64,000 bases of DNA from Ensifer adhaerens (lineage in GTDB: Bacteria; Pseudomonadota; Alphaproteobacteria; Rhizobiales; Rhizobiaceae): the NCBI RefSeq assembly GCF_001270265.1, contig NZ_LGAP01000001.1, positions 558,001 through 622,000 of the forward strand. Reading direction: 5' to 3'. The translations under genes were made by a program, and so were the position numbers. Under the pieces are notes generated by a model, which saw only the letters and a program-made list of their open reading frames with translations, was not told where the DNA came from and ran no database searches. Below, piece by piece: positions 1 through 64,000 of this stretch (position 1 is its first letter; each line of letters opens with the position of its first letter).

Positions 1-1366
1 CATTTGCGGTGCGGGGCAGGTCGGCTACGGCATCGCCGAACGGCTGGCTCAGGAAGACAATGACGTCTCGGTGATCGATACGTCGGCAGCCCTGATCGCC
101 AACATCACCGAAAGCCTCGACGTGCGCGGTTATGTCGGCCATGGCGCACATCCCGATGTGCTGGCGAAGGCCGGTGCAGATCAGGCCGACATGCTGATCG
201 CGGTCACGCTGTTCGACGAAGTCAACATCGTCGCCTGCGAGGTGGCGCACGCGATCTTCAATGTCCCGACCAAGGTCGCCCGTATCCGCGCGCAGAACTA
301 TCTGGCGCCGGAATACGCCAACCTGTTCTCGCGCGAGAATGTCCCGATCGATGTCACTATTTCGCCGGAGGTCGAAGTCGGCCGAATGGTTCTGCGGCGC
401 ATCTCGTTCCCCGGTGCGACGGACGTCGTGCGTTTTGCCGACGACCGTGTCGCCATGGTGGCGATTGAGTGCATGGAAGATTGCCCGGTTGTCGACACGC
501 CGCTGCAGCAATTGAGCGAACTGTTTCCCGATTTGCAGGCAACCGTGACCGGCATCTTCCGCAACGGCAAGCTGATCGTGCCGCATTCGTCGGATCAATT
601 GCAGACCGGCGACCTCGCCTATGTCGTCTGCGACCGGGATCATGCGCGCCGCACGCTGGCTCTGTTCGGGCACGAGGAGCAGGAAGCGCGCCGCATCGTC
701 ATTCTCGGCGGCGGCAATATCGGTTATTTCGTCGCCAAGGCGATCGAGGAAAACCAACCGAGAACCCGCGTCAAGCTGATTGAAAGCGACCGCGACCGCG
801 CTGTGATGATGGCGGACAAGCTCAGCAACACTGTCGTCCTCAACGGTTCGGCGATGGATCAGCGCATCCTGATGCAGGCCGACGTGCAGGATGCCGACCT
901 GGTGGTGGCGCTGACCAACAACGACCAGATCAATATCCTCGGCAGCATGATGGCAAAACGCCTCGGCGCAAAATCGACGCTCGTCTTGATCAACGAGCCG
1001 TCCTACCAGGATTTTGCGGGAACCGCCGGCGTGGATGCCTATATCAACCCGCGCGCGGTAACGATTTCACGCGTGCTCCAGCATGTGCGCAAGGGGCGCA
1101 TCCGCTCGGTCTATGCCGTCCAGAAGGGGACGGCTGAAGTGATCGAAGCCGAAGCGCTGGAAACGTCGCCGCTGGTCGGCAAGGCGCTGCGCGAGCTGGA
1201 TCTGCCCGACGGCATCCGCATCGGCGCACTCTACCGTGACCAGACATTCATTCGCCCGCACGGCGACACCAAGATCAAGGCCAGGGACCGCGTGGTGCTG
1301 TTTGCTGCCGCCGATGCGGTGCGCCATGTCGAGCAGCTTTTCCGCGTCAGCATTCAGTTCTTCTGA
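1..1366 (+). CDS. trkA: Trk potassium transporter regulatory subunit TrkA (5' end cut by window edge)
   Basis: TrkA is the cytoplasmic NAD-binding subunit that gates TrkH/TrkG potassium channels. The reading frame is open from base 2, beginning inside the first Rossmann motif (ICGAGQVGYGIAERL), so only about four residues are missing relative to the usual length near 458; 454 residues are visible. The protein is the expected duplicated RCK_N-RCK_C arrangement: a first nucleotide-binding fold at the start and a second beginning near base 690 with the glycine motif VILGGGNIGYFVAKAI. The transaminase gene starts 15 bases downstream, suggesting co-transcription. In Sinorhizobium-type genomes trkA follows ntrYX, which would lie to the left of this window (recall, not visible). 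Confidence 0.95.
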   Translation, partial: ICGAGQVGYGIAERLAQEDNDVSVIDTSAALIANITESLDVRGYVGHGAHPDVLAKAGADQADMLIAVTLFDEVNIVACEVAHAIFNVPTKVARIRAQNYLAPEYANLFSRENVPIDVTISPEVEVGRMVLRRISFPGATDVVRFADDRVAMVAIECMEDCPVVDTPLQQLSELFPDLQATVTGIFRNGKLIVPHSSDQLQTGDLAYVVCDRDHARRTLALFGHEEQEARRIVILGGGNIGYFVAKAIEENQPRTRVKLIESDRDRAVMMADKLSNTVVLNGSAMDQRILMQADVQDADLVVALTNNDQINILGSMMAKRLGAKSTLVLINEPSYQDFAGTAGVDAYINPRAVTISRVLQHVRKGRIRSVYAVQKGTAEVIEAEALETSPLVGKALRELDLPDGIRIGALYRDQTFIRPHGDTKIKARDRVVLFAAADAVRHVEQLFRVSIQFF

Positions 1367-1381
1367 GGTCAAACAAACGCC

Positions 1382-2245
1382 ATGCCGAGAATTGCCTATG
1401 TCAACGGCGCCTATGTGCCGCACGCCGATGCCGCCATCCATATCGAAGATCGCGGCTACCAGTTCGCCGACGGGGTCTACGAAGTCTGCGAGATCCGTCA
1501 TGGCTTCATCGTAGATCTGACCCGACATCTCGACCGCCTCGGCCGATCCTTAAGCGAACTTCGCATCGATTGGCCGATGAGCCGTGCCGCGCTAATCCAC
1601 GTCATTCGCGAGGTGCTGCGCCGCAACCGGGTGCGAAACGGCCTGTTCTACATGCAGGTGACGCGCGGTACCGCGCGGCGCGATCACGTGTTTCCGGCAA
1701 AGGGTACCGTGCCGACGATCGTGGTGACGGCGAAGCGCACCGATGCGGCAGTGATCGCCAGGAAGAATGCCGAAGGCATCTCGGCGATCACTGTTCCGGA
1801 GAACCGCTGGGACCGTGTTGACATCAAATCCGTCGGCCTGTTGCCGAACGTGCTTGCGCGCCAGAGGGCCAAGGAAGAGGGCGCCCATGAGGCGATCTTC
1901 GTCGACCTGGATGGCACGGTGAAGGAGGGAGCGGCGACCAATGTCTGGATCGTCGATCGGGAGGGCGTGCTGCGCACCCGGCCGGCCGATCACGGTATTC
2001 TCAGAGGCATCACCCGTACGACCCTGATGGACGTTGCGGCGCCTCTTGGAATCAGGATCGAAGAACGCGCATTCTCCGTTGACGACATGCTCGCGGCGCG
2101 CGAAGTTTTCATCACCGCGGCGACGAGCATCTGTTTTCCGGTGGTTTCCATCGACGGCAAACCGATCGGCAACGGTCATCCGGGAAGCATAGCGCAGAAT
2201 ATTCGCGAAGCTTTTTTCGGCGTTGCGGAAAAGACATTGATTTGA
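1382..2245 (+). CDS. dat: D-amino acid aminotransferase (class IV, PLP)
   Basis: Predicted fold-type IV PLP transaminase that interconverts D-alanine and D-glutamate with their 2-oxo acids, a source of D-amino acids for peptidoglycan. The 287-residue length fits D-amino-acid transaminases. Visible family features are the N-terminal segment YVNGAYVPHADAAIHIEDRG, the PLP-lysine motif DIKSVGLLPN with Lys149, and the C-terminal segment EVFITAATS (residues about 240-248). It follows trkA by 15 bases and precedes hfq by 110 bases. Branched-chain aminotransferase and 4-amino-4-deoxychorismate lyase are related folds, but the DIKS-LLPN motif and the trkA-dat-hfq order favour D-amino acid transaminase. 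Confidence 0.9.
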   Translation: MPRIAYVNGAYVPHADAAIHIEDRGYQFADGVYEVCEIRHGFIVDLTRHLDRLGRSLSELRIDWPMSRAALIHVIREVLRRNRVRNGLFYMQVTRGTARRDHVFPAKGTVPTIVVTAKRTDAAVIARKNAEGISAITVPENRWDRVDIKSVGLLPNVLARQRAKEEGAHEAIFVDLDGTVKEGAATNVWIVDREGVLRTRPADHGILRGITRTTLMDVAAPLGIRIEERAFSVDDMLAAREVFITAATSICFPVVSIDGKPIGNGHPGSIAQNIREAFFGVAEKTLI

Positions 2246-2316
2246 TACCAAACTGACAGAGGTGTCGGGGGAAGGGTACTTGTGACGCCTCTGATTGAAA
2301 AAATAGACAAAATGCA

Positions 2317-2333
2317 CCGGCGCGAGACGCCGG
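2317..2333 (+). other. Small hairpin in the hfq leader
   Basis: CCGGCG, five-base loop, CGCCGG: a perfect 6 bp stem ending 22 bases before the hfq start codon. There is no U-tract, so it is not a terminator. It sits where a structured 5' untranslated region could affect hfq translation, but this role is inference. Confidence 0.4.
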
Positions 2334-2355
2334 CAAATAAGAAAGAATCGGCGCG

Positions 2356-2598
2356 ATGGCGGAACGTTCTCAGAACTTGCAGGATCTTTTTCTCAATACG
2401 GTCCGCAAACAGAAGATTTCTCTGACAATTTTTCTTATCAATGGCGTCAAATTGACGGGCGTCGTCACGTCTTTTGACAATTTCTGTGTCTTGTTGCGCC
2501 GCGACGGTCATTCGCAGCTCGTCTACAAGCACGCGATCTCGACCATCATGCCGGGCCAGCCGCTGCAGATGTTCGAGAACGAAGAAGCCGCATCCTGA
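2356..2598 (+). CDS. hfq: RNA chaperone Hfq
   Basis: Hfq forms a hexameric ring that pairs small RNAs with mRNAs. The 80-residue protein has the Sm1 motif ([26 protein letters not shown]) split over residues 8-33 and the Sm2 motif YKHAISTI near residues 57-64, followed by a short acidic tail (ENEEAAS). Length and motifs match the short alphaproteobacterial form. No strong Shine-Dalgarno is visible; the purine run AAGAAAGAA lies about 7 bases before the ATG. The gene is followed in the same reading frame by hflX, with only the hfq stop codon between them. Confidence 0.97.
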
Positions 2599-2676
2599 CG
2601 GGACGTTAGGCACATTACCAAACGGGATTCAAAGTCGTCGTCGATCATTCCGGAGCTTGAAACGCTCCGCGACGAC

Positions 2677-4002
2677 ATGCGCGCCGTCGTCATCGTGCCG
2701 GTTCTGAAGAAGACCGGCAGGCAGGCGGCTGAAACTCTCTCTGCTACCAGCACCCGCACCGATGAAAGTCGGCTGGAGGAGGCAACGGGCCTGGCGCGGG
2801 CGATCGACCTGAACGTCGTTCATGGCGCCATCGTTTCGGTGGCGCAGCCAAAGCCGGGAACGCTTCTGGGCACCGGCAAGATCGAAGAGATCGGTCACAT
2901 CCTCGTCGAACAGGATGCTGGCCTTGTCATCGTCGATCATCCGCTGACGCCTGTGCAGCAGCGCAACCTGGAAAAGGAATGGAACGCCAAAGTCATCGAC
3001 CGGACGGGCCTGATCCTTGAAATCTTCGGGCGCCGCGCTTCCACCAAGGAAGGCACGTTGCAGGTCGATCTCGCGCATCTCAACTATCAGAAGGGCCGGC
3101 TTGTCCGCAGCTGGACCCACCTTGAGCGCCAGCGCGGCGGTGGCGGCTTCATGGGCGGCCCGGGTGAAACCCAGATCGAAGCGGACCGGCGCTTGCTGCA
3201 GGATCGCATCGTCAAGCTCGAGCGCGAGCTGGAGCAGGTCCGCCGCACGCGGCAATTGCACCGCTCCAAGCGCAAGAAGGTTCCGCATCCGATCGTGGCA
3301 CTTGTCGGCTACACCAATGCCGGCAAATCGACGCTGTTCAACAGAATGACCGGAGCCGGGGTGCTGGCGGAGGACATGTTGTTTGCGACGCTCGATCCGA
3401 CGTTGCGGCGACTGAAACTGCCGCATGGCCGCATGGTGATTCTGTCCGACACGGTCGGCTTCATCTCAGACCTGCCGACGCACCTTGTTGCCGCCTTCCG
3501 CGCGACGCTGGAAGAGGTACTCGAAGCCGACCTGATCCTGCACGTGCGCGATCTCTCCGATCCGGACAACCAGGCGCAGGCAAGCGACGTTCTGCGCATT
3601 CTGGCCGATCTCGGCATCGACGAGAAGGAAGCGGCGGCGCGGCTAGTCGAAGTCTGGAACAAGATCGACCGGCTCGAGCCGGAAGCGCGCGAAGCTCTGA
3701 CGAACAAGGCGGCAAGCACGGCTAACACCGTGGCGGTTTCGGCGATTACAGGCGAGGGCGTCGATGTGCTGCTGGCGGAGATCGGTCGTCGCCTGTCGGG
3801 CGTATTGACCGAATGCACTGTCGTTCTCGGCGTCGACCAGTTGCAGCTTCTGCCCTGGGTCTACGAGCACGCCATCGTCGATGGTCGCGAAGATCTCGAG
3901 GACGGCAAGGTCAGTCTTGATCTTCGCCTGACAGAAAACGAGGCCGTGGAACTGGAGCGGCGTCTCGGCAACGGGCCGAAACCCATCGCGGAAGACTGGT
4001 AA
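2677..4002 (+). CDS. hflX: Ribosome-associated GTPase HflX
   Basis: HflX is a translation-factor-class GTPase that splits stalled or hibernating ribosomes. The 441-residue product shows the N-terminal HflX domain (LVIVDHPLTPVQQRNLEK), the GGPGETQIE segment, a G1 loop GYTNAGKST, a G3 motif DTVGF and a G4 motif NKID. The start is uncertain. The first ATG at 2677 has no Shine-Dalgarno, and the frame stays open back to the hfq stop at 2596-2598 with protein-like codons but no ATG, GTG or TTG. Translation may begin at a non-standard ATT (2614) or at 2677 by coupling. hfq-hflX is a conserved pair. Confidence 0.93.
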   Translation: MRAVVIVPVLKKTGRQAAETLSATSTRTDESRLEEATGLARAIDLNVVHGAIVSVAQPKPGTLLGTGKIEEIGHILVEQDAGLVIVDHPLTPVQQRNLEKEWNAKVIDRTGLILEIFGRRASTKEGTLQVDLAHLNYQKGRLVRSWTHLERQRGGGGFMGGPGETQIEADRRLLQDRIVKLERELEQVRRTRQLHRSKRKKVPHPIVALVGYTNAGKSTLFNRMTGAGVLAEDMLFATLDPTLRRLKLPHGRMVILSDTVGFISDLPTHLVAAFRATLEEVLEADLILHVRDLSDPDNQAQASDVLRILADLGIDEKEAAARLVEVWNKIDRLEPEAREALTNKAASTANTVAVSAITGEGVDVLLAEIGRRLSGVLTECTVVLGVDQLQLLPWVYEHAIVDGREDLEDGKVSLDLRLTENEAVELERRLGNGPKPIAEDW

Positions 4003-4011
4003 GCGTTTTTA

Positions 4012-4036
4012 CCTGAGGCGCGGTTGGCGCCTCAGG
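4012..4036. terminator. Convergent hairpin between hflX and mazG
   Basis: A perfect 10 bp stem (CCTGAGGCGC / GCGCCTCAGG) with a 5-base loop sits between the convergent hflX and mazG genes and includes the mazG stop codon. It lacks a clear U-run on either strand, so intrinsic termination would be weak; it may protect 3' ends. Confidence 0.5.
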
Positions 4037-4865
4037 CCAATTGCCGCTCGATCGCCTTGGCTGCCTGCCAGAGCTCTTCCATTCGTTCCAACGTTGCCGC
4101 ATCCAATGTCTCGCCGCTGGCTTCGAGTTCGCGCTCGATATGTCCGAAACGGCGGCGGAACTTGGTGTTGGTGCCGCGCAGCGCCATTTCCGGATCCGTG
4201 CCGACGTGCCGGCCGATATTCACCACTGCAAAGATCAGGTCGCCGAGTTCATCGGCCACCTTCGCACGGTCCTTTTCGCGCAATGCCTGGCGCAGCTCAC
4301 CGATTTCTTCCTCGATTTTGTCGAGAATAGGTTCCGGTTCAGACCAGTCGAAGCCGACCTTGGCGGCACGTTCCTGAAGTTTCAGCGCTTCGACGAGCGC
4401 CGGGAAGCTGCGCTGGATCGAACCGAGATGACTGGGAGCGCCGTCAGACGGCAAGCCATGCTTGGTGCGACGCGCCTGGCGCTCCGCCTTTTCAGCCTGT
4501 TTGATCTTGTCCCACTGGCTTTTGACCGCCTCCGGGGTGTCGGCGTCCGAACGAGCGAAGACATGTGGGTGGCGGCGGATCATCTTGCGGGTGACGGCCT
4601 CGACGACATCGCCAAAGGCGAACTCGCCGGCCTCTTCGGCCATGCGGGCGTGAAACACCACCTGCAGCAGCAGGTCGCCCAGCTCGTCGCAAAGGTCATG
4701 CATGTCGCCGCGCTCGATGGCGTCGGCAACTTCGTAGGCTTCTTCGATCGTATAGGGCTTGATCGTTTCGAACGTCTGGACGACGTCCCACGGGCAGCCG
4801 GTTTCCGGCTGCCGCAGCGCCTCCATGATGTCGAGAAGGCCCTTGATGTCGCGTGATGGTTCCAT
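4032..4865 (-). CDS. mazG: Nucleoside triphosphate pyrophosphohydrolase MazG
   Basis: All-alpha NTP pyrophosphatase that hydrolyses non-canonical or excess (d)NTPs to NMP plus pyrophosphate. The 277 residues hold two MazG units. The first has TIEEAYEVADAIE followed by DELGDLLLQVVFHA. The second has KIEEEIGELRQAL followed by DELGDLIFAVVNIGRH. These are the paired acidic metal-binding helices of the family. The N-terminal GCPWDVVQT is typical of full-length MazG. The start ATG at 4865 lies 4 bases beyond the end of the upstream deaminase gene, so the two are probably one minus-strand transcript. Position beside hflX is the usual rhizobial order. Confidence 0.95.
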   Translation of the reverse strand: MEPSRDIKGLLDIMEALRQPETGCPWDVVQTFETIKPYTIEEAYEVADAIERGDMHDLCDELGDLLLQVVFHARMAEEAGEFAFGDVVEAVTRKMIRRHPHVFARSDADTPEAVKSQWDKIKQAEKAERQARRTKHGLPSDGAPSHLGSIQRSFPALVEALKLQERAAKVGFDWSEPEPILDKIEEEIGELRQALREKDRAKVADELGDLIFAVVNIGRHVGTDPEMALRGTNTKFRRRFGHIERELEASGETLDAATLERMEELWQAAKAIERQLA

Positions 4866-4869
4866 GGGA

Positions 4870-5457
4870 TCAGTTCAACGGAATGGCGTTGTCGCTCTTG
4901 CCCGACTGGTAGCTGTCGGACAGGCGCTGATAGCGGTCGCGGATGCGCGCGTCCTGGGCTGCAAGCTTCTCCTGCGTTGGCTGGTCGGCATCCTTGGCGA
5001 GCGCCGCGATCGAGGACGACTTCCAGAACGCGTTGTTCTGCGCGTAGCCGCCGGGTTCAAGCAGGAACACTTCCTTCAGGATCTTCAGGTCGTGCGGAAT
5101 GGAGAAGCTGTCGCGTGAATCTTCGTGGCTGAAGAAATAGTAGAAATTGTCGAAGCCCGCCCAGGTGATCGCCGACAGGCACATCGAGCAGGGCTCGTGC
5201 GTGGAAAGGAAGATCAGATCGCGCGTGTCTGGCTTTTCCGCCATCTCGTAGAAGCGCTTGAGCGTGTGCACTTCGCCATGCCAGAGCGGGTTTTCCGTCT
5301 CGTTGTTCGTCTCGGCGAGAACGAGAGAAAGGTCCGACTTGCGCAGGATCGCGGCGCCGAACACCTTGTTGCCCACGGCGACACCCTCTTCCGTCAACGG
5401 CAGGATATCCTGCTCGATCACGTTCAGCAGCCGTTCGGCCAGTTCGGATTGTGTCAT
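4870..5457 (-). CDS. Nucleoside deaminase (cytidine/deoxycytidylate deaminase superfamily)
   Basis: A 195-residue zinc-dependent deaminase. The zinc site is visible as HGEVHTL (His plus catalytic Glu, in place of the more common HAE) and PCSMCLSAI (two Cys ligands). This pattern fits guanine deaminase or tRNA-adenosine deaminase relatives; the substrate cannot be assigned. I chose the ATG at 5457 because GGAG lies 10 bases upstream, whereas the ATG at 5565 would add a non-conserved leader. It is 4 bases upstream of mazG, so the pair may share a nucleotide-housekeeping role. Confidence 0.85.
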   Translation of the reverse strand: MTQSELAERLLNVIEQDILPLTEEGVAVGNKVFGAAILRKSDLSLVLAETNNETENPLWHGEVHTLKRFYEMAEKPDTRDLIFLSTHEPCSMCLSAITWAGFDNFYYFFSHEDSRDSFSIPHDLKILKEVFLLEPGGYAQNNAFWKSSSIAALAKDADQPTQEKLAAQDARIRDRYQRLSDSYQSGKSDNAIPLN

Positions 5458-5688
5458 GTCTTCAGTCTCCGGCAGATGTCTTGCGGCATTTAACGGAGGT
5501 TGCCCCTTGGGCGCAATGGCTGCGGACAGCGCCATCGGCAAGCCGTTCCGGAGATATTTGCTCAAAATGCCGTGCGGTCGAGCAAAACAATACGGGACCT
5601 GAAAGCCATTGAAATTTCTGTTTCTTCAATTGCTCTGGGCGATGCGGGATATTCAGCGCAGCCTGTAGAAGGAACAGATTGCAAGAAT

Positions 5689-7149
5689 ATGTCGCAGCAG
5701 CTCTCCGTCTTTCCCGCATTCTTTCGCGTCGCGCAAAAGCGCGTGGCGGTGTTCGGCAATGGCGACGAGGCCTTCGCAAAGGTGCGTTTGCTGCTCAACA
5801 CTGAGGCGTCGATCGTCGTTTATACGGATGCGCCGGAGGCTGACTTCGAGACGTTCCTGAGCGAGCAGGCGATCGAAACTGTGCGCGGGGCCTTCAATCC
5901 GCAACAGCTCGAAGGCGCCATCCTGGTATTTGCCGCAACCGGCGATGCCGCCGAGGATCGGCAGATCGTCATTGCCGCGCGCGAGCAAAAGATTCCGGCA
6001 AACGCCGTCGATCAGCCTGATTACTGCGATTTCTTCACACCGGCGCTAGTCAATCGCGCACCGGTCGCCGTTGCGATTGGGACTGAAGGCGCCGGTCCGG
6101 TGCTTGCCCAGATGATCCGGGCGCAGATCGATCAACTGCTTTCGCCGTCGCTCGGTGTCGTTGCGTCGCTCGCCGCCGGTTATCGTGATGCCGTCGATCG
6201 GCTCGTGCCGCGTGGTGTCGCGCGCCGCCTGTTCTGGCGCCGGTTCTTCCAGGGGCCGGTGGCCGACAAGGTTGCGCTTGGCGATGTCGCCGCAGCGCGC
6301 CGCGAGGCCTCCCGTCTGCTCGACGCCGCGCATGCGACCTCGGGTCATGTCTGGCTGGTTGGTGCCGGTCCTGGCGCTGAGGATCTGCTGACGCTGCGCG
6401 CCCAGCGGGTGATGATGGAAGCCGACGCAATTGTCTATGATGCGCTGGTGCCGCAGGCGATCGTCGATATGGGCCGCCGCGATGCCGAGCGGCTTTCCGT
6501 CGGTAAGCGCAAGGGTTGCCATACGAAGTCGCAGGACGAGATCAACCAGCTTCTGGTAAAGCTCGCGGGTGAGGGCAAGCGCGTCGTTCGCCTGAAGTCC
6601 GGCGATCCGCTTGTCTACGGCCGTGCTGGCGAAGAGATGGCGGCGCTGCGCGAAGCTGATATCACCTATGAGATCGTGCCCGGCATTACTTCGGCTTTTG
6701 CCGCAGCCGCCGATTTCGAATTGCCGCTGACCTTGCGCGGTGTCGCATCGTCGCTGGTGTTCACCACCGGCCATGACCTGACCGGCGAAGTGCTGCCTGA
6801 CTGGGCACGGCTTGCCGTTTCCGGCGCCACGATCGCCGTTTATATGGGTCGCACCGTCGCTGCTTCGGTTGCCGGCCGGTTGATGCAGGCAGGCTTGCCC
6901 GCGGAAACCACCGTGGCTGTGATCGAAAACGCCAGCCGCACCGACCGTCGACTGTTGCATGGCACGCTCAGGGACCTGCCGGACCTGGAGAGCCGCACCG
7001 AGCTTTCCGGACCGGTCATGGTGATCATCGGCGATGCCGTTGCCGGCGCGAATTTCGAGCGTTCTGAACCGCTGGTGGCAGGCAAACGCGCCGTCAAGCA
7101 AACGACGATCGAAGCTGCAGCACAGCGCGACGAACAGATTCTGAACTAA
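5689..7149 (+). CDS. cysG: Siroheme synthase CysG (precorrin-2 dehydrogenase/ferrochelatase plus uroporphyrinogen-III methyltransferase)
   Basis: Makes siroheme, the cofactor of the sulfite reductase encoded just downstream. The 486-residue fusion has an N-terminal NAD-binding CysG-B half (RVAVFGNGDEAFAKVRLLL near residue 17) and a C-terminal SAM-dependent SUMT half starting at VWLVGAGPGAEDLLTLRA. The SUMT half also has the motif GDPLVYGRAGEEM. The start at 5689 has AAGGA about 12 bases upstream; the open frame continues back to 5500 but the leader is not family-like. It is followed after 7-10 bases by the DUF2849 gene and then the reductase, a sulfite-reduction operon. Confidence 0.96.
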   Translation: MSQQLSVFPAFFRVAQKRVAVFGNGDEAFAKVRLLLNTEASIVVYTDAPEADFETFLSEQAIETVRGAFNPQQLEGAILVFAATGDAAEDRQIVIAAREQKIPANAVDQPDYCDFFTPALVNRAPVAVAIGTEGAGPVLAQMIRAQIDQLLSPSLGVVASLAAGYRDAVDRLVPRGVARRLFWRRFFQGPVADKVALGDVAAARREASRLLDAAHATSGHVWLVGAGPGAEDLLTLRAQRVMMEADAIVYDALVPQAIVDMGRRDAERLSVGKRKGCHTKSQDEINQLLVKLAGEGKRVVRLKSGDPLVYGRAGEEMAALREADITYEIVPGITSAFAAAADFELPLTLRGVASSLVFTTGHDLTGEVLPDWARLAVSGATIAVYMGRTVAASVAGRLMQAGLPAETTVAVIENASRTDRRLLHGTLRDLPDLESRTELSGPVMVIIGDAVAGANFERSEPLVAGKRAVKQTTIEAAAQRDEQILN

Positions 7150-7159
7150 GGGAAACGTG

Positions 7160-7474
7160 ATGGTGGACAAGGTTTTGACGGCAAATCGGCTCTCGGATGG
7201 CATATCCGTCTGGCTGGATGCCTCGGGCAACTGGGTCGAATCGCTCCAACAGGCCTTCATTGCCCGCCATGCCGAGGCGGTCACCGCGCTGGAAGCGACA
7301 GGCAAGCTTGCCTTCGACGACAACAAGGTCGTGGACGCCAATGTCGTCGACGTCGAGGAAGTCAACGGCACGCTGCGGCCGGTGCGCATGCGTGAGCGCA
7401 TCCGCGCCGAAGGCCCTTCGATCCCCTATGCCGCCGGATACAATGGGCTCGCCGGCCCGAACTTTGCTGCCTGA
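7160..7474 (+). CDS. DUF2849 small protein of the sulfite reductase operon
   Basis: A 104-residue protein recognised as the DUF2849 type that recurs between cysG and the sulfite reductase gene in alphaproteobacteria. It begins MVDKVLTANRLSDGISVWLD and has no membrane segment or known catalytic motif. GTG (7157) and ATG (7160) are adjacent; the ATG is preferred because GGGA lies 7 bases upstream. Its function is unknown. Its fixed position suggests an accessory role in assimilatory sulfite reduction. Confidence 0.85.
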   Translation: MVDKVLTANRLSDGISVWLDASGNWVESLQQAFIARHAEAVTALEATGKLAFDDNKVVDANVVDVEEVNGTLRPVRMRERIRAEGPSIPYAAGYNGLAGPNFAA

Positions 7475-7488
7475 GGAACCGATACAAC

Positions 7489-9162
7489 ATGTACCGTTAC
7501 GATGAATTCGATCATGCCTTCGTTTCCTCGCGCGTCGAGCAGTTCCGCGACCAGGTCGAGCGCCGCCTGAGCGGCGAGTTGGCCGAGGACGCATTCAAGC
7601 CGCTGCGCCTGATGAACGGCGTCTATCTGCAGCTTCATGCCTACATGCTTCGCGTTGCGATCCCCTATGGCACGCTGTCGAGCCGCCAGATGCGCATGCT
7701 TGCGCACATCGCGCGCAAGTACGATCGCGGCTACGGCCATTTCACCACGCGCCAGAATATTCAGTACAACTGGCCGCGCCTTTCCGACACGCCGGATATC
7801 CTGGACGAACTGGCAAGCGTCGAAATGCACGCGCTGCAGACGTCGGGCAATTGCATTCGCAACGTGACGGCCGACCATTTCGCAGGTGCTGCGGCCGATG
7901 AGGTCGCGGATCCAAGGCCTTATGCGGAAATCCTGAGACAATGGTCGAGCGTCCATCCGGAATTCTCGTTCCTGCCGCGCAAGTTCAAGATCGCCGTCAC
8001 CGGCGCCGAGCGCGACCGCGCCGCGATCCAGGTGCACGACATCGGTCTACACCTGAAAAAGGATGACAACGGCCGCATCGGCTTTGCCGTTTATGTCGGT
8101 GGCGGACAGGGCCGCACGCCGATGATCGCCAAGAAGATTCGCGACTTCCTGCCGGAGGAGGATCTTCTGTCCTACACGACGGCGATCATGCGCGTGTACA
8201 ATCTGCACGGCCGTCGCGACAACAAGTACAAGGCGCGCATCAAGATCCTCGTGCACGAAACCGGCGCCGAAGAGCTTTCCCGTCAAGTCGAGGTCGAGTT
8301 CGCGGCGCTGAAGGATACGGAGCTGAAGCTTCCGGAAGCGGACATCCAGGCCATCTCCACCTATTTCGCGCCGCCGGCGCTGGCGCCGCGCGCCGAAGGC
8401 TGGGAAAGCCTGGCGCGCTGGAAGAAGACCGATCCGGAATTCTCGCGCTGGGTTCACCAGAACGTCCAGCCGCACAAGCATCCGGACTACGGCATGGTCA
8501 CCATCTCGCTGAAGCCGATCGGCGGCATTCCGGGTGACGCGACGGACGCGCAGATGGAAGCCGTTGCCGATATCGCCGAGGAATATGCCTTCGACGAGAT
8601 CCGCGTCAGCCATGAGCAGAACCTGATCCTGCCGCATGTGGCGCTGGCCGATCTGGAGCCGATTTACCGGGCGCTGGTGGTTGCCGGTCTGGCGACCGCC
8701 AACGCCGGCCTGATCACCGACATCATTGCCTGTCCCGGGCTCGACTACTGCGCGCTTGCAAACGCGCGCTCCATTCCGGTGGCGCAGGAGATCTCGACCC
8801 GTTTCGGTGCGCCCGAGCGCCAGGCCGAGATCGGCGAGCTGAAGATCAAGATCTCCGGCTGCATCAATGCCTGCGGCCACCACCATGTTGGTCATATCGG
8901 CTTGCTCGGCGTCGAGAAGAAGGGTGCGGAGCTCTATCAGATCACGCTCGGCGGCTCCGGCGACGAGAACACGTCGATCGGTGAGATCATCGGCCGCGGT
9001 TTCGAACCCGAGAAGGTGACCGACGCGATCGAGACGATCGTCGATACCTATCTTGGGCTGCGTAACGACAAGTCGGAAACGTTCCTTGAGGCGTACCGTC
9101 GCGTCGGCCCGCAACCCTTCAAGGACGCGCTCTATGGCGGCAGCGCACAGGAAGCCGCTTGA
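7489..9162 (+). CDS. cysI: Assimilatory nitrite/sulfite reductase hemoprotein (CysI type)
   Basis: Predicted to carry out the six-electron reduction of sulfite to sulfide using siroheme and a [4Fe-4S] cluster. The 557 residues contain the two half-repeats of the family. The cluster/siroheme ligands are seen as CPGLDYC (Cx5C) and CINAC (Cx3C), followed by GHHHVGHIGLLG. GHFTTRQNIQYNW near residue 84 is a family substrate/siroheme-binding segment. No cysJ flavoprotein gene is adjacent, while a ferredoxin-NADP reductase gene follows two genes later, so a ferredoxin donor is plausible. A nitrite substrate cannot be excluded from sequence, but cysG and DUF934 neighbours favour sulfite. Confidence 0.93.
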   Translation: MYRYDEFDHAFVSSRVEQFRDQVERRLSGELAEDAFKPLRLMNGVYLQLHAYMLRVAIPYGTLSSRQMRMLAHIARKYDRGYGHFTTRQNIQYNWPRLSDTPDILDELASVEMHALQTSGNCIRNVTADHFAGAAADEVADPRPYAEILRQWSSVHPEFSFLPRKFKIAVTGAERDRAAIQVHDIGLHLKKDDNGRIGFAVYVGGGQGRTPMIAKKIRDFLPEEDLLSYTTAIMRVYNLHGRRDNKYKARIKILVHETGAEELSRQVEVEFAALKDTELKLPEADIQAISTYFAPPALAPRAEGWESLARWKKTDPEFSRWVHQNVQPHKHPDYGMVTISLKPIGGIPGDATDAQMEAVADIAEEYAFDEIRVSHEQNLILPHVALADLEPIYRALVVAGLATANAGLITDIIACPGLDYCALANARSIPVAQEISTRFGAPERQAEIGELKIKISGCINACGHHHVGHIGLLGVEKKGAELYQITLGGSGDENTSIGEIIGRGFEPEKVTDAIETIVDTYLGLRNDKSETFLEAYRRVGPQPFKDALYGGSAQEAA

Positions 9163-9178
9163 GGCGCGAGGAACGGAC

Positions 9179-9679
9179 ATGACAAAAATCTGGAAAGAAA
9201 CCGGCTTTGTGAGCGATGATCCCTGGATCATCGAAAACGAGGAAACCAAAGCGGGTTCGAATGAGAAGGCGATACTCGGTTTCGACGCGTTTCTCGCCAA
9301 GGTGGCTGAGACGGATGAGGTGGCCTTGGGTGTGGTCGTCGCTCCGGCGGATGACGTTACCAAGCTACAGCCCCATCTCGATCGCATTGCGCTCGTTGCA
9401 GTCGCGTTCCCGGCCTTCAATGACGGGCGGGCCTTCAGCCATGCGTCGCTGCTGCGCGCGCGGCTTGGTTTTGCCGGTGAGGTGAGGGCAGTCGGGGATG
9501 TGCTGATCGATCAGATCCCGCTGATGCTGCGTTGCGGCATCGACAGTTTCGCAGTAACCAATGCCACGGCCCTGAAGCGTCTGACGGAAGGCCGGTTGCC
9601 CGGTATCGCCAACCACTATCAGCCGACCGCGAGGCCCTCTGATGACGCCAGGTCCTATAGCTGGCGGCGTGTTTCCTAA
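9179..9679 (+). CDS. DUF934 protein, sulfite-reduction accessory
   Basis: A 166-residue protein of the DUF934 type, usually linked to cysI/cysH in alpha- and gammaproteobacteria. It starts MTKIWKETGFVSDDPWII and contains the family-like stretch GEVRAVGDVLIDQIPLMLRCGID (residues roughly 101-123) and ends DARSYSWRRVS. The ATG at 9179 is 16 bases after the reductase stop, with GAGG... purines just upstream. No catalytic motif can be named; function unknown. Confidence 0.85.
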   Translation: MTKIWKETGFVSDDPWIIENEETKAGSNEKAILGFDAFLAKVAETDEVALGVVVAPADDVTKLQPHLDRIALVAVAFPAFNDGRAFSHASLLRARLGFAGEVRAVGDVLIDQIPLMLRCGIDSFAVTNATALKRLTEGRLPGIANHYQPTARPSDDARSYSWRRVS

Positions 9680-9732
9680 CCGGTGCTGACCGCGACAGTG
9701 TGAAGCACCACGAAATGCGCGAAAGCGACTAT

Positions 9733-9752
9733 ATTTAGAAGGGAATTCCTTC
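9733..9752. promoter_or_regulatory. Imperfect palindrome upstream of fpr
   Basis: AAGGGAATTCCTT lies inside this stretch, a near-palindrome around GAATTC, about 75 bases upstream of the ferredoxin reductase start codon. It is in the only gap of the sulfur cluster large enough for a promoter. A regulator-binding role is a guess from symmetry and position. Confidence 0.25.
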
Positions 9753-9824
9753 CCGTTGAGCGCGGCTTGGAATATTCGCGTATTGTTGATAGACAGGGTC
9801 ATCATTTACAGGACTGTAGCCACG

Positions 9825-10637
9825 ATGAATGCTCCGGCAAAAACGGAAGATTTCGCGATCCAGGCACCGGCAGGTGTCTTCGTCGAAACGGTGACGAGCG
9901 TCACCCACTATACGGATCGGCTCTTCCGCTTCCGCATGACCCGTCCTGCGGAGTTCCGCTTCCGCTCAGGCGAATTTGCGATGATTGGTCTGATGGTCGG
10001 CGACAAGCCGGTCTACCGCGCCTACTCGATCGCGAGCCCCGCCTGGGATGAGGAACTCGAATTCTTCTCGATCAAGGTTCCCGATGGCCCGCTCACGTCT
10101 CACCTCCAGGCGATCAAGCCTGGCGACAAGGTGCTGATGCGCAAGAAGCCGACTGGTACGCTGGTGCTGGATGCGCTGGTTCCCGGCCGCCGGTTGTATA
10201 TGTTCTCGACCGGTACCGGCATTGCACCCTTTGCCAGCCTGATCCGCGACCCCGAGACCTATGAGAAATTCGAGGAAGTCATCCTCACACACACCTGCCG
10301 CGATGTGGCCGAGCTGAAATACGGCTTCGACCTCGTTGAGGAAATTCGCAATCACGAATTCCTGAACGAGATCGTCGGCGACAAGCTTCGCCACTATGCG
10401 ACGGTGACGCGCGAGGACTTTCCGTTCAAGGGCCGTGTGACCGACCTGATGGTCAACGGCAAGTTCTTCGCCGATCTCGGGCTGCCGCCGCTCGACGCGG
10501 CCATCGATCGCGGTATGATCTGCGGCTCGACGGCGATGTTGAAGGACACCAAGGAAATTCTCGAGGCTGCGGGCCTGACTGAGGGCTCCAACAACAAGCC
10601 GGCCGAGTTTGTCATCGAGCGCGCTTTTGTCGGCTGA
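9825..10637 (+). CDS. fpr: Ferredoxin-NADP reductase
   Basis: FAD enzyme that exchanges electrons between NADPH and ferredoxin/flavodoxin. At 270 residues it has the usual bacterial subclass I/II length. FAD motif RAYSIASP, phosphate segment GPLTSHLQ, NADP-binding FSTGTGIAPFASLIRD and the C-terminal VIERAFVG are all present. The start MNAPAKTEDF at 9825 was chosen over an upstream ATG at 9756, which adds a leader not expected for the family. It ends the sulfite cluster and is followed by a strong terminator, consistent with supplying reduced ferredoxin to the reductase. Confidence 0.95.
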   Translation: MNAPAKTEDFAIQAPAGVFVETVTSVTHYTDRLFRFRMTRPAEFRFRSGEFAMIGLMVGDKPVYRAYSIASPAWDEELEFFSIKVPDGPLTSHLQAIKPGDKVLMRKKPTGTLVLDALVPGRRLYMFSTGTGIAPFASLIRDPETYEKFEEVILTHTCRDVAELKYGFDLVEEIRNHEFLNEIVGDKLRHYATVTREDFPFKGRVTDLMVNGKFFADLGLPPLDAAIDRGMICGSTAMLKDTKEILEAAGLTEGSNNKPAEFVIERAFVG

Positions 10638-10678
10638 ATGACGGCAAAAAGCTAACCTTCAGCACAAGTGTTTTTTCG

Positions 10679-10706
10679 AAAGGCGCATCATTGGATGCGC
10701 CTTTTT
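10679..10706 (+). terminator. Rho-independent terminator after fpr
   Basis: Perfect 11 bp stem AAAGGCGCATC / GATGCGCCTTT with an ATTG loop, running into further T residues. It is 42 bases past the fpr stop and closes the sulfur cluster. Confidence 0.9.
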
Positions 10707-10823
10707 CGCATCTGTGAGACCGTCGCGGCCCATGGACGAGCTATGCGTCTGCGGAAGCCCGGACCTGTGCAATCAGCGTACCGCCAGCCCTTCGCAGACA
10801 CTATCGTTCCCCAGCATTTTCAC

Positions 10824-11061
10824 ATGTCGATGAGCCTTGAAACCAGAATTCGCCGCAAATCGTTGCATGACCGGATCGTCACGCCGGAGGAGGCGGCAGC
10901 TTATCGGCAACTGTTGTCACCCGGCCTACCGTGAACCGCTTGCGGATTATTTCAAGCGCGCCGTGGCAACGCGAGCGGGGCAGACGCCGCATATTCTGGA
11001 AGAAGCTTTCGACTGGCACGTGCGGCGACTGAAGACCGGCAGCATGTTGCTCACCGTATGA
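10824..11061 (+). pseudogene. Relic of acetyl-CoA hydrolase / CoA-transferase (both ends kept, middle deleted)
   Basis: The first frame, starting ATG at 10824 or 10830, reads MSLETRIRRKSLHDRIVTPEEAAA, which matches the conserved N-terminus of acetyl-CoA hydrolase/succinyl-CoA:acetate CoA-transferase proteins. Around 10900 the matching frame switches. From there to the stop at 11059-11061 another frame reads NCCHPAYREPLADYFKRA, then GQTPHILEEAFDWHVRRLKTGSM, resembling the C-terminus of the same family. The intact protein is near 500 residues, so about 400 or more are missing. The simplest reading is one internal deletion joining the two ends out of frame. Identification is from remembered family sequence, not alignment. 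Confidence 0.65.
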
Positions 11062-11065
11062 GGTG

Positions 11066-11683
11066 TCAGTCCTGTACCAGGTAGTCCATCAGGTCCGTCA
11101 TTGCCACTGACGCTTGCTCGGCGTCGGCGCGGACGATGGCGCCGATCACCTCGACATGACGGTCAACCGATCCGCGCATCCGCTCGATGGATGCACCGGC
11201 AAACCAGATGCGCCGCGCGTGCGTCTGGAGCGGGGCCAGGGCCGCTGTCAGGAACCTGTTCGGGCAGGCCTCCTCCATCAGTTCATCGAAAGCCTTGTCG
11301 GCCACCAGGAAGCCTTCCATGTCGCCGACATCCGCGCATTTGCTCATCTCGGCCGCGCAATCCTTCATTGCGCGGCGCGCCTGCGGGCTGGCGTGGTCTG
11401 CGACCAAGGCGGCCGCGAGAGGCTCGAGGTTCTTGCGGGTTTGCATCACATGGGCTCGGTCGTCGGGTCTGAGGGTCGCGATCTGCAGCCCGACGCGCGG
11501 ACGCACCGCCACCAGTTCCTGCCACGCGAGCTTCTGTATCGCCTCGCGCACAGGTGTTCGTCCGTGGCCGGCGAGCTCGATTAGCTGTTTCTCGGTCAGC
11601 AGCATGCCGGGCTCAAGCTTGAGCGTCACGATGAGGCGCTCGAGTGCGAGGTAGGCGAGGTGGGCCTGGGAGTGAGCTGGCAT
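11066..11683 (-). CDS. GntR-family transcriptional regulator (FCD domain)
   Basis: A 205-residue regulator with an N-terminal winged helix (LLTEKQLIELAGHGRTPVREAIQKLA, residues about 28-53) and a C-terminal all-helical FCD ligand domain (residues about 75-200) with the acidic/histidine pocket expected of the subfamily (for example DRHVEVIGAI). Two copies of TGATATATCA lie just upstream of its start, so autoregulation is likely. It is divergent from the flavocytochrome operon starting at 12020 and adjoins the CoA-transferase relic. It may have controlled the lost gene, or may now control the operon. Ligand unknown. Confidence 0.88.
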   Translation of the reverse strand: MPAHSQAHLAYLALERLIVTLKLEPGMLLTEKQLIELAGHGRTPVREAIQKLAWQELVAVRPRVGLQIATLRPDDRAHVMQTRKNLEPLAAALVADHASPQARRAMKDCAAEMSKCADVGDMEGFLVADKAFDELMEEACPNRFLTAALAPLQTHARRIWFAGASIERMRGSVDRHVEVIGAIVRADAEQASVAMTDLMDYLVQD

Positions 11684-11699
11684 GCGCGTCCTGTCGCTT

Positions 11700-11711
11700 C
11701 TGATATATCAG
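11700..11711. promoter_or_regulatory. Palindromic operator, copy 1
   Basis: CTGATATATCAG is a perfect 12 bp palindrome 17 bases upstream of the GntR regulator start codon. Its core TGATATATCA recurs at 11747. AT-rich TGAT...ATCA palindromes are typical targets of GntR/FCD regulators. Confidence 0.6.
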
Positions 11712-11746
11712 AAAATGCCATGGTTTGGTGCGGGCGGCAAGCAACC

Positions 11747-11756
11747 TGATATATCA
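11747..11756. promoter_or_regulatory. Palindromic operator, copy 2
   Basis: TGATATATCA, identical core to copy 1, with centres 46 bases apart (between four and five helical turns). The pair lies in the divergent region between the GntR gene and the flavocytochrome operon. Confidence 0.6.
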
Positions 11757-12019
11757 ATGACGCAAACGTGAGAGTGTGTTGCGGACACTGTCAATCAGCC
11801 GCAATGCCGCCGTCCGTTTTGTGGCGCCTTCGGATCTCAATGGATGTGATTGAAGTGACCTGCGGTTGCTACTTTGCATTGGCCTTGTGGTAGGCACCAA
11901 TGCTTAGGCAAAAATAACAAACGTCAACGGCTAGAATAAAAACAGACGCTCGTCCGTTTCACTTTCAAATGATATTGACGAAGAGCCAACTGCTTGTCAG
12001 TCTTCTCTAAAATAAGCCG
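11757..12019. other. Divergent intergenic region before the caspase/cytochrome operon
   Basis: No gene is seen here. The region contains a 7 bp inverted repeat GCATTGG...CCAATGC at 11876-11903 and becomes AT-rich from about 11905 to 12015, where the operon promoter is expected. I could not place a convincing -35/-10 pair. Confidence 0.4.
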
Positions 12020-13306
12020 TTGGCAATCGGCGTTGAGGGGCGCGGACGTAAGGTGGGAGCGTTTCTAGTCTGGTCGCTGGTCGTGTTCGCAGGGTTGCTT
12101 GCCGTACCGGCCGTCAGCCACACGAATGCAACGACGACGTTCTCACTGATGGCCTCGTCCATGGCTTTTGTCTGCATGGCGATCGCACAGTTCATGGCGG
12201 CGCGACCGCCCTTTATCGAGCCCCTGTTTGGCGGGCTCGATCGTGTTTATCACTTTCATCGAAAGATCGGCATTTCGGTGCTGGGTCTGATCCTCGTGCA
12301 TTATTTTCTGACGCCTGATTTCAAGGGGCTGTCGTTGACGAGTGGGCTGAACCAGCTTGCCGCTTCCGCCGGAAAGTACGCCTTCTATGGGCTGAGCGCG
12401 CTGCTTGTTCTCAGCATCGTCAAGATCATACCGAAGACGAAGATCGAGATTCCCTATCACCTGTGGCGCTATACCCATCGCTTCATCGGATTGCTGTTCG
12501 TACTCGTCGCGTTCCACCAGATGTTCATCAAGCGCCCTTATGACGGGACGGCCCTGCTTGCAGTCTACCTCAACGCTTTCGCCGCACTCGGCATTCTAAG
12601 CTACGCCTATACCCAGCTTCTGCCGTGGCTGAGGACGCGCAGCTATGAGGTATTCGAAGTCACCCGGCACGATGGCGCGACCATTATCTCGGCCCGACCG
12701 ATCGGACGAGCGCTGAAGGTAAAGCCCGGCCAATTCGGTTTCCTGCGTGTCCTGAAAAACGGATTGCGCGAGCCGCACCCCTTCACCATCGCCGGCATCG
12801 AGGCCGATGGCGTTGTGCGCTTCGCCATCAAGCCGCTCGGCGACTACACGCGGGCCCTGCGAGAGAATATCGCCATAGGGGACCGATTGAAGCTCGAGGG
12901 CGGATATGGCCAGTTCAATCATCGCCGTGGCGCCAAGAAGCAGATTTGGCTTGCCGGTGGTATCGGGGTCACGCCTTTCCTGGCGATGGCGCGTCATTTG
13001 AGGGGGGACGAGGGGCAGGACATCCACATGGTGTACTGCGTGCGCGACCGAAATGAGGCGATTGGCCTGGAAACCTTCGAAGCGCAGGCAGCAAAACTCG
13101 GCAATTTCAGTTTTGTGTTGCACGATTCGGCTAAGGACGGGCGGTTGGACGCAGCGAAGCTTGCGGCCGGCAGCGCGATTGATCCAGGCGATGCGGATCT
13201 TTGGTTTTGCGGGCCGCCACCCTTGCGCGAGGCAATCGTCAAAGGCTTGAAAGAGCTGGGAAAGAAGCCGCGCCGGGTAGAATTCGAACAGTTTCAGTTT
13301 CGGTAA
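12020..13306 (+). CDS. Ferric-reductase/NADPH-oxidase-like membrane flavocytochrome
   Basis: A 428-residue membrane protein with six predicted transmembrane helices (roughly residues 12-200) followed by cytoplasmic FAD and NAD(P) domains. The bis-heme signature of the ferric reductase/NOX superfamily is visible. One helix carries HRKIGISVLGLILVH (His pair 14 apart) and a later one HRFIGLLFVLVAFH (13 apart). FAD motif HPFTIAG, nucleotide motif LAGGIGVTPFL and the C-terminal WFCGPPP complete the fold. It should move electrons from NAD(P)H across the inner membrane. The TTG start at 12020 has no good Shine-Dalgarno; a GTG at 12053 is an alternative. It is the first gene of a tight operon reaching 20586. 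Confidence 0.88.
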   Translation: MAIGVEGRGRKVGAFLVWSLVVFAGLLAVPAVSHTNATTTFSLMASSMAFVCMAIAQFMAARPPFIEPLFGGLDRVYHFHRKIGISVLGLILVHYFLTPDFKGLSLTSGLNQLAASAGKYAFYGLSALLVLSIVKIIPKTKIEIPYHLWRYTHRFIGLLFVLVAFHQMFIKRPYDGTALLAVYLNAFAALGILSYAYTQLLPWLRTRSYEVFEVTRHDGATIISARPIGRALKVKPGQFGFLRVLKNGLREPHPFTIAGIEADGVVRFAIKPLGDYTRALRENIAIGDRLKLEGGYGQFNHRRGAKKQIWLAGGIGVTPFLAMARHLRGDEGQDIHMVYCVRDRNEAIGLETFEAQAAKLGNFSFVLHDSAKDGRLDAAKLAAGSAIDPGDADLWFCGPPPLREAIVKGLKELGKKPRRVEFEQFQFR

Positions 13307-13351
13307 ACAGACGTTTTAATGACGATTTTTTTGGTTGAGGGAGCAGGGCTC

Positions 13352-16300
13352 ATGCGCAGCCAGCGTGATATGCGAGAGAATGTCTCGCGGAGTGCCGGTA
13401 TCCATAGGAAATCTATCATAGCAGTGGCTGCGGCTTTTGCCGCCGCGATGCTCTGTCCCGGGACGGCTTCGGCGCGCGATGCTTTCGCCGACGATGCTTT
13501 CTCGACCTACAAGGCGAATGCCGAGAACGGCAAGTACATGTTCAACGCTGCCGGCTGTGGCGCGTGCCATGGATCCGGTGACAATACCGAACTGCTGTCC
13601 GGCGGCATGGAGATGAACACCGCCATCGGAACCTTTTACGCGCCGAACATCTCGCCCCACGCCAGCGGCATCGGTGGCTGGAGTAATGCGCAGTTCCTCA
13701 ACGCGGTGATGGTTGGTCTCGATCGCGATGGCAACAACCTCTATCCGGTCATGCCCTATACATCCTATGGCGGCATGAAGCCGGAGGACGTGCTTGATAT
13801 CAAAGCCTATGTCGAGACCTTGCCGCAGTCCGACGCCGCCTCGAAGGAACATGAGATCGCTTTCCCCTTTAGTCGTCGGACGACGATAACTCTATGGAAA
13901 CGCACCCATTTCACCGTGCCGGCCTATCAGCCGCGCGAAGAGACCCAAATGGAGCGCGGCCGTTATCTGGTCGAAAATGTCGGCGGCTGCGGCGACTGTC
14001 ACACACCACGCACGACGACCTACGGCCTCGACCTTGAAAGAGCCTATCAGGGCGAGAAGGGGCTGACTGGTGCGGTCGCACCCGATATCGGCAAGGCGAA
14101 GATGGCCGGGCTCGCCGCGCCGGAGGTGTTTACCACGGGCCTCATCGGCGAAGGCAAGAAGCTGTCCGGCGCGCCGATCAGCGACCCCGTTATGCGGCGG
14201 ATTGCCAAGGGACTTTCGGCGCTCAGCGATGATGATCGCCGCGCGATCTATGCCTTCCTGTCCGATCGCGAGGTCAAGGCGCCGGCGCCGGTGGCGCAGT
14301 CTGTGACCGCCGTGTGCAAAGAGAATACCGCCTCTGCGGCATTGTCCGGCGACAATGCGGCGCTCGCCCAACAGGCGGATGCCTTCATCGGCAAGTATTG
14401 CCGCAATTGCCATGGCCCGGGTGAAAGCAATCAAGGCAGCTATCCCGCCGGCGAACTTGCTTCGATCGCAGCCGATGCCAACTTTGTCACGCCGGGCGAT
14501 GCTGCCAAATCGCGCCTTTTCACCTCGGTTACCAGCGGCCGCATGCCGCTCGGCAAGCGCCCGACGGACGAAGAGGTCGAGGTGCTCGAAGGCTGGATCA
14601 ATTCTCTCAGCGAAAAGAACCTGCCGCAGACGGCGGCCTCCAAGCCTGATCGATCCCGGCCGATGCTGTCTTACGATCAGTTTGTCGAAGCGGCGCTCAA
14701 GGACATCTCCAGGGTGAGCGCACTCGATCGCCCGCACATGCGGTATTTTTCCTATCGCGACCAATACAACGGCATGATGGGTTGCGAAGACGAGGCCACG
14801 TTCATGAAACGCATGGACGTTCTGGCGGGCGGCTTCAAGAAGCTGCTGAACTCGCTCTCCTCTGGACCGAAGCTGGTCTTGCCGGCGGAGGTGGACGGCA
14901 CCAACGGTCTGCTCGTGCGTGTCGATCTGCGTGAGTTGCAATGGGAGAGCGCCGACTACGACTTCCTGATCAAGCGCTATTTCTATGGCGTCGATCCGAA
15001 GAGCGACGCGTCGCTTCAGGCGCTTTCCAACGAAACGAATACGCAGTTGCCGATCATGCGGATTGACTGGTTCATGAGCAATGGCGCCCGTCCGGAGATC
15101 TACAACAGGCTGATGAGGTTGCCGGCGCATATCCGCGAGCTGGAAACGCGCTTCAAGATCGATGTGGACGACAACATCAGGCGGCGCAAGGTTCTGCGTG
15201 CCGGCTTTGCGGACGGCTCGTCGGGCGTCTCTGATCACAATCGTATGCTCGAGCGGCACGACATGCCGTTTGGCGGTTACTACTGGAAGTCCTACGACTT
15301 CGGCGGCGACGTCGGCAAACAGGTGCTGAAGCGTTTCCCGCACGGACCCAAGGAGTTGGGCGCGCTCGATGCTGGCCTGGTACCGTTCGAGCATGATGGC
15401 GGCGAGATGATTTTCTCGCTGCCCAACGGCCTGCAGGGTTACTACCTGTCGACGGCGGCGGGCAAGCAGCTCGATATCGGGCCGACGACCATCGTTTCGT
15501 TCCGCGAACGGCCGATCGGCAAGGGGGTGGAAATCGTCAACGCCCGCTCCTGCTTCGACTGTCACGCAGACGGTATTCTTTCGAAACGCGACCAGTTGCG
15601 CGACCATATCGCCACCTCGACACTGTTCAGCAAGGACCAGCAGGATGTTCTGTTGGCCATGTATGTGAAACAGGAGGAGCTGGATGAGGCCTATAGCAAG
15701 GATCGCAAACGCTTCGTCGAGGCTCTGCACCAACTCGGCGTGACAGAGCCGACACCGGATGGCGGCCTCCAGAGCAAGCACGCACCCGGCGACGCCGAGA
15801 TCGTCACCTATTTTGCCGATAAATACGAAGACGAGCTCGACTTCGATGCTCTTGCCGCCGAGTTCGACATGACGCCGCAAGAGTTTTCCGATGCGATCAA
15901 GCGGGTGACGGATACGAATGTCCTGCGTCTCGGGCTCGATTGGGTGACGACGCTGGAGGCCGGCAACACCGTGCCGCGCAATGAGGTCGAGCAGCAATAT
16001 GCCTTGCTGCTGGAGCCGCTCGTCCAGCGCCGCCCGCTCGACACCAGCACGATCGTTGTTGCCGGAAGCGAGCAGCAGCCCGAGGCAAAGCCTCAATCCG
16101 TGGCCGCCGCCGTGCCCGATTATCGCAAGCAGGAGGTCGCTGGCGGCAACAAGCTTGCACTCGCATTGAAGGTGCCGACGACGACGGCCAAGGTCGGTGA
16201 TGAGCTTTCGTTCGAGCTCAGCGTCAATCAGGCCTGCGAACTGCAGATCCTCTATGTCGAGGAGAACGGTAATGTCGAAGTTATCCCGGATGAGATGATC

Positions 16301-16579
16301 GGCAATACGACCTTACAGCCAGGAGAAAGCAGGGTGATCCCGCAACCTGGGACCGGCACGCTGACCTTCGATACGGCAGCGCCCGCCGAAACGATGCTGG
16401 CCTTCTGCCGCGTCGGGGGCCTTGCCGATCAGAGGCTGACAGTCGAAAAGGCACGGGAATATGTGGCTGCGTCGAAGCTGCCGCCGACGCGCGGGCTGGC
16501 GGTCAATCTCGCCAAAAAGGCGCAGGCCGACAACGGCGCCAGCAGCGTGCAGATGGTAACTTTCGAGATCAAGGACTAG
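13352..16579 (+). CDS. Exported tetraheme c-type cytochrome-like protein with C-terminal DUF4384-like domain
   Basis: A 1075-residue protein with an N-terminal signal (hydrophobic run SIIAVAAAFAAAMLCPGTASA). It has four CxxCH heme motifs: CGACH (bases 13556-13570), CGDCH (13988-14002), CRNCH (14399-14413) and CFDCH (15551-15565). The first 320 residues resemble diheme cytochromes of alcohol/gluconate dehydrogenases (NISPHASGIGGWS, LYPVMPYTSYGGM). A long middle part around the fourth heme is unfamiliar. The C-terminal 140 residues look like the DUF4384 beta domain also found on the caspases downstream. The ATG at 13352 is preferred over 13319 because GAGGGAG precedes it. Predicted periplasmic. 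Substrate and partner unknown. Confidence 0.82.
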   Translation: MRSQRDMRENVSRSAGIHRKSIIAVAAAFAAAMLCPGTASARDAFADDAFSTYKANAENGKYMFNAAGCGACHGSGDNTELLSGGMEMNTAIGTFYAPNISPHASGIGGWSNAQFLNAVMVGLDRDGNNLYPVMPYTSYGGMKPEDVLDIKAYVETLPQSDAASKEHEIAFPFSRRTTITLWKRTHFTVPAYQPREETQMERGRYLVENVGGCGDCHTPRTTTYGLDLERAYQGEKGLTGAVAPDIGKAKMAGLAAPEVFTTGLIGEGKKLSGAPISDPVMRRIAKGLSALSDDDRRAIYAFLSDREVKAPAPVAQSVTAVCKENTASAALSGDNAALAQQADAFIGKYCRNCHGPGESNQGSYPAGELASIAADANFVTPGDAAKSRLFTSVTSGRMPLGKRPTDEEVEVLEGWINSLSEKNLPQTAASKPDRSRPMLSYDQFVEAALKDISRVSALDRPHMRYFSYRDQYNGMMGCEDEATFMKRMDVLAGGFKKLLNSLSSGPKLVLPAEVDGTNGLLVRVDLRELQWESADYDFLIKRYFYGVDPKSDASLQALSNETNTQLPIMRIDWFMSNGARPEIYNRLMRLPAHIRELETRFKIDVDDNIRRRKVLRAGFADGSSGVSDHNRMLERHDMPFGGYYWKSYDFGGDVGKQVLKRFPHGPKELGALDAGLVPFEHDGGEMIFSLPNGLQGYYLSTAAGKQLDIGPTTIVSFRERPIGKGVEIVNARSCFDCHADGILSKRDQLRDHIATSTLFSKDQQDVLLAMYVKQEELDEAYSKDRKRFVEALHQLGVTEPTPDGGLQSKHAPGDAEIVTYFADKYEDELDFDALAAEFDMTPQEFSDAIKRVTDTNVLRLGLDWVTTLEAGNTVPRNEVEQQYALLLEPLVQRRPLDTSTIVVAGSEQQPEAKPQSVAAAVPDYRKQEVAGGNKLALALKVPTTTAKVGDELSFELSVNQACELQILYVEENGNVEVIPDEMIGNTTLQPGESRVIPQPGTGTLTFDTAAPAETMLAFCRVGGLADQRLTVEKAREYVAASKLPPTRGLAVNLAKKAQADNGASSVQMVTFEIKD

Positions 16580-16588
16580 CCGCCACAG

Positions 16589-17491
16589 ATGAGGAATCGG
16601 GTGAAACGACTGATCTTTGCTTCCGCGACGCTGTTGCCGTTGGCGTATCCCGCTAGCGCCTGCGATGCGCTGACGAAAGCCTCGGAGGCCCTCAACCGCA
16701 GCGATGAGGCCGGTGCGCGGGCGGCTGCCATGGCGGAACGAACCATGGCGTGCTCGAGCACAGAGGCAGCGCTTACCCGGCGTGTCGCGGCGCTTGCGAC
16801 CTTCAACCGTATCGCCAACGCTGTCGGTGGCGGCGCCAGGCTCGATACCTTTGACAGCGAGCTGAAAGCGGTGCGGGATGACGTCGGAGGACCATGGCAA
16901 ATCCTCGACGCGCTCGGCGACATCGACCGGCAGCGAAAGGACTACGCAAGTGCGGCGACATATTACCAGCAGGCGCTGGAAGATGCCGCCAACGAGGAAC
17001 TGACCCCCGCGTGGATGGCGCCGGACAAAGCCTACATTCTGCGCCTCGACCGGCTGGCCTCCGAGATGCGGCTTGCCGCAGCGAAGCCTGTAAAGCTTGC
17101 GATGCGCGGCGCCTGCAAATTCTCCTATCGTGGCGTATCGATCAGGAAGAAGGCGACACCCGTCCGCTATGTCTTCGGAACGGCGGAGTTCACGCCCGAA
17201 GGACTGCAGTCGGCAAAGGATCTTTTCGAGTGCCTGAAATCGGCAAAGCCGGAAGCGATCACCTTGATCGGACACACCGATCCGGTGGGCAGCGCTGAGG
17301 CGAACAAGAAACTCTCGTTGGCACGCGCCGAAGCACTCGCGAACTATCTCGTCGATGCCGGTTACAGCGGCACATGGACGACTGTTGGCAAAGGCGAGGA
17401 GGAGCCGTTCAAGCCGGATGATCCGAGCGCCTATGACGAAGCGATGCTGCATCAATTGGATCGTCGCGTCGAAGTTGATGTGGAGAAATAG
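16589..17491 (+). CDS. Exported OmpA-domain protein with TPR-like region
   Basis: A 300-residue protein with a signal peptide ending near PASA and Cys at the next position; the lipobox is poor, so lipidation is uncertain. Residues about 100-135 (LGDIDRQRKDYASAATYYQQAL) look like a TPR unit. The last 110 residues form an OmpA-type peptidoglycan-binding domain with LIGHTDPVGS and LSLARAEALANYLVDAGY. It would tie the complex to the cell wall in the periplasm. It starts 9 bases after the tetraheme gene and its stop directly abuts the next start codon. Confidence 0.85.
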   Translation: MRNRVKRLIFASATLLPLAYPASACDALTKASEALNRSDEAGARAAAMAERTMACSSTEAALTRRVAALATFNRIANAVGGGARLDTFDSELKAVRDDVGGPWQILDALGDIDRQRKDYASAATYYQQALEDAANEELTPAWMAPDKAYILRLDRLASEMRLAAAKPVKLAMRGACKFSYRGVSIRKKATPVRYVFGTAEFTPEGLQSAKDLFECLKSAKPEAITLIGHTDPVGSAEANKKLSLARAEALANYLVDAGYSGTWTTVGKGEEEPFKPDDPSAYDEAMLHQLDRRVEVDVEK

Positions 17492-19048
17492 GTGCTGCTG
17501 CGCAAGATCTTGATTTCGTGCGTTTTCTTGGGATTGCCGGTTCTGCCCGCGATGGCGACGACATCCGCGCTCGTGGTCGGCGTCGATATCTACCCGCATG
17601 AAGTGAGCCTTGATGGGGCGGTCAAGGATGCACGCGACGTTGCTCAGGCGTTGAAGAAGGCGGGTGTCGGTGCCATCCGCGAATTCATCAACGAGCAGGC
17701 GACGAAGGACGCGATCCGAGCCGCCTGGCTGGAGCTTGTCGGTGCCGCAACGAGCGGCGACACGATTATTCTCACCTATGCCGGTCACGGCGCCCAGATG
17801 CCGGAACTGGTCGCCGGCAGCGAACCGGATGGGCTTGACGAGTTTCTTGAGCTGCCGGGATTCGACCGTAGTCGCGCGGAAGAAACGGCAAAGGAGATCA
17901 TCGTCGACAACGAGCTGAATGCCTGGTTCGCGGAGGCTGAGGCCAAGGGCGTCCAGGTGCTGTTTGTTTCCGACAGCTGCTATTCCGGTGGCATGAACCG
18001 GTCGATCTCGGGCAAGACGCGGCTCGCGCCGACCGTGCGGGCGCAATTGCCGCCGCCGTCGCAAGAGGCGGTTTCCGGTGCGGCGGTCAAGGATGCGGAT
18101 CTGTCACAAGTGACCATCCTTGCTGCATCGCTTGAGAGCCAACCGACGCCTGAGGTTGTGATTGAGGGCGTGCCGCGGGGGGCACTCAGTTGGAGTTTTT
18201 CCCGCGCGCTCGAGGGGGCTGCCGATCGTGATGGCGACGGCCTGATTTCGCGCGTCGAGCTCGAAGACTATGTCTTTTCCAACGTCAAGCTCCAGTCCGA
18301 GGCGCTGCAGGTGCCGAACTTTACGCCGCAGGTGCCGCGGTCGGACAAGGAAATTGTCCTCTCGTTGCCCAGAAGCGCGACGCTGGCGGCAGACAATGGC
18401 ACAGCAGCGTCCGGCCGGCCGTCAAAGCTGAAACCGGCCCGAGAAATGGGCTGGGCGGGCAAGCTGGCGCTGAGCGTCGAAGGCACCGCGCCAAAGCTCG
18501 AGAATGTCGGCGGCACTGGCGTTCCCTATCGATGGGATGCCACGAGCGGCACATTCTACACGCCGAACGGCGACGTCGCGGGTGAACATGTCGCCGCCGA
18601 CATGGTGCAGGGTGTGGTCGACAAATTCATCCTTCTCGATTTCCTGAAGGTGCTTGCCGCACAGAACCCTGGCAAAGTCGCGCTGACGCCGGTCAAGGAC
18701 ATCTATTCATCAGGGGACCGCCTCAACTTCGACGCGCCTCAGTCCGGATACGCGAACATGCTGGTGTTCAATCTCGCCAATACCGGAGAAATCCAGCTTC
18801 TCGATGCCCAGATCGAGGGCTCGGGCAGCCATGTGTTCAAACTCAGGGACCTGGAGGTGGTCAAACCTTTCGGCGCAGATCATCTTGTCGTCGTCTCGAC
18901 GAACGCCCCGATCGATGCGGTGGCTGCGGCCCTGTCCAGCCCGGGCGTCGACGCATTCAAGCTTCTGCGCCTCCTCGAAGAGCGGCTGGACGGCACCGAC
19001 AGTGCTGTCGCCATCCAACCGCTCTATACGCGGGAGCGCGGGCAATGA
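17492..19048 (+). CDS. Exported caspase-family (metacaspase-like) protease 1
   Basis: A 518-residue protein with a signal peptide (cleavage near PAMA, residue 22) and a C14 caspase fold. The catalytic dyad is present: His99 in TYAGHGAQ and Cys163 in SDSCYSGG. Between them is an acidic EPDGLDEF segment like that of metacaspases. After the caspase fold comes a complete EF-hand-like loop, DRDGDGLISRVE at 245-256. The C-terminal part (about 390-500) looks like a DUF4384-type domain. The GTG start directly abuts the OmpA stop; the next gene overlaps its stop by 4 bases. Predicted Arg/Lys-specific, calcium-dependent endopeptidase in the periplasm by family analogy only. Confidence 0.83.
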   Translation: MLLRKILISCVFLGLPVLPAMATTSALVVGVDIYPHEVSLDGAVKDARDVAQALKKAGVGAIREFINEQATKDAIRAAWLELVGAATSGDTIILTYAGHGAQMPELVAGSEPDGLDEFLELPGFDRSRAEETAKEIIVDNELNAWFAEAEAKGVQVLFVSDSCYSGGMNRSISGKTRLAPTVRAQLPPPSQEAVSGAAVKDADLSQVTILAASLESQPTPEVVIEGVPRGALSWSFSRALEGAADRDGDGLISRVELEDYVFSNVKLQSEALQVPNFTPQVPRSDKEIVLSLPRSATLAADNGTAASGRPSKLKPAREMGWAGKLALSVEGTAPKLENVGGTGVPYRWDATSGTFYTPNGDVAGEHVAADMVQGVVDKFILLDFLKVLAAQNPGKVALTPVKDIYSSGDRLNFDAPQSGYANMLVFNLANTGEIQLLDAQIEGSGSHVFKLRDLEVVKPFGADHLVVVSTNAPIDAVAAALSSPGVDAFKLLRLLEERLDGTDSAVAIQPLYTRERGQ

Positions 19049-20586
19049 GGGGTGACGTTATAGCGGCCTGGCGTTTCCTGCTGCCGCTTATGGCGCTGGG
19101 GCTCTGTTCTCCCGTCTTGGCCGCGGATCGAGCCTTGCTCATCGGGATAGGGAATTATCAGAACCTTCCGCCAAAGCTGTTTCTGCACGGACCGAAAAAC
19201 GATCTTGTTGCCATGAAAGGGCTACTCACCGAGACACTCGGTTTCGATCGTTCAACAATCCGGGTCCTGGAGGACGGGCAGGCGACGCGCGCGGCCATCC
19301 TGGCTTCGATCGAGGAATGGCTGGTCGCCGGCACACAACCTGGCGACCGCGCCTATCTCTATTATTCCGGTCACGGCGTTCAGGTCACGGATGAGGATGG
19401 CGACGAGGACGACGGCATGGATGAGGCGCTGGCGCCCTTCGACCTTGTCGCCAAGGCCAAGGCCAAGGCCAAGGCCAAGGATTGGGAAGGTGCCGTCACC
19501 GATGACGAACTCGATGCCATCCTCGAGCGCTTGAAGGGCAGGGCGGTAACCCTGGTGATCGACGCCTGTCACTCCGGTCCGATCTCACGGTCGCTGTCGG
19601 ACGAGGTATCCGCCGGCATCGACGGCGCGCGCTTCCTGCCGCGCCCGGAAGCGAAACCGGTGGAGCAGGCGCTGACGCGCGGCCTGCGGATCGATCTCGG
19701 TGTCGTCGATAAGCCCAGCCGCGCCAACGAGAGCGGCATCGTCGCCTGGAGTGCCAGCGCGCCCTATCAGGTCGCATGGGACGATTTACGACTGCCCATC
19801 GAAAGCCGTCACGGTGTCTTTACCGCGGCCTATGTCGCCGGGCAGACGGGGGCGGCGGCGGACGCCAACGCCAACGGCCTGACCAGCAACGCCGAACTTT
19901 TCGAATACGTGACGGCGCAATCTACCGCCTACTGCGCCTCGCAGGAGAAATGCGACACGCTCGACCCGCAACTGGAGACGAAGGCGCAGAACCTCGGTGC
20001 CAGTGCGGTCATTCCAGCACAGGCGGGTGCCGAGGCGAAGGCGCGGTACGAGCCCGCTATAGGCGATAATATCGGGCAGGCAAGCTATCAGGATGCGAAT
20101 GCGGTCGATGCAGTCGGCGATATCGTCGGCAAAATGGACGCTGGTGACGTAACCATTGGCATCGACCGGCCAACGTCGATGAAGACCGGTGACGTGTTCA
20201 AGCTGACGGTCGCGAGCAAGGTTGCCGGTAGCCTCATCCTGCTGGACGTCAACACGGCAGGCGCTGCGACCCAGATCTTCCCCAACGAGTTCGCACAGAA
20301 GATTACGCCGCTCAGCGCCAATGTACCGTTGACGTTGCCGGATGAGTATTACGGCTTCGACTTTGAAGCCTCAGGCAAAGGCGAGAGTGCGTTCGTTGCC
20401 CTGGTGGTCAGCGACGCCGTCGATCTGGCTGACGTCGCGCCGAAGACACGGGGCCTCAAGCTTGAACTCAGCGCGCGTGAGACTTTGAGCGAAATAGTCT
20501 CGCGGTTGCAGAAAACCTGGACTGATGAGCTGGACAAACGCGGCATCCGGTGGTCGGTCGGCACCCTGCGCTACCACGTCGAATGA
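19045..20586 (+). CDS. Exported caspase-family (metacaspase-like) protease 2
   Basis: A 513-residue second caspase-family protein with a signal peptide (cleavage near PVLA, residue 26). It is closer to type I metacaspases than its neighbour. His110 is in YYSGHGVQ, followed by the acidic run DEDGDEDDGMDEALAPFD, and Cys175 is in IDACHSGPISRS. A degenerate EF-hand-like loop (DANANGLTSNAE, 273-284) sits at the same place as in protease 1. The C-terminus, around 370-480, is DUF4384-like. A (GCCAAG)5 tract encodes five Ala-Lys pairs in the loop after the acidic motif. Its start overlaps the previous stop (ATGA). It is the last gene of the operon. Confidence 0.85.
   Translation: MRGDVIAAWRFLLPLMALGLCSPVLAADRALLIGIGNYQNLPPKLFLHGPKNDLVAMKGLLTETLGFDRSTIRVLEDGQATRAAILASIEEWLVAGTQPGDRAYLYYSGHGVQVTDEDGDEDDGMDEALAPFDLVAKAKAKAKAKDWEGAVTDDELDAILERLKGRAVTLVIDACHSGPISRSLSDEVSAGIDGARFLPRPEAKPVEQALTRGLRIDLGVVDKPSRANESGIVAWSASAPYQVAWDDLRLPIESRHGVFTAAYVAGQTGAAADANANGLTSNAELFEYVTAQSTAYCASQEKCDTLDPQLETKAQNLGASAVIPAQAGAEAKARYEPAIGDNIGQASYQDANAVDAVGDIVGKMDAGDVTIGIDRPTSMKTGDVFKLTVASKVAGSLILLDVNTAGAATQIFPNEFAQKITPLSANVPLTLPDEYYGFDFEASGKGESAFVALVVSDAVDLADVAPKTRGLKLELSARETLSEIVSRLQKTWTDELDKRGIRWSVGTLRYHVE
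19450..19479 (+). repeat. Hexanucleotide tandem repeat (GCCAAG)x5 inside a caspase gene
   Basis: Five exact in-frame copies of GCCAAG encode Ala-Lys pairs (residues 136-145 of protease 2), between the acidic metacaspase motif and the catalytic Cys. Copy-number change would keep the frame and alter a basic surface loop. Confidence 0.9.
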
Positions 20587-20613
20587 TCGTTTCCGGGGGG
20601 GACCGGACATCAA

Positions 20614-20646
20614 AAAGCCCGCCTGAAAAAGCGGGCTTTCTTTTTT
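20614..20646. terminator. Bidirectional terminator between the caspase operon and aapP
   Basis: A 9 bp stem AAAGCCCGC / GCGGGCTTT with a CTGAAAAA loop, then C and six T on the plus strand. On the minus strand the stem also runs into T residues, so it can end both convergent transcripts. Confidence 0.9.
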
Positions 20647-20664
20647 GAGTTCTCGAGGGGATGC

Positions 20665-21441
20665 CTAGTGCAGAATCTGGCTGAGGAAGAGCCTGGTGCG
20701 CTCATGTTGCGGATTGTCGAAGAACTCGGCCGGTGAATTCTGTTCGACGATCTGGCCCTGGTCCATGAAGATCACGCGGTTGGCGACCTGGCGGGCAAAG
20801 CCCATTTCGTGGGTCACGCACAGCATGGTCATGCCTTCTTCGGCAAGCCCGACCATCGTGTCGAGCACTTCCTTGACCATTTCCGGATCGAGCGCCGAGG
20901 TCGGCTCATCGAACAGCAGGATCTTCGGCTTCATGCACAGCGAGCGGGCGATCGCCACGCGCTGCTGCTGACCGCCCGAAAGCTGGCCCGGATACTTGTT
21001 GGCCTGCTCGGGGATCTTGACGCGCTTCAGGAAGTGCATCGCGATTTCTTCGGCCTGCTTCTTCGGCATCTTGCGGACCCAGATCGGTGCAAGCGTGCAG
21101 TTTTCCAGGATCGTCAGATGCGGAAACAGGTTGAAGTGCTGGAACACCATGCCGACTTCGCGGCGCACTTCATCGATTTTCTTCAGGTCGTTGGTGAGCT
21201 CGATGCCGTCGACGACGATCTTGCCCTTCTGATGCTCTTCCAGCCGGTTGATGCAGCGGATCATCGTCGATTTGCCGGAGCCCGACGGGCCGGCAATGAC
21301 GATGCGCTCGCCTTTCATGACCTTCAGGTTGATGTCACGGAGAACGTGGAAGTCTCCGTACCATTTGTTCATTCCGCTGATTTCGACCGCAACGTCAGTT
21401 GCGGATACGGTCATCTTGGAAGCAGTGGCAGCATTGGCCAT
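20665..21441 (-). CDS. aapP: General L-amino acid ABC transporter ATP-binding protein AapP
   Basis: Cytoplasmic ATPase of the Aap broad-range L-amino acid uptake system. The 258 residues carry Walker [10 protein letters not shown], signature LSGGQQQR and Walker [15 protein letters not shown], with the polar amino acid subfamily stretch [17 protein letters not shown] near the start. ATG at 21441 was chosen over 21462 because GGGGGAG lies 6 bases upstream and the length matches known AapP. Last gene of the aapJQMP operon, 17 bases after aapM. Confidence 0.97.
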
Positions 21442-21458
21442 GCGATCTCCCCCTCTTA

Positions 21459-22613
21459 TCATTTATGGCTCGTGTCCAGCACGCGTTCCATGAAGCCTGA
21501 ATAGCGCGACATACCAAAGCAGAAAAGCCAGAATATGAAGCCCGCGAAAATTAGCCCGGAAATCGGCGTGACGGCCGAGGCCCAGTTGGAATCCGAGAAG
21601 TTCAGTCGGACGATGCCGAGCAGGTCGAACATGCCGATGATCGAGACCAGCGACGTATCCTTGAACAGTCCGATGAAGGTGTTGACGATGCCGGGGATCA
21701 CCAGCTTCAGCGCCTGCGGCAGCACGATGAGGTTCATCTTCTGCCAATAGCTGAGGCCGAGCGAATCGGCGCCTTCATACTGCCCCTTGCCGATCGCCTG
21801 CAGACCGCCGCGCACCACCTCTGCCATATAGGCGGAGGCGAAGAACGACACGCCGATCAGCGCCCGCAGGAACTTGTCGAAAGTCACGCCCTGCGGCAGG
21901 AACAGCGGCAGCATCACGCTGGCCATGAACAGAACGGTGATGAGCGGGATGCCGCGCACCACTTCGATGAAGAACGTGCACAGCATCTTGATAACCGGCA
22001 TGGTCGATTTTCGGCCAAGCGCAAGCAGGATGCCGAGGGGCAGCGATACCGCGATGCCGACGAACGACAGCACCAGCGTCACCATCAGGCCGCCCCAGAG
22101 CGGCGTTTCGACGAAGGGCAGCCCGAACCATCCGCCTGGCAGCAGGATAAGCGACAGGATCGGCAGCACGACGAGAAGCAGGATCGCATTGATGTTCTTG
22201 TAGGGAACCTTCGGGATCAGCATCGGCGTCAGGAACAGGATGAACAGGATGCCGATAAGTGCAGGCCGCCAGCGCTCCTCGATCGGGTAACGCCCGAAGA
22301 GGAATTGGTCGAACTTGGCATTGACGAAGGCCCAGCAGGCGCCGCTCCAGCCGTCCGGCTGCGAGCCGCCCTGTGCGACGGTTGCGCAGACCCCACGTCC
22401 GCCACCCGTCCAGGCGGCGTCGATGAAGAGCCACTGTATTGCTGGCGGTACGAGCCAGGCGAGCACAAGCAAGCTTATGATCGTCAGAGCCGTATCTTTC
22501 GGCGTCGCAAAGAGGTTCTTGCGAAGCCAGTAGGCAAGGCCACCCGTCTGGATGGGCGCCGGTGAGGCCTCGATCATCGAGGCGCGGACGAAAGTTGCCT
22601 GGTGTGTGTTCAT
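21459..22613 (-). CDS. aapM: General L-amino acid ABC transporter permease AapM
   Basis: Inner-membrane permease of 384 residues, the usual AapM length, with a long N-terminal extension relative to HisM-type permeases. The permease core has the polar amino acid coupling motif around [27 protein letters not shown] (split: [14 protein letters not shown], then [10 protein letters not shown]). Multiple hydrophobic helices are evident (for example [17 protein letters not shown] and the region near residue 120-165). Start at 22613 follows aapQ by 4 bases; translational coupling is likely. Confidence 0.97.
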
Positions 22614-22617
22614 GATC

Positions 22618-23811
22618 TTACCTCTCCACCAGGGCCATGCGGGCATTGAACCAGTTCATCAGCAAGGACGTCGTCAGGCTCAGCGTCAGGTAGACGATGA
22701 TCCAGATCGATACGACCTCGATTGCTTGACCGGTCTGGTTGAGAATCGTTCCGCCGACGGCAACCAGGTCGGCGTAGCCGATGGCGATCGCCAGCGACGA
22801 GTTCTTGGTCAGGTTGAGATACTGGCTGGTGAGCGGCGGAATGATGATCCGCATTGCCTGCGGGACGACGACGAGGCGGGTTGTCAGACCGGGCCGGACG
22901 CCGAGCGCATGGGCTGCTTCGGTCTGTCCCTTGGAGACGCCGCGGATACCGGCACGAACGATCTCGGCAATGAAGGCGGCGGTATAGAACGAGAGGGCGA
23001 GGAACAGCGACAGGAACTCCGGTCCGATGACCGAACCACCGGTGAGGTTGAACTTGCCGGCGACCGGCACGTCGAAAGTGATCGGCGAACCGGTTGCCAG
23101 GAAGGTGAGGAGCGGCAGGCCGATGACGAGGCCGAGCACGGTCCACAGCACCGGGAAGCGCTGCCCGGTTGCTTCCTGCTTAATGCGCGCATAGCGGGCA
23201 ACGAAGAAGCTGGCGATGACGGCGATCACGAACGCGTAGAAGACGTATTGCGAGCCGTCGCCGAATACCGGTTTCGGGAAGGCAATGCCGCGGTTGTTGA
23301 GGAAGATGTTGAGCGGCAGCGCGGCCGATTCGCGCGGCTGTGGAAGAACGGCCAGAACGCCACTGTACCAGAAGAAAATGACCAAAAGCGGCGGAATGTT
23401 GCGGAACACTTCGACATAGGCGAGCGACAGTTTCGCGATCAGCCAATTGTGCGAGAGCCGTCCGATGCCGACGAGGAAGCCGATGATCGTTGCCGTGATG
23501 ATGCCGGTCACCGCCACAAGCAGCGTATTGACGAAACCGACGACGAGGGCGCGCCCGTAGGTAGAATCGCTGGTATAGCCGATCAAAGACTGTCCCACGT
23601 CGAAACCGGCGCGCCCATTGAGGAAGCCGTAGCCGGAAGCGATGTTCGCGCGCTTGAGGTTTTCGATCGTGTTGTCCGCTATCCAATAGATAATGGCAGC
23701 GAGAATAACGACTGTTATGACCTGGTAAAATATCCCGCGCACTTGCGGGTCGTTGATGATCGAGCCCGAAGGTTTGCTCTTCTCAGGCGTAGTTGTGACG
23801 CCAATCGCCAT
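22618..23811 (-). CDS. aapQ: General L-amino acid ABC transporter permease AapQ
   Basis: Second membrane subunit of the Aap transporter, 397 residues. It begins [17 protein letters not shown] and enters a first helix [15 protein letters not shown]. The EAA-type coupling segment is seen at [24 protein letters not shown] (residues about 290-313). The ATG at 23811 is preferred to one at 23835 because GGGGAAAGAGG lies about 8 bases upstream. It is separated from aapJ by 93 bases containing a strong hairpin, as expected where a binding-protein gene is expressed above its permease genes. Confidence 0.96.
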
Positions 23812-23862
23812 GCAATGCCTCTTTCCCCTTGTCACCCTTTTGGGTGTTTTTATCGTTGGGAT

Positions 23863-23886
23863 GGGGAAGCGGCGAGCCGCTTCCCC
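23863..23886 (-). promoter_or_regulatory. mRNA hairpin between aapJ and aapQ
   Basis: GGGGAAGCGG / CCGCTTCCCC forms a perfect 10 bp stem with a CGAG (minus: CTCG) tetraloop, 18 bases after the aapJ stop. It has no U-run, so it is more likely an RNA-stabilising or 3'-end-processing element that raises aapJ over aapQMP than a terminator. Confidence 0.65.
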
Positions 23887-23904
23887 CTGTCGTGTCGGGC
23901 CGTA

Positions 23905-24930
23905 TTAGCGGACCGGAGGAGCGTACTGAATGCCGCCCTTGTTCCACAGTGCGTTGAGGCCGCGTTCGATCTTCAGCGGGCTGCCTGCGCCAATGTTACG
24001 GTCGAAGACTTCGCCGTAGTTGCCGACTGCCTTGATGACGTTGACGGCCCATTCGTTGGTGAGGCCGAGGTCGGTGCCGATCTTGCTGTCAGCTTCTACG
24101 CCGAGGAAGCGCTGAACGTCCGGGTTGGTGGACTTCTTCATTTCTTCGACATTTGCCTGTGTGACGCCGAACTCTTCGGCCTGGATCAGCGAGTAGTGGA
24201 CCCAGGTGACGATATCGTACCACTGGTCATCACCCTGGCGGACGGCCGGACCAAGCGGCTCCTTCGAGATGATCTCCGGCAGGATCATGTGATCGTCGGG
24301 CTTGGAGAGCGTCAGACGCAGAGAGTAGAGGCCCGACTGGTCGGTGGTGTAGACGTCGCAACGACCGGCGTCATAGGCCGCGTTCACTTCTTCGAGCTTT
24401 TCGAAGACGACCGGGTTGTACTGCAGGTTGTTGGACTTGAAGTAGTCGGCGAGGTTGAGCTCGGTGGTGGTGCCGGTCTGTACGCAGACGGCAGCGCCGG
24501 AGAGTTCGAGGGCCGACTTTACGTTCAGGCCCTTGCGGACCATGAAGCCCTGGCCGTCGTAATAGTTGACCGGGCGGAAGTTGAAGCCGAGAGCGGTGTC
24601 GCGGTTGATCGTCCAGGTGGTGTTACGGGCGAGGACGTCGACTTCACCGGACTGCAGGGCCGGGAAACGTTCCTTGGCCGAAGTGGGCGTGTATTTTACC
24701 TTGGTGCCATCCGCGAAGATCGCGGCGGCGATCGCCTTGCAATAATCGACGTCGAAGCCGCTCCAGTTGCCCGAAGCATCCGGTGCGGCGAAGCCGGCAA
24801 GACCGGTGTTCACGCCGCATTGGACAAAGCCCTTGGCCTTCACGTCATCGAGTGTCGCGGCCGAAGCCGCATGTGCGCCAATCCCCATGACAGCAGCGCC
24901 AACAAGAGCTGTCAGAATTCTTCTTGCCAT
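23905..24930 (-). CDS. aapJ: General L-amino acid ABC transporter substrate-binding protein AapJ
   Basis: Periplasmic binding protein of 341 residues with a clear signal peptide (MARRILTALVGAAVMGIGAHAASA). The mature start TLDDVKAKGFVQCGVNTGLAGF and the segment NWSGFDVDYCKAIAAAIF are typical of the amino-acid-binding family 3. First gene of aapJQMP; a sigma70-like promoter lies about 100 bases upstream. In rhizobia Aap imports a wide range of L-amino acids and is needed for nodule amino-acid exchange (established for R. leguminosarum). Confidence 0.97.
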   Translation of the reverse strand: MARRILTALVGAAVMGIGAHAASAATLDDVKAKGFVQCGVNTGLAGFAAPDASGNWSGFDVDYCKAIAAAIFADGTKVKYTPTSAKERFPALQSGEVDVLARNTTWTINRDTALGFNFRPVNYYDGQGFMVRKGLNVKSALELSGAAVCVQTGTTTELNLADYFKSNNLQYNPVVFEKLEEVNAAYDAGRCDVYTTDQSGLYSLRLTLSKPDDHMILPEIISKEPLGPAVRQGDDQWYDIVTWVHYSLIQAEEFGVTQANVEEMKKSTNPDVQRFLGVEADSKIGTDLGLTNEWAVNVIKAVGNYGEVFDRNIGAGSPLKIERGLNALWNKGGIQYAPPVR

Positions 24931-25270
24931 TTTTAGAACCTTTTTCTGTTGTCGTTAGTTCCCGTCTGCACCGGCGCGTCTCCCAGCGCGTGCAGCCTCC
25001 GCCACCCTCCTGGAGCGAGTGCAACCTATCTCATGCTCAAAATCCATGAGGGTCAAGTGATGTTGCCGATTTTCTGATTTTGCGTGTGAAAAACCTGAAA
25101 CAAGCCAGAAGTTTAGGCAGGTTTTGCAGAAAGCGGGCAATTGCTGAGCGAAAATTCGCCAATGGCCGCTGCTTTCGGTCGCAAAGCGCCTTTGTCGGAT
25201 TTTGCCACTTGACCCCGGTTGTAGGGCGTTCGAAGAGTTCCGGATCGGTTTTTCAACATCGGAATATTCA
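24931..25270. other. Divergent intergenic region aapJ/metC
   Basis: No gene seen. It holds the candidate aap promoter above and, on the plus strand, a TTGACC at about 25208 upstream of metC for which no clear -10 could be found. Confidence 0.5.
25028..25056 (-). promoter_or_regulatory. Candidate promoter of aapJQMP
   Basis: Read on the minus strand, TTGACC (25056-25051) is followed after exactly 17 bases by TGAGAT (25033-25028). The -35 box fits the rhizobial CTTGAC consensus well; the -10 is weaker. It would give a leader of roughly 90 bases. No sigma54 GG-N10-GC element was seen. Confidence 0.4.
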
Positions 25271-26461
25271 ATGGCAGACAGCGGCAATGTGAATGGCAAG
25301 ATGGGCATCAACACCCGACTGGCCCATACCGGAAACAAACCCTCCGACTATTTCGGTTTCATCAATCCACCGGTCGTGCACGCGTCCACGGTGCTGTTCC
25401 CGAACGCCAGGGCGATGGAGACCCGCGAGCAGAAATACACCTATGGCACCCGTGGCACGCCGACGACGGATGCGCTCTGCGACGCGATCAACGAGCTTGA
25501 AGGCTCCGCCGGCACGATCCTCGTTCCCTCGGGGCTTGCCGCCGTCACCGTGCCGTTCCTTGCCTATCTGTCCTCTGGCGATCACGCGCTCATCGTCGAT
25601 TCGGTCTATTTCCCGACCCGGCATTTCTGCGACACGATGCTGAAGCGTCTCGGCGTTACCGTAGAGTATTACGACCCGATGATCGGCGCGGCGATCGAAA
25701 GCCTGATTCGCCCGAACACGCGACTGGTGCATACGGAAGCGCCGGGCTCCAATACGTTCGAGATGCAGGATATCCGGGCGATTGCCGACGTCGCACATCG
25801 CCACGGCTGCGTCGTGACCATGGACAATACCTGGGCGACGCCGGTCTATTTCAAACCGCTCGACCATGGCGTCGACGTGTCGATCCATGCTTCCACCAAA
25901 TATCCCTCAGGCCATTCCGACGTGCTGCTCGGCACCGTCTCGGCCAACGCCGCCCATTGGCCGGCGCTGACGGAAGCCATGGTCACGCTCGGCGTCTGCG
26001 TTTCTCCGGATGACAGCTACCAGATCCTGCGCGGGCTGCGCACCATGGGCATTCGCCTCGAGCGGCACCAGGAAAGCGCGCTGTCGCTCGCCACGTGGCT
26101 GGAAGGGCGCGACGAGGTTGCACGCGTTCTGCATCCAGCGCTTCCGAGTTTCCCCGGCCACGACCTTTGGAAGCGCGATTTTACTGGTGCGAGCGGCATT
26201 TTCTCCTTCGTGCTCAAGGCGGAAAGCCCCGACCGCTTCAAAGCCAAGGCGCACGCTTTCCTTGACGCGCTGTCGCTGTTCGGCCTTGGATATTCCTGGG
26301 GCGGGTTCGAAAGCCTAGCGCTTCACGTCGGCCTGTCGGATCGCACCGTGGCTGTGGCGCCGACCGAGGGACCGGTTCTTCGCCTGCAGATTGGTCTTGA
26401 GGATGTTGCCGATATTCGCCGGGATATCGAGGCGGGGCTTGCGGCGGCAAGGGCCGTCTGA
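25271..26461 (+). CDS. metC: Cystathionine beta-lyase
   Basis: PLP enzyme of the Cys/Met metabolism family that cleaves cystathionine to homocysteine, pyruvate and ammonia. The 396 residues include the substrate segment YTYGTRGTPTTDALCDAI near the start, TMDNTWATPVYFKPL, and the PLP-lysine motif STKYPSGHSD at about base 25890. This combination is of the beta-lyase branch rather than gamma-synthase. The ATG at 25271 gives the normal start; the frame is open further upstream without family-like sequence. Divergent from aapJ, as I recall for S. meliloti metC. Confidence 0.93.
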   Translation: MADSGNVNGKMGINTRLAHTGNKPSDYFGFINPPVVHASTVLFPNARAMETREQKYTYGTRGTPTTDALCDAINELEGSAGTILVPSGLAAVTVPFLAYLSSGDHALIVDSVYFPTRHFCDTMLKRLGVTVEYYDPMIGAAIESLIRPNTRLVHTEAPGSNTFEMQDIRAIADVAHRHGCVVTMDNTWATPVYFKPLDHGVDVSIHASTKYPSGHSDVLLGTVSANAAHWPALTEAMVTLGVCVSPDDSYQILRGLRTMGIRLERHQESALSLATWLEGRDEVARVLHPALPSFPGHDLWKRDFTGASGIFSFVLKAESPDRFKAKAHAFLDALSLFGLGYSWGGFESLALHVGLSDRTVAVAPTEGPVLRLQIGLEDVADIRRDIEAGLAAARAV

Positions 26462-26466
26462 CCGTT

Positions 26467-27633
26467 TCAGCGTTCGGGAGCGCCGTAGCCGTAGAGCCAA
26501 TCGAAATCGGCTGCGAGCGCTTCCGGACCCTTCATCGACAATACGACATCCCGCCCGAGCCGGAATGGGCCGCGGGCGTGATAGGCAAAACGGTTGAAGG
26601 CAGCACGGCGGCGCACCTGGGCGATGCGCGGCCGGCGTATGGCCTCGAAGGCTCTGAGAGCTTCGGCGATGTCACTCGATCCGACGAGGCAGCCCGCGAG
26701 CTCAGATGCATCCTCGATCGCCATGGCAGCGCCTTGCGCGGCAAACGGCGTCATTGCATGGGCGGCATCGCCGATCAGAACATTCTTTCGCCCATCCTGC
26801 CAGGCGCCGTCGGTCACCGTGCAAAGCGGCCAATAGGTCGGGGCATCGGCTTTTTTCAGCAGCGCCAGCACGTCGCCGTTCCAGCCGGAAAAGGCTTCGA
26901 GATAGTCGCGACGCCGGCCTTCGGAATCCTTGCCGACCCAGACGCTGTCGGTTTCCTTGCCCTCGATAATAGCAACCAGGTTGAAGCCGTCGATCTCCCG
27001 TAAGGGGTAGGCTACCAGATGCGCCCGTGCGCCAAGAAAGGCGGTCACGCAATCCGGTTGAAGAAGGCCGGCGGCGGCATCGCGCGTGACCGTCATGCGC
27101 CAGGCGACGTTGCCAGAAAACCGGACGGTGCCGGCACCCGCAACGGCGGTGCGCAGGCGCGACCAGATGCCATCGGCGCCGATGACCAGCGCCGGCATCC
27201 GGCCGGTGATGGCGGCGATTGCCTGTTGGGCGTCCCCATCGATGCGGTGTCCGAGATGAAGGCGGCAGCGCGGCTCGGCTGTTACGGCGGTAATCAGGAT
27301 TCTTTGAAGGCTTGCCCGGTGCAACACGCCATAGGGCGCGCGCCAGCGGTCACGGGCAAAACGTCCTGAGGGAACGCGCGCAAGAGAGCGAAGGGACTTT
27401 CCGTCGACAAGCGTGATGGCGTCAGGCTCGGTCCAGACGGCTTCAAGCGCGTCCAGAAGGCCGAGTTCGCTGAGGATGCGCGATGCATTCGGAGACAGCT
27501 GAAGCCCGGCCCCGACCTCGGTCAGAACGGCCGCCTGTTCGACGATGTCCACGTCGAAGCCGCGATGCGCGAGGCACAGCGCCGTCGTGAGCCCGCCGAC
27601 GCCGGCACCGACGATCGCGACCGCTTTCGACAT
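26467..27633 (-). CDS. FAD-dependent monooxygenase (salicylate-hydroxylase-like)
   Basis: A 388-residue class A flavin monooxygenase. Visible motifs are the N-terminal dinucleotide fold VAIVGAGVGGLTTALCLAHRG, the DG motif region GADGIWSRLR near residue 155, and the GD motif GDAAHAMTPFAAQGAAMAIEDA split near residues 275-296. These bind FAD and NADH. Substrate is an unknown aromatic compound; ubiquinone-biosynthesis hydroxylases are related but lack this close match to salicylate hydroxylase pattern. ATG at 27633 is used because the glycine motif begins right after it. It follows the zinc-finger gene by 11 bases on the minus strand and is convergent with metC. Confidence 0.85.
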   Translation of the reverse strand: MSKAVAIVGAGVGGLTTALCLAHRGFDVDIVEQAAVLTEVGAGLQLSPNASRILSELGLLDALEAVWTEPDAITLVDGKSLRSLARVPSGRFARDRWRAPYGVLHRASLQRILITAVTAEPRCRLHLGHRIDGDAQQAIAAITGRMPALVIGADGIWSRLRTAVAGAGTVRFSGNVAWRMTVTRDAAAGLLQPDCVTAFLGARAHLVAYPLREIDGFNLVAIIEGKETDSVWVGKDSEGRRRDYLEAFSGWNGDVLALLKKADAPTYWPLCTVTDGAWQDGRKNVLIGDAAHAMTPFAAQGAAMAIEDASELAGCLVGSSDIAEALRAFEAIRRPRIAQVRRRAAFNRFAYHARGPFRLGRDVVLSMKGPEALAADFDWLYGYGAPER

Positions 27634-27644
27634 CCGCGTGGGGA

Positions 27645-27890
27645 TCAGGCTGCCTGAAAGGTGAAGAGACAGCCCGGCGGGTTGGTTTCGGTTGCCTTCA
27701 GCTTCGGATTGTAGCGATAGAGCGTCGAGCAGTAGGAGCAGACTTTTTCGTTGTCGTCGCCCATGTCGATGAAGATGTGCGGATGGTCGTAGGGAACGGA
27801 CGCGCCGGTGCACATGAATTCCTTGACGCCGATTTCGATTGCCTGATGTCCGCCGTCATTCTGGAAATGGGGGATGCTGTGGCCGGCCAT
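27645..27890 (-). CDS. Small zinc-finger (CHCC, NDUFS6-like) protein
   Basis: An 81-residue protein with a probable zinc site made of Cys (EFMCTG), His (PHIFIDMG) and CSYC, the CHCC zinc-finger arrangement shared with the mitochondrial complex I accessory subunit NDUFS6. Begins MAGHSIPHFQNDGGHQAIEI. The family is common in alphaproteobacteria; a complex I assembly role is by analogy only. The ATG at 27890 was chosen because the family starts there, although the frame is open further upstream. Confidence 0.87.
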   Translation of the reverse strand: MAGHSIPHFQNDGGHQAIEIGVKEFMCTGASVPYDHPHIFIDMGDDNEKVCSYCSTLYRYNPKLKATETNPPGCLFTFQAA

Positions 27891-28066
27891 GTCATGCTCC
27901 GATGTATGCAAGTCTTTGAGAGTGGAATTTGCCGGCACCATAGTGAGCTTTGTTGCAAAAGTGTAGCGGCAAACACGCCGCACCTGTGGTTTTTGCCGGC
28001 TCGGGGTTTCCCTGATCGGGACGACAAATTAGGTTGCGCCAAACCGATACCGCCTCAAGGACTAGA

Positions 28067-28855
28067 ATGATGGATCTCAATCCGCCGCCGTTTTCGCACT
28101 TCACGCATGAAGGGCTGGATATCGCCTTCTTCGACGAGGGCGATCCTTCCGGTGCGCCGATCCTGCTCATTCATGGCTTTGCTTCGAGCGCCAACGTCAA
28201 TTGGGTTTTTCCCGGTTGGCTGAAGACGCTTGGCGATGCCGGATACCGGGTGATCGCATTCGACAACCGCGGCCATGGGAAAAGCAGCAAGCCTTATGAT
28301 CCCGCCCTCTACCATCCCCAGCAGATGGCCGGTGACGCGGTTGCGTTGCTCGGGCATCTCCGCATCGCCGAGGCGCATGTGATGGGCTATTCGATGGGCG
28401 CACGCATCTCCGCATTCCTGGCGTTGGCCCATCCCGACCGCGTGCGCTCTCTGGTGTTCGGCGGCCTCGGTATCGGCATGGTAACCGGGGTCGGGGATTG
28501 GGACCCGATCGCCGACGCGCTGGTGGCGCCGTCGCTCGACGTGGTGACGCATGCGCGCGGCCGCATGTTCCGCGCCTTTGCCGACCAGACCAAGAGCGAT
28601 CGCCAGGCGCTGGCCGCCTGCATTTCGACGTCCCGCGACCTTTTGACCGCCGAGGACATGGGCCGCATCGACATTCCAACATTGATCGGCGTCGGCACCA
28701 AGGACGATATCGCCGGCTCGCCGCAAGAGCTTGCGGACCTGATGCCGGACGCCCGCGCGCTTGATATTCCGGGCAGGGACCATATGCTTGCTGTCGGTGA
28801 CCGGGTGTTCAAGAAGGCCGCACTGGAGTTCCTCGAAGAGGTGGGGCGAGCGTAG
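28067..28855 (+). CDS. Alpha/beta hydrolase
   Basis: A 262-residue alpha/beta-fold hydrolase. Oxyanion region ILLIHGFASS, nucleophile elbow GYSMGAR (Ser within GxSxG), a later acid region near VGTKDDIAGS and the His in GRDHML make the catalytic triad complete. Substrate unknown; similarity in style to 3-oxoadipate enol-lactonase-type esterases. Two adjacent ATGs at 28067 and 28070; AAGGACT lies about 6 bases upstream. Flanked by convergent or separate genes, so likely its own unit. Confidence 0.88.
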   Translation: MMDLNPPPFSHFTHEGLDIAFFDEGDPSGAPILLIHGFASSANVNWVFPGWLKTLGDAGYRVIAFDNRGHGKSSKPYDPALYHPQQMAGDAVALLGHLRIAEAHVMGYSMGARISAFLALAHPDRVRSLVFGGLGIGMVTGVGDWDPIADALVAPSLDVVTHARGRMFRAFADQTKSDRQALAACISTSRDLLTAEDMGRIDIPTLIGVGTKDDIAGSPQELADLMPDARALDIPGRDHMLAVGDRVFKKAALEFLEEVGRA

Positions 28856-28955
28856 GTGTGTCTGCGACCTTTGGTCGAACTTGGGCCGGGCCATTTATGT
28901 CTCGCCGGATTTCCCCTATATTGATGGCATAGACCGATAGAGAAGGAGTGCGACG

Positions 28956-29783
28956 ATGGTCGCGACGACCGAACTTCGTCAGACGGAATCCCTCAAGTTG
29001 ATGGACCCGATCTGGAGCAGCCTGCGCGAGGAGGCCCGTCTTGCCGCCGAGCAGGATCCGATGCTTGCCGCCTTCCTTTACTCTACGGTCGTCAACCAGC
29101 ACTCGCTGGAAGAAAGCGTCGTCTACCGCATCTGCGAGCGCCTCGATCATCCTGATCTGCAGGCGAACCTGCTGCGGCAGACATTTGCCGAAATGCTGGA
29201 GGATTGGCCGGAATGGGGCACGATCCTGCGTGTCGACATCCAGGCGGTCTACGATCGTGATCCGGCCTGCACCCGATTCCTCGAGCCCGTGCTTTACTTC
29301 AAGGGCTTCCACGCGATCCAGACGCATCGTCTCGCCCATTGGCTGTTGAAGCGCGGACGCCGGGATTTCGCGTTTTATCTGCAGAGCAGGGCATCCAGCG
29401 TCTACCAGACCGACATCAACCCGGCGGCTCGGATCGGCCGCGGCATCTTCCTCGATCATGCCACCGGTCTCGTCGTCGGCGAGACCGCTGTCATCGGCGA
29501 CAACGTTTCGATCCTGCATGGCGTAACGCTTGGCGGCACCGGCAAGGAAGGCAGCGACCGTCATCCGAAGATCGCCGACGGCGTGCTGATCGGCGCGGGC
29601 GCCAAGATTCTCGGCAATATTCACATCGGCCACTGCTCGCGCATCGCCGCCGGCTCGGTTGTCCTGAAGCCAGTGCCGCCGAAAACGACGGTTGCCGGCG
29701 TTCCGGCCAAGGTCGTCGGCGAAGCCGGGTGTTCCGAACCGTCGCGCCAGATGGACCAGATCCTGACCAGCTTCGAAATCTGA
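28956..29783 (+). CDS. cysE: Serine O-acetyltransferase
   Basis: Acetylates L-serine with acetyl-CoA to O-acetylserine, the first step of cysteine synthesis. The 275 residues have an N-terminal helical SATase domain (WSSLREEARLAAEQDPMLAAF) and a C-terminal left-handed beta-helix with hexapeptide repeats (ARIGRGIFLDHATGLVVGE, DNVSILHGVTLGGTGKEG). The catalytic His of GxFLDHATG and the HGVTLGGTG loop are intact. The C-terminal tail ends QILTSFEI; the terminal Ile is the usual contact with cysteine synthase. GAGAAGGAGT precedes the ATG by 7 bases. Confidence 0.96.
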   Translation: MVATTELRQTESLKLMDPIWSSLREEARLAAEQDPMLAAFLYSTVVNQHSLEESVVYRICERLDHPDLQANLLRQTFAEMLEDWPEWGTILRVDIQAVYDRDPACTRFLEPVLYFKGFHAIQTHRLAHWLLKRGRRDFAFYLQSRASSVYQTDINPAARIGRGIFLDHATGLVVGETAVIGDNVSILHGVTLGGTGKEGSDRHPKIADGVLIGAGAKILGNIHIGHCSRIAAGSVVLKPVPPKTTVAGVPAKVVGEAGCSEPSRQMDQILTSFEI

Positions 29784-29883
29784 ACCATCGGGAACCGGTG
29801 CGTAGCCGCTTTCGAGGGGTTTACACCCGCCAATGCAGCGTGCGAGAAGCGCCGCACATCAAAAACGGCTACGGAGAAGACAT

Positions 29884-30087
29884 TTGAAGCCCGAAGAAAT
29901 CCGCAAGCTTGAAGCCTACCTCAAGCGCACGTTCAACCAGTCGATGGTCGTCAAGGCTCGCCCGAAGAAGGACGAGTCGGCTGAAGTCTATCTCGGTGAC
30001 GAATTCCTCGGCGTCGTCTTCCGCGACGAAGAAGATGGCGAACTGTCCTACAACTTCTCCATGGCGATCCTCGACATCGACCTCTAA
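29884..30087 (+). CDS. DUF3126 small protein
   Basis: A 67-residue protein using a TTG start at 29884, supported by GGAGAAG 7-8 bases upstream and by the family-like opening LKPEEIRKLEAYLKRTF. It ends YNFSMAILDIDL and has no membrane segment. DUF3126 proteins are found widely in alphaproteobacteria with no known function. It lies 100 bases after cysE and ahead of a strong terminator. Confidence 0.88.
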   Translation: MKPEEIRKLEAYLKRTFNQSMVVKARPKKDESAEVYLGDEFLGVVFRDEEDGELSYNFSMAILDIDL

Positions 30088-30112
30088 GTCGCTGATCGAC
30101 CGATTTCGGATG

Positions 30113-30143
30113 ACCCGGTGGCGAGTGCTCGCGCCGGGTTTTT
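30113..30143 (+). terminator. Rho-independent terminator after DUF3126 gene
   Basis: Two-part stem ACCCGG...CCGGGT with inner GCGAG/CTCGC and a TG loop, followed by TTTTT. It starts 25 bases after the stop codon and probably ends the cysE-DUF3126 transcript. Confidence 0.85.
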
Positions 30144-30252
30144 CTATGCTTTCACGTTTTTCAGAGCGCAAAGCCGAAGAAATTTGAGCGTCAGCGGCGT
30201 TTTTTCATCAAGCTGTTGCAAGTACTGTGTTTTATTGCGCTGCACGCTCGAC

Positions 30253-30280
30253 TTGACTTTTTGTGCAGTGCACATAAACT
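30253..30280 (+). promoter_or_regulatory. Phasin promoter with embedded palindromic operator
   Basis: TTGACT (30253-30258), 16-base spacer, TAAACT (30275-30280). The spacer holds TGTGCA-G-TGCACA (30262-30274), a perfect inverted repeat, and a related GCGCTGCAC lies just upstream near 30237. TGC/GCA-rich palindromes at phasin promoters fit binding by the PHB-responsive repressor PhaR (AniA), which would block polymerase here. Confidence 0.55.
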
Positions 30281-30318
30281 GAAGCCTGCAGATTAGGCCG
30301 TCACTAAGGAGACACCCG

Positions 30319-30672
30319 ATGTTCAACTTCGATGATGCAAACAAGAAAAGCAAAGAAGCCATTGACGTGGCTGTGAAAAGCTATTCCGCCTGGACCAAGG
30401 GCCTTCAGGCCATTGCGACCGAGGCTGCCGATTTTTCCAAGAAGTCCTTCGAAGACAGCGTTGCCCACGTGGAGAAGCTCTCCAGCGTCAAGAGCATCGA
30501 GACGGCTTTCGAACTGCAGACCAACTTCCTGAAGTCGAGCTACGAGGGCTTCTTCGCCGAGGCGACCAAGATCGGCGAGATGTATGCCGACCTCGCCAAG
30601 GACGCCTACAAGCCGTACGAGGCGCCGGTTGCCAAGGCAACCGCAGCGGTCAAGGCCGCCGCTGCCGCCTAA
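30319..30672 (+). CDS. Phasin family protein
   Basis: A 117-residue amphipathic helical protein of the phasin family that coats polyhydroxybutyrate granules. Visible family features are MFNFDDANKKSKEAIDVAV at the start, the middle stretch SVKSIETAFELQTNFLKSSYEGFF and an Ala/Lys-rich tail. No signal peptide. Good Shine-Dalgarno AAGGAG 8 bases upstream of the ATG. It is monocistronic, between its own promoter and a strong terminator. Confidence 0.93.
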   Translation: MFNFDDANKKSKEAIDVAVKSYSAWTKGLQAIATEAADFSKKSFEDSVAHVEKLSSVKSIETAFELQTNFLKSSYEGFFAEATKIGEMYADLAKDAYKPYEAPVAKATAAVKAAAAA

Positions 30673-30696
30673 AGCCACGGATCACTGCCGTCATTG

Positions 30697-30731
30697 AAAG
30701 GCCGGTCGCCGATACTGCGACCGGCCTTTTT
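30697..30731 (+). terminator. Rho-independent terminator after the phasin gene
   Basis: A 13 bp perfect stem AAAGGCCGGTCGC / GCGACCGGCCTTT with a 7-base loop, then further T residues; 25 bases after the stop codon. Confidence 0.93.
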
Positions 30732-30912
30732 GCTGTTTTGGACACTTCGCGGTGGATCGAAGAAAGTTGATCAATCTTATGCCTCTCCGTGCGATTATGA
30801 TTGCAGTGCGTTGGTTCGGTCTTAAAATCTAGAAACGAACCATTAGATAAAGGGCAAGCACGCTGCGGCCACATCAGATGGATCCGCGGCTTGTACTAAG
30901 GAAAAGACACGA

Positions 30913-31266
30913 ATGATCGCCACGCCGGTCCGGATGCAGCAAGGAAGCGACGACGAAGGAGGCGGCAGCAATCGCAGCACCTCCGTCATCACGCGCACCA
31001 AGCCGAAGACCAAGAAGCCGAGTTTGTATCGCGTTCTGCTTTTGAATGACGATTACACGCCAATGGAGTTTGTCATCCACATTCTGGAGCGTTTTTTTCA
31101 GAAGAATCCGGAAGAGGCGACTCGCATCATGCTCCACGTCCACAATCACGGTGTGGGGGAGTGCGGCGTCTTTACGTACGAAGTCGCCGAAACGAAGGTG
31201 ACGCAGGTGATGGATTTCGCCCGCCAGCATCAGCATCCGTTGCAATGCGTCATGGAAAAGAAATGA
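30913..31266 (+). CDS. clpS: ATP-dependent Clp protease adaptor ClpS
   Basis: Adaptor that delivers N-degron proteins to ClpA. The 117 residues have a disordered N-terminal stretch and the ClpS core: [20 protein letters not shown] (substrate pocket) and [20 protein letters not shown] (ClpA contact). Its stop is 9 bases from the GTG start of clpA, the classical clpS-clpA operon. The upstream gap of about 180 bases after the phasin terminator must contain the promoter; I could not define it. Confidence 0.96.
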
Positions 31267-31275
31267 GGAACTAAC

Positions 31276-33795
31276 GTGCCAACATTTTCGCCCAGCCTCG
31301 AAAAGGCGCTGCACCAGGCACTGACTTTTGCCAACGAGCGCCACCACGAATATGCGACGCTTGAGCATCTGCTTTTGGCATTGATCGACGATGCCGATGC
31401 AGCGGCCGTGATGGGCGCGTGCAACGTCAATCTCGAGACGCTGCGCAAGACCGTGACAGACTATGTCGACAACGAACTGTCGAACCTGATCACCGGCTAT
31501 GACGAGGATTCCAAGCCGACCGCCGGTTTCCAGCGTGTCATCCAGCGGGCCGTCATTCACGTTCAATCGTCTGGACGCGAGGAAGTGACGGGGGCAAACG
31601 TGCTCGTTGCGATCTTCGCCGAGCGCGAGAGCCATGCCGCCTATTTCCTGCAAGAGCAGGAGATGACACGCTACGACGCGGTCAACTTCATCTCGCATGG
31701 CATCGGCAAACGTCCGGGAACCTCCGAGGCACGTCCGGTGCGCGGGGCCGAGGAACACGAATCCGAGCAGAAACCTGCGCGCGAAAACGAAGAGGCGAGC
31801 GCCAAGAAGCAGCAGGATGCCCTGACGGCCTATTGCGTCAACCTCAACGAAAAGGCGAAATCCGGCAAGATCGACCCGCTGATCGGCCGCCACGCCGAGG
31901 TCAATCGAACGATCCAGATTCTCTGCCGTCGCTCGAAGAACAATCCACTCTATGTTGGCGACCCCGGCGTTGGTAAGACGGCGATCGCCGAGGGCCTTGC
32001 CAAGCGTATCATCGAAAAGAAGGTGCCGGAGGCGCTCCAGGACGCGACGATCTTCTCGCTCGACATGGGCACGCTCTTGGCCGGAACGCGTTATCGCGGC
32101 GATTTCGAAGAGCGCCTGAAGCAGGTCGTCAAGGAACTTGAGGATTACCCGGGTGCGGTGCTGTTCATCGATGAAATCCATACGGTCATCGGTGCCGGCG
32201 CCACCTCAGGCGGCGCGATGGATGCGTCGAACCTGTTGAAACCTGCGCTTTCGTCCGGTGCGATCCGCTGCATCGGGTCGACCACCTACAAGGAATACCG
32301 GCAGTTCTTCGAGAAGGACCGCGCGCTGGTGCGTCGCTTCCAGAAGATCGACGTCAACGAGCCGACGATCGCCGATACCATCGAGATCATGAAAGGCCTG
32401 AAGCCGTACTTCGAGGACTATCATCATCTGAAATACTCGAACGAGGCGATCAAGGCAGCGGTCGAGCTTTCGGCTCGCTACATCAACGACCGCAAGCTGC
32501 CGGACAAGGCGATCGACGTGATCGACGAATCCGGTGCAGCCCAGATGCTGCTCCCGGTCGGCAAGCGTCGCAAGCTGATCACCGAGCGAGAAATCGAAGC
32601 CACCATCGCGACGATGGCCCGCATTCCGCCGAAGACCGTCTCCAAGGACGACGAAGCGGTGCTGGCCAACCTCGAGAAGGAACTGCGTTCCGTCGTCTAC
32701 GGCCAGGATCTGGCGATTGAGGCGCTTGCCTCGTCGATCAAGCTTGCCCGTGCGGGCTTGCGCGAACCGAACAAGCCGATCGGCTGCTACGTCTTCTCGG
32801 GCCCGACGGGCGTCGGCAAGACCGAAGTCGCCAAGCAGCTTGCAACGTCGCTCGGCGTTGAGCTTCTGCGTTTCGACATGTCGGAATACATGGAGCGGCA
32901 CACCGTATCGCGGCTGCTCGGTGCACCTCCCGGCTATGTCGGCTTCGACCAGGGCGGTCTTCTGACCGATGGCGTCGACCAGCATCCGCATTGCGTGCTG
33001 TTGCTCGACGAAATCGAGAAGGCGCATCCGGACCTGTTCAACATTCTGCTGCAGGTCATGGATCATGGGTCGCTCACGGACCACAACGGCAAGAAGATCG
33101 ACTTCCGCAACGTCATCCTGATCATGACGACCAATGCGGGCGCTTCGGAAATGGCAAGGGCTGCGATCGGCTTCGGCTCGTCCAAGCGCACCGGCGAGGA
33201 CGAGGAAGCGCTGAACCGCCTGTTCACGCCCGAGTTCCGCAATCGTCTCGATGCGGTCATCCCGTTTGCATCGCTACCGACGCCGGTCATCCATCAGGTC
33301 GTGCAGAAGTTCGTCATGCAGCTGGAGACTCAGCTCGCCGAACGCAACGTCACGTTCGACCTGGCGCCTGACGCCATCGCCTGGCTTGCCGAGAAAGGCT
33401 ACGACGAGAAGATGGGTGCGCGGCCGCTCGCCCGCGTCATCCAGGAGCACATCAAGAAGCCGCTTGCCGACGAAATTCTGTTCGGCAAGTTGAAGAAGGG
33501 TGGCGTACTGCGCGTGACGATCGGCACGAAGGCCGACGGAACCAAGGGGCTGCTGCTTGATGCCGTGCCGGAAACGGCGCCGATCAAGCCGAAGGCGGAA
33601 GTGACCCGCCCGGCGATGAAGAGTGCCAAGCCGAAGAAGGCCGAGGAAAAGGAAGCCGTCGGGGCTGAACCTGCGCCGAGGGCCAAGCCGAAGAAGGCCG
33701 CAACCAAGTCGTCTTTGGACGCCGAAGGCAAGGTTGCCAGCGAGGCGAGCCCGCGAAAAGGTAAGACGGTGCCGAAGGTGCCACGCAAGAAATAG
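31276..33795 (+). CDS. clpA: ATP-dependent Clp protease ATP-binding subunit ClpA, with long basic C-terminal tail
   Basis: Double-AAA+ unfoldase partner of ClpP. The 839 residues have the Clp N-domain (about 1-140), AAA1 with Walker A GDPGVGKTAIAEG, AAA2 with GPTGVGKTEVAKQ, and the ClpP-binding IGF loop (AAIGFGSSK). After the D2 small domain, roughly the last 85 residues form a low-complexity tail rich in Lys, Pro, Ala and Glu, with three PKKA blocks; E. coli ClpA (758) lacks it. The GTG start at 31276 is supported by GAGGAAC about 6 bases upstream. Confidence 0.96.
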   Translation: MPTFSPSLEKALHQALTFANERHHEYATLEHLLLALIDDADAAAVMGACNVNLETLRKTVTDYVDNELSNLITGYDEDSKPTAGFQRVIQRAVIHVQSSGREEVTGANVLVAIFAERESHAAYFLQEQEMTRYDAVNFISHGIGKRPGTSEARPVRGAEEHESEQKPARENEEASAKKQQDALTAYCVNLNEKAKSGKIDPLIGRHAEVNRTIQILCRRSKNNPLYVGDPGVGKTAIAEGLAKRIIEKKVPEALQDATIFSLDMGTLLAGTRYRGDFEERLKQVVKELEDYPGAVLFIDEIHTVIGAGATSGGAMDASNLLKPALSSGAIRCIGSTTYKEYRQFFEKDRALVRRFQKIDVNEPTIADTIEIMKGLKPYFEDYHHLKYSNEAIKAAVELSARYINDRKLPDKAIDVIDESGAAQMLLPVGKRRKLITEREIEATIATMARIPPKTVSKDDEAVLANLEKELRSVVYGQDLAIEALASSIKLARAGLREPNKPIGCYVFSGPTGVGKTEVAKQLATSLGVELLRFDMSEYMERHTVSRLLGAPPGYVGFDQGGLLTDGVDQHPHCVLLLDEIEKAHPDLFNILLQVMDHGSLTDHNGKKIDFRNVILIMTTNAGASEMARAAIGFGSSKRTGEDEEALNRLFTPEFRNRLDAVIPFASLPTPVIHQVVQKFVMQLETQLAERNVTFDLAPDAIAWLAEKGYDEKMGARPLARVIQEHIKKPLADEILFGKLKKGGVLRVTIGTKADGTKGLLLDAVPETAPIKPKAEVTRPAMKSAKPKKAEEKEAVGAEPAPRAKPKKAATKSSLDAEGKVASEASPRKGKTVPKVPRKK

Positions 33796-33817
33796 TCCGC
33801 TCGGACATGATGTTTGG

Positions 33818-33848
33818 CGCTGCCGGATGGACCCATCCGGCAGCGTTT
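33818..33848 (+). terminator. Terminator after clpA
   Basis: A perfect 12 bp stem CGCTGCCGGATG / CATCCGGCAGCG with a GACC loop and a short TTT tail, 23 bases after the clpA stop. The short tail makes partial read-through into azlC possible. Confidence 0.75.
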
Positions 33849-33878
33849 CTCTGAATGAAAACAATCCCGGAACGGCTG

Positions 33879-34616
33879 ATGAACAGTGAAGAAAACGACC
33901 AGTCGTCGGTCGTCTGGTTTCTGACCGGCATGCGTGGCCTGTTCAGCCTTCCGGCCTTTATCCTGATGCTGTCCTTCGTTGGCTTCTGCTCCCTGACCGC
34001 CCAGGCTGGAATTCCACCGCAGCAGGTCGTCTTCATGACCGGCATGGTTTGGGCGCTGCCGGCAAAGGTCATTCTCGTCAGCTCGATGATGAGCGGCGCA
34101 AGCCTGGCGGCGGCCTTCCTGGCTGTGTCGCTCTCGTCCGTCCGCCTTATGCCGATGGTTGCGGCGCTCATTCCCGAATTGCGCACGTCGAAGACGCCGA
34201 CATGGCTCCTGTTGTTTCTGTCGCATTTCGTTGCGATCACGGCCTGGGTTTTTGCGATGGAGAAGGTGCAGGCGGTGCCGCGTGACAAGCGTGTTGCCTT
34301 CTTCGCCGGCTTCGGCATCACGCTTGTGGTGGCCAATATGGTGCTGGTCGCCATCGTCTATCACTTCGTCGCCGATTTTCCGCCTGTTGTCGCTGGCTGT
34401 CTGTTCTTCCTGACGCCGATCTATTTCCTGGCCTCGATCTGGCACTCGGCGCGCCATCCGGTCGTCTATATTGCACTGCTGTTCGGTCTCTTGGCCGGCC
34501 CGTTGTTCTATTGGCTCGCCCCTGAATTCGACATTCTGCTGGCGGGTGTTGGTGGTGGCACGCTGGCCTGGGCGGTCGAACGGCTGTGGCGCGGCCGCCG
34601 GGAGATCGGCGCATGA
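33879..34616 (+). CDS. AzlC-family branched-chain amino acid exporter, large subunit
   Basis: A hydrophobic protein of 245 residues from ATG 33879 (or 253 from 33855), with several membrane helices. It is recognised as AzlC by the first-helix pattern and the partner gene. The ATG at 33855 lies only 6 bases beyond the terminator stem with no Shine-Dalgarno, so 33879 with CGGAA upstream is preferred. The stop overlaps the start of the small subunit (ATGA), typical of azlC-azlD pairs that export branched-chain amino acids. Specific substrate not determinable. Confidence 0.8.
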   Translation: MNSEENDQSSVVWFLTGMRGLFSLPAFILMLSFVGFCSLTAQAGIPPQQVVFMTGMVWALPAKVILVSSMMSGASLAAAFLAVSLSSVRLMPMVAALIPELRTSKTPTWLLLFLSHFVAITAWVFAMEKVQAVPRDKRVAFFAGFGITLVVANMVLVAIVYHFVADFPPVVAGCLFFLTPIYFLASIWHSARHPVVYIALLFGLLAGPLFYWLAPEFDILLAGVGGGTLAWAVERLWRGRREIGA

Positions 34617-34957
34617 CTTGGCATGACGGCTGGTGGGCCTATGCGTTCATTGCGATCGCCGGCTGGCTTGCGACCGACATCTGGCGCTGGTTGGGTGTGA
34701 TCGCCGGGAACCGGTTGCGCGACGATTCCGAGGCGCTGAACTGGGTCAGGGCAGTGGCGACTGCGCTCGTCGCAGCCGTCATCGCCAAGCTCATTCTCTA
34801 CCCTACAGGCGTTCTCGAGCATTCGCCGCTGTGGCTGCGCCTGGGAGCCGTCGCGATTGGGGCGGCGGCATTCTTCCTGCTCGGTCGCAAACCGGCAATC
34901 GGGATAGTTACAACGATCGCAACGTTGGCCGCCGGGCTATGGTGGTTGGGTTTTTAG
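34613..34957 (+). CDS. AzlD-family branched-chain amino acid exporter, small subunit
   Basis: A 114-residue protein with about four hydrophobic helices (WWAYAFIAIAGWLATDIW, a central helix near residue 50-65 and two near the C-terminus ending LAAGLWWLGF). The Arg/Trp-rich segment IWRWLGVIAGNRL is typical for AzlD. The ATG overlaps the azlC stop by 4 bases, indicating translational coupling. Together they form the exporter. Confidence 0.82.
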   Translation: MTWHDGWWAYAFIAIAGWLATDIWRWLGVIAGNRLRDDSEALNWVRAVATALVAAVIAKLILYPTGVLEHSPLWLRLGAVAIGAAAFFLLGRKPAIGIVTTIATLAAGLWWLGF

Positions 34958-35009
34958 AGACTCAATGCGCAGCCGGTGACAGCTGCTAACGCGGCCGTCA
35001 GATTTGCAT

Positions 35010-35429
35010 CTAAAGCGCCTGGCGCACTTTTTCGGCGTTGGCGGCCAGCACCGCGCCATCTTCCATCGTGCCGGAATGCGGTTTCAGCGGAACGCCGTCG
35101 CGCCGCGGGATGACGTGGAAGTGCAGGTGGAAGACGGACTGGCCGGCGGGTGCCTCGTTGAACTGCATGATCGTTACCCCGTCGGCGTCGAAGGCCTCTT
35201 TGGCGGCAACGGCAATTTTCTGAACGACGGTGATCAGTGCCGGCAGGCTTGCTGTGTCGGCGTCCAGCAGGTTGCGGGAGGGGGTCTTGGGGACAACGAG
35301 AATGTGACCTTCGGCCTGCGGCATCACGTCCATGAAGGCGATGGTTGCATTGTCCTCGTAGACCCGGTGCGACGGGATCTCGCCCCGCAGGATTTTCGCG
35401 AAGATATTGTTGGTGTCGTAAACGCTCAT
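35010..35429 (-). CDS. HIT (histidine triad) family hydrolase
   Basis: A 139-residue HIT protein. The active-site triad is VFHLHFHVIPR (HxHxH). The opening NIFAKILRGEIPSHRVYED and the MDVMPQAEGHILVVPK segment match Hint-type nucleoside phosphoramidases. ATG 35429 has GAGGAA 8 bases upstream. Convergent with azlD and 44 bases downstream of the GNAT gene, so it may be co-transcribed with the ridA-GDPD-GNAT run. Confidence 0.93.
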   Translation of the reverse strand: MSVYDTNNIFAKILRGEIPSHRVYEDNATIAFMDVMPQAEGHILVVPKTPSRNLLDADTASLPALITVVQKIAVAAKEAFDADGVTIMQFNEAPAGQSVFHLHFHVIPRRDGVPLKPHSGTMEDGAVLAANAEKVRQAL

Positions 35430-35473
35430 TGTTTTTCCTCGTAGATTGGATCCGGCCAACGCCGGAGAGCGGT

Positions 35474-36661
35474 TCAATCGTCCTGGCGCTCACCTTTGCG
35501 GAAAGGACCGTGCTCTGCAAGAAACTCGGCGGTTTCCTCCACATCCCTGCGCTCGCGAACGAGATAGTCCGAGACCGCGCGGGCGAGACCGGGATGGCTG
35601 ATGTAGTGGGCCGAATGAGTCGTTACCGGCATGTAGCCGCGGGCGAGCTTGTGCTCGCCCTGCGCACCGGCCTCCACGCGCTTGAGGCCCTTGGCGATGG
35701 CGAAATCGATGGCCTGGTGATAGCAGACTTCGAAATGCAGGAAGGGGTGGTCCTCGATGCAGCCCCAGTGGCGGCCATAAAGCGCGTCGCCGCCGATGAA
35801 GTTGATCGCGCCGGCGATATAGCGGCCGTTGCGTCGTGCCATCACCAGCACGATGTCGTCAGCCATGCGCTCGCCGATCAGCGAATAGAAGGCGCGAGTG
35901 AGATAGGGGCGCCCCCACTTGCGGCTGCCGGTGTCCATGTAGAACCCGAAGAATTGATCCCAGATCGCTTCCGTCAGATCGCTGCCGGTCAACCAGTCGA
36001 TCGTGATGTCGTTTTCGAGTGCAGCGCGGCGCTCTTTCTTCAGAGCCTTGCGTTTTCTCGATGCCAGCGTTTCCAGGAAGTTGTCATGCGACCCATAACC
36101 TTCATTGAGGAAATGAAACTGCTGGTCGGTGCGATGCAGAAAGCCGGCCCGTTCGAAAACCGGCATTTCCGATTCCCGCACGAAGGTCACATGCGCCGAC
36201 GAGGCGTCGTGTCGCCGCGTTAGCTCCTTCAGGCCTGCTGCAAGCCCGTCCTGTATCGGCGCGTCGTCTTGATCCGAAACCGTCAGAAGCCGTGGCCCGG
36301 TTGCGGGCGTGAAGGGAATGGAGCCTTGAAGTTTGGGATAATAGCGGCCGCCGGCACGCTCGAACGCATCCGCCCAGCCGTGATCGAAGACATATTCGCC
36401 CTGGCTGTGGTTCTTCAGGTAGCAGACGAGCGCCCCGAGTAGCTGGCCATCGGCGCCTTCCATCAGCAGGTGTTGGCCGAGCCAACCGGTTTTGGCGGTG
36501 GCTGAGCCTGATTCCTCCAGCGCCGAGAGATAGGCATGCGAGACGAACGGGTTATAGGCGGAGCCCTGTTGCCCCTTCGCCGCGCCGGAAAGCATGTTCC
36601 AGCGCGCCGCCGGTATCTCGGAGAAGGATTGCGCTATGCGGATGGTAACGGCGTCGGACAT
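35474..36661 (-). CDS. GNAT/FemAB-like acyltransferase family protein (DUF482-type)
   Basis: A 395-residue protein resembling the large GNAT family sometimes labelled peptidoglycan biosynthesis/recognition or DUF482. Segments that led to this are SFSEIPAARWNML near the start and GRHWGCIEDHPFLHFEVCYHQAIDFAI (split: GRHWGCIEDHPFLHFE, then CYHQAIDFAIAKG) and RVEAGAQGEHKLARGY near the C-terminus. No signal peptide. Biochemical role unknown. It is 4 bases downstream of the GDPD gene, in an operon with ridA. Confidence 0.82.
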   Translation of the reverse strand: MSDAVTIRIAQSFSEIPAARWNMLSGAAKGQQGSAYNPFVSHAYLSALEESGSATAKTGWLGQHLLMEGADGQLLGALVCYLKNHSQGEYVFDHGWADAFERAGGRYYPKLQGSIPFTPATGPRLLTVSDQDDAPIQDGLAAGLKELTRRHDASSAHVTFVRESEMPVFERAGFLHRTDQQFHFLNEGYGSHDNFLETLASRKRKALKKERRAALENDITIDWLTGSDLTEAIWDQFFGFYMDTGSRKWGRPYLTRAFYSLIGERMADDIVLVMARRNGRYIAGAINFIGGDALYGRHWGCIEDHPFLHFEVCYHQAIDFAIAKGLKRVEAGAQGEHKLARGYMPVTTHSAHYISHPGLARAVSDYLVRERRDVEETAEFLAEHGPFRKGERQDD

Positions 36662-36665
36662 GAGC

Positions 36666-37391
36666 TCAGGAAATCAATGCCTCCCGCGGGTCGAAACCCT
36701 CGAAGGTCATCTGATCGGCATGGGCGTAGGTGTATTCTTCGGCCTGCCTGTCGCGAACGGTCCAGGTGATGATCGTTCGGCCGAGCGTCCGTTCCTTGGT
36801 AATGAACGAGTTCGGCAGATGGCCGTAGTGGTAGGAGATGAAGTCGAGGCCGAATTGCATGGCCTCCTCGTGCACGAAGAAAGTCTCCGGCCTTGCACCC
36901 TCGGCGGTCAGCCCGAGCGGGTAGGGCGCATCGAGCGCTTTCAGGTCCTTGAGCAGCCAATGGTCGAAGCTCATCAGGGCGACATGGCCCTTGTAGTCTT
37001 CGAGCGTTTCCAGGACGGCTGCGGCAAATCCCTCGTCGTCGTCCTTGCGTCCCTTGAGCTCGATGATGATCGGCACGCGCCCTTTGACAAGGCGCAGCAT
37101 CTGCGACAGCGTCGGAACCTTGTCCTTCGTCCCGCCGATGGACATCAGGCCGAGCTCGCCTGCGGTTCTCGATCGCACGTCACCCTTGATGCCGCACAGC
37201 CGTTCTGTATCGTCGTCGTGGAAGACCACCGGCACGCTGTCGGCTGTGTATTGCAGATCGCATTCGATCGCAAAGCCGGCATCGACCGCGCGGGAAAACG
37301 CCGAAAGCGTATTTTCCCACACCTGCTTGTTCATGTCGTGATAGCCGCGATGGGCGATCGGCTGAGCCTTCAGCCAGGAAATATCCGTCAT
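36666..37391 (-). CDS. Glycerophosphodiester phosphodiesterase
   Basis: A 241-residue cytoplasmic GDPD-family enzyme. Catalytic motifs are IAHRGYHDMNKQVWENTL (HRG...EN), ECDLQYTADSVPVVFHDD (ExD...HD) and later ELKG. These bind metal and cleave glycerophosphodiesters to sn-glycerol-3-phosphate plus alcohol. No signal peptide, so it differs from periplasmic GlpQ. The ATG at 37391 is 13 bases after the ridA stop. Confidence 0.92.
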   Translation of the reverse strand: MTDISWLKAQPIAHRGYHDMNKQVWENTLSAFSRAVDAGFAIECDLQYTADSVPVVFHDDDTERLCGIKGDVRSRTAGELGLMSIGGTKDKVPTLSQMLRLVKGRVPIIIELKGRKDDDEGFAAAVLETLEDYKGHVALMSFDHWLLKDLKALDAPYPLGLTAEGARPETFFVHEEAMQFGLDFISYHYGHLPNSFITKERTLGRTIITWTVRDRQAEEYTYAHADQMTFEGFDPREALIS

Positions 37392-37404
37392 GCCCGGCAC
37401 CCGA

Positions 37405-37872
37405 TCAAGCGATCTCGATGACCGCGTCGATCTCGACGGCGGCGTTGAAGGGCAGGGCGGCCATGCCGACGGCAGCGCGCGCGTGCTTGCCGGCGTCGCC
37501 AAGGACGTTGGCCAGCAGGTTGGAGGCACCATTGAGCACGAGGTGCTGTTCAATGAATTCGGGCGTGGAGGCGACGAATCCGTTGATCTTGACCAGCCGG
37601 CGAATACGGCCGAGGTCGCCGCCAAGCGCGGATTTGGCCTGTGCGAGAATATTGATGGCGCAGAGTTCGGCAGCACGCTGGGCACCCGCGACGTCAACGT
37701 CCTTGCCCACATGGCCGGTGACGGCGATCTTTCCGCCTTCCATCGGCAGCTGTCCGGAGATGTAGAGCATCGAGCCGCTGATGACGTAGGGCACGTAGTT
37801 CGCCGCCGGGGCTGCTGCCTGGGGAAGGGTGACGCCGAGGTCCTTGAGGCGCGTTTCGATCTCTGCGGACAT
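37405..37872 (-). CDS. RidA family protein (YjgF/YER057c/UK114)
   Basis: A 155-residue RidA-superfamily protein, the YjgF/endoribonuclease L-PSP-like group that hydrolyses reactive enamine/imine intermediates. Visible pieces are ISGSMLYISGQLPMEGGKIA and AALPFNAAVEIDAVIEIA. The canonical Arg of RidA (in the C-terminal RAAV/VE segment) appears as KHARAAVGMAALP, consistent with the family. First gene of the ridA-GDPD-GNAT minus-strand run. GGAAAGCTCC-type purines lie before the start. Confidence 0.9.
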   Translation of the reverse strand: MSAEIETRLKDLGVTLPQAAAPAANYVPYVISGSMLYISGQLPMEGGKIAVTGHVGKDVDVAGAQRAAELCAINILAQAKSALGGDLGRIRRLVKINGFVASTPEFIEQHLVLNGASNLLANVLGDAGKHARAAVGMAALPFNAAVEIDAVIEIA

Positions 37873-38016
37873 GGAAAGCTCCGTTGTTGTCTTTTGTGTT
37901 AAAATCCGGCATTCAGACCGGATCGCGGCGGGCGACGGCATTTAAATGTGGTGACGCCTCGCTTCTGCCGAAAGCTTGTTTATAGCATTGCCGGCGAGTC
38001 CAACAGGAGGAAACGG

Positions 38017-38844
38017 ATGTTTCGTAAAGGCTTCGGTCTCGCAAGTTTGGGCAGCGCCTGCTTCGCTGTTATGACGGTTTCGGGCATCGATGCGGCAAGC
38101 GCAAGTGTCCTCGTGCCGCATCGAGCCGTCTACGATCTCGAGCTCAAGGATGCCTCCGACCGCTCGGGCATTTCCGGCATGTACGGCCGCATGGTCTACG
38201 AGTTCAACGGATCGGCTTGTGAGGGATATACGGTCAGCTTCCGCTTCGTGACGCAGGTGAATACCGGCGAAGAGACGCGCATGACCGACCAGCAGACAAC
38301 CACCTACGAGGATCTGAAGACGGGCAACTTCCGTTTTCTGACCCGCTCCTTCACCGACGAAAAGCTCGACAAGGAAGTGCGCGGCACGGCCCATGACGAC
38401 AAGACCGGCGTCAAGGTCGAGCTGACTGCGCCGGACAAGCGCGAGGTCGAATTGGCGGCAAGCCGGTTTCCGACCGAGCACATGGTCGAAGTCATCGATC
38501 GCGCCAAGAAGGGTGAGAGCTTCTTCGAGGCACGGATCTTCGATGGTTCCGATTCGGGTGACAAGACGCTGATCACCTCGACCTTCGTCGGCAAGTCGCG
38601 CAAGCCGACGGCCGATGAGCCGGATGCGGGCAAGGCCGGCAAGCTCGGGACTGAGAATTATTGGCCGGTTACCATCTCCTACTTCAACGACGACAAGGGT
38701 GGCGACGCGCTGCCGATCTATCGCATGTCGTTCAAACTCTACGAAAACGGCATCACCCGCGACCTGACGATGGACTACGGCGACTTCGTGCTGAGCGGCA
38801 AGCTCGCGGATCTCGAAGTCTTCAAATCGGAAGAATGCAAGTAA
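38017..38844 (+). CDS. eipB: Cell envelope integrity protein EipB
   Basis: A 275-residue periplasmic protein of the DUF1849/EipB family, shown in Brucella to support envelope integrity. Signal peptide: FGLASLGSACFAVMTVSGIDAASA. The mature part opens VLVPHRAVYDLELKDAS, a family hallmark. One Cys in GSACEGYTV and one in the C-terminal EECK match the conserved disulfide. ATG 38017 has a strong AGGAGG 6 bases upstream, preferred over the frame's earlier start at 37948. Confidence 0.9.
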   Translation: MFRKGFGLASLGSACFAVMTVSGIDAASASVLVPHRAVYDLELKDASDRSGISGMYGRMVYEFNGSACEGYTVSFRFVTQVNTGEETRMTDQQTTTYEDLKTGNFRFLTRSFTDEKLDKEVRGTAHDDKTGVKVELTAPDKREVELAASRFPTEHMVEVIDRAKKGESFFEARIFDGSDSGDKTLITSTFVGKSRKPTADEPDAGKAGKLGTENYWPVTISYFNDDKGGDALPIYRMSFKLYENGITRDLTMDYGDFVLSGKLADLEVFKSEECK

Positions 38845-39024
38845 TCGATATGACAAAAACAGACTTCAAGTCTTGATTTGTCGGGCAGTTGCCGGTAAGG
38901 GGCTGCCCATTCCACACGTGAGGCATGGGATGTTCCGGGAGAAATCCGGTTCGTTCCGCCGGTGGGCTTTTCGAAAGATGAGCTCGACGTCTCGCGGAGG
39001 TTCAACCGGAAAAGGAGAAAAGGC

Positions 39025-39792
39025 ATGGCATTGCCTGATTTTAGCATGCGTCAGCTGCTTGAAGCTGGTGTTCACTTCGGCCACCAGACACATCGCTGGA
39101 ACCCGAAGATGAAGCCCTACATCTTCGGCGATCGTAACAACGTTCACATCATCGACCTCGCACAGACCGTTCCGATGCTGTCGCGCGCCCTGCAGATCGT
39201 TAGCGACACTGTCGCCAACGGCGGCCGCGTCCTGTTCGTCGGCACCAAGCGCCAGGCTTCGGAAATCATCGCTGACGCTGCCAAGCGTTCGGCCCAGTAC
39301 TACGTCAATGCTCGCTGGCTCGGCGGCATGATGACCAACTGGAAGACGATTTCGAACTCGATCCAGCGCCTGCGCAAGCTCGACGAAATCCTCGCTTCGG
39401 AAGCTTCGGGCTTCACGAAGAAGGAACGTCTGAACCTCGAGCGCGAACGCGAAAAGCTGAACCGCGCTCTCGGCGGTATCCGCGACATGGGCGGCACACC
39501 GGACCTGATGTTCATCATCGACACCAACAAGGAATCGATCGCAATCGACGAAGCCAAGCGTCTTGGCATCCCGGTTGTTGCGGTTATCGACTCCAACTGC
39601 GACCCGGACCAGATCGACTACCCGATCCCGGGCAACGACGACGCTTCGCGTGCGATCGCTCTTTACTGCGATCTCATCGCTCGTGCCGCCATCGACGGCA
39701 TTGCCCGTCAGCAGGGCGCATCGGGCCGCGATCTCGGCGCATCGGCTGAAGCTATGGTCGAGCCGGCGCTCGACGAAGCCTCCGAAGCCTGA
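39025..39792 (+). CDS. rpsB: 30S ribosomal protein S2
   Basis: 255 residues, beginning [20 protein letters not shown] and including [13 protein letters not shown], the standard S2 N-terminus, and [19 protein letters not shown] in the middle. The start has AAAGGAGAAAAGG just upstream. Followed by tsf, the universal rpsB-tsf pair. The 180-base leader upstream contains GGGCAG...CTGCCC (about 38882-38911), which could be part of an S2 autoregulatory structure. Confidence 0.98.
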
Positions 39793-39842
39793 TCGGACGG
39801 CGTGGCGGGCCAGCACCGCCGCACCAATCTAATATCGGGGCG

Positions 39843-39882
39843 AGGCCGTTTGGGATGAAAAGTCTGAACGGCCTTGTTCTTT
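39843..39882 (+). terminator. Partial terminator/attenuator between rpsB and tsf
   Basis: AGGCCGTT ... AACGGCCT, an 8 bp stem with a 16-base loop, followed by TGTTCTTTTC. With a weak U-run this would end only some transcripts, adjusting the rpsB:tsf ratio; such an attenuator is common at this site in other bacteria. Confidence 0.55.
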
Positions 39883-40048
39883 TCAGCGAGGGATGAAGCG
39901 GCTTGAGCCGGCGATCTGCGCCCCGGACACGACAGCGGTGGGCGCGTTCATCACGGTGTCACATACGCAAGCCATTCCCCTGCCACACCTCCTGGTGCCG
40001 CGCCACTTGCGGGCAGCGCGCCAGCCAAACAGACAAAGAGGCAATAAG

Positions 40049-40972
40049 ATGAGTGTAACTGCAGCAATGGTGAAGGAACTGCGCGAAAAGACCGGCGCAG
40101 GCATGATGGATTGCAAGAAGGCGCTCGCCGAAACCAACGGCGACATGGAAGCTGCGATCGACTGGCTGCGTGCCAAGGGCATCGCCAAGGCCGACAAGAA
40201 GTCGGGCCGCACGGCTGCTGAAGGCCTCATCGGTATTGTCAGCGGCGGCGTCAAGGCCGTTGTTGTCGAAGTCAATTCCGAGACCGATTTCGTTGCCCGC
40301 AACGAAGCCTTCCAGGAGCTCGTTCGTGGCGTAGCCAACGTCGCGCTCGGCACCGACGGTTCCGTCGAAGCCATTGCCAATGCCAACTACCCAGCAACCG
40401 GCAAGTCGGTCGACGACACGATCAAGGACGCGATCGCCACGATCGGCGAGAACATGACGCTTCGCCGCGCAGCTCTGCTCAAGGTCGAAGATGGCGTCGT
40501 TGCCACCTACATCCACAACGCTGCCGGCGACGGCATCGGCAAGCTCGGCGTTCTCGTCGCGCTGAAGTCGGTTGGCGACAAGGAAGTTCTGTTCTCGGTC
40601 GGTCGCCAGGTCGCCATGCACATTGCTGCCACCAACCCGCTGGCAATCCGCGCCGACGAAGTTGACGCCGCTGTCGCCGAGCGCGAGCGCAATGTGTTCA
40701 TCGAACAGTCGCGCGCTTCGGGCAAACCGGACAACATCATCGAAAAGATGGTCGAAGGCCGTATGCGCAAGTTCTTCGAAGAAGTCGCCCTGCTGTCGCA
40801 GGCCTTCGTCATGAACCCGGAAATCACTGTCGGCCAGGCCGTCAAGGATGCTGAAAAGCTCGCTGGCGCACCGATCGAAGTGACCGGCATGGCCCGTCTT
40901 CTGCTCGGCGAAGGCGTCGAGAAGGAAGAATCGGACTTCGCAGCCGAAGTTGCGGCTGTCGCCAAGGGCTGA
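40049..40972 (+). CDS. tsf: Translation elongation factor Ts
   Basis: 307-residue EF-Ts, the nucleotide exchange factor for EF-Tu. The start [22 protein letters not shown] is the standard N-terminus, followed by the TDF motif in [10 protein letters not shown]. The ATG at 40049 with AAAGAGG upstream is used; the frame is open to 39893 but the leader is not family-like. Next in the run rpsB-tsf-pyrH-frr. Confidence 0.98.
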
Positions 40973-41000
40973 TTTCTTCACCCTTGTTTGGAAAACCTTG

Positions 41001-41026
41001 GGGCATCGCGTGACAACGCGGTGCCC
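41001..41026 (+). terminator. Hairpin after tsf
   Basis: GGGCATCGCGT / ACGCGGTGCCC, 11 bp stem with one T-G pair and a GACA loop. Only TT follows, so termination would be inefficient; it may mark the tsf-pyrH boundary. Confidence 0.5.
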
Positions 41027-41163
41027 TTCGTGTATCCGGCTTCGTCAATGCGCCGGACCCGCCGGAAAATGCTCCGCAGCGGTTGAAACCGGGTAGCGCA
41101 ATATGTCCTTATACGCAGCGCGCCTTTTCGCGTGCACGCGTACCGATCTGTTCAGGAGCGATG

Positions 41164-41886
41164 ATGCCGGCCGAGCCAATCTACAAGCGTGTTCTACTCA
41201 AAGCCTCCGGTGAAGCCCTGATGGGAAGCCAGGGCTTCGGCATCGATGTGGCTGTTGCTGATCGCATCGCCGCCGATATTGCCGAGGCGCGCGCCATGGG
41301 CGTCGAAGTGGGCGTCGTCGTCGGCGGCGGCAATATCTTCCGCGGCGTCGCCGTTGCCTCCAAGGGCGGCGACCGGGTGACCGGCGACCACATGGGCATG
41401 CTGGCAACCGTCATCAACGCGCTGGCGTTGGCGACGTCTCTGCGCAAGCTCGACATCGACACGGTAGTACTCTCGGCAATCGCGATGCCGGAAATCTGCG
41501 AAAGCTTCTCGCAGCGCGCAACGCTCTACCATCTGTCGCTCGGACGCGTGGTGATCTTTGCAGGCGGTACGGGCAATCCGTTCTTCACGACCGATTCTGC
41601 AGCCGCCCTGCGCGCAGCCGAAATGGGCGCCCAGGCGATCTTCAAGGGCACACAGGTCGACGGCATCTATTCCGCCGATCCGAAGAAGGATCCGACGGCC
41701 ACGCGCTTCGACCGCCTGACCCACAGTGCCGTCCTGGAAAAGGGGCTGGCGGTCATGGACGTGGCGGCAGTGGCGCTCGCGCGCGAGAACGCCATTCCGA
41801 TCGTGGTATTCTCGATCCACGAAAAGGGCGGCTTCGCGGAAATATTGACCGGTGGCGGCCGCGCCACCATCGTTACCGACAATTAA
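41164..41886 (+). CDS. pyrH: UMP kinase
   Basis: Phosphorylates UMP to UDP. The 240-residue amino-acid-kinase-fold protein begins MPAEPIYKRVLLKASGEALMG and includes VVGGGNIFRG and FAGGTGNPFFTTDSAAALRA. Two ATGs are adjacent (41161, 41164); the second has AGGAG at a better 5-base spacing and gives the usual length. Upstream of frr, as in most bacteria. Confidence 0.97.
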   Translation: MPAEPIYKRVLLKASGEALMGSQGFGIDVAVADRIAADIAEARAMGVEVGVVVGGGNIFRGVAVASKGGDRVTGDHMGMLATVINALALATSLRKLDIDTVVLSAIAMPEICESFSQRATLYHLSLGRVVIFAGGTGNPFFTTDSAAALRAAEMGAQAIFKGTQVDGIYSADPKKDPTATRFDRLTHSAVLEKGLAVMDVAAVALARENAIPIVVFSIHEKGGFAEILTGGGRATIVTDN

Positions 41887-41936
41887 GAGCTGCAACGGCT
41901 ATCTGCCGATGAAAGACAGAACGGGAGTTTCCAGCC

Positions 41937-42497
41937 ATGAGTGAAGGTGTAGACCTGAAGGAACTGAAGCGTCGCATGGACGGCGCTATCTCCGCATTCA
42001 AGAGCGATATTGCATCGCTGCGCACCGGCCGCGCGTCGGCAAATGTTCTCGACCCGGTGACCGTTGAAGCCTACGGCTCGCGCGTTCCGCTCAATCAGGT
42101 GGCAAACATCACCGTGCCGGAACCGCGCATGCTGTCCGTTTCGGTCTGGGACAAGCAGATGGTCGGCGCCGTCGATCGCGGCATCCGCGAATCGAACCTC
42201 GGCCTGAACCCGATCATCGATGGCCAGAATTTGCGCATCCCGCTGCCGGAACTCAACGAAGAGCGCCGCAAGTCGCTGGTCAAGGTTGCTCACGATTATG
42301 CCGAAAAGGCCAAGGTCGCCGTCCGGCATGTTCGTCGTGATGGCATGGACGACCTGAAAAAAGCCGAAAAGGATGGCGACATCGGGCAGGATATCAGCCG
42401 TTCTCAGTCCGAGCGGGTGCAAAAGATGACCGATGAAACGATTTCCGATATCGACCGCTTGCTCGCCGATAAGGAAAAGGAAATCATGCAGGTCTGA
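41937..42497 (+). CDS. frr: Ribosome recycling factor
   Basis: 186-residue RRF, which with EF-G splits post-termination ribosomes. It begins with acidic helix [17 protein letters not shown], then [19 protein letters not shown], and ends [19 protein letters not shown] lies 9 bases before the ATG. The gap to pyrH is 50 bases. Confidence 0.98.
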
Positions 42498-42534
42498 TCT
42501 GCTCTTGATCTGAGTCTCCTTTCGCGGACGCCTT

Positions 42535-43278
42535 ATGCAAAAACTCATCCCGATCACCGTTCCGCAACACGTTGCCATCATCATGGATGGCAACGGGCGC
42601 TGGGCGAATGCGCGCGGACTGCCGCGCACGATGGGACACCGCAAAGGTGTTGAAGCGGTGCGTGATGCGGTGAAGACGGCAGCCGAAGCGGGTGTCCGTT
42701 ACCTCACGCTTTTTGCGTTCTCGTCCGAAAACTGGAACAGGCCGCAGGCCGAGGTGACGGATCTGATGGGCTTGCTCAAAGCCTTCATTCGCCGTGATCT
42801 TGCCGACCTGCACCGCGAGAATGTTCGCATCCGGATTATCGGAGAGCGATCGAATCTGCGCGGCGATATCCTGCCGCTGCTGATCGAGGCCGAGGAGACG
42901 ACGAGTGCGAACACCGGCATCACTCTGGTGATCGCCTTCAACTACGGTGCGCGTGACGAGCTGACACGCGCCATGCGGCGCCTGGCAACCGATGTCGCCG
43001 AGGGTCGTCTGCGGCCAGAGGACATTACGCCGGAACGCATCGCCGCATCGCTCGATACGGCGGGTATTCCCGATCCGGATCTCATTCTTCGCACCAGCGG
43101 CGAGGAACGGCTTTCAAACTTTCTTCTTTGGCAGGGCGCCTATTCGGAACTGCTGTTCGTTCCGGAGCTTTGGCCAGACTTCACGCGTGAGACGTTTCTG
43201 TCGGCGCTCGAGAAATTCGCGTGCCGCGAGCGTCGCTTCGGCGGTCTGGCGCAGCCGACGTTAGCGGTTGGTTCGTAA
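42535..43278 (+). CDS. uppS: Isoprenyl transferase (undecaprenyl diphosphate synthase)
   Basis: Makes the C55 lipid carrier for cell wall and O-antigen. 247 residues with [22 protein letters not shown] (split over the first catalytic loop, Asp in MDGNGRW) and the C-terminal [18 protein letters not shown] binding region. Its stop (TAA) overlaps the cdsA ATG by one base (TAATG). Confidence 0.97.
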
Positions 43279-44111
43279 TGCAAACAGAACTCAAGCTTCG
43301 CATCGCTTCGGGAGTGGTGCTCGCGGCGGTAGCCCTCGGTGCGACCTGGTTCGGCGGCTTGGCCTTCCAGCTGCTTTCGGTGCTGATCGCGCTGCTTGTC
43401 TATTACGAATGGTCGACGATTACCGGTCTTCCGGAACGCGATTTTCAGGGCAACGCTTTCGGTTGGCTGTCGCTGGCGATAATCGCGGCGCTCATTCTTC
43501 TCGGATATATTGGCTACAGTCTGCCGGCCCTGCTCATTACCGTCGTTATCGCAGTGGTTTGGGTATCGCTCAAGAAGGGCAGCTGGTGGTTGCCCGGCGG
43601 CATCGTCTACGCAGGATTGACGGGCATCTCGCTGGCGGCCCTGCGCGGGATTGATCAGGCAGGCCTGATTGCGACCTTGTTCGTCTTCGCGGTCGTTTGG
43701 GGAACCGATATTCTTGCCTACTTCGTTGGCCGGGCGATCGGGGGACCCAAGCTCGCGCCGCGCATTTCGCCCGGCAAGACCTGGTCGGGCGCCATTGGCG
43801 GGACGATTTCCGGCGTTTTGGCCGGCACTGCCGTTTTTATGGTATATTTTCCGCTGCAAGATCTGCGTGTTCCAGCGGTGGCGCTGGTTCTCTCCGTCGC
43901 GAGCCAGATCGGGGACCTCTTCGAATCCTTCATAAAGCGCCGATTCGGCGTCAAGGATTCGAGCCATCTCATTCCTGGGCATGGCGGGGTCATGGATCGG
44001 GTCGATGGTCTGATATTCGCCTGCATCGCCACGCTGGTCCTGGTCCTGGTACAGTATGTCCTCAGCGAGGGGCGTCAGATCGCCTTTGGGTCGGTCCTCC
44101 TCGGCCTGTAA
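43278..44111 (+). CDS. cdsA: Phosphatidate cytidylyltransferase
   Basis: Membrane enzyme forming CDP-diacylglycerol. 277 residues with about seven hydrophobic helices and the C-terminal family signature HLIPGHGGVMDRVDGL plus a preceding SPGKTWSGAIGG. The start at 43278, overlapping the uppS stop, is preferred over 43221. Followed after 29 bases by rseP. Confidence 0.96.
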   Translation: MQTELKLRIASGVVLAAVALGATWFGGLAFQLLSVLIALLVYYEWSTITGLPERDFQGNAFGWLSLAIIAALILLGYIGYSLPALLITVVIAVVWVSLKKGSWWLPGGIVYAGLTGISLAALRGIDQAGLIATLFVFAVVWGTDILAYFVGRAIGGPKLAPRISPGKTWSGAIGGTISGVLAGTAVFMVYFPLQDLRVPAVALVLSVASQIGDLFESFIKRRFGVKDSSHLIPGHGGVMDRVDGLIFACIATLVLVLVQYVLSEGRQIAFGSVLLGL

Positions 44112-44140
44112 TGCTGCCGGCAGGCACTTAAGGAAAGTTC

Positions 44141-45274
44141 ATGACATATCTGCTTGATGCCCTGCAATTCGTGACCGGTTACATCGTTCCCTTCCTGTTG
44201 GTGCTGACCCTTTTGGTCTTCGTGCACGAAATGGGACACTACCTCGTTGGCCGCTGGTCGGGCATTCGGATCCTTGCATTCTCGGTCGGTTTCGGACCGG
44301 AACTGCTCGGATGGACCGATAAGCATGGCACCCGGTGGAAGTTCTGCGCAGTACCGCTTGGTGGCTACGTCAAGTTCTATGGCGATGAAGACGCGGCCAG
44401 CACGCCGGATTACAAGCGGCTGGAGGCGATCTCGCCCGAAGAACGATCCCGGACCTTCCTGGGCGCGAAGCTGTGGAAGCGTGCGGCGACAGTTGCCGCG
44501 GGCCCGATCGCCAACTTCATCCTTGCGATTGCCATTTTTGCCGTTCTATTCGCCGTTTACGGACGTTCGGTGGCGGACCCGGTCGTTGCTCAGGTGAAGG
44601 AGAACAGTGCTGCCGCCAAGGCTGGCATCCTTCCGCGTGATCGGCTGATCGCCATTGACGGAACGCCGGTCGCAACCTTCGACGATGTGCGCCGCTATGT
44701 GAGCGTTCGGCCTGAGCTGGAGATCAAGATCCGGATCGAGCGTGACGGTGCACTTCTGGATCTTCCCATGGTACCCGAACGGACCGAAATATCGGATCAG
44801 TTCGGCAACAAGATGGAGATTGGCATCATCGGTATCGTCACCGATCAGGATGCCGGCAATTTCCGACTTGTTACCTACGGGCCGATCGAAGCCATCGGGC
44901 AGGGTGCGCTGCAAAGCTGGCACATCGTCACCGGCACATTCGACTATCTGGCGAATCTCGTAACGGGTCGTATGAAGGCGGATCAGCTGGGCGGTCCCAT
45001 TCGTGTCGCCCAGGCTTCGGGCCAAATGGCGACGCTGGGTGTGGCTGCCGTGCTGCAGCTTGCAGCTGTCCTGTCAGTTTCCATAGGATTGCTTAACCTC
45101 ATGCCCGTTCCGGTGCTTGATGGCGGCCACCTGATGTTCTATGCGGTTGAGGCCCTGCGCGGAAAGCCGGTTGGAGCTGCCGCGCAGGATGTCGCTTATC
45201 GGATCGGCTTTGCCATGGTGCTCATGCTCATGATTTTTGCGACGTGGAACGACATTTCGATGTTCTTCGGCTAG
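44141..45274 (+). CDS. rseP: Site-2 protease RseP (RIP zinc metalloprotease)
   Basis: Intramembrane protease that cleaves anti-sigma factors and signal peptides. 377 residues with HEMGHYLVGRWSG in the first membrane helix, a central PDZ domain (about 110-200; GILPRDRLIAIDGTPVATFDDVRR), and the C-terminal LNLMPVPVLDGGHL motif. One visible PDZ, not two as in E. coli, is usual for alphaproteobacteria. Shine-Dalgarno AAGGAAAG 7 bases upstream. Confidence 0.96.
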   Translation: MTYLLDALQFVTGYIVPFLLVLTLLVFVHEMGHYLVGRWSGIRILAFSVGFGPELLGWTDKHGTRWKFCAVPLGGYVKFYGDEDAASTPDYKRLEAISPEERSRTFLGAKLWKRAATVAAGPIANFILAIAIFAVLFAVYGRSVADPVVAQVKENSAAAKAGILPRDRLIAIDGTPVATFDDVRRYVSVRPELEIKIRIERDGALLDLPMVPERTEISDQFGNKMEIGIIGIVTDQDAGNFRLVTYGPIEAIGQGALQSWHIVTGTFDYLANLVTGRMKADQLGGPIRVAQASGQMATLGVAAVLQLAAVLSVSIGLLNLMPVPVLDGGHLMFYAVEALRGKPVGAAAQDVAYRIGFAMVLMLMIFATWNDISMFFG

Positions 45275-45432
45275 CGTTCGGCCGGGGACCGTTTGAGGGG
45301 AACGACGACCGATACTGTGAACGATTGGATTTCAACGGCTTGTCCAGCAAGGATTTGTTTACGATAACTCGAATCTGTAGTGGCCGTTAAGCCACGGTTC
45401 GAATTGAAGTAAACAGAAATTAACGAGCTGGC

Positions 45433-45460
45433 TTGCTTGTATGGGAAAAGCGGGTAAAAC
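45433..45460 (+). promoter_or_regulatory. Candidate bamA promoter
   Basis: TTGCTT, 16-base spacer, TAAAAC, about 65 bases upstream of the bamA start in the 250-base gap after rseP. The gap suggests that bamA has a promoter of its own; the boxes match only moderately. Confidence 0.35.
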
Positions 45461-45524
45461 GGCAACCGTGACCGGAGTCGGCACGAAATTGCCGCGCGAC
45501 GTTGGGAAAAGGTAAGATTTGAAC

Positions 45525-47858
45525 ATGAAAGCTGGTTCAAGGTTTTTGAACGCGGTGTCGGCGTTTGCGCTGTCCACGAGTATGGTGGTTTCTGGCGCTG
45601 GTGTTGGATTGCTCGCAGGCGCTTCCGTCGCAGAGGCCGCGACCATCAGCCGTGTTGAAGTCCGCGGTGCCACGCGCGTCAGCGCCGAGACGGTACGTGC
45701 GAACATCACGATTGTGCCGGGTAAGAGCTTCAGCAATGCCGATATCGATGCTTCGGTGAAGCGTCTGTACGCGACCGGCTACTTCTCCGACGTCAGCATC
45801 AATGTTGCGGGCGGTACGCTTGTCGTTAGCGTCAGCGAGAATCAGTTGGTCAACCAGGTTGTCTTCAACGGCAACCGCAAGATCAAGGACGACAAGCTTC
45901 AGGGCATCGTCCGCACACAGCCGCTCGGCCCCTATAGTGAGGCGACCGTCGAAACTGATATCCAGTCGATCAAGGACGCTTATGCAGCGATCGGGCGCAG
46001 CGATATCACTGTGACGACCCAGGTCGTTCCGATCGCTGAGGGTCGCGTCAATCTTGCTTTCGTCATCAATGAAGGCGAGCGCACCAAGATTTCGCAGATC
46101 AATTTTGTCGGCAACGAAGCCTATAGCGATGGTCGTCTGCAATCGATCATCGCGACCAAGGAATCGGGCATCTTCTCGTTCCTGACCCGCAAGGACGTCT
46201 ACAATCCGGACAAGCTGCGCGCAGACGAAGAGCTGCTGCGTCAGTTCTACTACAACCGTGGTTATGCCGACTTCCAGGTCATCTCTTCCGAGGCCTCTCT
46301 CAACGAGGCGACCAACGAGTACGCGGTGACGATCACCGTCGAAGAAGGTCCGCGCTACGACTTTGGTGCAGTGACTGTCGAATCGACGGTTGAAGGTGTG
46401 GATGCCGAATCGCTGAAGGGCGTCGTTCTTAGCCGCGAAGGGTCGGTCTATAAGGCCAAGGACATTCAGGAAACGATGAGCGAGATTTCGAAGCGCGTCG
46501 CTTCGGCTGGCTACCCGTTTGCTCGCGTGACGCCGCGCGGTAACCGCGACCTCAGCAACCATACGATTGCCGTCGACTATCTCGTCGACCAGGGTGAGCG
46601 GGCCTACGTCGAGCGCATCGAAATTCGCGGTAACACCCGCACCCGCGACTACGTCATTCGCCGCGAGTTCGATATGGGCGAAGGCGATGCCTTCAATCAG
46701 GAAATGGTCGCGCGCGCCAAGCGTCGTCTTGAGGCTCTGGGCTATTTCTCGACCGTCAATATCTCGACGGCTCCGGGCAGCGCGGCTGACCGCGTCGTGG
46801 TTATCGTTGACGTACAGGATCAGTCGACCGGTTCGTTCGGTATCGGTGCCGGCTATTCTGCTGGCAGCGGCGGCGGCTTCCTTGTCGAAGCCTCGATTGA
46901 GGAAAAGAACTTCCTGGGTCGCGGTCAGTACATTCGCGTGGCAGCGGGTCGCGGCGATGAGAGCCGTACCTACAACGTTTCGTTCACCGAGCCGTATTTC
47001 CTTGGCTATCGGCTGGCTGCAGGCTTTGACGTCTTCAAGAACGAAAACGACTTTGATGACGAAGACTACAGCTATGAAGACCAGGGCTTCAGCCTGCGCA
47101 TAGCGGCGCCGATCACCGAAAACCTGTCGACGACGCTGCGGTACAACTTCACGACGTTTGACTATAGCGGTAATGTTGCAAAGCTGTCGTCGCCTTACGT
47201 TCGCGCGGTTGAGGGTGGAAACTGGGTCCGTTCGTCGGTATCGCAGTCGATCACCTACAACACGCTGGATGATGCGCAGCTGCCGCATGATGGCATTCTG
47301 GCGACGTTTACGCATGAATTCGCCGGTCTCGGTGGCGATTCCGATTTCTACAAGGTCACCGGAAAGGCCAAGTGGTATTATACGGTGCACGACGAGGCGG
47401 ATATTATTGCTTCGCTTGCCGGTGGTGCCGGCCATATCTTCGGAACCGGCAGCGATCTGCAGGTCTTCGACCAGTTCCAACTCGGCAGCAACGATATTCG
47501 CGGCTTCGAGCGTAACGGTGTCGGTCCGCGCGACCAGGCAACGGGCGATGCGCTTGGTGGCACCACGTACTTCACTGCTTCGGCCGAAGCGACGTTCCCA
47601 CTTCCGGGTATTCCGCGTGACAGCGGTTTCCGCGGTGCGGTCTTCGCCGATGCGGGTACGCTCTACAGCAACAAGGTCGCCACGTTGCCCTCGGAAACGG
47701 TCCTGGGTAACGACTCCTCGCTGCGCGCATCGGTCGGTATCGGCTTGATCTGGGCGTCGCCGTTCGGTCCTCTGCGTGTCGACTACGCTTGGCCGGTCGC
47801 GAAGGAAGATTTCGACAGGGTTCAGAACCTGAAGTTCGGTATTTCCTCGTCGTTCTGA
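45525..47858 (+). CDS. bamA: Outer membrane protein assembly factor BamA
   Basis: Essential insertase of outer-membrane beta-barrels. 777 residues from ATG 45525 (TTG at 45519 is possible). Signal peptide ends near SVAEA. Five POTRA repeats follow (for example ISRVEVRGATRVSAETVRANI, YVERIEIRGNTRTRDYVIRREF) then the barrel, with the conserved loop-6 motif DIRGFERNGVGPRD and a terminal FGISSSF ending in Phe. Located between rseP and lpxD, the standard order. Confidence 0.97.
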   Translation: MKAGSRFLNAVSAFALSTSMVVSGAGVGLLAGASVAEAATISRVEVRGATRVSAETVRANITIVPGKSFSNADIDASVKRLYATGYFSDVSINVAGGTLVVSVSENQLVNQVVFNGNRKIKDDKLQGIVRTQPLGPYSEATVETDIQSIKDAYAAIGRSDITVTTQVVPIAEGRVNLAFVINEGERTKISQINFVGNEAYSDGRLQSIIATKESGIFSFLTRKDVYNPDKLRADEELLRQFYYNRGYADFQVISSEASLNEATNEYAVTITVEEGPRYDFGAVTVESTVEGVDAESLKGVVLSREGSVYKAKDIQETMSEISKRVASAGYPFARVTPRGNRDLSNHTIAVDYLVDQGERAYVERIEIRGNTRTRDYVIRREFDMGEGDAFNQEMVARAKRRLEALGYFSTVNISTAPGSAADRVVVIVDVQDQSTGSFGIGAGYSAGSGGGFLVEASIEEKNFLGRGQYIRVAAGRGDESRTYNVSFTEPYFLGYRLAAGFDVFKNENDFDDEDYSYEDQGFSLRIAAPITENLSTTLRYNFTTFDYSGNVAKLSSPYVRAVEGGNWVRSSVSQSITYNTLDDAQLPHDGILATFTHEFAGLGGDSDFYKVTGKAKWYYTVHDEADIIASLAGGAGHIFGTGSDLQVFDQFQLGSNDIRGFERNGVGPRDQATGDALGGTTYFTASAEATFPLPGIPRDSGFRGAVFADAGTLYSNKVATLPSETVLGNDSSLRASVGIGLIWASPFGPLRVDYAWPVAKEDFDRVQNLKFGISSSF

Positions 47859-47906
47859 TAAAGAAGCAGTCCAGAACTGCCGAAAGTAGATTGTTCTGGA
47901 GTGTCC

Positions 47907-48971
47907 ATGGAACAGAACTGGTTTTTTCCGCCCCATCAAGGGATTCGTCTGGGTGACCTGGCAAATCAGATTGGGGCGGAGTTGGCGGATAGCGCGGCCG
48001 CCGATCGCGCTATTCATTCCGTAGCACCTGTCAACCGGGCTAAGCCCGGCGACGTCTGCTACATGCTTTCGCGCAAATATCGCGCCGAACTGGAAACCTG
48101 CCAGGCGTCGGCCATCATCTGCGACAAGACGATCGCTCCACTCGTCCCGTCTCATATCCCCATTCTTTTGACTGCAAGGCCGCATACGGCCTTTGCGCTG
48201 GCAGGTACGTTGTTGCACGAGGTGGCGATGCGCCCGTCGCGTAACACCAGCCTCGATGGTGTCTCGCCGGCTGCCTTCGTCGATCCGACGGCCCGCCTTG
48301 AAGAGGGGGTTGAAGTCGAGCCGATGGCAGTGATTGGGGCCGGCGCCGAAATAGGTAGCGGAACGAGAATTGCCGCAGGTGTCGTTATCGGGCCAGGTGT
48401 TCGCATTGGCCGAGACTGCACGATCGCGGCGGGCGCAAGCGTTCTTTGTGCCCTTGTCGGCAATAGCGTCATCATTCACCCGGGTGCCCGGATCGGCCAG
48501 GATGGGTTCGGCTACGCGCCAGGCCCCAAGGGCGGAATGATCAAGATCGTTCAGGTCGGACGCGTGATCATCCAGGACCATGTCGAGATCGGTGCAAACA
48601 CGACGATCGACCGTGGCACGATGGATGATACGGTCATCGGCGAAGGCACGAAGATCGACAACCTTGTACAGATCGGCCACAACGTCCGCATCGGCCGTTA
48701 TTGCGGCATCGTCAGCCAGGTCGGCATCGCCGGCAGCACCAGGATTGGTGACGGCGTGATGATCGGCGGTGGTAGCGGCGTCAACGGCCACATCACTGTG
48801 GGCGACGGTGTTCAGATTGCCGCGATGAGCGGCGTTGCAAGCGACGTCCCAGCGGGCGAACGCTATGGCGGTATTCCAGCGCGCCCCATGCGCGATTTCC
48901 TGCGCGATGTCGCCGAAATGGCCCTGCGCGCAAGTGACAGACAGAAAAAGAAGGGTGGCACGAATGAGTGA
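47907..48971 (+). CDS. lpxD: UDP-3-O-acylglucosamine N-acyltransferase
   Basis: Adds the N-linked acyl chain in lipid A synthesis. 354 residues with the N-terminal uridine-binding domain, hexapeptide left-handed helix ([26 protein letters not shown]) and the catalytic-region [23 protein letters not shown] split in the middle. ATG 47907 has GGAG 7 bases upstream; an in-frame GTG at 47901 has none. It overlaps fabZ by 8 bases. Confidence 0.96.
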
Positions 48972-49428
48972 GGCGGCAACGGTTCTCGGCACGGCGGATA
49001 TTCAGGAGATCCTGAAGCTTCTCCCGCATCGCTACCCCTTCCTGCTCGTCGACCGGATCATCGAGATCGACGGTGACAATTCGGCGATCGGCATCAAGAA
49101 CGTCTCGGCGAATGAGCCGCACTTTACCGGCCATTTCCCGGAAAAGCCGATCATGCCGGGCGTCCTTTTGATTGAAGGCATGGCGCAGACGGCGGGCGCG
49201 ATCTGCGCGCGCAAGACCGCTTCGGGCACCAACCTCGTCTACTTCATGACCATCGACAATGCGCGTTTCCGCAAGCCGGTTGTGCCGGGCGACCGTGTCG
49301 AGTTCCATGTCGTGAAGCAGAAACAGCGCGGCAATATCTGGAAGTTTCACTGTGACGCAAAAGTTGACGGGCAACTTGTCGCCGAAGCTGATATCGGCGC
49401 GATGATAGTCAGCACGGAAGACGCTTGA
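48964..49428 (+). CDS. fabZ: 3-hydroxyacyl-ACP dehydratase FabZ
   Basis: 154-residue hot-dog dehydratase of fatty acid synthesis. [13 protein letters not shown], then the catalytic His in [22 protein letters not shown] are intact. It starts inside the 3' end of lpxD (8-base overlap), and lpxA follows 2 bases after its stop, so the three are translationally coupled. Confidence 0.97.
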
Positions 49429-49430
49429 AC

Positions 49431-50240
49431 ATGATTGCAGCAACAGCGAAGATCCACCCGTCCTCGATCATCGAAGATGGGGCGGTCATCGGCGAAAACG
49501 TCAAAATCGGCCCGTTTTGCTACATCGGGCCGAAAGTCGTTCTTGGCGACGATATGGAACTTATGAGCCACGTCGTCGTCGCCGGCCGCACGACGGTCGG
49601 CAAAGGCTCCAAGATTTTCCCGAATGCCGTCATTGGCGGAGATTCGCAAAGCGTGCATCACAGCACGGTCGACACCACGCTGCAGATTGGCGAGAACTGC
49701 ACCATCCGCGAAGGTGTCACGATGAATGCGGGGACCGTCGAATATGGCGGCGCCACGATCGTCGGCAACAACAATCTGTTCCTCGCCTATTCGCATGTGG
49801 CGCATGATTGCCGCCTCGGCAACAACATCATCATGTCGAACAACGTGCTGCTGGCCGGCCATGTGACGATCGAGGACCGCGCGATCCTCGGCGGCGGCTG
49901 TGCCGTGCACCAGTTCACGCGCATCGGTCGGCAGGCGTTCATCGGCGGTCTCTCGGCCGTAAGCTACGACGTCATCCCCTACGGCATGCTCAACGGCAAT
50001 CCCGGCGTTCTGAGCGGGCTTAACGTGGTCGGCATGACCCGCGCCGGCATGGAGCGTGCGACGATCCATATGGTTCGTCGTGCCTACAAGCAGATCTTCG
50101 AAGGGCCGGAATCGGTTCGCGCCAACGCTGCCGCCATTCGCGCGGACTATGCCGACTGCGCGCCGGTTATCGAGATCCTCGACTTTATCGCTGCAGAAAG
50201 CGACAGAGCACTGTCGTCACCAAGTCGCGGCAAGGCCTGA
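49431..50240 (+). CDS. lpxA: UDP-N-acetylglucosamine acyltransferase
   Basis: First committed step of lipid A biosynthesis. 269 residues of left-handed beta-helix hexapeptides ([20 protein letters not shown]) and the catalytic His in [16 protein letters not shown]. The C-terminal helical part ([10 protein letters not shown]) is normal. ATG 49431 preferred over TTG 49425. Next gene lpxI starts 5 bases later. Confidence 0.97.
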
Positions 50241-50245
50241 TCGTG

Positions 50246-51133
50246 ATGTCGGCTACGGCGAGCCGCGCGGCAAATGGCGGCCGGCTCGCGATCATCGCCG
50301 GCGGCGGAGCGCTGCCCCATCATGTAGCCGAGGCCGTTCGCGCCCGTGGAGAAGACCCTTTTGTCATTGCGCTTTCGCGCGAAGCGGAAGAGAGCGATTG
50401 GATCGGATTCGACCACACCGTACTTGCCATTGGCGATTTCTCCGGCATTAGCCGCACATTCAAAGAAGAAGGCATCGATCGCGTCGTGCTTTCGGGCTGG
50501 GTGCGTCGCCGGCCGGAATGGCGCGATATCCGCCCGACACTGAAAACGCTTGCCAGGGTGCCGAGCGTTTTGAAGACGCTGGTGTCCGGTGGCGACGACG
50601 CTGTTCTGCGTATGGCCATGCAACTCATCGAAGCAAGCGGCGCCCATGTGATCGGCGTGCATGAGGTCGTTCCGAACCTTCTGGCAGATCCAGGGCCGAT
50701 TGGCGCTCTTGCGCCATCGGTCGACGACAGGCGGGACGTAGAGGCCGGTATCGCTGCTGCCAACGCGCTTGGCGAGCTCGATGTGGGGCAGGGCGCGGTC
50801 GCCATCGGCGGTCGTGTGGTGGCGCTGGAGGGCGCCGAGGGCACTGATGCCATGCTGCAGCGCGTGGCAACGCTGAAGATGGAAGGACGCGTTTCTGCGC
50901 GTCGCCGTGGCGTCCTGGTCAAGCTCTGCAAGCCGGGGCAGGATTTGCGCGCGGACCTGCCATCGATCGGTCCGTCCACGGTTGCGGGCGCGGCGGCAGC
51001 CGGGCTGGCTGGGATTGCCGTCGAAGCCGGACGTGCCCTGGTGCTCGAACGCTCGGAGGTGATTGAGGCTGCCGACCGGGCAGGGCTGTTCGTCATGGGT
51101 GTCGAGCGCAGCGATTACCGGGGAAGGGCATGA
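50246..51133 (+). CDS. lpxI: UDP-2,3-diacylglucosamine diphosphatase LpxI
   Basis: LpxI (DUF1009) replaces LpxH in alphaproteobacteria, releasing lipid X and UMP. 295 residues with the N-terminal segment GRLAIIAGGGALPHHVAEAV and C-terminal catalytic domain containing VVALEGAEGTDAML and KPGQDLRADLPSIGPSTV. ATG 50246 chosen; GTG 50243 is adjacent. The stop overlaps the lpxB start (ATGA). Confidence 0.95.
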   Translation: MSATASRAANGGRLAIIAGGGALPHHVAEAVRARGEDPFVIALSREAEESDWIGFDHTVLAIGDFSGISRTFKEEGIDRVVLSGWVRRRPEWRDIRPTLKTLARVPSVLKTLVSGGDDAVLRMAMQLIEASGAHVIGVHEVVPNLLADPGPIGALAPSVDDRRDVEAGIAAANALGELDVGQGAVAIGGRVVALEGAEGTDAMLQRVATLKMEGRVSARRRGVLVKLCKPGQDLRADLPSIGPSTVAGAAAAGLAGIAVEAGRALVLERSEVIEAADRAGLFVMGVERSDYRGRA

Positions 51134-52314
51134 GCGGACAGGGCTACAAGCTGGCAGTGATTGCCGGCGAGGTATCGGGTGACTTGCTTGGAGCAGATCT
51201 GGTGCGGGCACTGCGTGTCCAATGCGGCCGCGATGTCGAGCTTGTCGGCGTCGGCGGCGATGGTCTGGGGGCCGAAGGTCTGAGGTCGCTGTTCGATTAT
51301 TCCGAACTGTCGATCATGGGCTTTTCACAGGTGCTGGCACGCCTGCCAAAGTTGATTCTGCGCATCCGCCAGACGGCGAATGCCATTATCGCTGCGCGCC
51401 CTGATGCCCTGCTGATCATTGATAGTCCGGATTTCACCCATCGTGTCGCGCGTCGCGTTCGCGCCGCCCTGCCGGATCTGCCGGTTATCAACTATGTCTG
51501 CCCGAGCGTATGGGCCTGGAAACCGGAACGGGCGCCGCGCATGCGCAGTTACGTCGACCATGTTCTGGCGGTGTTGCCGTTCGAGCCCGAGATCATGCGC
51601 AAGCTCGAGGGGCCGCCGACGACCTACATTGGTCATCGGCTTGCCTCGGATGCCAATGTGCTTGCCGTTCGCGCCAGTCGGAACGAAAGACTGGGCGACG
51701 TCAGCGGTAATGTGGTTTCCACCTGCCTGCTGCTGCCGGGATCGCGTTCCAGCGAAGTCGGGCGGCTTCTGCCGATCTTTGGCCAGATGGTTGAGGAGCT
51801 TGCCAGCCGGCATCCCGGCGTGCGCTTCCTGTTGCCGACGGTTCCACGCCAGGAAAAACTGGTACGCGAGATCACGGCCGGCTGGACCGTTCAGCCGGAA
51901 ATATCGGTTGGAGCCGCCGAAAAGTGGGCGGCCTTCGACAAGGCGGATGCCGCGATTGCGGCGTCGGGAACGGTCATTCTCGAGCTCGCGCTGGCCGGCG
52001 TTCCCGTCGTTTCCACCTATGATGCCGACTGGCTTGTGCGGTTGCTGCACAACCGCATCCGCATCTGGAGCGGGGCGCTCCCCAATCTGATCGCCGACTT
52101 CCCGATCGTGCCGGAGTATTTCAACCAGAGCATCCGCCCGGGTGCCTTGACCCGCTGGGTCGAGCGGCTGTCGAGCCAAACGGCCCAGCGCGCGTCGATG
52201 CTCGACGGCTACGCGCTGGTGCAGCAGCGCATGGCAACCGATCGACCGCCCGGCGAACTAGGCGCCGAGATCGTCTTCTCTTACCTGCAAAACAAAAAGC
52301 CCGGTCATTTCTGA
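51130..52314 (+). CDS. lpxB: Lipid-A-disaccharide synthase
   Basis: Glycosyltransferase joining lipid X and UDP-diacyl-GlcN. 394 residues with VIAGEVSGDLLGADLVRAL at the start, DSPDFTHRVARR, CPSVWAWKPERAPRM and LLPGSRSSEVGRLLP. ATG overlaps the lpxI stop. Its stop codon lies inside the stem of the shared lpxB/gltA terminator. Confidence 0.97.
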   Translation: MSGQGYKLAVIAGEVSGDLLGADLVRALRVQCGRDVELVGVGGDGLGAEGLRSLFDYSELSIMGFSQVLARLPKLILRIRQTANAIIAARPDALLIIDSPDFTHRVARRVRAALPDLPVINYVCPSVWAWKPERAPRMRSYVDHVLAVLPFEPEIMRKLEGPPTTYIGHRLASDANVLAVRASRNERLGDVSGNVVSTCLLLPGSRSSEVGRLLPIFGQMVEELASRHPGVRFLLPTVPRQEKLVREITAGWTVQPEISVGAAEKWAAFDKADAAIAASGTVILELALAGVPVVSTYDADWLVRLLHNRIRIWSGALPNLIADFPIVPEYFNQSIRPGALTRWVERLSSQTAQRASMLDGYALVQQRMATDRPPGELGAEIVFSYLQNKKPGHF

Positions 52315-52324
52315 CCGGGCTTTT
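52295..52324. terminator. Bidirectional terminator between lpxB and gltA
   Basis: Perfect 13 bp stem AAAAGCCCGGTCA / TGACCGGGCTTTT with a TTTC loop; T-runs follow on both strands. It overlaps the lpxB stop codon (52312-52314). Confidence 0.9.
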
Positions 52325-52343
52325 CTCATTCCATGATTGCCGT

Positions 52344-53633
<1,290 letters not shown>

Positions 53634-54004
53634 GGGGACCCTCCGTCTTATGGCAACGTGGCATAGAGACATGCCACGAAAATGAACGTTGCGAATTTGC
53701 TATATGATTTATTTTCGGCTGCCAAGCTGTACGAAAGGCAAATTGTGCGATGCGAAAATGTGCATATGGCGACGCAATAATCGCATGTTAAGGCAATATG
53801 TCCAACGGGATCAATGACCGCCAACGGAATGATGCGGTACCATTCCATATAGGTTTGCCGCTTTTTTCGGCAGATAGCGCTCAGGTTGCGGTTTGTCGCT
53901 ATTGGTTGCATGATCGGCCTCGACCGCCTTGGGGGAGAAGTGCCGTACAATGAGCGAGATCGAAGTCCGCTCCGGCACCACCCGCCTCGGTTTCGGTTGG
54001 CGGT
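53634..54004. other. Divergent intergenic region gltA/comEC
   Basis: No gene is seen. AT-rich stretches at about 53695-53720 (minus-strand TTGGCA and ATATA elements with a short spacer) and 53755-53800 probably contain the gltA promoter. The comEC promoter was not identified. Confidence 0.4.
53658..53677 (-). promoter_or_regulatory. Hairpin in the gltA leader
   Basis: GTGGCAT, 6-base loop, ATGCCAC: a perfect 7 bp stem ending 24 bases upstream of the gltA start codon on the minus strand. It could be an operator or a leader RNA structure; no U-run follows. Confidence 0.45.
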
Positions 54005-56404
54005 ATGTCTGCAACGCCTGCGAATGCGCGCCGCAACCTCGCTTTTCGCCTTTTGAGATCGTTTGGCACGGTAGCGTCGACGCGCCTCCGACCCGAGGCT
54101 ATTGTCGCACCCTGGCGCGACGCCGTCGAGGAAGAAACGGCATTCGGCCACGGATTGGTGTTTGTTCCGGTTCTTCTGGCTGCCGGAGCGCTGACGTGGC
54201 TCTCGCTGCCCTATGACGTCGGAATCGTCAAACTTGCACTGCTGCTTTGCGTTTTCGGAATGGCCGCCTTGCTGTTCAGCGTCCGCATGCGAGCCCTGCG
54301 TGCGCCGATGATCGCGGCGGGTCTGTTCATCGCAGGAATGATGCTTGCGGCAATCGAGACATCGCACATCGACACGATCGTGCTCGATGGACCGGTAACG
54401 ACGAACCTGCGGGGCAAGGTGTTTTCGCGCGAGAAGAATGATCGCGACCATTGGCGTTACGGCGTTCTCATCGAGCAAACGACAAAACCGATGCTCCGTC
54501 GGGCACCCCTCAAGGCCATGGTGCTGTCGCGCAGCCCGCACGCTCCGTTGGCGATCGGGGCAACGATCGAGGGCAGGGCGCGTCTTTCGCCGCCTTCCGG
54601 CCCTGCGTTGCCGGGTCTCAACGACTTCGCATTCGATTCTTACTTTCGGCAGATCGGCGCCGTCGGCTATTTCTACGGTGCGCCGCGTAGCCCGCCGGCC
54701 GATAGTGCCGCAGCGGTGTCGGACCGCTCGCTTTGGATGCGAATGGCGGAGCATCTGGCCGCAATGCGCGAGACAGTGGGCGAACGGATCCGCACGGTGA
54801 TCGGTGGCGATACCGGCGCGCTCGCCGCAGCCTTGGTGACGGCGGAAGAAAGAGCGATCGGTCGCGACACCGTCGAGATGCTGCAACAGGCCGGCCTGGC
54901 GCATGTGCTGGCAATTTCCGGCCTCAACATGGTGCTTGCCGCGGGAACATTTCTGATTGGAGCGCGAACCGTCCTGAGCGCTGTTCCTGGATTGGCGCAG
55001 CGCGTGGCGATCAAGAAGGTTGCCGCTGCGGGTGCGCTGACCATGGTCTTCCTTTACATCCTGATTTCGGGTGGTGCCGTATCCGCGGTGCGTGCCTGGA
55101 TCATGATTTCGATCATGCTGGTCGCGGTCTTCTTCGATCGCATGTCGATCAGCCTGCGAAACATCGCGCTGGCCGCAATTGTCATCATCGTGATTACGCC
55201 ATCGGCGGTCGCGGGGCCGGGGTTCCAGATGTCTTTCGCCGCCACATTGGCGCTGGTTGCCGGCTATGCACGCTGGCGCGAACGGGAGGGAGGGGGTGAA
55301 CAGCCGACGCCCGACCGATGGTGGGGCAGGCGGCTCGTTACGGGCTTTGTCATCGGCGTGGTTGTAACCTCACTGATTGGTGGCCTGGCGACCGCGGTCT
55401 ATTCCGCCGCCTATTTTCAGCGCCTGCCGGCCTATGGCCTGCTCGCCAATATCCTCGCAGCGCCACTGATCAGCATTGTCATCATGCCATTTGGCCTGTT
55501 CGCCATGTTGCTGATGCCCTTCGGCCTCGAGCAGTATCCGCTCACTGTCATGGCATGGGGCCTTGATGGCATGCTGGTGATCGCCCGCTTCGTCACCTCG
55601 CTCGACGGCGAGTTTCTGACCGGCCGCATCGGGCCGCTGGCATTCCTCCTCATTGCCTTTGGCGGGATCATGCTATGTGTGCTGCGGACCTGGCTGGCAG
55701 GGATCGGAGCCCTGCTATTGTTTTCCGGGCTGGTTTGCCTTGTGCTCGAAGACAGGCAATTGCCGGCGGTTCTGGTGTCGGAAGATGGGCGCCTCGTGGG
55801 GTTGGTCACCGACGTGGCCATTGCGACGAACCGGGATCGCCCCTCCGACTTCCTCTTTTCTCAATGGCAACGCGCACTGGCAGTCGAGAATCACGTCGCT
55901 CCAATGCCCGTGCAAGCGGCGGCGGCTGACGGTCTTTATCCCGAGATGAAGGCTCCGTCTGGCAAGGCGGCAGCGAGGACCGTCGATGCAGCGATGGCCT
56001 CCGCCATCCGCCAGGATCTCACTTCCACGCTCAGCCATGCTTCGCTCGATGTCTTTTCGTGCCGAGACAAAGCATGGTGTGGCGCCCGGACCCGTTCTGG
56101 CTGGACGGTTGTCATCGTCGACGATCTAAGCCTGTTTGAGGTGCTGTGCGATCAAGCCGATCTGCTGATCGCGCCGGGAAGTTTCAACGAGCGGGCCTGT
56201 CCATCCGGCCAGGCGCGGATCCTGAGTGGGCGCCTGCTGCGGTTGGCAGGGGCGGTCGAGATTTTCGCCGAGCCGGTCTCCGGCGACCAGCGCTCGAAGA
56301 TGCGGTTCAAGACGTCGTTCACATCGTTGCAGCGTCCCTGGGAGCGGCACCGCGCCTATGATTGGCGAAGCGGCGGCTTCGTCGACGGTTCTCCGTCTCT
56401 CTAG
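54005..56404 (+). CDS. ComEC/Rec2 family membrane protein
   Basis: A 799-residue protein with an N-terminal DUF4131-like part (residues about 45-230) and a central Competence domain of about ten helices (HVLAISGLNMVLAAGTFLIG marks its start). These form the DNA-import channel in competent bacteria. The C-terminal region (600-799) keeps little of the metallo-beta-lactamase histidine set seen in Bacillus ComEC. Function in rhizobia is not established. The start ATG 54005 lacks a clear Shine-Dalgarno. Confidence 0.85.
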   Translation: MSATPANARRNLAFRLLRSFGTVASTRLRPEAIVAPWRDAVEEETAFGHGLVFVPVLLAAGALTWLSLPYDVGIVKLALLLCVFGMAALLFSVRMRALRAPMIAAGLFIAGMMLAAIETSHIDTIVLDGPVTTNLRGKVFSREKNDRDHWRYGVLIEQTTKPMLRRAPLKAMVLSRSPHAPLAIGATIEGRARLSPPSGPALPGLNDFAFDSYFRQIGAVGYFYGAPRSPPADSAAAVSDRSLWMRMAEHLAAMRETVGERIRTVIGGDTGALAAALVTAEERAIGRDTVEMLQQAGLAHVLAISGLNMVLAAGTFLIGARTVLSAVPGLAQRVAIKKVAAAGALTMVFLYILISGGAVSAVRAWIMISIMLVAVFFDRMSISLRNIALAAIVIIVITPSAVAGPGFQMSFAATLALVAGYARWREREGGGEQPTPDRWWGRRLVTGFVIGVVVTSLIGGLATAVYSAAYFQRLPAYGLLANILAAPLISIVIMPFGLFAMLLMPFGLEQYPLTVMAWGLDGMLVIARFVTSLDGEFLTGRIGPLAFLLIAFGGIMLCVLRTWLAGIGALLLFSGLVCLVLEDRQLPAVLVSEDGRLVGLVTDVAIATNRDRPSDFLFSQWQRALAVENHVAPMPVQAAAADGLYPEMKAPSGKAAARTVDAAMASAIRQDLTSTLSHASLDVFSCRDKAWCGARTRSGWTVVIVDDLSLFEVLCDQADLLIAPGSFNERACPSGQARILSGRLLRLAGAVEIFAEPVSGDQRSKMRFKTSFTSLQRPWERHRAYDWRSGGFVDGSPSL

Positions 56405-56587
56405 ATTTTGCCGTTGGGGTAATCGGAACGCAGGCGCGAAATTATTCTTGATCTTTATACTCCACAAATCCTTGTGCTTCAGTCATGGTTTGTCGTAAAG
56501 AGCGACCAACGCACGTTGAGGTAGCTGAAATTCCGGCTGTCTTTGAATTTTTGTGATGGCGAAACGGACCAGTACGCGAGGAACAAG

Positions 56588-57673
56588 ATGCCCAACCGAA
56601 CCCGATCGAAGCTGAATTTGTTGGCGGCAGCGACATTGGCGCTGGCTTGTGGTGTTTCCTCGACGCTCGTATGGGCTCAGACGACAACCTCAACCGAGAC
56701 GACTGCTCCTGTGGTCAACCAGGTTCAGAGCGCGGAACCGGCGGTAACGGCACCGGCCAACGCCAGTGATGCCCCTCAGGGCGGGCAGCCCGCGATCGCT
56801 CAACCGGTCGCCGACGGTCTCCCGGCGACCGCGTCTGAAGTCGGTGCACAAACACCGCCGGCATCAACCGAGACTTCGGTGGCAGAAGCTGCAGAAGCGC
56901 CCTTGGAGGTTGCCGCCAACCCGGTCCTGCCGCACGACCTTTCACCGGTGGGCATGTTCCTTGCCGCCGACATGGTGGTGAAGGCGGTGATGATCGGGCT
57001 GGCGCTTGCCTCGGTCATCACCTGGGCGATTTTTGTGGTCAAGACGCTCGAACTTTTTGCCGCAAAGGCGCGCCTTAGCCGCGCCGTCCGTCAACTCTCC
57101 GCCGCAAATGGACTGACCGAGCTCAAATCCACATTCGACGGTAAGTCGGGTCCTGCCACGGAAATGGTTGCTGCTGCGATCGATGAGATGGTGCGTTCGG
57201 AGGCTGTGCTCGATCACGCGCCGGCCGCAGGCCTCAAGGAACGCGTCGCATCGCTGCTGACACGCATCGAGGTTCGCGCCGGCAAGCGCATGACAAGCGG
57301 AACGGGCATCCTTGCCTCGATCGGTTCGGTTGGCCCGTTCGTCGGCCTGTTCGGAACCGTCTGGGGGATCATGAACTCCTTCATCGGTATCAGCAAAGCG
57401 CAGACAACCAATCTTGCCATCGTCGCTCCCGGTATTGCCGAAGCGCTGCTGGCGACCGCAATCGGTCTCGTTGCCGCTATCCCGGCAGTTATCATCTATA
57501 ACTACTTTGTCCGCTCTGTGGGCGGCTACAAGGTGATTCTCGCCGACGCGGCAGCGGCCGTCGAACGGCTTGTCAGCCGCGACCTCGATCACCGCCTGGT
57601 CCGCAAGGCGCAACCTCGTCGCCAGGATGGCTTTGCCCACCCGGCGGAAGCGTCCATCGCAAGGATCGGGTGA
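56588..57673 (+). CDS. exbB: Tonb-system energiser ExbB
   Basis: Proton-channel subunit that powers TonB-dependent outer-membrane transport. 361 residues: signal-like first helix, a Thr/Ala/Pro-rich periplasmic spacer (about 30-115), and three helices of the MotA/TolQ/ExbB domain with GPFVGLFGTVWGIMNSFIGIS and LLATAIGLVAAIPAVIIYNYF. TolQ is the main alternative, but the long N-terminal extension is typical of rhizobial ExbB. AGGAACAAG precedes the ATG. exbD starts 3 bases later. Confidence 0.92.
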   Translation: MPNRTRSKLNLLAAATLALACGVSSTLVWAQTTTSTETTAPVVNQVQSAEPAVTAPANASDAPQGGQPAIAQPVADGLPATASEVGAQTPPASTETSVAEAAEAPLEVAANPVLPHDLSPVGMFLAADMVVKAVMIGLALASVITWAIFVVKTLELFAAKARLSRAVRQLSAANGLTELKSTFDGKSGPATEMVAAAIDEMVRSEAVLDHAPAAGLKERVASLLTRIEVRAGKRMTSGTGILASIGSVGPFVGLFGTVWGIMNSFIGISKAQTTNLAIVAPGIAEALLATAIGLVAAIPAVIIYNYFVRSVGGYKVILADAAAAVERLVSRDLDHRLVRKAQPRRQDGFAHPAEASIARIG

Positions 57674-57676
57674 GGC

Positions 57677-58102
57677 ATGGCCGGCAAGGTTAGCGACAGC
57701 GGCGGCGATCTCGACGAAAACAGCGAGATCAACGTCACCCCTTTCATCGATGTCATGCTCGTATTGCTGATCATCTTCATGGTCGCTGCTCCGCTTGCGA
57801 CAGTGGACATGAAGGTCGATCTGCCGCAATCGGTGTCCAAGCCGGCACCGCGGGACGACAAGCCGGTCTTCGTGACGCTCAACGCTGATCTCGGTCTTGC
57901 GATTGGCAACGAGGAAACGGCCCGCGAAGAATTTGCGGCCGAGCTGCAGCGCCTGACAGAGGGCAACACCGAGACGCGTGTTCTGCTGCGTGCGGACAAG
58001 GCCGTCGACTACGGCGAGCTTATGACGGTCATGAACCTCATTCAGAACGCCGGTTACACCAAGATCGCCCTCGTCGGGTTGGAAGGGGCGCCTGGCCGCT
58101 GA
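57677..58102 (+). CDS. exbD: TonB-system protein ExbD
   Basis: 141-residue single-helix partner of ExbB. The membrane helix FIDVMLVLLIIFMVAAPLA follows the cytoplasmic segment NSEINVTP, with Asp in the helix as the proton-carrying residue. The start is 3 bases past the exbB stop. No tonB gene follows; the next gene is pcm after 240 noncoding bases. Confidence 0.94.
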   Translation: MAGKVSDSGGDLDENSEINVTPFIDVMLVLLIIFMVAAPLATVDMKVDLPQSVSKPAPRDDKPVFVTLNADLGLAIGNEETAREEFAAELQRLTEGNTETRVLLRADKAVDYGELMTVMNLIQNAGYTKIALVGLEGAPGR

Positions 58103-58341
58103 CGCCAGCCGTTCTTTGTTCTTGCGGCAGGCGCCAGCGTCTGCCGCCCATGCCGGCGCGCAATCGCCGGTTCCGCCGTTTCTCGTTTCCTTTTTCCGCT
58201 GCAAGATGTCGCTGTCGCTTGAAACCGGCGGGAGGGCGATTTATGAGCTTATATAAAGGCGCCATATTTGGCAGCCAGAAGACGACTGCGCGGTCATCCG
58301 GGATACCGGTGCCGCGCTCATCCGGACACGAGGGCAGTATG

Positions 58342-59007
58342 ATGAATTTCGAAGCGGCGCGCATCAAGATGGTGGACAACCAGATCCGGACGACGGATGT
58401 CACGTCCCACGCCATCCTGTCCGCTTTCCTCTCCGTACCGCGCGAAGAGTTCGTGCCTTCGCGCATGAAGGAACTTGCCTATATCGATACCGACATCGAG
58501 CTCGACGGTGCCAAGGACGCGGGCCCGCGGTACCTGATGGAGCCGTCGCCGCTCGCCAAGCTGCTGCAGCTCGCCGAAATTTCGAAGTCGGACGTCGTGC
58601 TGGAGATCGGCTGCGGCACCGGCTATGCCTCGGCGCTGCTTTCGCTGATTGCCGGCTCGGTCGTCGCGCTCGAATGCGATGAGGCGCTCGCCGCAACCGC
58701 GACGGAAACCTTGGCGCGGCTGGGGTATGACAACGCCGCTGTGGTCACGGGCGATCTTGGCAAGGGATATGCCGCCGAAGCGCCCTTTGACGTCATCTTC
58801 GTTCATGGTTCCGTGGAGGTGCTTCCTGCCGCTTTGTTCGAGCAGTTGCGCGATGGCGGCAGGCTGATTGCCGTGGAAGGCTTCGGTAATGCTTCGCGTG
58901 CTAAGCTGTATGTCCATGAGCATGGGAAGACGTCCGAAAGGGCGGACTTCAACACTGCGGTCAAGCCGCTTCCCGGCTTCCGCCGCGAGCAGACTTTTGT
59001 TTTTTGA
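58342..59007 (+). CDS. pcm: Protein-L-isoaspartate O-methyltransferase
   Basis: SAM-dependent repair of isoaspartyl residues. 221 residues with MVDNQIRTTDVTSHAIL near the start, SAM motif VLEIGCGTGYASALLS and the post-motif segment FDVIFVHGSVEVLP. ATG 58342 (or 58339) has GAGGG upstream. Some relatives with this N-terminus are only annotated as Pcm-like, so enzymatic activity is probable, not certain. Stands between exbD and the tolC-type gene. Confidence 0.88.
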   Translation: MNFEAARIKMVDNQIRTTDVTSHAILSAFLSVPREEFVPSRMKELAYIDTDIELDGAKDAGPRYLMEPSPLAKLLQLAEISKSDVVLEIGCGTGYASALLSLIAGSVVALECDEALAATATETLARLGYDNAAVVTGDLGKGYAAEAPFDVIFVHGSVEVLPAALFEQLRDGGRLIAVEGFGNASRAKLYVHEHGKTSERADFNTAVKPLPGFRREQTFVF

Positions 59008-59018
59008 GGTGCCACTTA

Positions 59019-59032
59019 TTGAGGTATCTCAA
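59019..59032. promoter_or_regulatory. Inverted repeat in the tolC upstream region
   Basis: TTGAG, GTAT, CTCAA: a 5 bp inverted repeat just after pcm and about 265 bases before the tolC-type gene. Together with the palindrome at 59061 it makes this region a plausible regulator target. Confidence 0.3.
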
Positions 59033-59060
59033 CATTTGATTGTGCTGCTAAAATAGCAAT

Positions 59061-59076
59061 GTTGCCAATTGGCAAC
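59061..59076. promoter_or_regulatory. Perfect 16 bp palindrome upstream of the tolC-type gene
   Basis: GTTGCCAATTGGCAAC is a perfect palindrome with no spacer, about 220 bases upstream of the outer-membrane channel gene in the only promoter-sized gap. A dimeric repressor such as a TetR or MarR protein would suit, but the regulator is unknown. Confidence 0.5.
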
Positions 59077-59294
59077 GAAACGCCTGTTTCTTTTTGAAAT
59101 GACCGTGCGCAGTATCGGTGTACAGTTGTGATCATGCCGAATCCGGGTTTCAAAGAGTGCTGAGGTAGTGATTTGCTCACCGGTGGGCGGTGTGAGCGCT
59201 TCATCGCCGTGTTTAGGGCGGCCCGGTTTCGACGTCGGAATGGTGCCGCAGGAAATAGTGGGCTGGCTTTGCCGCCCTGATCGGAGAGGGAAGT

Positions 59295-60665
59295 ATGGTG
59301 TCGATTGTCCGCAAAGCAGCCTTTTGGGCTGCCGTCTCGACGAGTGTACTGCTTGCACCGCAGGCCGTGCTAGCGGAGACGATCTTCGGCGCAATGGCCA
59401 AAGCCTATGGGAATAACCCGGATCTGAACGCCGCGCGGGCTGGCCTTCGGGCAACCGACGAAGGGGTGCCGATCGCAAAGTCCGGGTTTCGCCCACAGGT
59501 TTCGGCATTCGCAAACGGAACAATTTCAAACGTCGACAACGAGCTCACCGGGAGCCGGGACTTTCATCAGGGGCAGATCGGTATCACCGTAACCCAGATG
59601 ATTTTTGACGGCTTTCAGACGTTGAACAATGTTCGCGCGGCCGAATCGAATGTCTTCGCCAACCGCGAATCGCTTCGGGCAAACGAGATCCAGATCCTGC
59701 TGGCGGCAGCGACGTCCTATGCCAACATCGCGCGTGACCAGCAGATCGTTTCCATCCGCCGGCAGAACATCGCCTTCCTCAAGGAACAGCTGAATGCGTC
59801 TCAGGCCCGCCTTGACGTGGGTGAAGGCACCCGCACGGACGTCAGCCTTTCCGAGGCATCGCTTGCCGACGCCCAGTCGCTGCTGATCAGCGCCATCGCA
59901 CAGTTAAAGCAGAGCGAAGCAGTTTACGTACAGATCGTCGGCGTTGCGCCGACGGGTATCAGGCAGCCGGGGCCGGCTACCAAAGGGCTTCCGCGTTCGC
60001 TCGATCAGGCTGTTGCCTTGGGATTGCGTCAGCATCCGACCATTCTCGCCGCCCAGTACAACGTCGATACCGCCGGCTTCCAGGTGAAGTCCGCCGAAGG
60101 CACGATGCTGCCCGGCGTGACTATTCAGGGACAGGTCGGGCGCACGACCGGTAACGCCGGCGACGGTATCGACAGCACCGCGTCGAGCCTCACGGCTCGC
60201 CTGACGGTGCCGATCTACCAGGGTGGCGCGGAATACGGCCAGATTCGTCGGGCGAAGGAGACTCTGGGTCAGCAACGTATTTTGGTCGATTCGCAGCGTG
60301 CCGCCGTTCAGCAGAACGTCGTGACCGCACATGCCCAGCTTGAGGCGGCAGTTGCGCGCATCGGCGCCAACAAGACCCAGATCTCGGCCGCCAACATGGC
60401 GCTCGCCGGTGTCATCGAAGAACGCAAGGTCGGTCAGCGCACCACGCTCGACGTGCTCGATTCGCAGCAGACCGTCCTGAATGCGCAGGAGCAGTTGGCC
60501 ATCGCCCAGCGCGACGCCGTCGTCGCAAGCTACGGCCTGCTCGCGGCCACCGCGGTACTGAGCGTCCAGAGCCAGGGTCTGCAGGTCGCCGAATATCGTG
60601 CCGAAGAGCACTACGAGGCGGTCAAAGACAAGTGGTTCGGTCTTCGAACCGTAGACGGCCGCTGA
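59295..60665 (+). CDS. tolC: TolC-family outer membrane channel protein
   Basis: Trimeric outer-membrane exit duct for type I secretion and multidrug efflux. 456 residues, with a signal peptide ending near VLAE and two OEP repeats of long helices (LNAARAGLRATDEGVPIAKSGFRPQV; QQRILVDSQRAAVQQNVVTAHAQLEAA). No lipobox Cys, so it resembles TolC rather than NodT/OprM lipoproteins. GGAGAGGGAAG lies upstream of ATG 59295. It is monocistronic between a long upstream gap and a terminator. In S. meliloti TolC is needed for symbiosis and exoprotein export. Confidence 0.9.
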   Translation: MVSIVRKAAFWAAVSTSVLLAPQAVLAETIFGAMAKAYGNNPDLNAARAGLRATDEGVPIAKSGFRPQVSAFANGTISNVDNELTGSRDFHQGQIGITVTQMIFDGFQTLNNVRAAESNVFANRESLRANEIQILLAAATSYANIARDQQIVSIRRQNIAFLKEQLNASQARLDVGEGTRTDVSLSEASLADAQSLLISAIAQLKQSEAVYVQIVGVAPTGIRQPGPATKGLPRSLDQAVALGLRQHPTILAAQYNVDTAGFQVKSAEGTMLPGVTIQGQVGRTTGNAGDGIDSTASSLTARLTVPIYQGGAEYGQIRRAKETLGQQRILVDSQRAAVQQNVVTAHAQLEAAVARIGANKTQISAANMALAGVIEERKVGQRTTLDVLDSQQTVLNAQEQLAIAQRDAVVASYGLLAATAVLSVQSQGLQVAEYRAEEHYEAVKDKWFGLRTVDGR

Positions 60666-60672
60666 TCAAACA

Positions 60673-60705
60673 AAACGCCTCGGGAAACCGGGGCGTTTCT
60701 GCTTC
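60673..60705 (+). terminator. Rho-independent terminator after tolC
   Basis: AAACGCCTCGG / CCGGGGCGTTT, an 11 bp stem (one T-G pair) with a GAAA tetraloop and a T-rich tail, 8 bases after the stop codon. Confidence 0.85.
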
Positions 60706-60849
60706 TGCCGATCAAAACAAATCTGTGCAACAATCCAAGTGTCTGATTCGCGGCGTATGTTTCGTCCGTGAACTCACTTAAGGTTTGTTTGCAATCGGCA
60801 CATGCGTCGTTTCGGGACACATGTTCGGCCGCGTCAAACGGGGATAGAA

Positions 60850-61680
60850 ATGGCACAGCTCAATGTCGCGCGTGAACCTTCGATGGATGAGATCCTCGCA
60901 TCCATTCGCAAGATCATCGAGAGCAATGAGCCGGGGCAGACCGATTTCTCCTCACAGGATCACTACGAGGACGACGGGTCGGATGAGATCGAACTGACGA
61001 TCGACGGCGAAATCGAAGCAGCCGCCTTCGGCCGGCGGGAAGAGCAGGCCGAGGCGCGCAAGCCCGCCATGCCTTCGCCGGAGATCGAGGTGGCCGTCAT
61101 CCCTTCGGAGCCGCATTCAAGTATCGCGCAGCCCCCGCTTTCGCTGGCGGACGTTGCTGCTCGCGTAAGGGCAGCCTCCGAGCGCCACACCATGAGCTAT
61201 GCTGCCAAAGAGCCGGTCAACGATGTGCCTTTGCGCAGCGTTCAGGATAGCCCGGTGATCACGTCGCGCATGGCGGCCGTTTCCGCACCACAGGCGCCGG
61301 CTGAGCGTCTATCGGCGGGTGCAGTACAAGAGCTCGCCAATCAGAGTGTGGCGGTCAAAGCCGCCGCAGCAGCGCTTGAGGTAGCAGAGCCGGCGCCCGT
61401 GGTCGTTTCCGCCGGACCCGTGGCTGTCATTGCCGACGAGCCGGCAGCCGAAAGACCCGCACCTGCGATTGTTTCGCCCGAGGTCAGCCGGCAGGTTGCG
61501 CAGTCCTTTGACAATCTTGCCCAGGCTGTCGACCTGAGCACGCGGCGGTCGTTCGACGAAATTGCCGAAGAGATGCTGCGTCCGATGCTTCAGGAATGGC
61601 TGGACGACAACCTGCCGACGTTGGTTGAACGGCTCGTTCGCGAAGAGATCGAGCGCGTCGCGCGCGGTCCCCGGCGCTAG
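60850..61680 (+). CDS. popZ: Polar organising protein PopZ
   Basis: PopZ (DUF2497) forms a polar matrix that anchors the centromere in alphaproteobacteria. 276 residues: the N-terminal EPSMDEILASIRKIIESNE client-binding helix, a long acidic Pro/Ala-rich linker (about 25-210), and the C-terminal helices SFDEIAEEMLRPMLQEWLDDNLPTLVERLV (split at EEMLRPMLQEWLDDNLP). ATG 60850 preferred over an open frame from 60802. Directly upstream of valS, a conserved arrangement. Confidence 0.93.
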   Translation: MAQLNVAREPSMDEILASIRKIIESNEPGQTDFSSQDHYEDDGSDEIELTIDGEIEAAAFGRREEQAEARKPAMPSPEIEVAVIPSEPHSSIAQPPLSLADVAARVRAASERHTMSYAAKEPVNDVPLRSVQDSPVITSRMAAVSAPQAPAERLSAGAVQELANQSVAVKAAAAALEVAEPAPVVVSAGPVAVIADEPAAERPAPAIVSPEVSRQVAQSFDNLAQAVDLSTRRSFDEIAEEMLRPMLQEWLDDNLPTLVERLVREEIERVARGPRR

Positions 61681-61703
61681 GATCTGAACCTTTCCGATAC
61701 AGG

Positions 61704-61729
61704 GGCCGCGGAACTGTCGCGGCCTTTTT
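61704..61729 (+). terminator. Terminator between popZ and valS
   Basis: GGCCGCG / CGCGGCC, 7 bp stem with a GAACTGT loop, followed by TTTTT, 23 bases after the popZ stop. valS therefore probably has its own promoter or depends on read-through. Confidence 0.75.
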
Positions 61730-61802
61730 GCGTTCGTGTTGACTTGCACCGGCCGTTCCGGTTTACAAGACACAGATATCAATCTCCAAAATTGGCTTCA
61801 AA

Positions 61803-64000
61803 ATGCTTGATAAGACCTACGATTCTGCATCCGTCGACCCACGTATCGCCAAGAAGTGGGACGAAGAAAACGCGTTTCGTGCAGGTGCGGGAGCAAAGCC
61901 CGGCGCCGACAGCTTTTGTATCGTGATCCCGCCGCCGAACGTGACGGGCTCGCTGCACATGGGCCATGCGCTGAACAACACGCTACAGGACGTGCTGGTG
62001 CGGTTCGAGCGCATGCGCGGCAAAGACGTGCTGTGGCAGCCGGGCATGGACCATGCCGGCATCGCCACGCAGATGGTCGTCGAGCGCAAGCTGATGGAGC
62101 AACAGCAGCATCGCCGCCAGATGGGCCGTGAGGCCTTCATCGAGAAGGTTTGGGAGTGGAAGGCTGAATCCGGCGGATTGATCTTCAATCAGCTGAAGCG
62201 GCTCGGCGCATCCTGCGACTGGTCGCGCGAGCGCTTCACCATGGACGATGGTCTGTCGGAGGCCGTCCTTGAAGTGTTCGTCTCGCTCTACAAAGAGGGG
62301 CTGATCTACAAGGACAAGCGTCTGGTCAACTGGGACCCGAAGTTGCTGACGGCGATTTCCGATCTGGAGGTCGAGCAGCACGAAATCAACGGAAACCTGT
62401 GGTACCTGCGCTATCCGCTTGAGCCAGGCGTCACTTATCAGCATCCGGTCGCCTTCGACGAAGGCGGCAAGGCAACGGAATGGGAAGCGCGCAACTATCT
62501 GGTCGTTGCTACCACGCGACCGGAGACGATGCTTGGCGACAGCGGCATTGCCGTCAATCCGGAAGACGAGCGTTACAAGCCGCTCATCGGCAAACACGTC
62601 ATTCTGCCGATCGTCGGCCGACGCATCCCTGTCGTCGGTGACGACTATGCCGATCCAACGGCGGGAACGGGTGCCGTCAAGATCACGCCGGCGCACGACT
62701 TCAACGATTTCGACGTCGGCAAACGTGCCGGTCTCGCAGCCATCAACATCCTGACCACAGAAGGTCGGATCAGCATCAAGGACAATGAGGAGTTCCTCGA
62801 GGGCCTCAGCGAACCCGCGGCCCTGCATGGCGCGTGGGACGAGCTTGAGGGCAAGGACCGCTTCGAGGCGCGCAAGATTATCGTTCGGATCTTCGAGGAA
62901 GCCGGCCTGCTCGACAAGATCGAACCGCACAAGCACATGGTTCCGCACGGCGACCGTGGCGGCGTGCCGATCGAGCCGCGCCTGACAGAGCAATGGTATG
63001 TCGATGCCAAGACACTGGCGAAGCCGGCGATCGCATCGGTTAGGGAAGGCCGCACCAACTTCGTCCCGAAGAATTGGGAAAAGACCTATTACGAATGGAT
63101 GGAGAACATCCAGCCCTGGTGCGTCTCGCGTCAACTCTGGTGGGGACACCAGATTCCGGCCTGGTATGGCCCGGACGGACAGGTCTTTGTCGAGAAGACC
63201 GAGGAGGAGGCGCTGCACGCCGCGATCCAGCACTATCTGGCGCACGAAGGCCCGATGAAGGCCTATGTCGAGGACTTGCTTGAAAACTTCAAGCCGGGTG
63301 AAATCCTGACCCGTGACGAGGACGTGCTCGACACCTGGTTCTCGTCGGCACTCTGGCCGTTCTCGACGCTCGGCTGGCCGAACGAGACACCGGAACTCGA
63401 AAAGTACTATCAGACCGATGTCCTGGTCACCGGTTTCGACATCATCTTCTTCTGGGTTGCCAGGATGATGATGATGGGCCTGCATTTCATGAAGGATGAC
63501 GACGGCACCCCGGTCGAACCGTTCCACACCGTTTATGTCCATGCGCTCGTTCGCGACAAGAACGGGCAGAAGATGTCGAAGTCGAAGGGCAACGTCATCG
63601 ATCCGCTGGAACTGATGGACGAATACGGCGCCGACGCGCTGCGTTTCACGCTGGCGATCATGGCCGCCCAGGGGCGCGACGTGAAGCTCGACACGGCGCG
63701 CATCGCCGGCTACCGCAATTTTGGAACGAAGCTTTGGAACGCGACGCGTTTCGCGCAGATGAACGGCGTCACCAACAGCGACGGCTTCATTCCGGAGGCG
63801 TCGTCGCTGACGATCAATCGCTGGATCCTGACCGAGCTCTCGCGGACCATCCGCGACGTTACCGAAGCGCTCGAAGGTTTTCGCTTCAACGAAGCTGCCG
63901 GCAGCCTCTACCGCTTCGTCTGGAACCAGTTCTGCGACTGGTATCTGGAACTGCTGAAGCCGGTGTTCAGCGGCGAGGACGAGGCGGCCAAGCGCGAGTC
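61803..64000 (+). CDS. valS: Valyl-tRNA synthetase (3' end cut by window edge)
   Basis: Charges tRNA-Val. 732 residues are visible of roughly 945. Class I motifs [15 protein letters not shown] (HIGH) and KMSKSKGN are present; the editing domain [10 protein letters not shown] lies between them. The start [19 protein letters not shown] at 61803 is the usual N-terminus. The frame stays open to the last base, so the anticodon-binding and coiled-coil C-terminus lie outside the window. Confidence 0.97.

Follow-up and report, generated by a model that had tools for sequence, protein, structure and literature searches.

Judged from their sequences, numerous Alphaproteobacteria of soil and sea have the genes for a NOX relative, a four-heme cytochrome c, a wall anchor and exported caspase-like proteases in a single cluster. 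The clustering points to a system, so far unstudied, in which proteolysis in the envelope of these bacteria is tied to electron flow. In the 64,000-nucleotide stretch of Ensifer adhaerens DNA analysed here (the window), the best reading is a modular envelope protease cassette (G3-G4-G5) joined to a trans-membrane electron chain (G1-G2). The features are as follows.

11975..12003, + strand: probable promoter, conserved upstream box TTGACGA ... CTTG(C/T)CAGTCT (TTGACG, 17-base spacer, CAGTCT)
12020..13306, + strand: G1, NOX-like flavocytochrome b (Pfam Ferric_reduct, FAD and NAD domains; likely start GTG 12053)
13319..16579, + strand: G2, predicted-exported tetraheme cytochrome c (cytochrome c domains and DUF4384; likely start ATG 13352)
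16589..17491, + strand: G3, predicted-exported OmpA-domain protein (Pfam OmpA, E 3e-14; TPR_2 match below cut-off)
17492..19048, + strand: G4, predicted-exported caspase-family protease (Peptidase_C14; His99-Cys163 intact; Ig-like C-terminal region)
19045..20586, + strand: G5, predicted-exported caspase-family protein (Peptidase_C14 and DUF4384; dyad intact in the window)
20614..20639, + strand: terminator-like stem-loop (9-pair stem, then a T-run, 3′ of the operon)

Layout of the operon

The ORF reading of the window gives five ORFs on the + strand from 12020 to 20586. Their intergenic gaps are 12 bases for G1-G2 (45 with ATG 13352), 9 for G2-G3, 0 for G3-G4 and -4 for G4-G5, and the spacings of 45 (12 with the earlier start), 9, 0 and -4 in the preliminary description match these coordinates exactly. 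For G1, the starts of homologues and a GAGG-like stretch place GTG 12053 better than TTG 12020, and for G2 an SD-like GGGAG, read by eye, favours ATG 13352. Beyond the stem-loop, an ABC-transporter gene runs towards the operon. A scan found 12 terminator-like sites against 10.7 in shuffled sequence, and this is the sole 9-pair site. The proposal of one operon is supported, and the cluster is conserved elsewhere.

The upstream box is a probable promoter. When 18 related loci were aligned with the window, TTGACG was present in 15; it was not found in L090 and L109, and the L067 sequence ends before it. The Shinella rows have CAGCAT in place of CAGTCT. Ten-base words from the box occur in at most 22 of 77 upstream sequences, and only CGAATAAAGC words are commoner (31/77). 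No shared box was found among FNR/FixK, EcfG, RpoH, RirA, Irr, Fur/Mur, OxyR-like, NsrR and ArcA in the upstream sequences, which were scanned with consensus forms; the one OxyR-like match is in L132. A loose TTG-N-CAA pattern, present in 29/77 upstream sequences, was discounted as evidence.

The five proteins

The solved structures closest to G1 are 8qt6 (E 8.5e-41) and 8qq7 (E 1.8e-40), the latter being SpNOX (PMC11031084). Published sequence criteria for bacterial NADPH oxidases call for a double His-X12/14-His pair in TM helices, the pairs being separated by 20 residues or more (PMC5676040). G1 has two such pairs, H80-X13-H94 and H153-X12-H166, both kept in 77/77 homologues, in helices predicted by simple hydropathy only, by which 5 segments pass. 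It also has HPFTI at 253-257 and GIGVTP at 314-319; HPFT is found in 77/77 homologues, and G314, G316, T318 and P319 in 76/77 each. G1 has the published sequence hallmarks of a bacterial NADPH oxidase, and the membrane flavocytochrome first claimed can be named more closely as a NOX type from its Pfam domains, His pairs and motifs.

The first 334 residues of G2 match a triheme dehydrogenase-cytochrome sequence (E 3e-37), and residues 68-415 match the triheme dehydrogenase-subunit fold (Z about 22). Residues ~450-735 have no Pfam match, the fourth CXXCH stands at residue 745, and DUF4384 is C-terminal. Whole-G2 matches by Foldseek and VIA-align are taken up by the triheme and Ig-like parts. G2 is, by these matches, a predicted fructose-dehydrogenase-type triheme cytochrome followed by a Pfam-unmatched domain, a fourth heme motif and DUF4384. 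All four CXXCH motifs are present in 35/35 aligned fused homologues, the window included. The earlier claim of an exported cytochrome with four heme motifs is supported; the export signals of G2-G5 were judged by eye. The OmpA domain of G3 belongs to a peptidoglycan-binding family, in agreement with the suggested peptidoglycan anchor.

The two caspase-family proteins differ. The His-Cys dyad of G4 (H99, C163) is kept in 91 of 92 evaluable homologues, and a fold search with G4 gave caspase and metacaspase matches. The Asp two residues before the Cys is invariant; in metacaspases this Asp has a role in the S1 pocket. In G5, the dyad is kept in 58/69 homologues, and one or both residues are lost in 11/69, close relatives included; two of these 11 are trypsin fusions. 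Homologues with gaps in the dyad columns were left out of both counts (2/94 for G4, in L126 and L165; 1/70 for G5, in L100). The G4 of L165 has a Ser at the Cys column. G4 is the conserved caspase of the pair, with a dyad that is almost invariant among the sequences aligned. The claim of two caspases holds in that both dyads are intact in the window, but the pair is not equivalent, and the losses in G5 make "two active proteases" unsafe as a rule.

Conservation and modularity of the cluster

Is the five-gene order found elsewhere? A genome search, which had been proposed as a check, confirmed the co-occurrence. Among the best 79 distinct loci of 526 reported G2 relatives in named genomes, 48 have the order G1-G2-G3-G4-G5, in 41 cases exactly and in 7 with minor defects or additions. 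Another nine of these 79, eight of them labelled Rhodobacteraceae, have (G1-)G2-OmpA-G4. A caspase lies in the locus in 69/79; since only the best 79 of 526 relatives were read, the fractions 48/79 and 69/79 describe close relatives. The remaining 10/79 have G1-G2 without a caspase, four of them on contigs shorter than 15 kb. A caspase motif search of these ten loci found none, but the search is itself a poor control, as it missed weak caspases found by profile (L108 and others).

In a sample of the window's family chosen by G2 alone, a caspase lies within 5 kb in 14 of 17 other genomes, and 12 of the 14 have a full-length or split G4; the count starts from G2 only, yet the G4 profile was used for detection. 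Chance adjacency was rejected: the 7.46 Mb genome of the window has 5 caspase-domain genes, so that any given gene there would have one within 5 kb in about 1% of cases, against 14/17. Some caspase at E<=1e-5 was present anywhere in the genome in 30/30 genomes searched, so that presence in the genome is not telling and the evidence is the linkage. G1-G2-G3-G4 was also seen in one genome (L145) from a different order of the class, and six other families of the same order have a linked caspase pair, G3 and cytochrome genes. The dN/dS values against the window are 0.04-0.36 for every gene (11 loci; rough, with some dS >1), and all five genes appear to be under purifying selection by this gene-wide measure. 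Because the cluster recurs in many genera with such values, the linkage is judged to be above chance.

The N- and C-terminal halves of G2 are termed G2N and G2C. With the window genome included in each count, G2C at E<=1e-20 was found in 4/398 phylum-draw and 2/385 class-draw genomes, G2C at E<=1e-40 in 33/249 order-draw genomes, and the full G2 in 18/199 family genomes. Of the 249 order-draw genomes, 34 have G4, 33 have G2C and 15 have both (Fisher p 1e-6, uncorrected for relatedness); the models for G4 and G5 derive from G2C-linked loci, which biases these co-occurrence counts towards linkage, and caspases too distant for the G4 profile may escape detection. The distances of G2N, G2C, G3, G4 and G5 correlate (rho 0.84-0.92; 16 loci thinned from 54), which is also expected from shared descent with the genome.

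The linkage is weaker away from the window. A caspase is nearby in 15 of the 33 order-draw genomes with G2C: 11 have the linked G4/G5 pair (window included), 3 another caspase and 1 a weak match. One genome (G150) is split by a contig break, and 17 have no caspase near G2C. The 17 comprise eight genomes of one genus, four (G036, G037, G115 and G144), three of which have the pair on another contig, and five of one family; two, both in this family group, were not fetched, and others lie at contig ends. A second G2 locus without a caspase was seen in G036 and G113 (L171, L172). Of the ten order-draw genomes other than the window's that have the linked pair, nine showed no G1. Conversely, 19 order-draw genomes have G4 and lack G2C; of the 18 fetched, nine have G3-G4-G5 (one with a weak G5), four have G3-G4 and five have G4 without G3. 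Trypsin, serpin and kinase genes adjoin such a G3-G4-G5 cassette in Rhizobium (L157, and L190 by its annotation), and none of the three is among the five window proteins by Pfam. G1-G2 and G2-like proteins also occur with other caspases. Thus, the five-gene unit is a conserved cluster but not an indivisible one. The halves occur apart, so each can do without its counterpart, and nothing in the data requires the protease to be redox-gated.

These counts bear on a reading that starts from the redox enzyme: G1-G2 would be a chain for electron transfer, peroxidase activity or acceptor reduction, and the caspases would serve only in the maturation or quality control of the cytochrome or of its partners. 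The 17/33 genomes and 10/79 loci without a nearby caspase favour it, as do the N-terminal half of G2, whose sequence and fold are those of an electron-transfer subunit of a dehydrogenase, and the mean dN/dS in five Ensifer-type loci, lowest in G1 and G2 (0.073-0.087, against 0.12-0.15 for G3-G5). However, G3-G4-G5 persists without G1-G2, even beside trypsin, serpin and kinase, which is unexpected of a mere maturation factor, and I regard this reading as rather doubtful. Alternatively, G3-G4-G5 may be a self-sufficient envelope protease cassette to which G1-G2 is attached only for co-regulation under the same condition. Such independence agrees with the separate halves and with the coupling of a similar cassette to trypsin-serpin-kinase in Rhizobium. 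It seems unlikely in view of the DUF4384 that Pfam finds in both G2 and G5, the family-sample linkage far above chance, and the split-cytochrome loci (L048, L049, L051, L054 and L057), where G2N and G2C still lie on either side of G4-G5.

Of the best 79 loci of 526, 29 share their flanks, fpr at one end and aapP (>=62% identity) at the other, and three (L081, L123 and L126) have the full order on records titled chromosome. A mobile island is not favoured for Rhizobiaceae, given these common flanks and chromosomal records. At the aap site, the operon is present in one and absent in ten of 11 evaluable family members, and the contig of a twelfth ended beside aapP. G971, which lacks it there, has the operon elsewhere. 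The operon is thus patchy, by loss, movement or transfer. At E<=1e-40, G2 was found on one plasmid record, and phage matches at E<=1e-10 were partial only.

Could the operon be dedicated to cell death or phage defence, G4 being the executioner and G5 its decoy or regulator? The caspase fold and a partner often without its dyad would suit such a role, NOX and cytochrome c recall eukaryotic death pathways, and the PADLOC caspase model matches both G4 and G5. The other PADLOC matches, like these to single proteins, are weak (TPR and ZorB on G3, Csa3 on G2). The same flanks in 29/79 loci, the single plasmid record, the merely partial phage matches and the gene-wide purifying selection also speak against it, and I consider it quite improbable.

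Proposed function and comparison with known systems

The preferred reading is a mostly chromosomal envelope system that would couple electron transfer to proteolysis; with the mechanism proposed here it is tentative, short of an even chance. G1 would take electrons from cytosolic NAD(P)H and carry them, by way of FAD and a pair of b hemes, to the periplasmic side, where they would pass to G2, or to O2 near G2. G2, G4 and G5 may assemble on the wall-bound G3 through their DUF4384 or Ig-like ends. G4 would be the protease, probably cleaving after Arg/Lys, and G5 a regulatory partner that is sometimes dead. The redox or ligand state of G2, chiefly of the fourth heme beside the Pfam-unmatched domain, would time G4 activity. 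The output may be limited proteolysis of envelope proteins upon redox stress or a change of electron acceptor, with cell killing as one possible outcome. Redox gating and cell death are hypotheses.

A stronger version is that a periplasmic caspase with a pseudo-caspase partner is under the direct control of the NOX oxidase and the multiheme cytochrome c, the redox state of the cytochrome c being the switch. I give it a low probability. If true, Alphaproteobacteria, which stand close to the ancestor of mitochondria, would have a bacterial counterpart of the caspase activation that cytochrome c controls. The likeness to the cytochrome c/caspase apoptosis of mitochondria lies in the kinds of parts only (cytochrome c, a ROS-type oxidase and a caspase-fold protease). 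The compartment is another, the cytochrome has four hemes and no adaptor was seen; the comparison is one of parts and makes no claim of pathway homology.

Bacterial caspase homologues are widespread, mostly without a known role. Here, a caspase has a fixed and testable biochemical setting, together with a likely electron donor, a protein with four heme motifs, an anchor and a partner that is often a pseudo-enzyme. The system is found in Ensifer, Shinella and other cultured genera, and it would open to experiment the role of exported bacterial caspases and the possibility of a cytochrome c-caspase link outside eukaryotes.

G1 resembles bacterial NOX proteins such as SpNOX in domain order, bis-His spacing and the HPFT and GIGVTP motifs (PMC5676040, PMC11031084), and both end in F-X-F-K/R (the SpNOX end was taken from primers in PMC11031084). 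Unlike SpNOX, G1 shares its operon with genes for exported caspases and a multiheme cytochrome c. G2 shares three CXXCH motifs, sequence and fold over residues 68-415 with the triheme subunits of membrane-bound fructose, alcohol and aldehyde dehydrogenases, but continues into the Pfam-unmatched domain, the fourth heme motif and DUF4384. Its neighbours are the NOX-type G1 and G3, and no flavin or quinoprotein alcohol, sugar or aldehyde dehydrogenase subunit gene lies beside it.

Pseudo-orthocaspases of Alphaproteobacteria have been described, with dyad loss in caspase-family proteins of Rhizobiales and a clade with trypsin and DUF4384 (PMC6426788). Both features have counterparts among the G5 homologues, but here the dyad losses fall within linked pairs and affect only one partner. 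The main text of that paper does not use the word "cytochrome".

A close relative is a protease/protease-inhibitor metacaspase operon of Rhizobium, mentioned in one line by Asplund-Samuelsson et al. 2012 (PMC3501461), which is probably the Rhizobium cassette met here. By annotation, R. etli Mim1 carries a copy of the caspase-trypsin-serpin operon. As in the window, a DUF4384(-OmpA) protein, a G4-type caspase and a caspase-DUF4384 protein follow in the same order (L157 domains; R. etli annotation). In contrast, a trypsin part is fused to the second caspase, genes for a serpin and a kinase come next, and NOX and cytochrome are absent. Thus, the statement that no such system is described holds for the whole five-part composition, of which no description was found in the open-access literature, but a sister operon type had been noted in 2012, as far as that brief mention goes.

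Operon layout and gene products

The preliminary description listed five ORFs, their spacings and a trailing stem-loop, and all of these were borne out when the window sequence was re-read. The features are as follows (forward-strand window coordinates; Pfam domains of the window proteins).

11975-12003, upstream box TTGACGA ... CTTG(C/T)CAG, common to Ensifer, Rhizobium, Pararhizobium and Shinella loci
12020-13306, G1, NOX-like flavocytochrome: Ferric_reduct, FAD and NAD domains
13319-16579, G2, tetraheme cytochrome c: cytochrome c and DUF4384 domains
16589-17491, G3, OmpA-domain protein: OmpA, and a TPR match under the cut-off
17492-19048, G4, caspase-family protein: Peptidase_C14
19045-20586, G5, caspase-family protein: Peptidase_C14 and DUF4384

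G1 likely starts at GTG 12053 and G2 at ATG 13352, as judged from homologue starts and from Shine-Dalgarno-like sequences identified by eye. Export signals are predicted, by eye only, for G2 to G5. Upstream of the operon, TTGACG is followed after 17 bases by CAGTCT or CAGCAT in 15 of the 18 loci aligned with the window. A CGAATAAAGC-like element farther upstream of the box is the most frequent ten-base word (31/77).

Among solved structures, G1 matches 8qt6 (E 8.5e-41) and 8qq7 (E 1.8e-40) best; 8qq7, 8qq5 and 8qq1 are SpNOX according to PMC11031084. G1 has the motifs of the NOX filters given in PMC5676040, and both His pairs and HPFT are present in 77 of 77 G1 sequences. G2 had been called tetraheme cytochrome-like; all four CXXCH motifs were found in 35 of 35 G2 sequences. 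Its N-terminal part is similar to the cytochrome subunit of fructose dehydrogenase (E 3e-37). The AlphaFold model of G2 (mean pLDDT 79.6, pTM 0.53) superposes on this subunit over residues 68-358 (Z 22.6, rmsd 2.4, 246 residues) and on a related alcohol dehydrogenase subunit out to residue 415 (Z 22.1, rmsd 3.0, 256 residues). M409 and H692 are invariant in the G2 alignment; as a guess, they may act as ligands. The region of about residues 450-735 is modelled with high confidence and matched no Pfam family in the window protein, while 18 G2 members gave isolated weak Pfam matches only (E 0.01-0.1), whose position is not shown and could fall in this region. A stretch of an uncultured 595 kb phage record that carries no annotation (LR756511.1, 483824-484447) has 29% identity to G2 residues 568-795 (E 3e-12).

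The catalytic dyads of G4 and G5

The G4 model (mean pLDDT 78.2, pTM 0.67) consists of a caspase and an Ig-like C-terminal region, and its fold search matches include GSU0716, metacaspases and MALT1. Alignment to metacaspases located the dyad, and a p10-like GALS stretch only weakly (i-Evalue about 1). The operon had been said to encode two metacaspases. Both dyads are intact in the window, but the dyad is lost in 11 of 69 G5 homologues versus 1 of 92 for G4 (p 4e-4; some of the 11 losses are not independent of one another, and two are in trypsin fusions). The G5 His is Gln in L060, the closest of the best 79 loci by G2, and Arg in L068; the Cys is Gly in L063, and in loci farther removed the dyad reads QS, ES or LG. 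In Ensifer sesbaniae (L100, 14692-15515), the G5 catalytic domain is mostly missing and the gene is divided over two frames, by either true decay or assembly error. A GCCAAG repeat at window 19450-19479 encodes a Lys-Ala run within the G5 caspase domain; it is shortened in L060 and missing in L062-L064.

Linkage of the cytochrome and the caspases

A scan of named genomes with G2C, the C-terminal half of G2, gave 526 relatives, of which the best 79 distinct loci were analysed. The exact order G1-G2-G3-G4-G5 was found in 41 of them. Seven more (L080, L081, L087, L093, L100, L109, L126) have the order imperfectly, with split ORFs, a contig edge, an overlapping-ORF-start artefact, a broken G5 or an additional caspase. 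These 48 loci are titled Ensifer, Sinorhizobium, Rhizobium, Pararhizobium, Shinella, Metarhizobium, Cucumibacter or Rhizobiales. Nine others (L127-L129, L132-L137) have (G1-)G2-OmpA-G4, some with additional caspases; eight bear the title Rhodobacteraceae or that of a genus placed there, and L128 is titled Alphaproteobacteria only. L130 and L131 have G1-G2-caspase, and the remaining 20 are arranged differently; 10 of these include a caspase. In total, a caspase is present in 69 of the best 79 loci (up to 10 kb each side of the match) and was not found in 10, four of which lie on contigs shorter than 15 kb. In Ancylobacter rudongensis (L115, 12016-14655), a WD40-caspase protein with an NADase-translocation-type domain immediately follows G1-G2.

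The operon is flanked by fpr and aapP in 29 of the best 79 loci, titled Ensifer, Sinorhizobium, Rhizobium, Pararhizobium or Rhizobiales, and the fpr-GntR side is common to 8 of 13 Shinella loci. Eleven other family members could be evaluated at the aap site: ten lack the operon there, and one of the ten carries it elsewhere. Against the window, dN/dS is 0.04-0.36 for every gene across 11 loci, with G1 and G2 lowest in most comparisons. Inter-locus distances correlate among G2N (the N-terminal half), G2C, G3, G4 and G5 (rho 0.84-0.92; 0 of 999 permutations). This is as joint inheritance predicts, and species descent alone predicts correlation too.

The sample of 199 genomes of the window's family is a less biased test; full G2 occurs in 18 of them. 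Of the 17 other than the window's, 14 carry a caspase match no more than 5 kb from G2 (12 of G4 type, full-length or split, and two weak). None was found within that distance in the other three; two of these genomes have an estimated completeness of 66-68%, and the G2 of the third is broken across contig ends.

Among 249 genomes drawn from the window's order, 34 have G4 type, 33 G2C and 15 both (Fisher p 1e-6, relatedness ignored). G4 scores at least 500 bits in 17 genomes, 15 of which have G2C. Fetched regions and profile searches showed the G4/G5 pair linked to G2C in 11 of 33, namely the window and ten genomes from six other families. Another caspase is nearby in 3 of 33, one has a weak match, and one is split by a contig break. 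No caspase was found near G2C in 17 of 33: eight of one genus, where G2 adjoins an unrelated OmpA-like gene, five of one family, and four others. Seven genomes of one genus (L037-L043) have a full-length G2 relative with no G1 or caspase found nearby, adjoined in six by an OmpA-like gene. Only L035 of the ten linked genomes has all five genes in the same order. G1 was not found in the other nine, where the cytochrome is split into two genes or its N-terminal part is missing nearby. L145, from a different order of the window's class, has G1-G2-G3-G4.

Thus, the five genes do co-occur elsewhere, but G2 and the caspases, almost always linked in close relatives of the window, are only loosely so at greater distance, which counts against a strict functional unit. 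The recount in the order shifted confidence very slightly away from the reading in which the G1-G2 electron chain gates G4 as an envelope protease, towards one in which the redox enzyme comes first and the caspases serve its maturation or quality control.

Separable modules and known systems

The protease cassette G3-G4-G5 and the electron chain G1-G2 are joined often, not always. Of 19 genomes of the order draw with G4 and without G2C, 18 were fetched: nine have G3-G4-G5, four G3-G4, and five G4 without G3. Elsewhere, G1-G2 can have other caspases nearby, which carry peptidoglycan-binding, SH3 or WD40 domains, and in some of the best 79 loci no caspase was found with it. The operon is therefore described as two separable modules. 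In a sister operon from the window's family (L157, 3586-13375), a DUF4384-OmpA protein and a G4-type caspase are followed by a trypsin-caspase-DUF4384 fusion, a serpin and a protein kinase; the annotation of a Rhizobium etli Mim1 plasmid (L190) shows the same gene set. Unlike in the window, the second caspase is fused to trypsin, and serpin and kinase genes follow. This is probably the protease and protease-inhibitor operon of Rhizobium that Asplund-Samuelsson et al. noted in 2012 (PMC3501461). A G4-like caspase lies near the type VI secretion genes tssL and tssM in Azospirillum lipoferum 4B (L189), and the window's own genome has three more caspase-domain genes outside the operon (contigs C38, C1, C7).

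What the sequences show is which genes are linked, which domains they encode and which residues are conserved; I infer every functional step of the following mechanism. Electrons would pass from NAD(P)H through G1 to G2, in a complex assembled on wall-bound G3 via DUF4384/Ig-like tails. G4 would be the protease, and G5 a non-catalytic or part-time partner.

No NOX-cytochrome-caspase operon was found described among the open-access papers listed in the literature searches. The consulted parts of PMC3501461, PMC6426788, PMC5982838 and PMC7159879 describe no such operon, and the word 'cytochrome' is absent from the main text of the first two. The preliminary description regarded the composition as undescribed; as far as could be found, this stands for the whole system, but not entirely for the output cassette, which is partly known. 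The system is real and conserved, and is made of known families. I am not aware of any bacterial system, of whatever kind, in which exported caspases are combined with a NOX and a multiheme cytochrome c, and for this reason regard the whole operon as a new kind. On a stricter view, it could be classed among bacterial caspase operons as a version of them.
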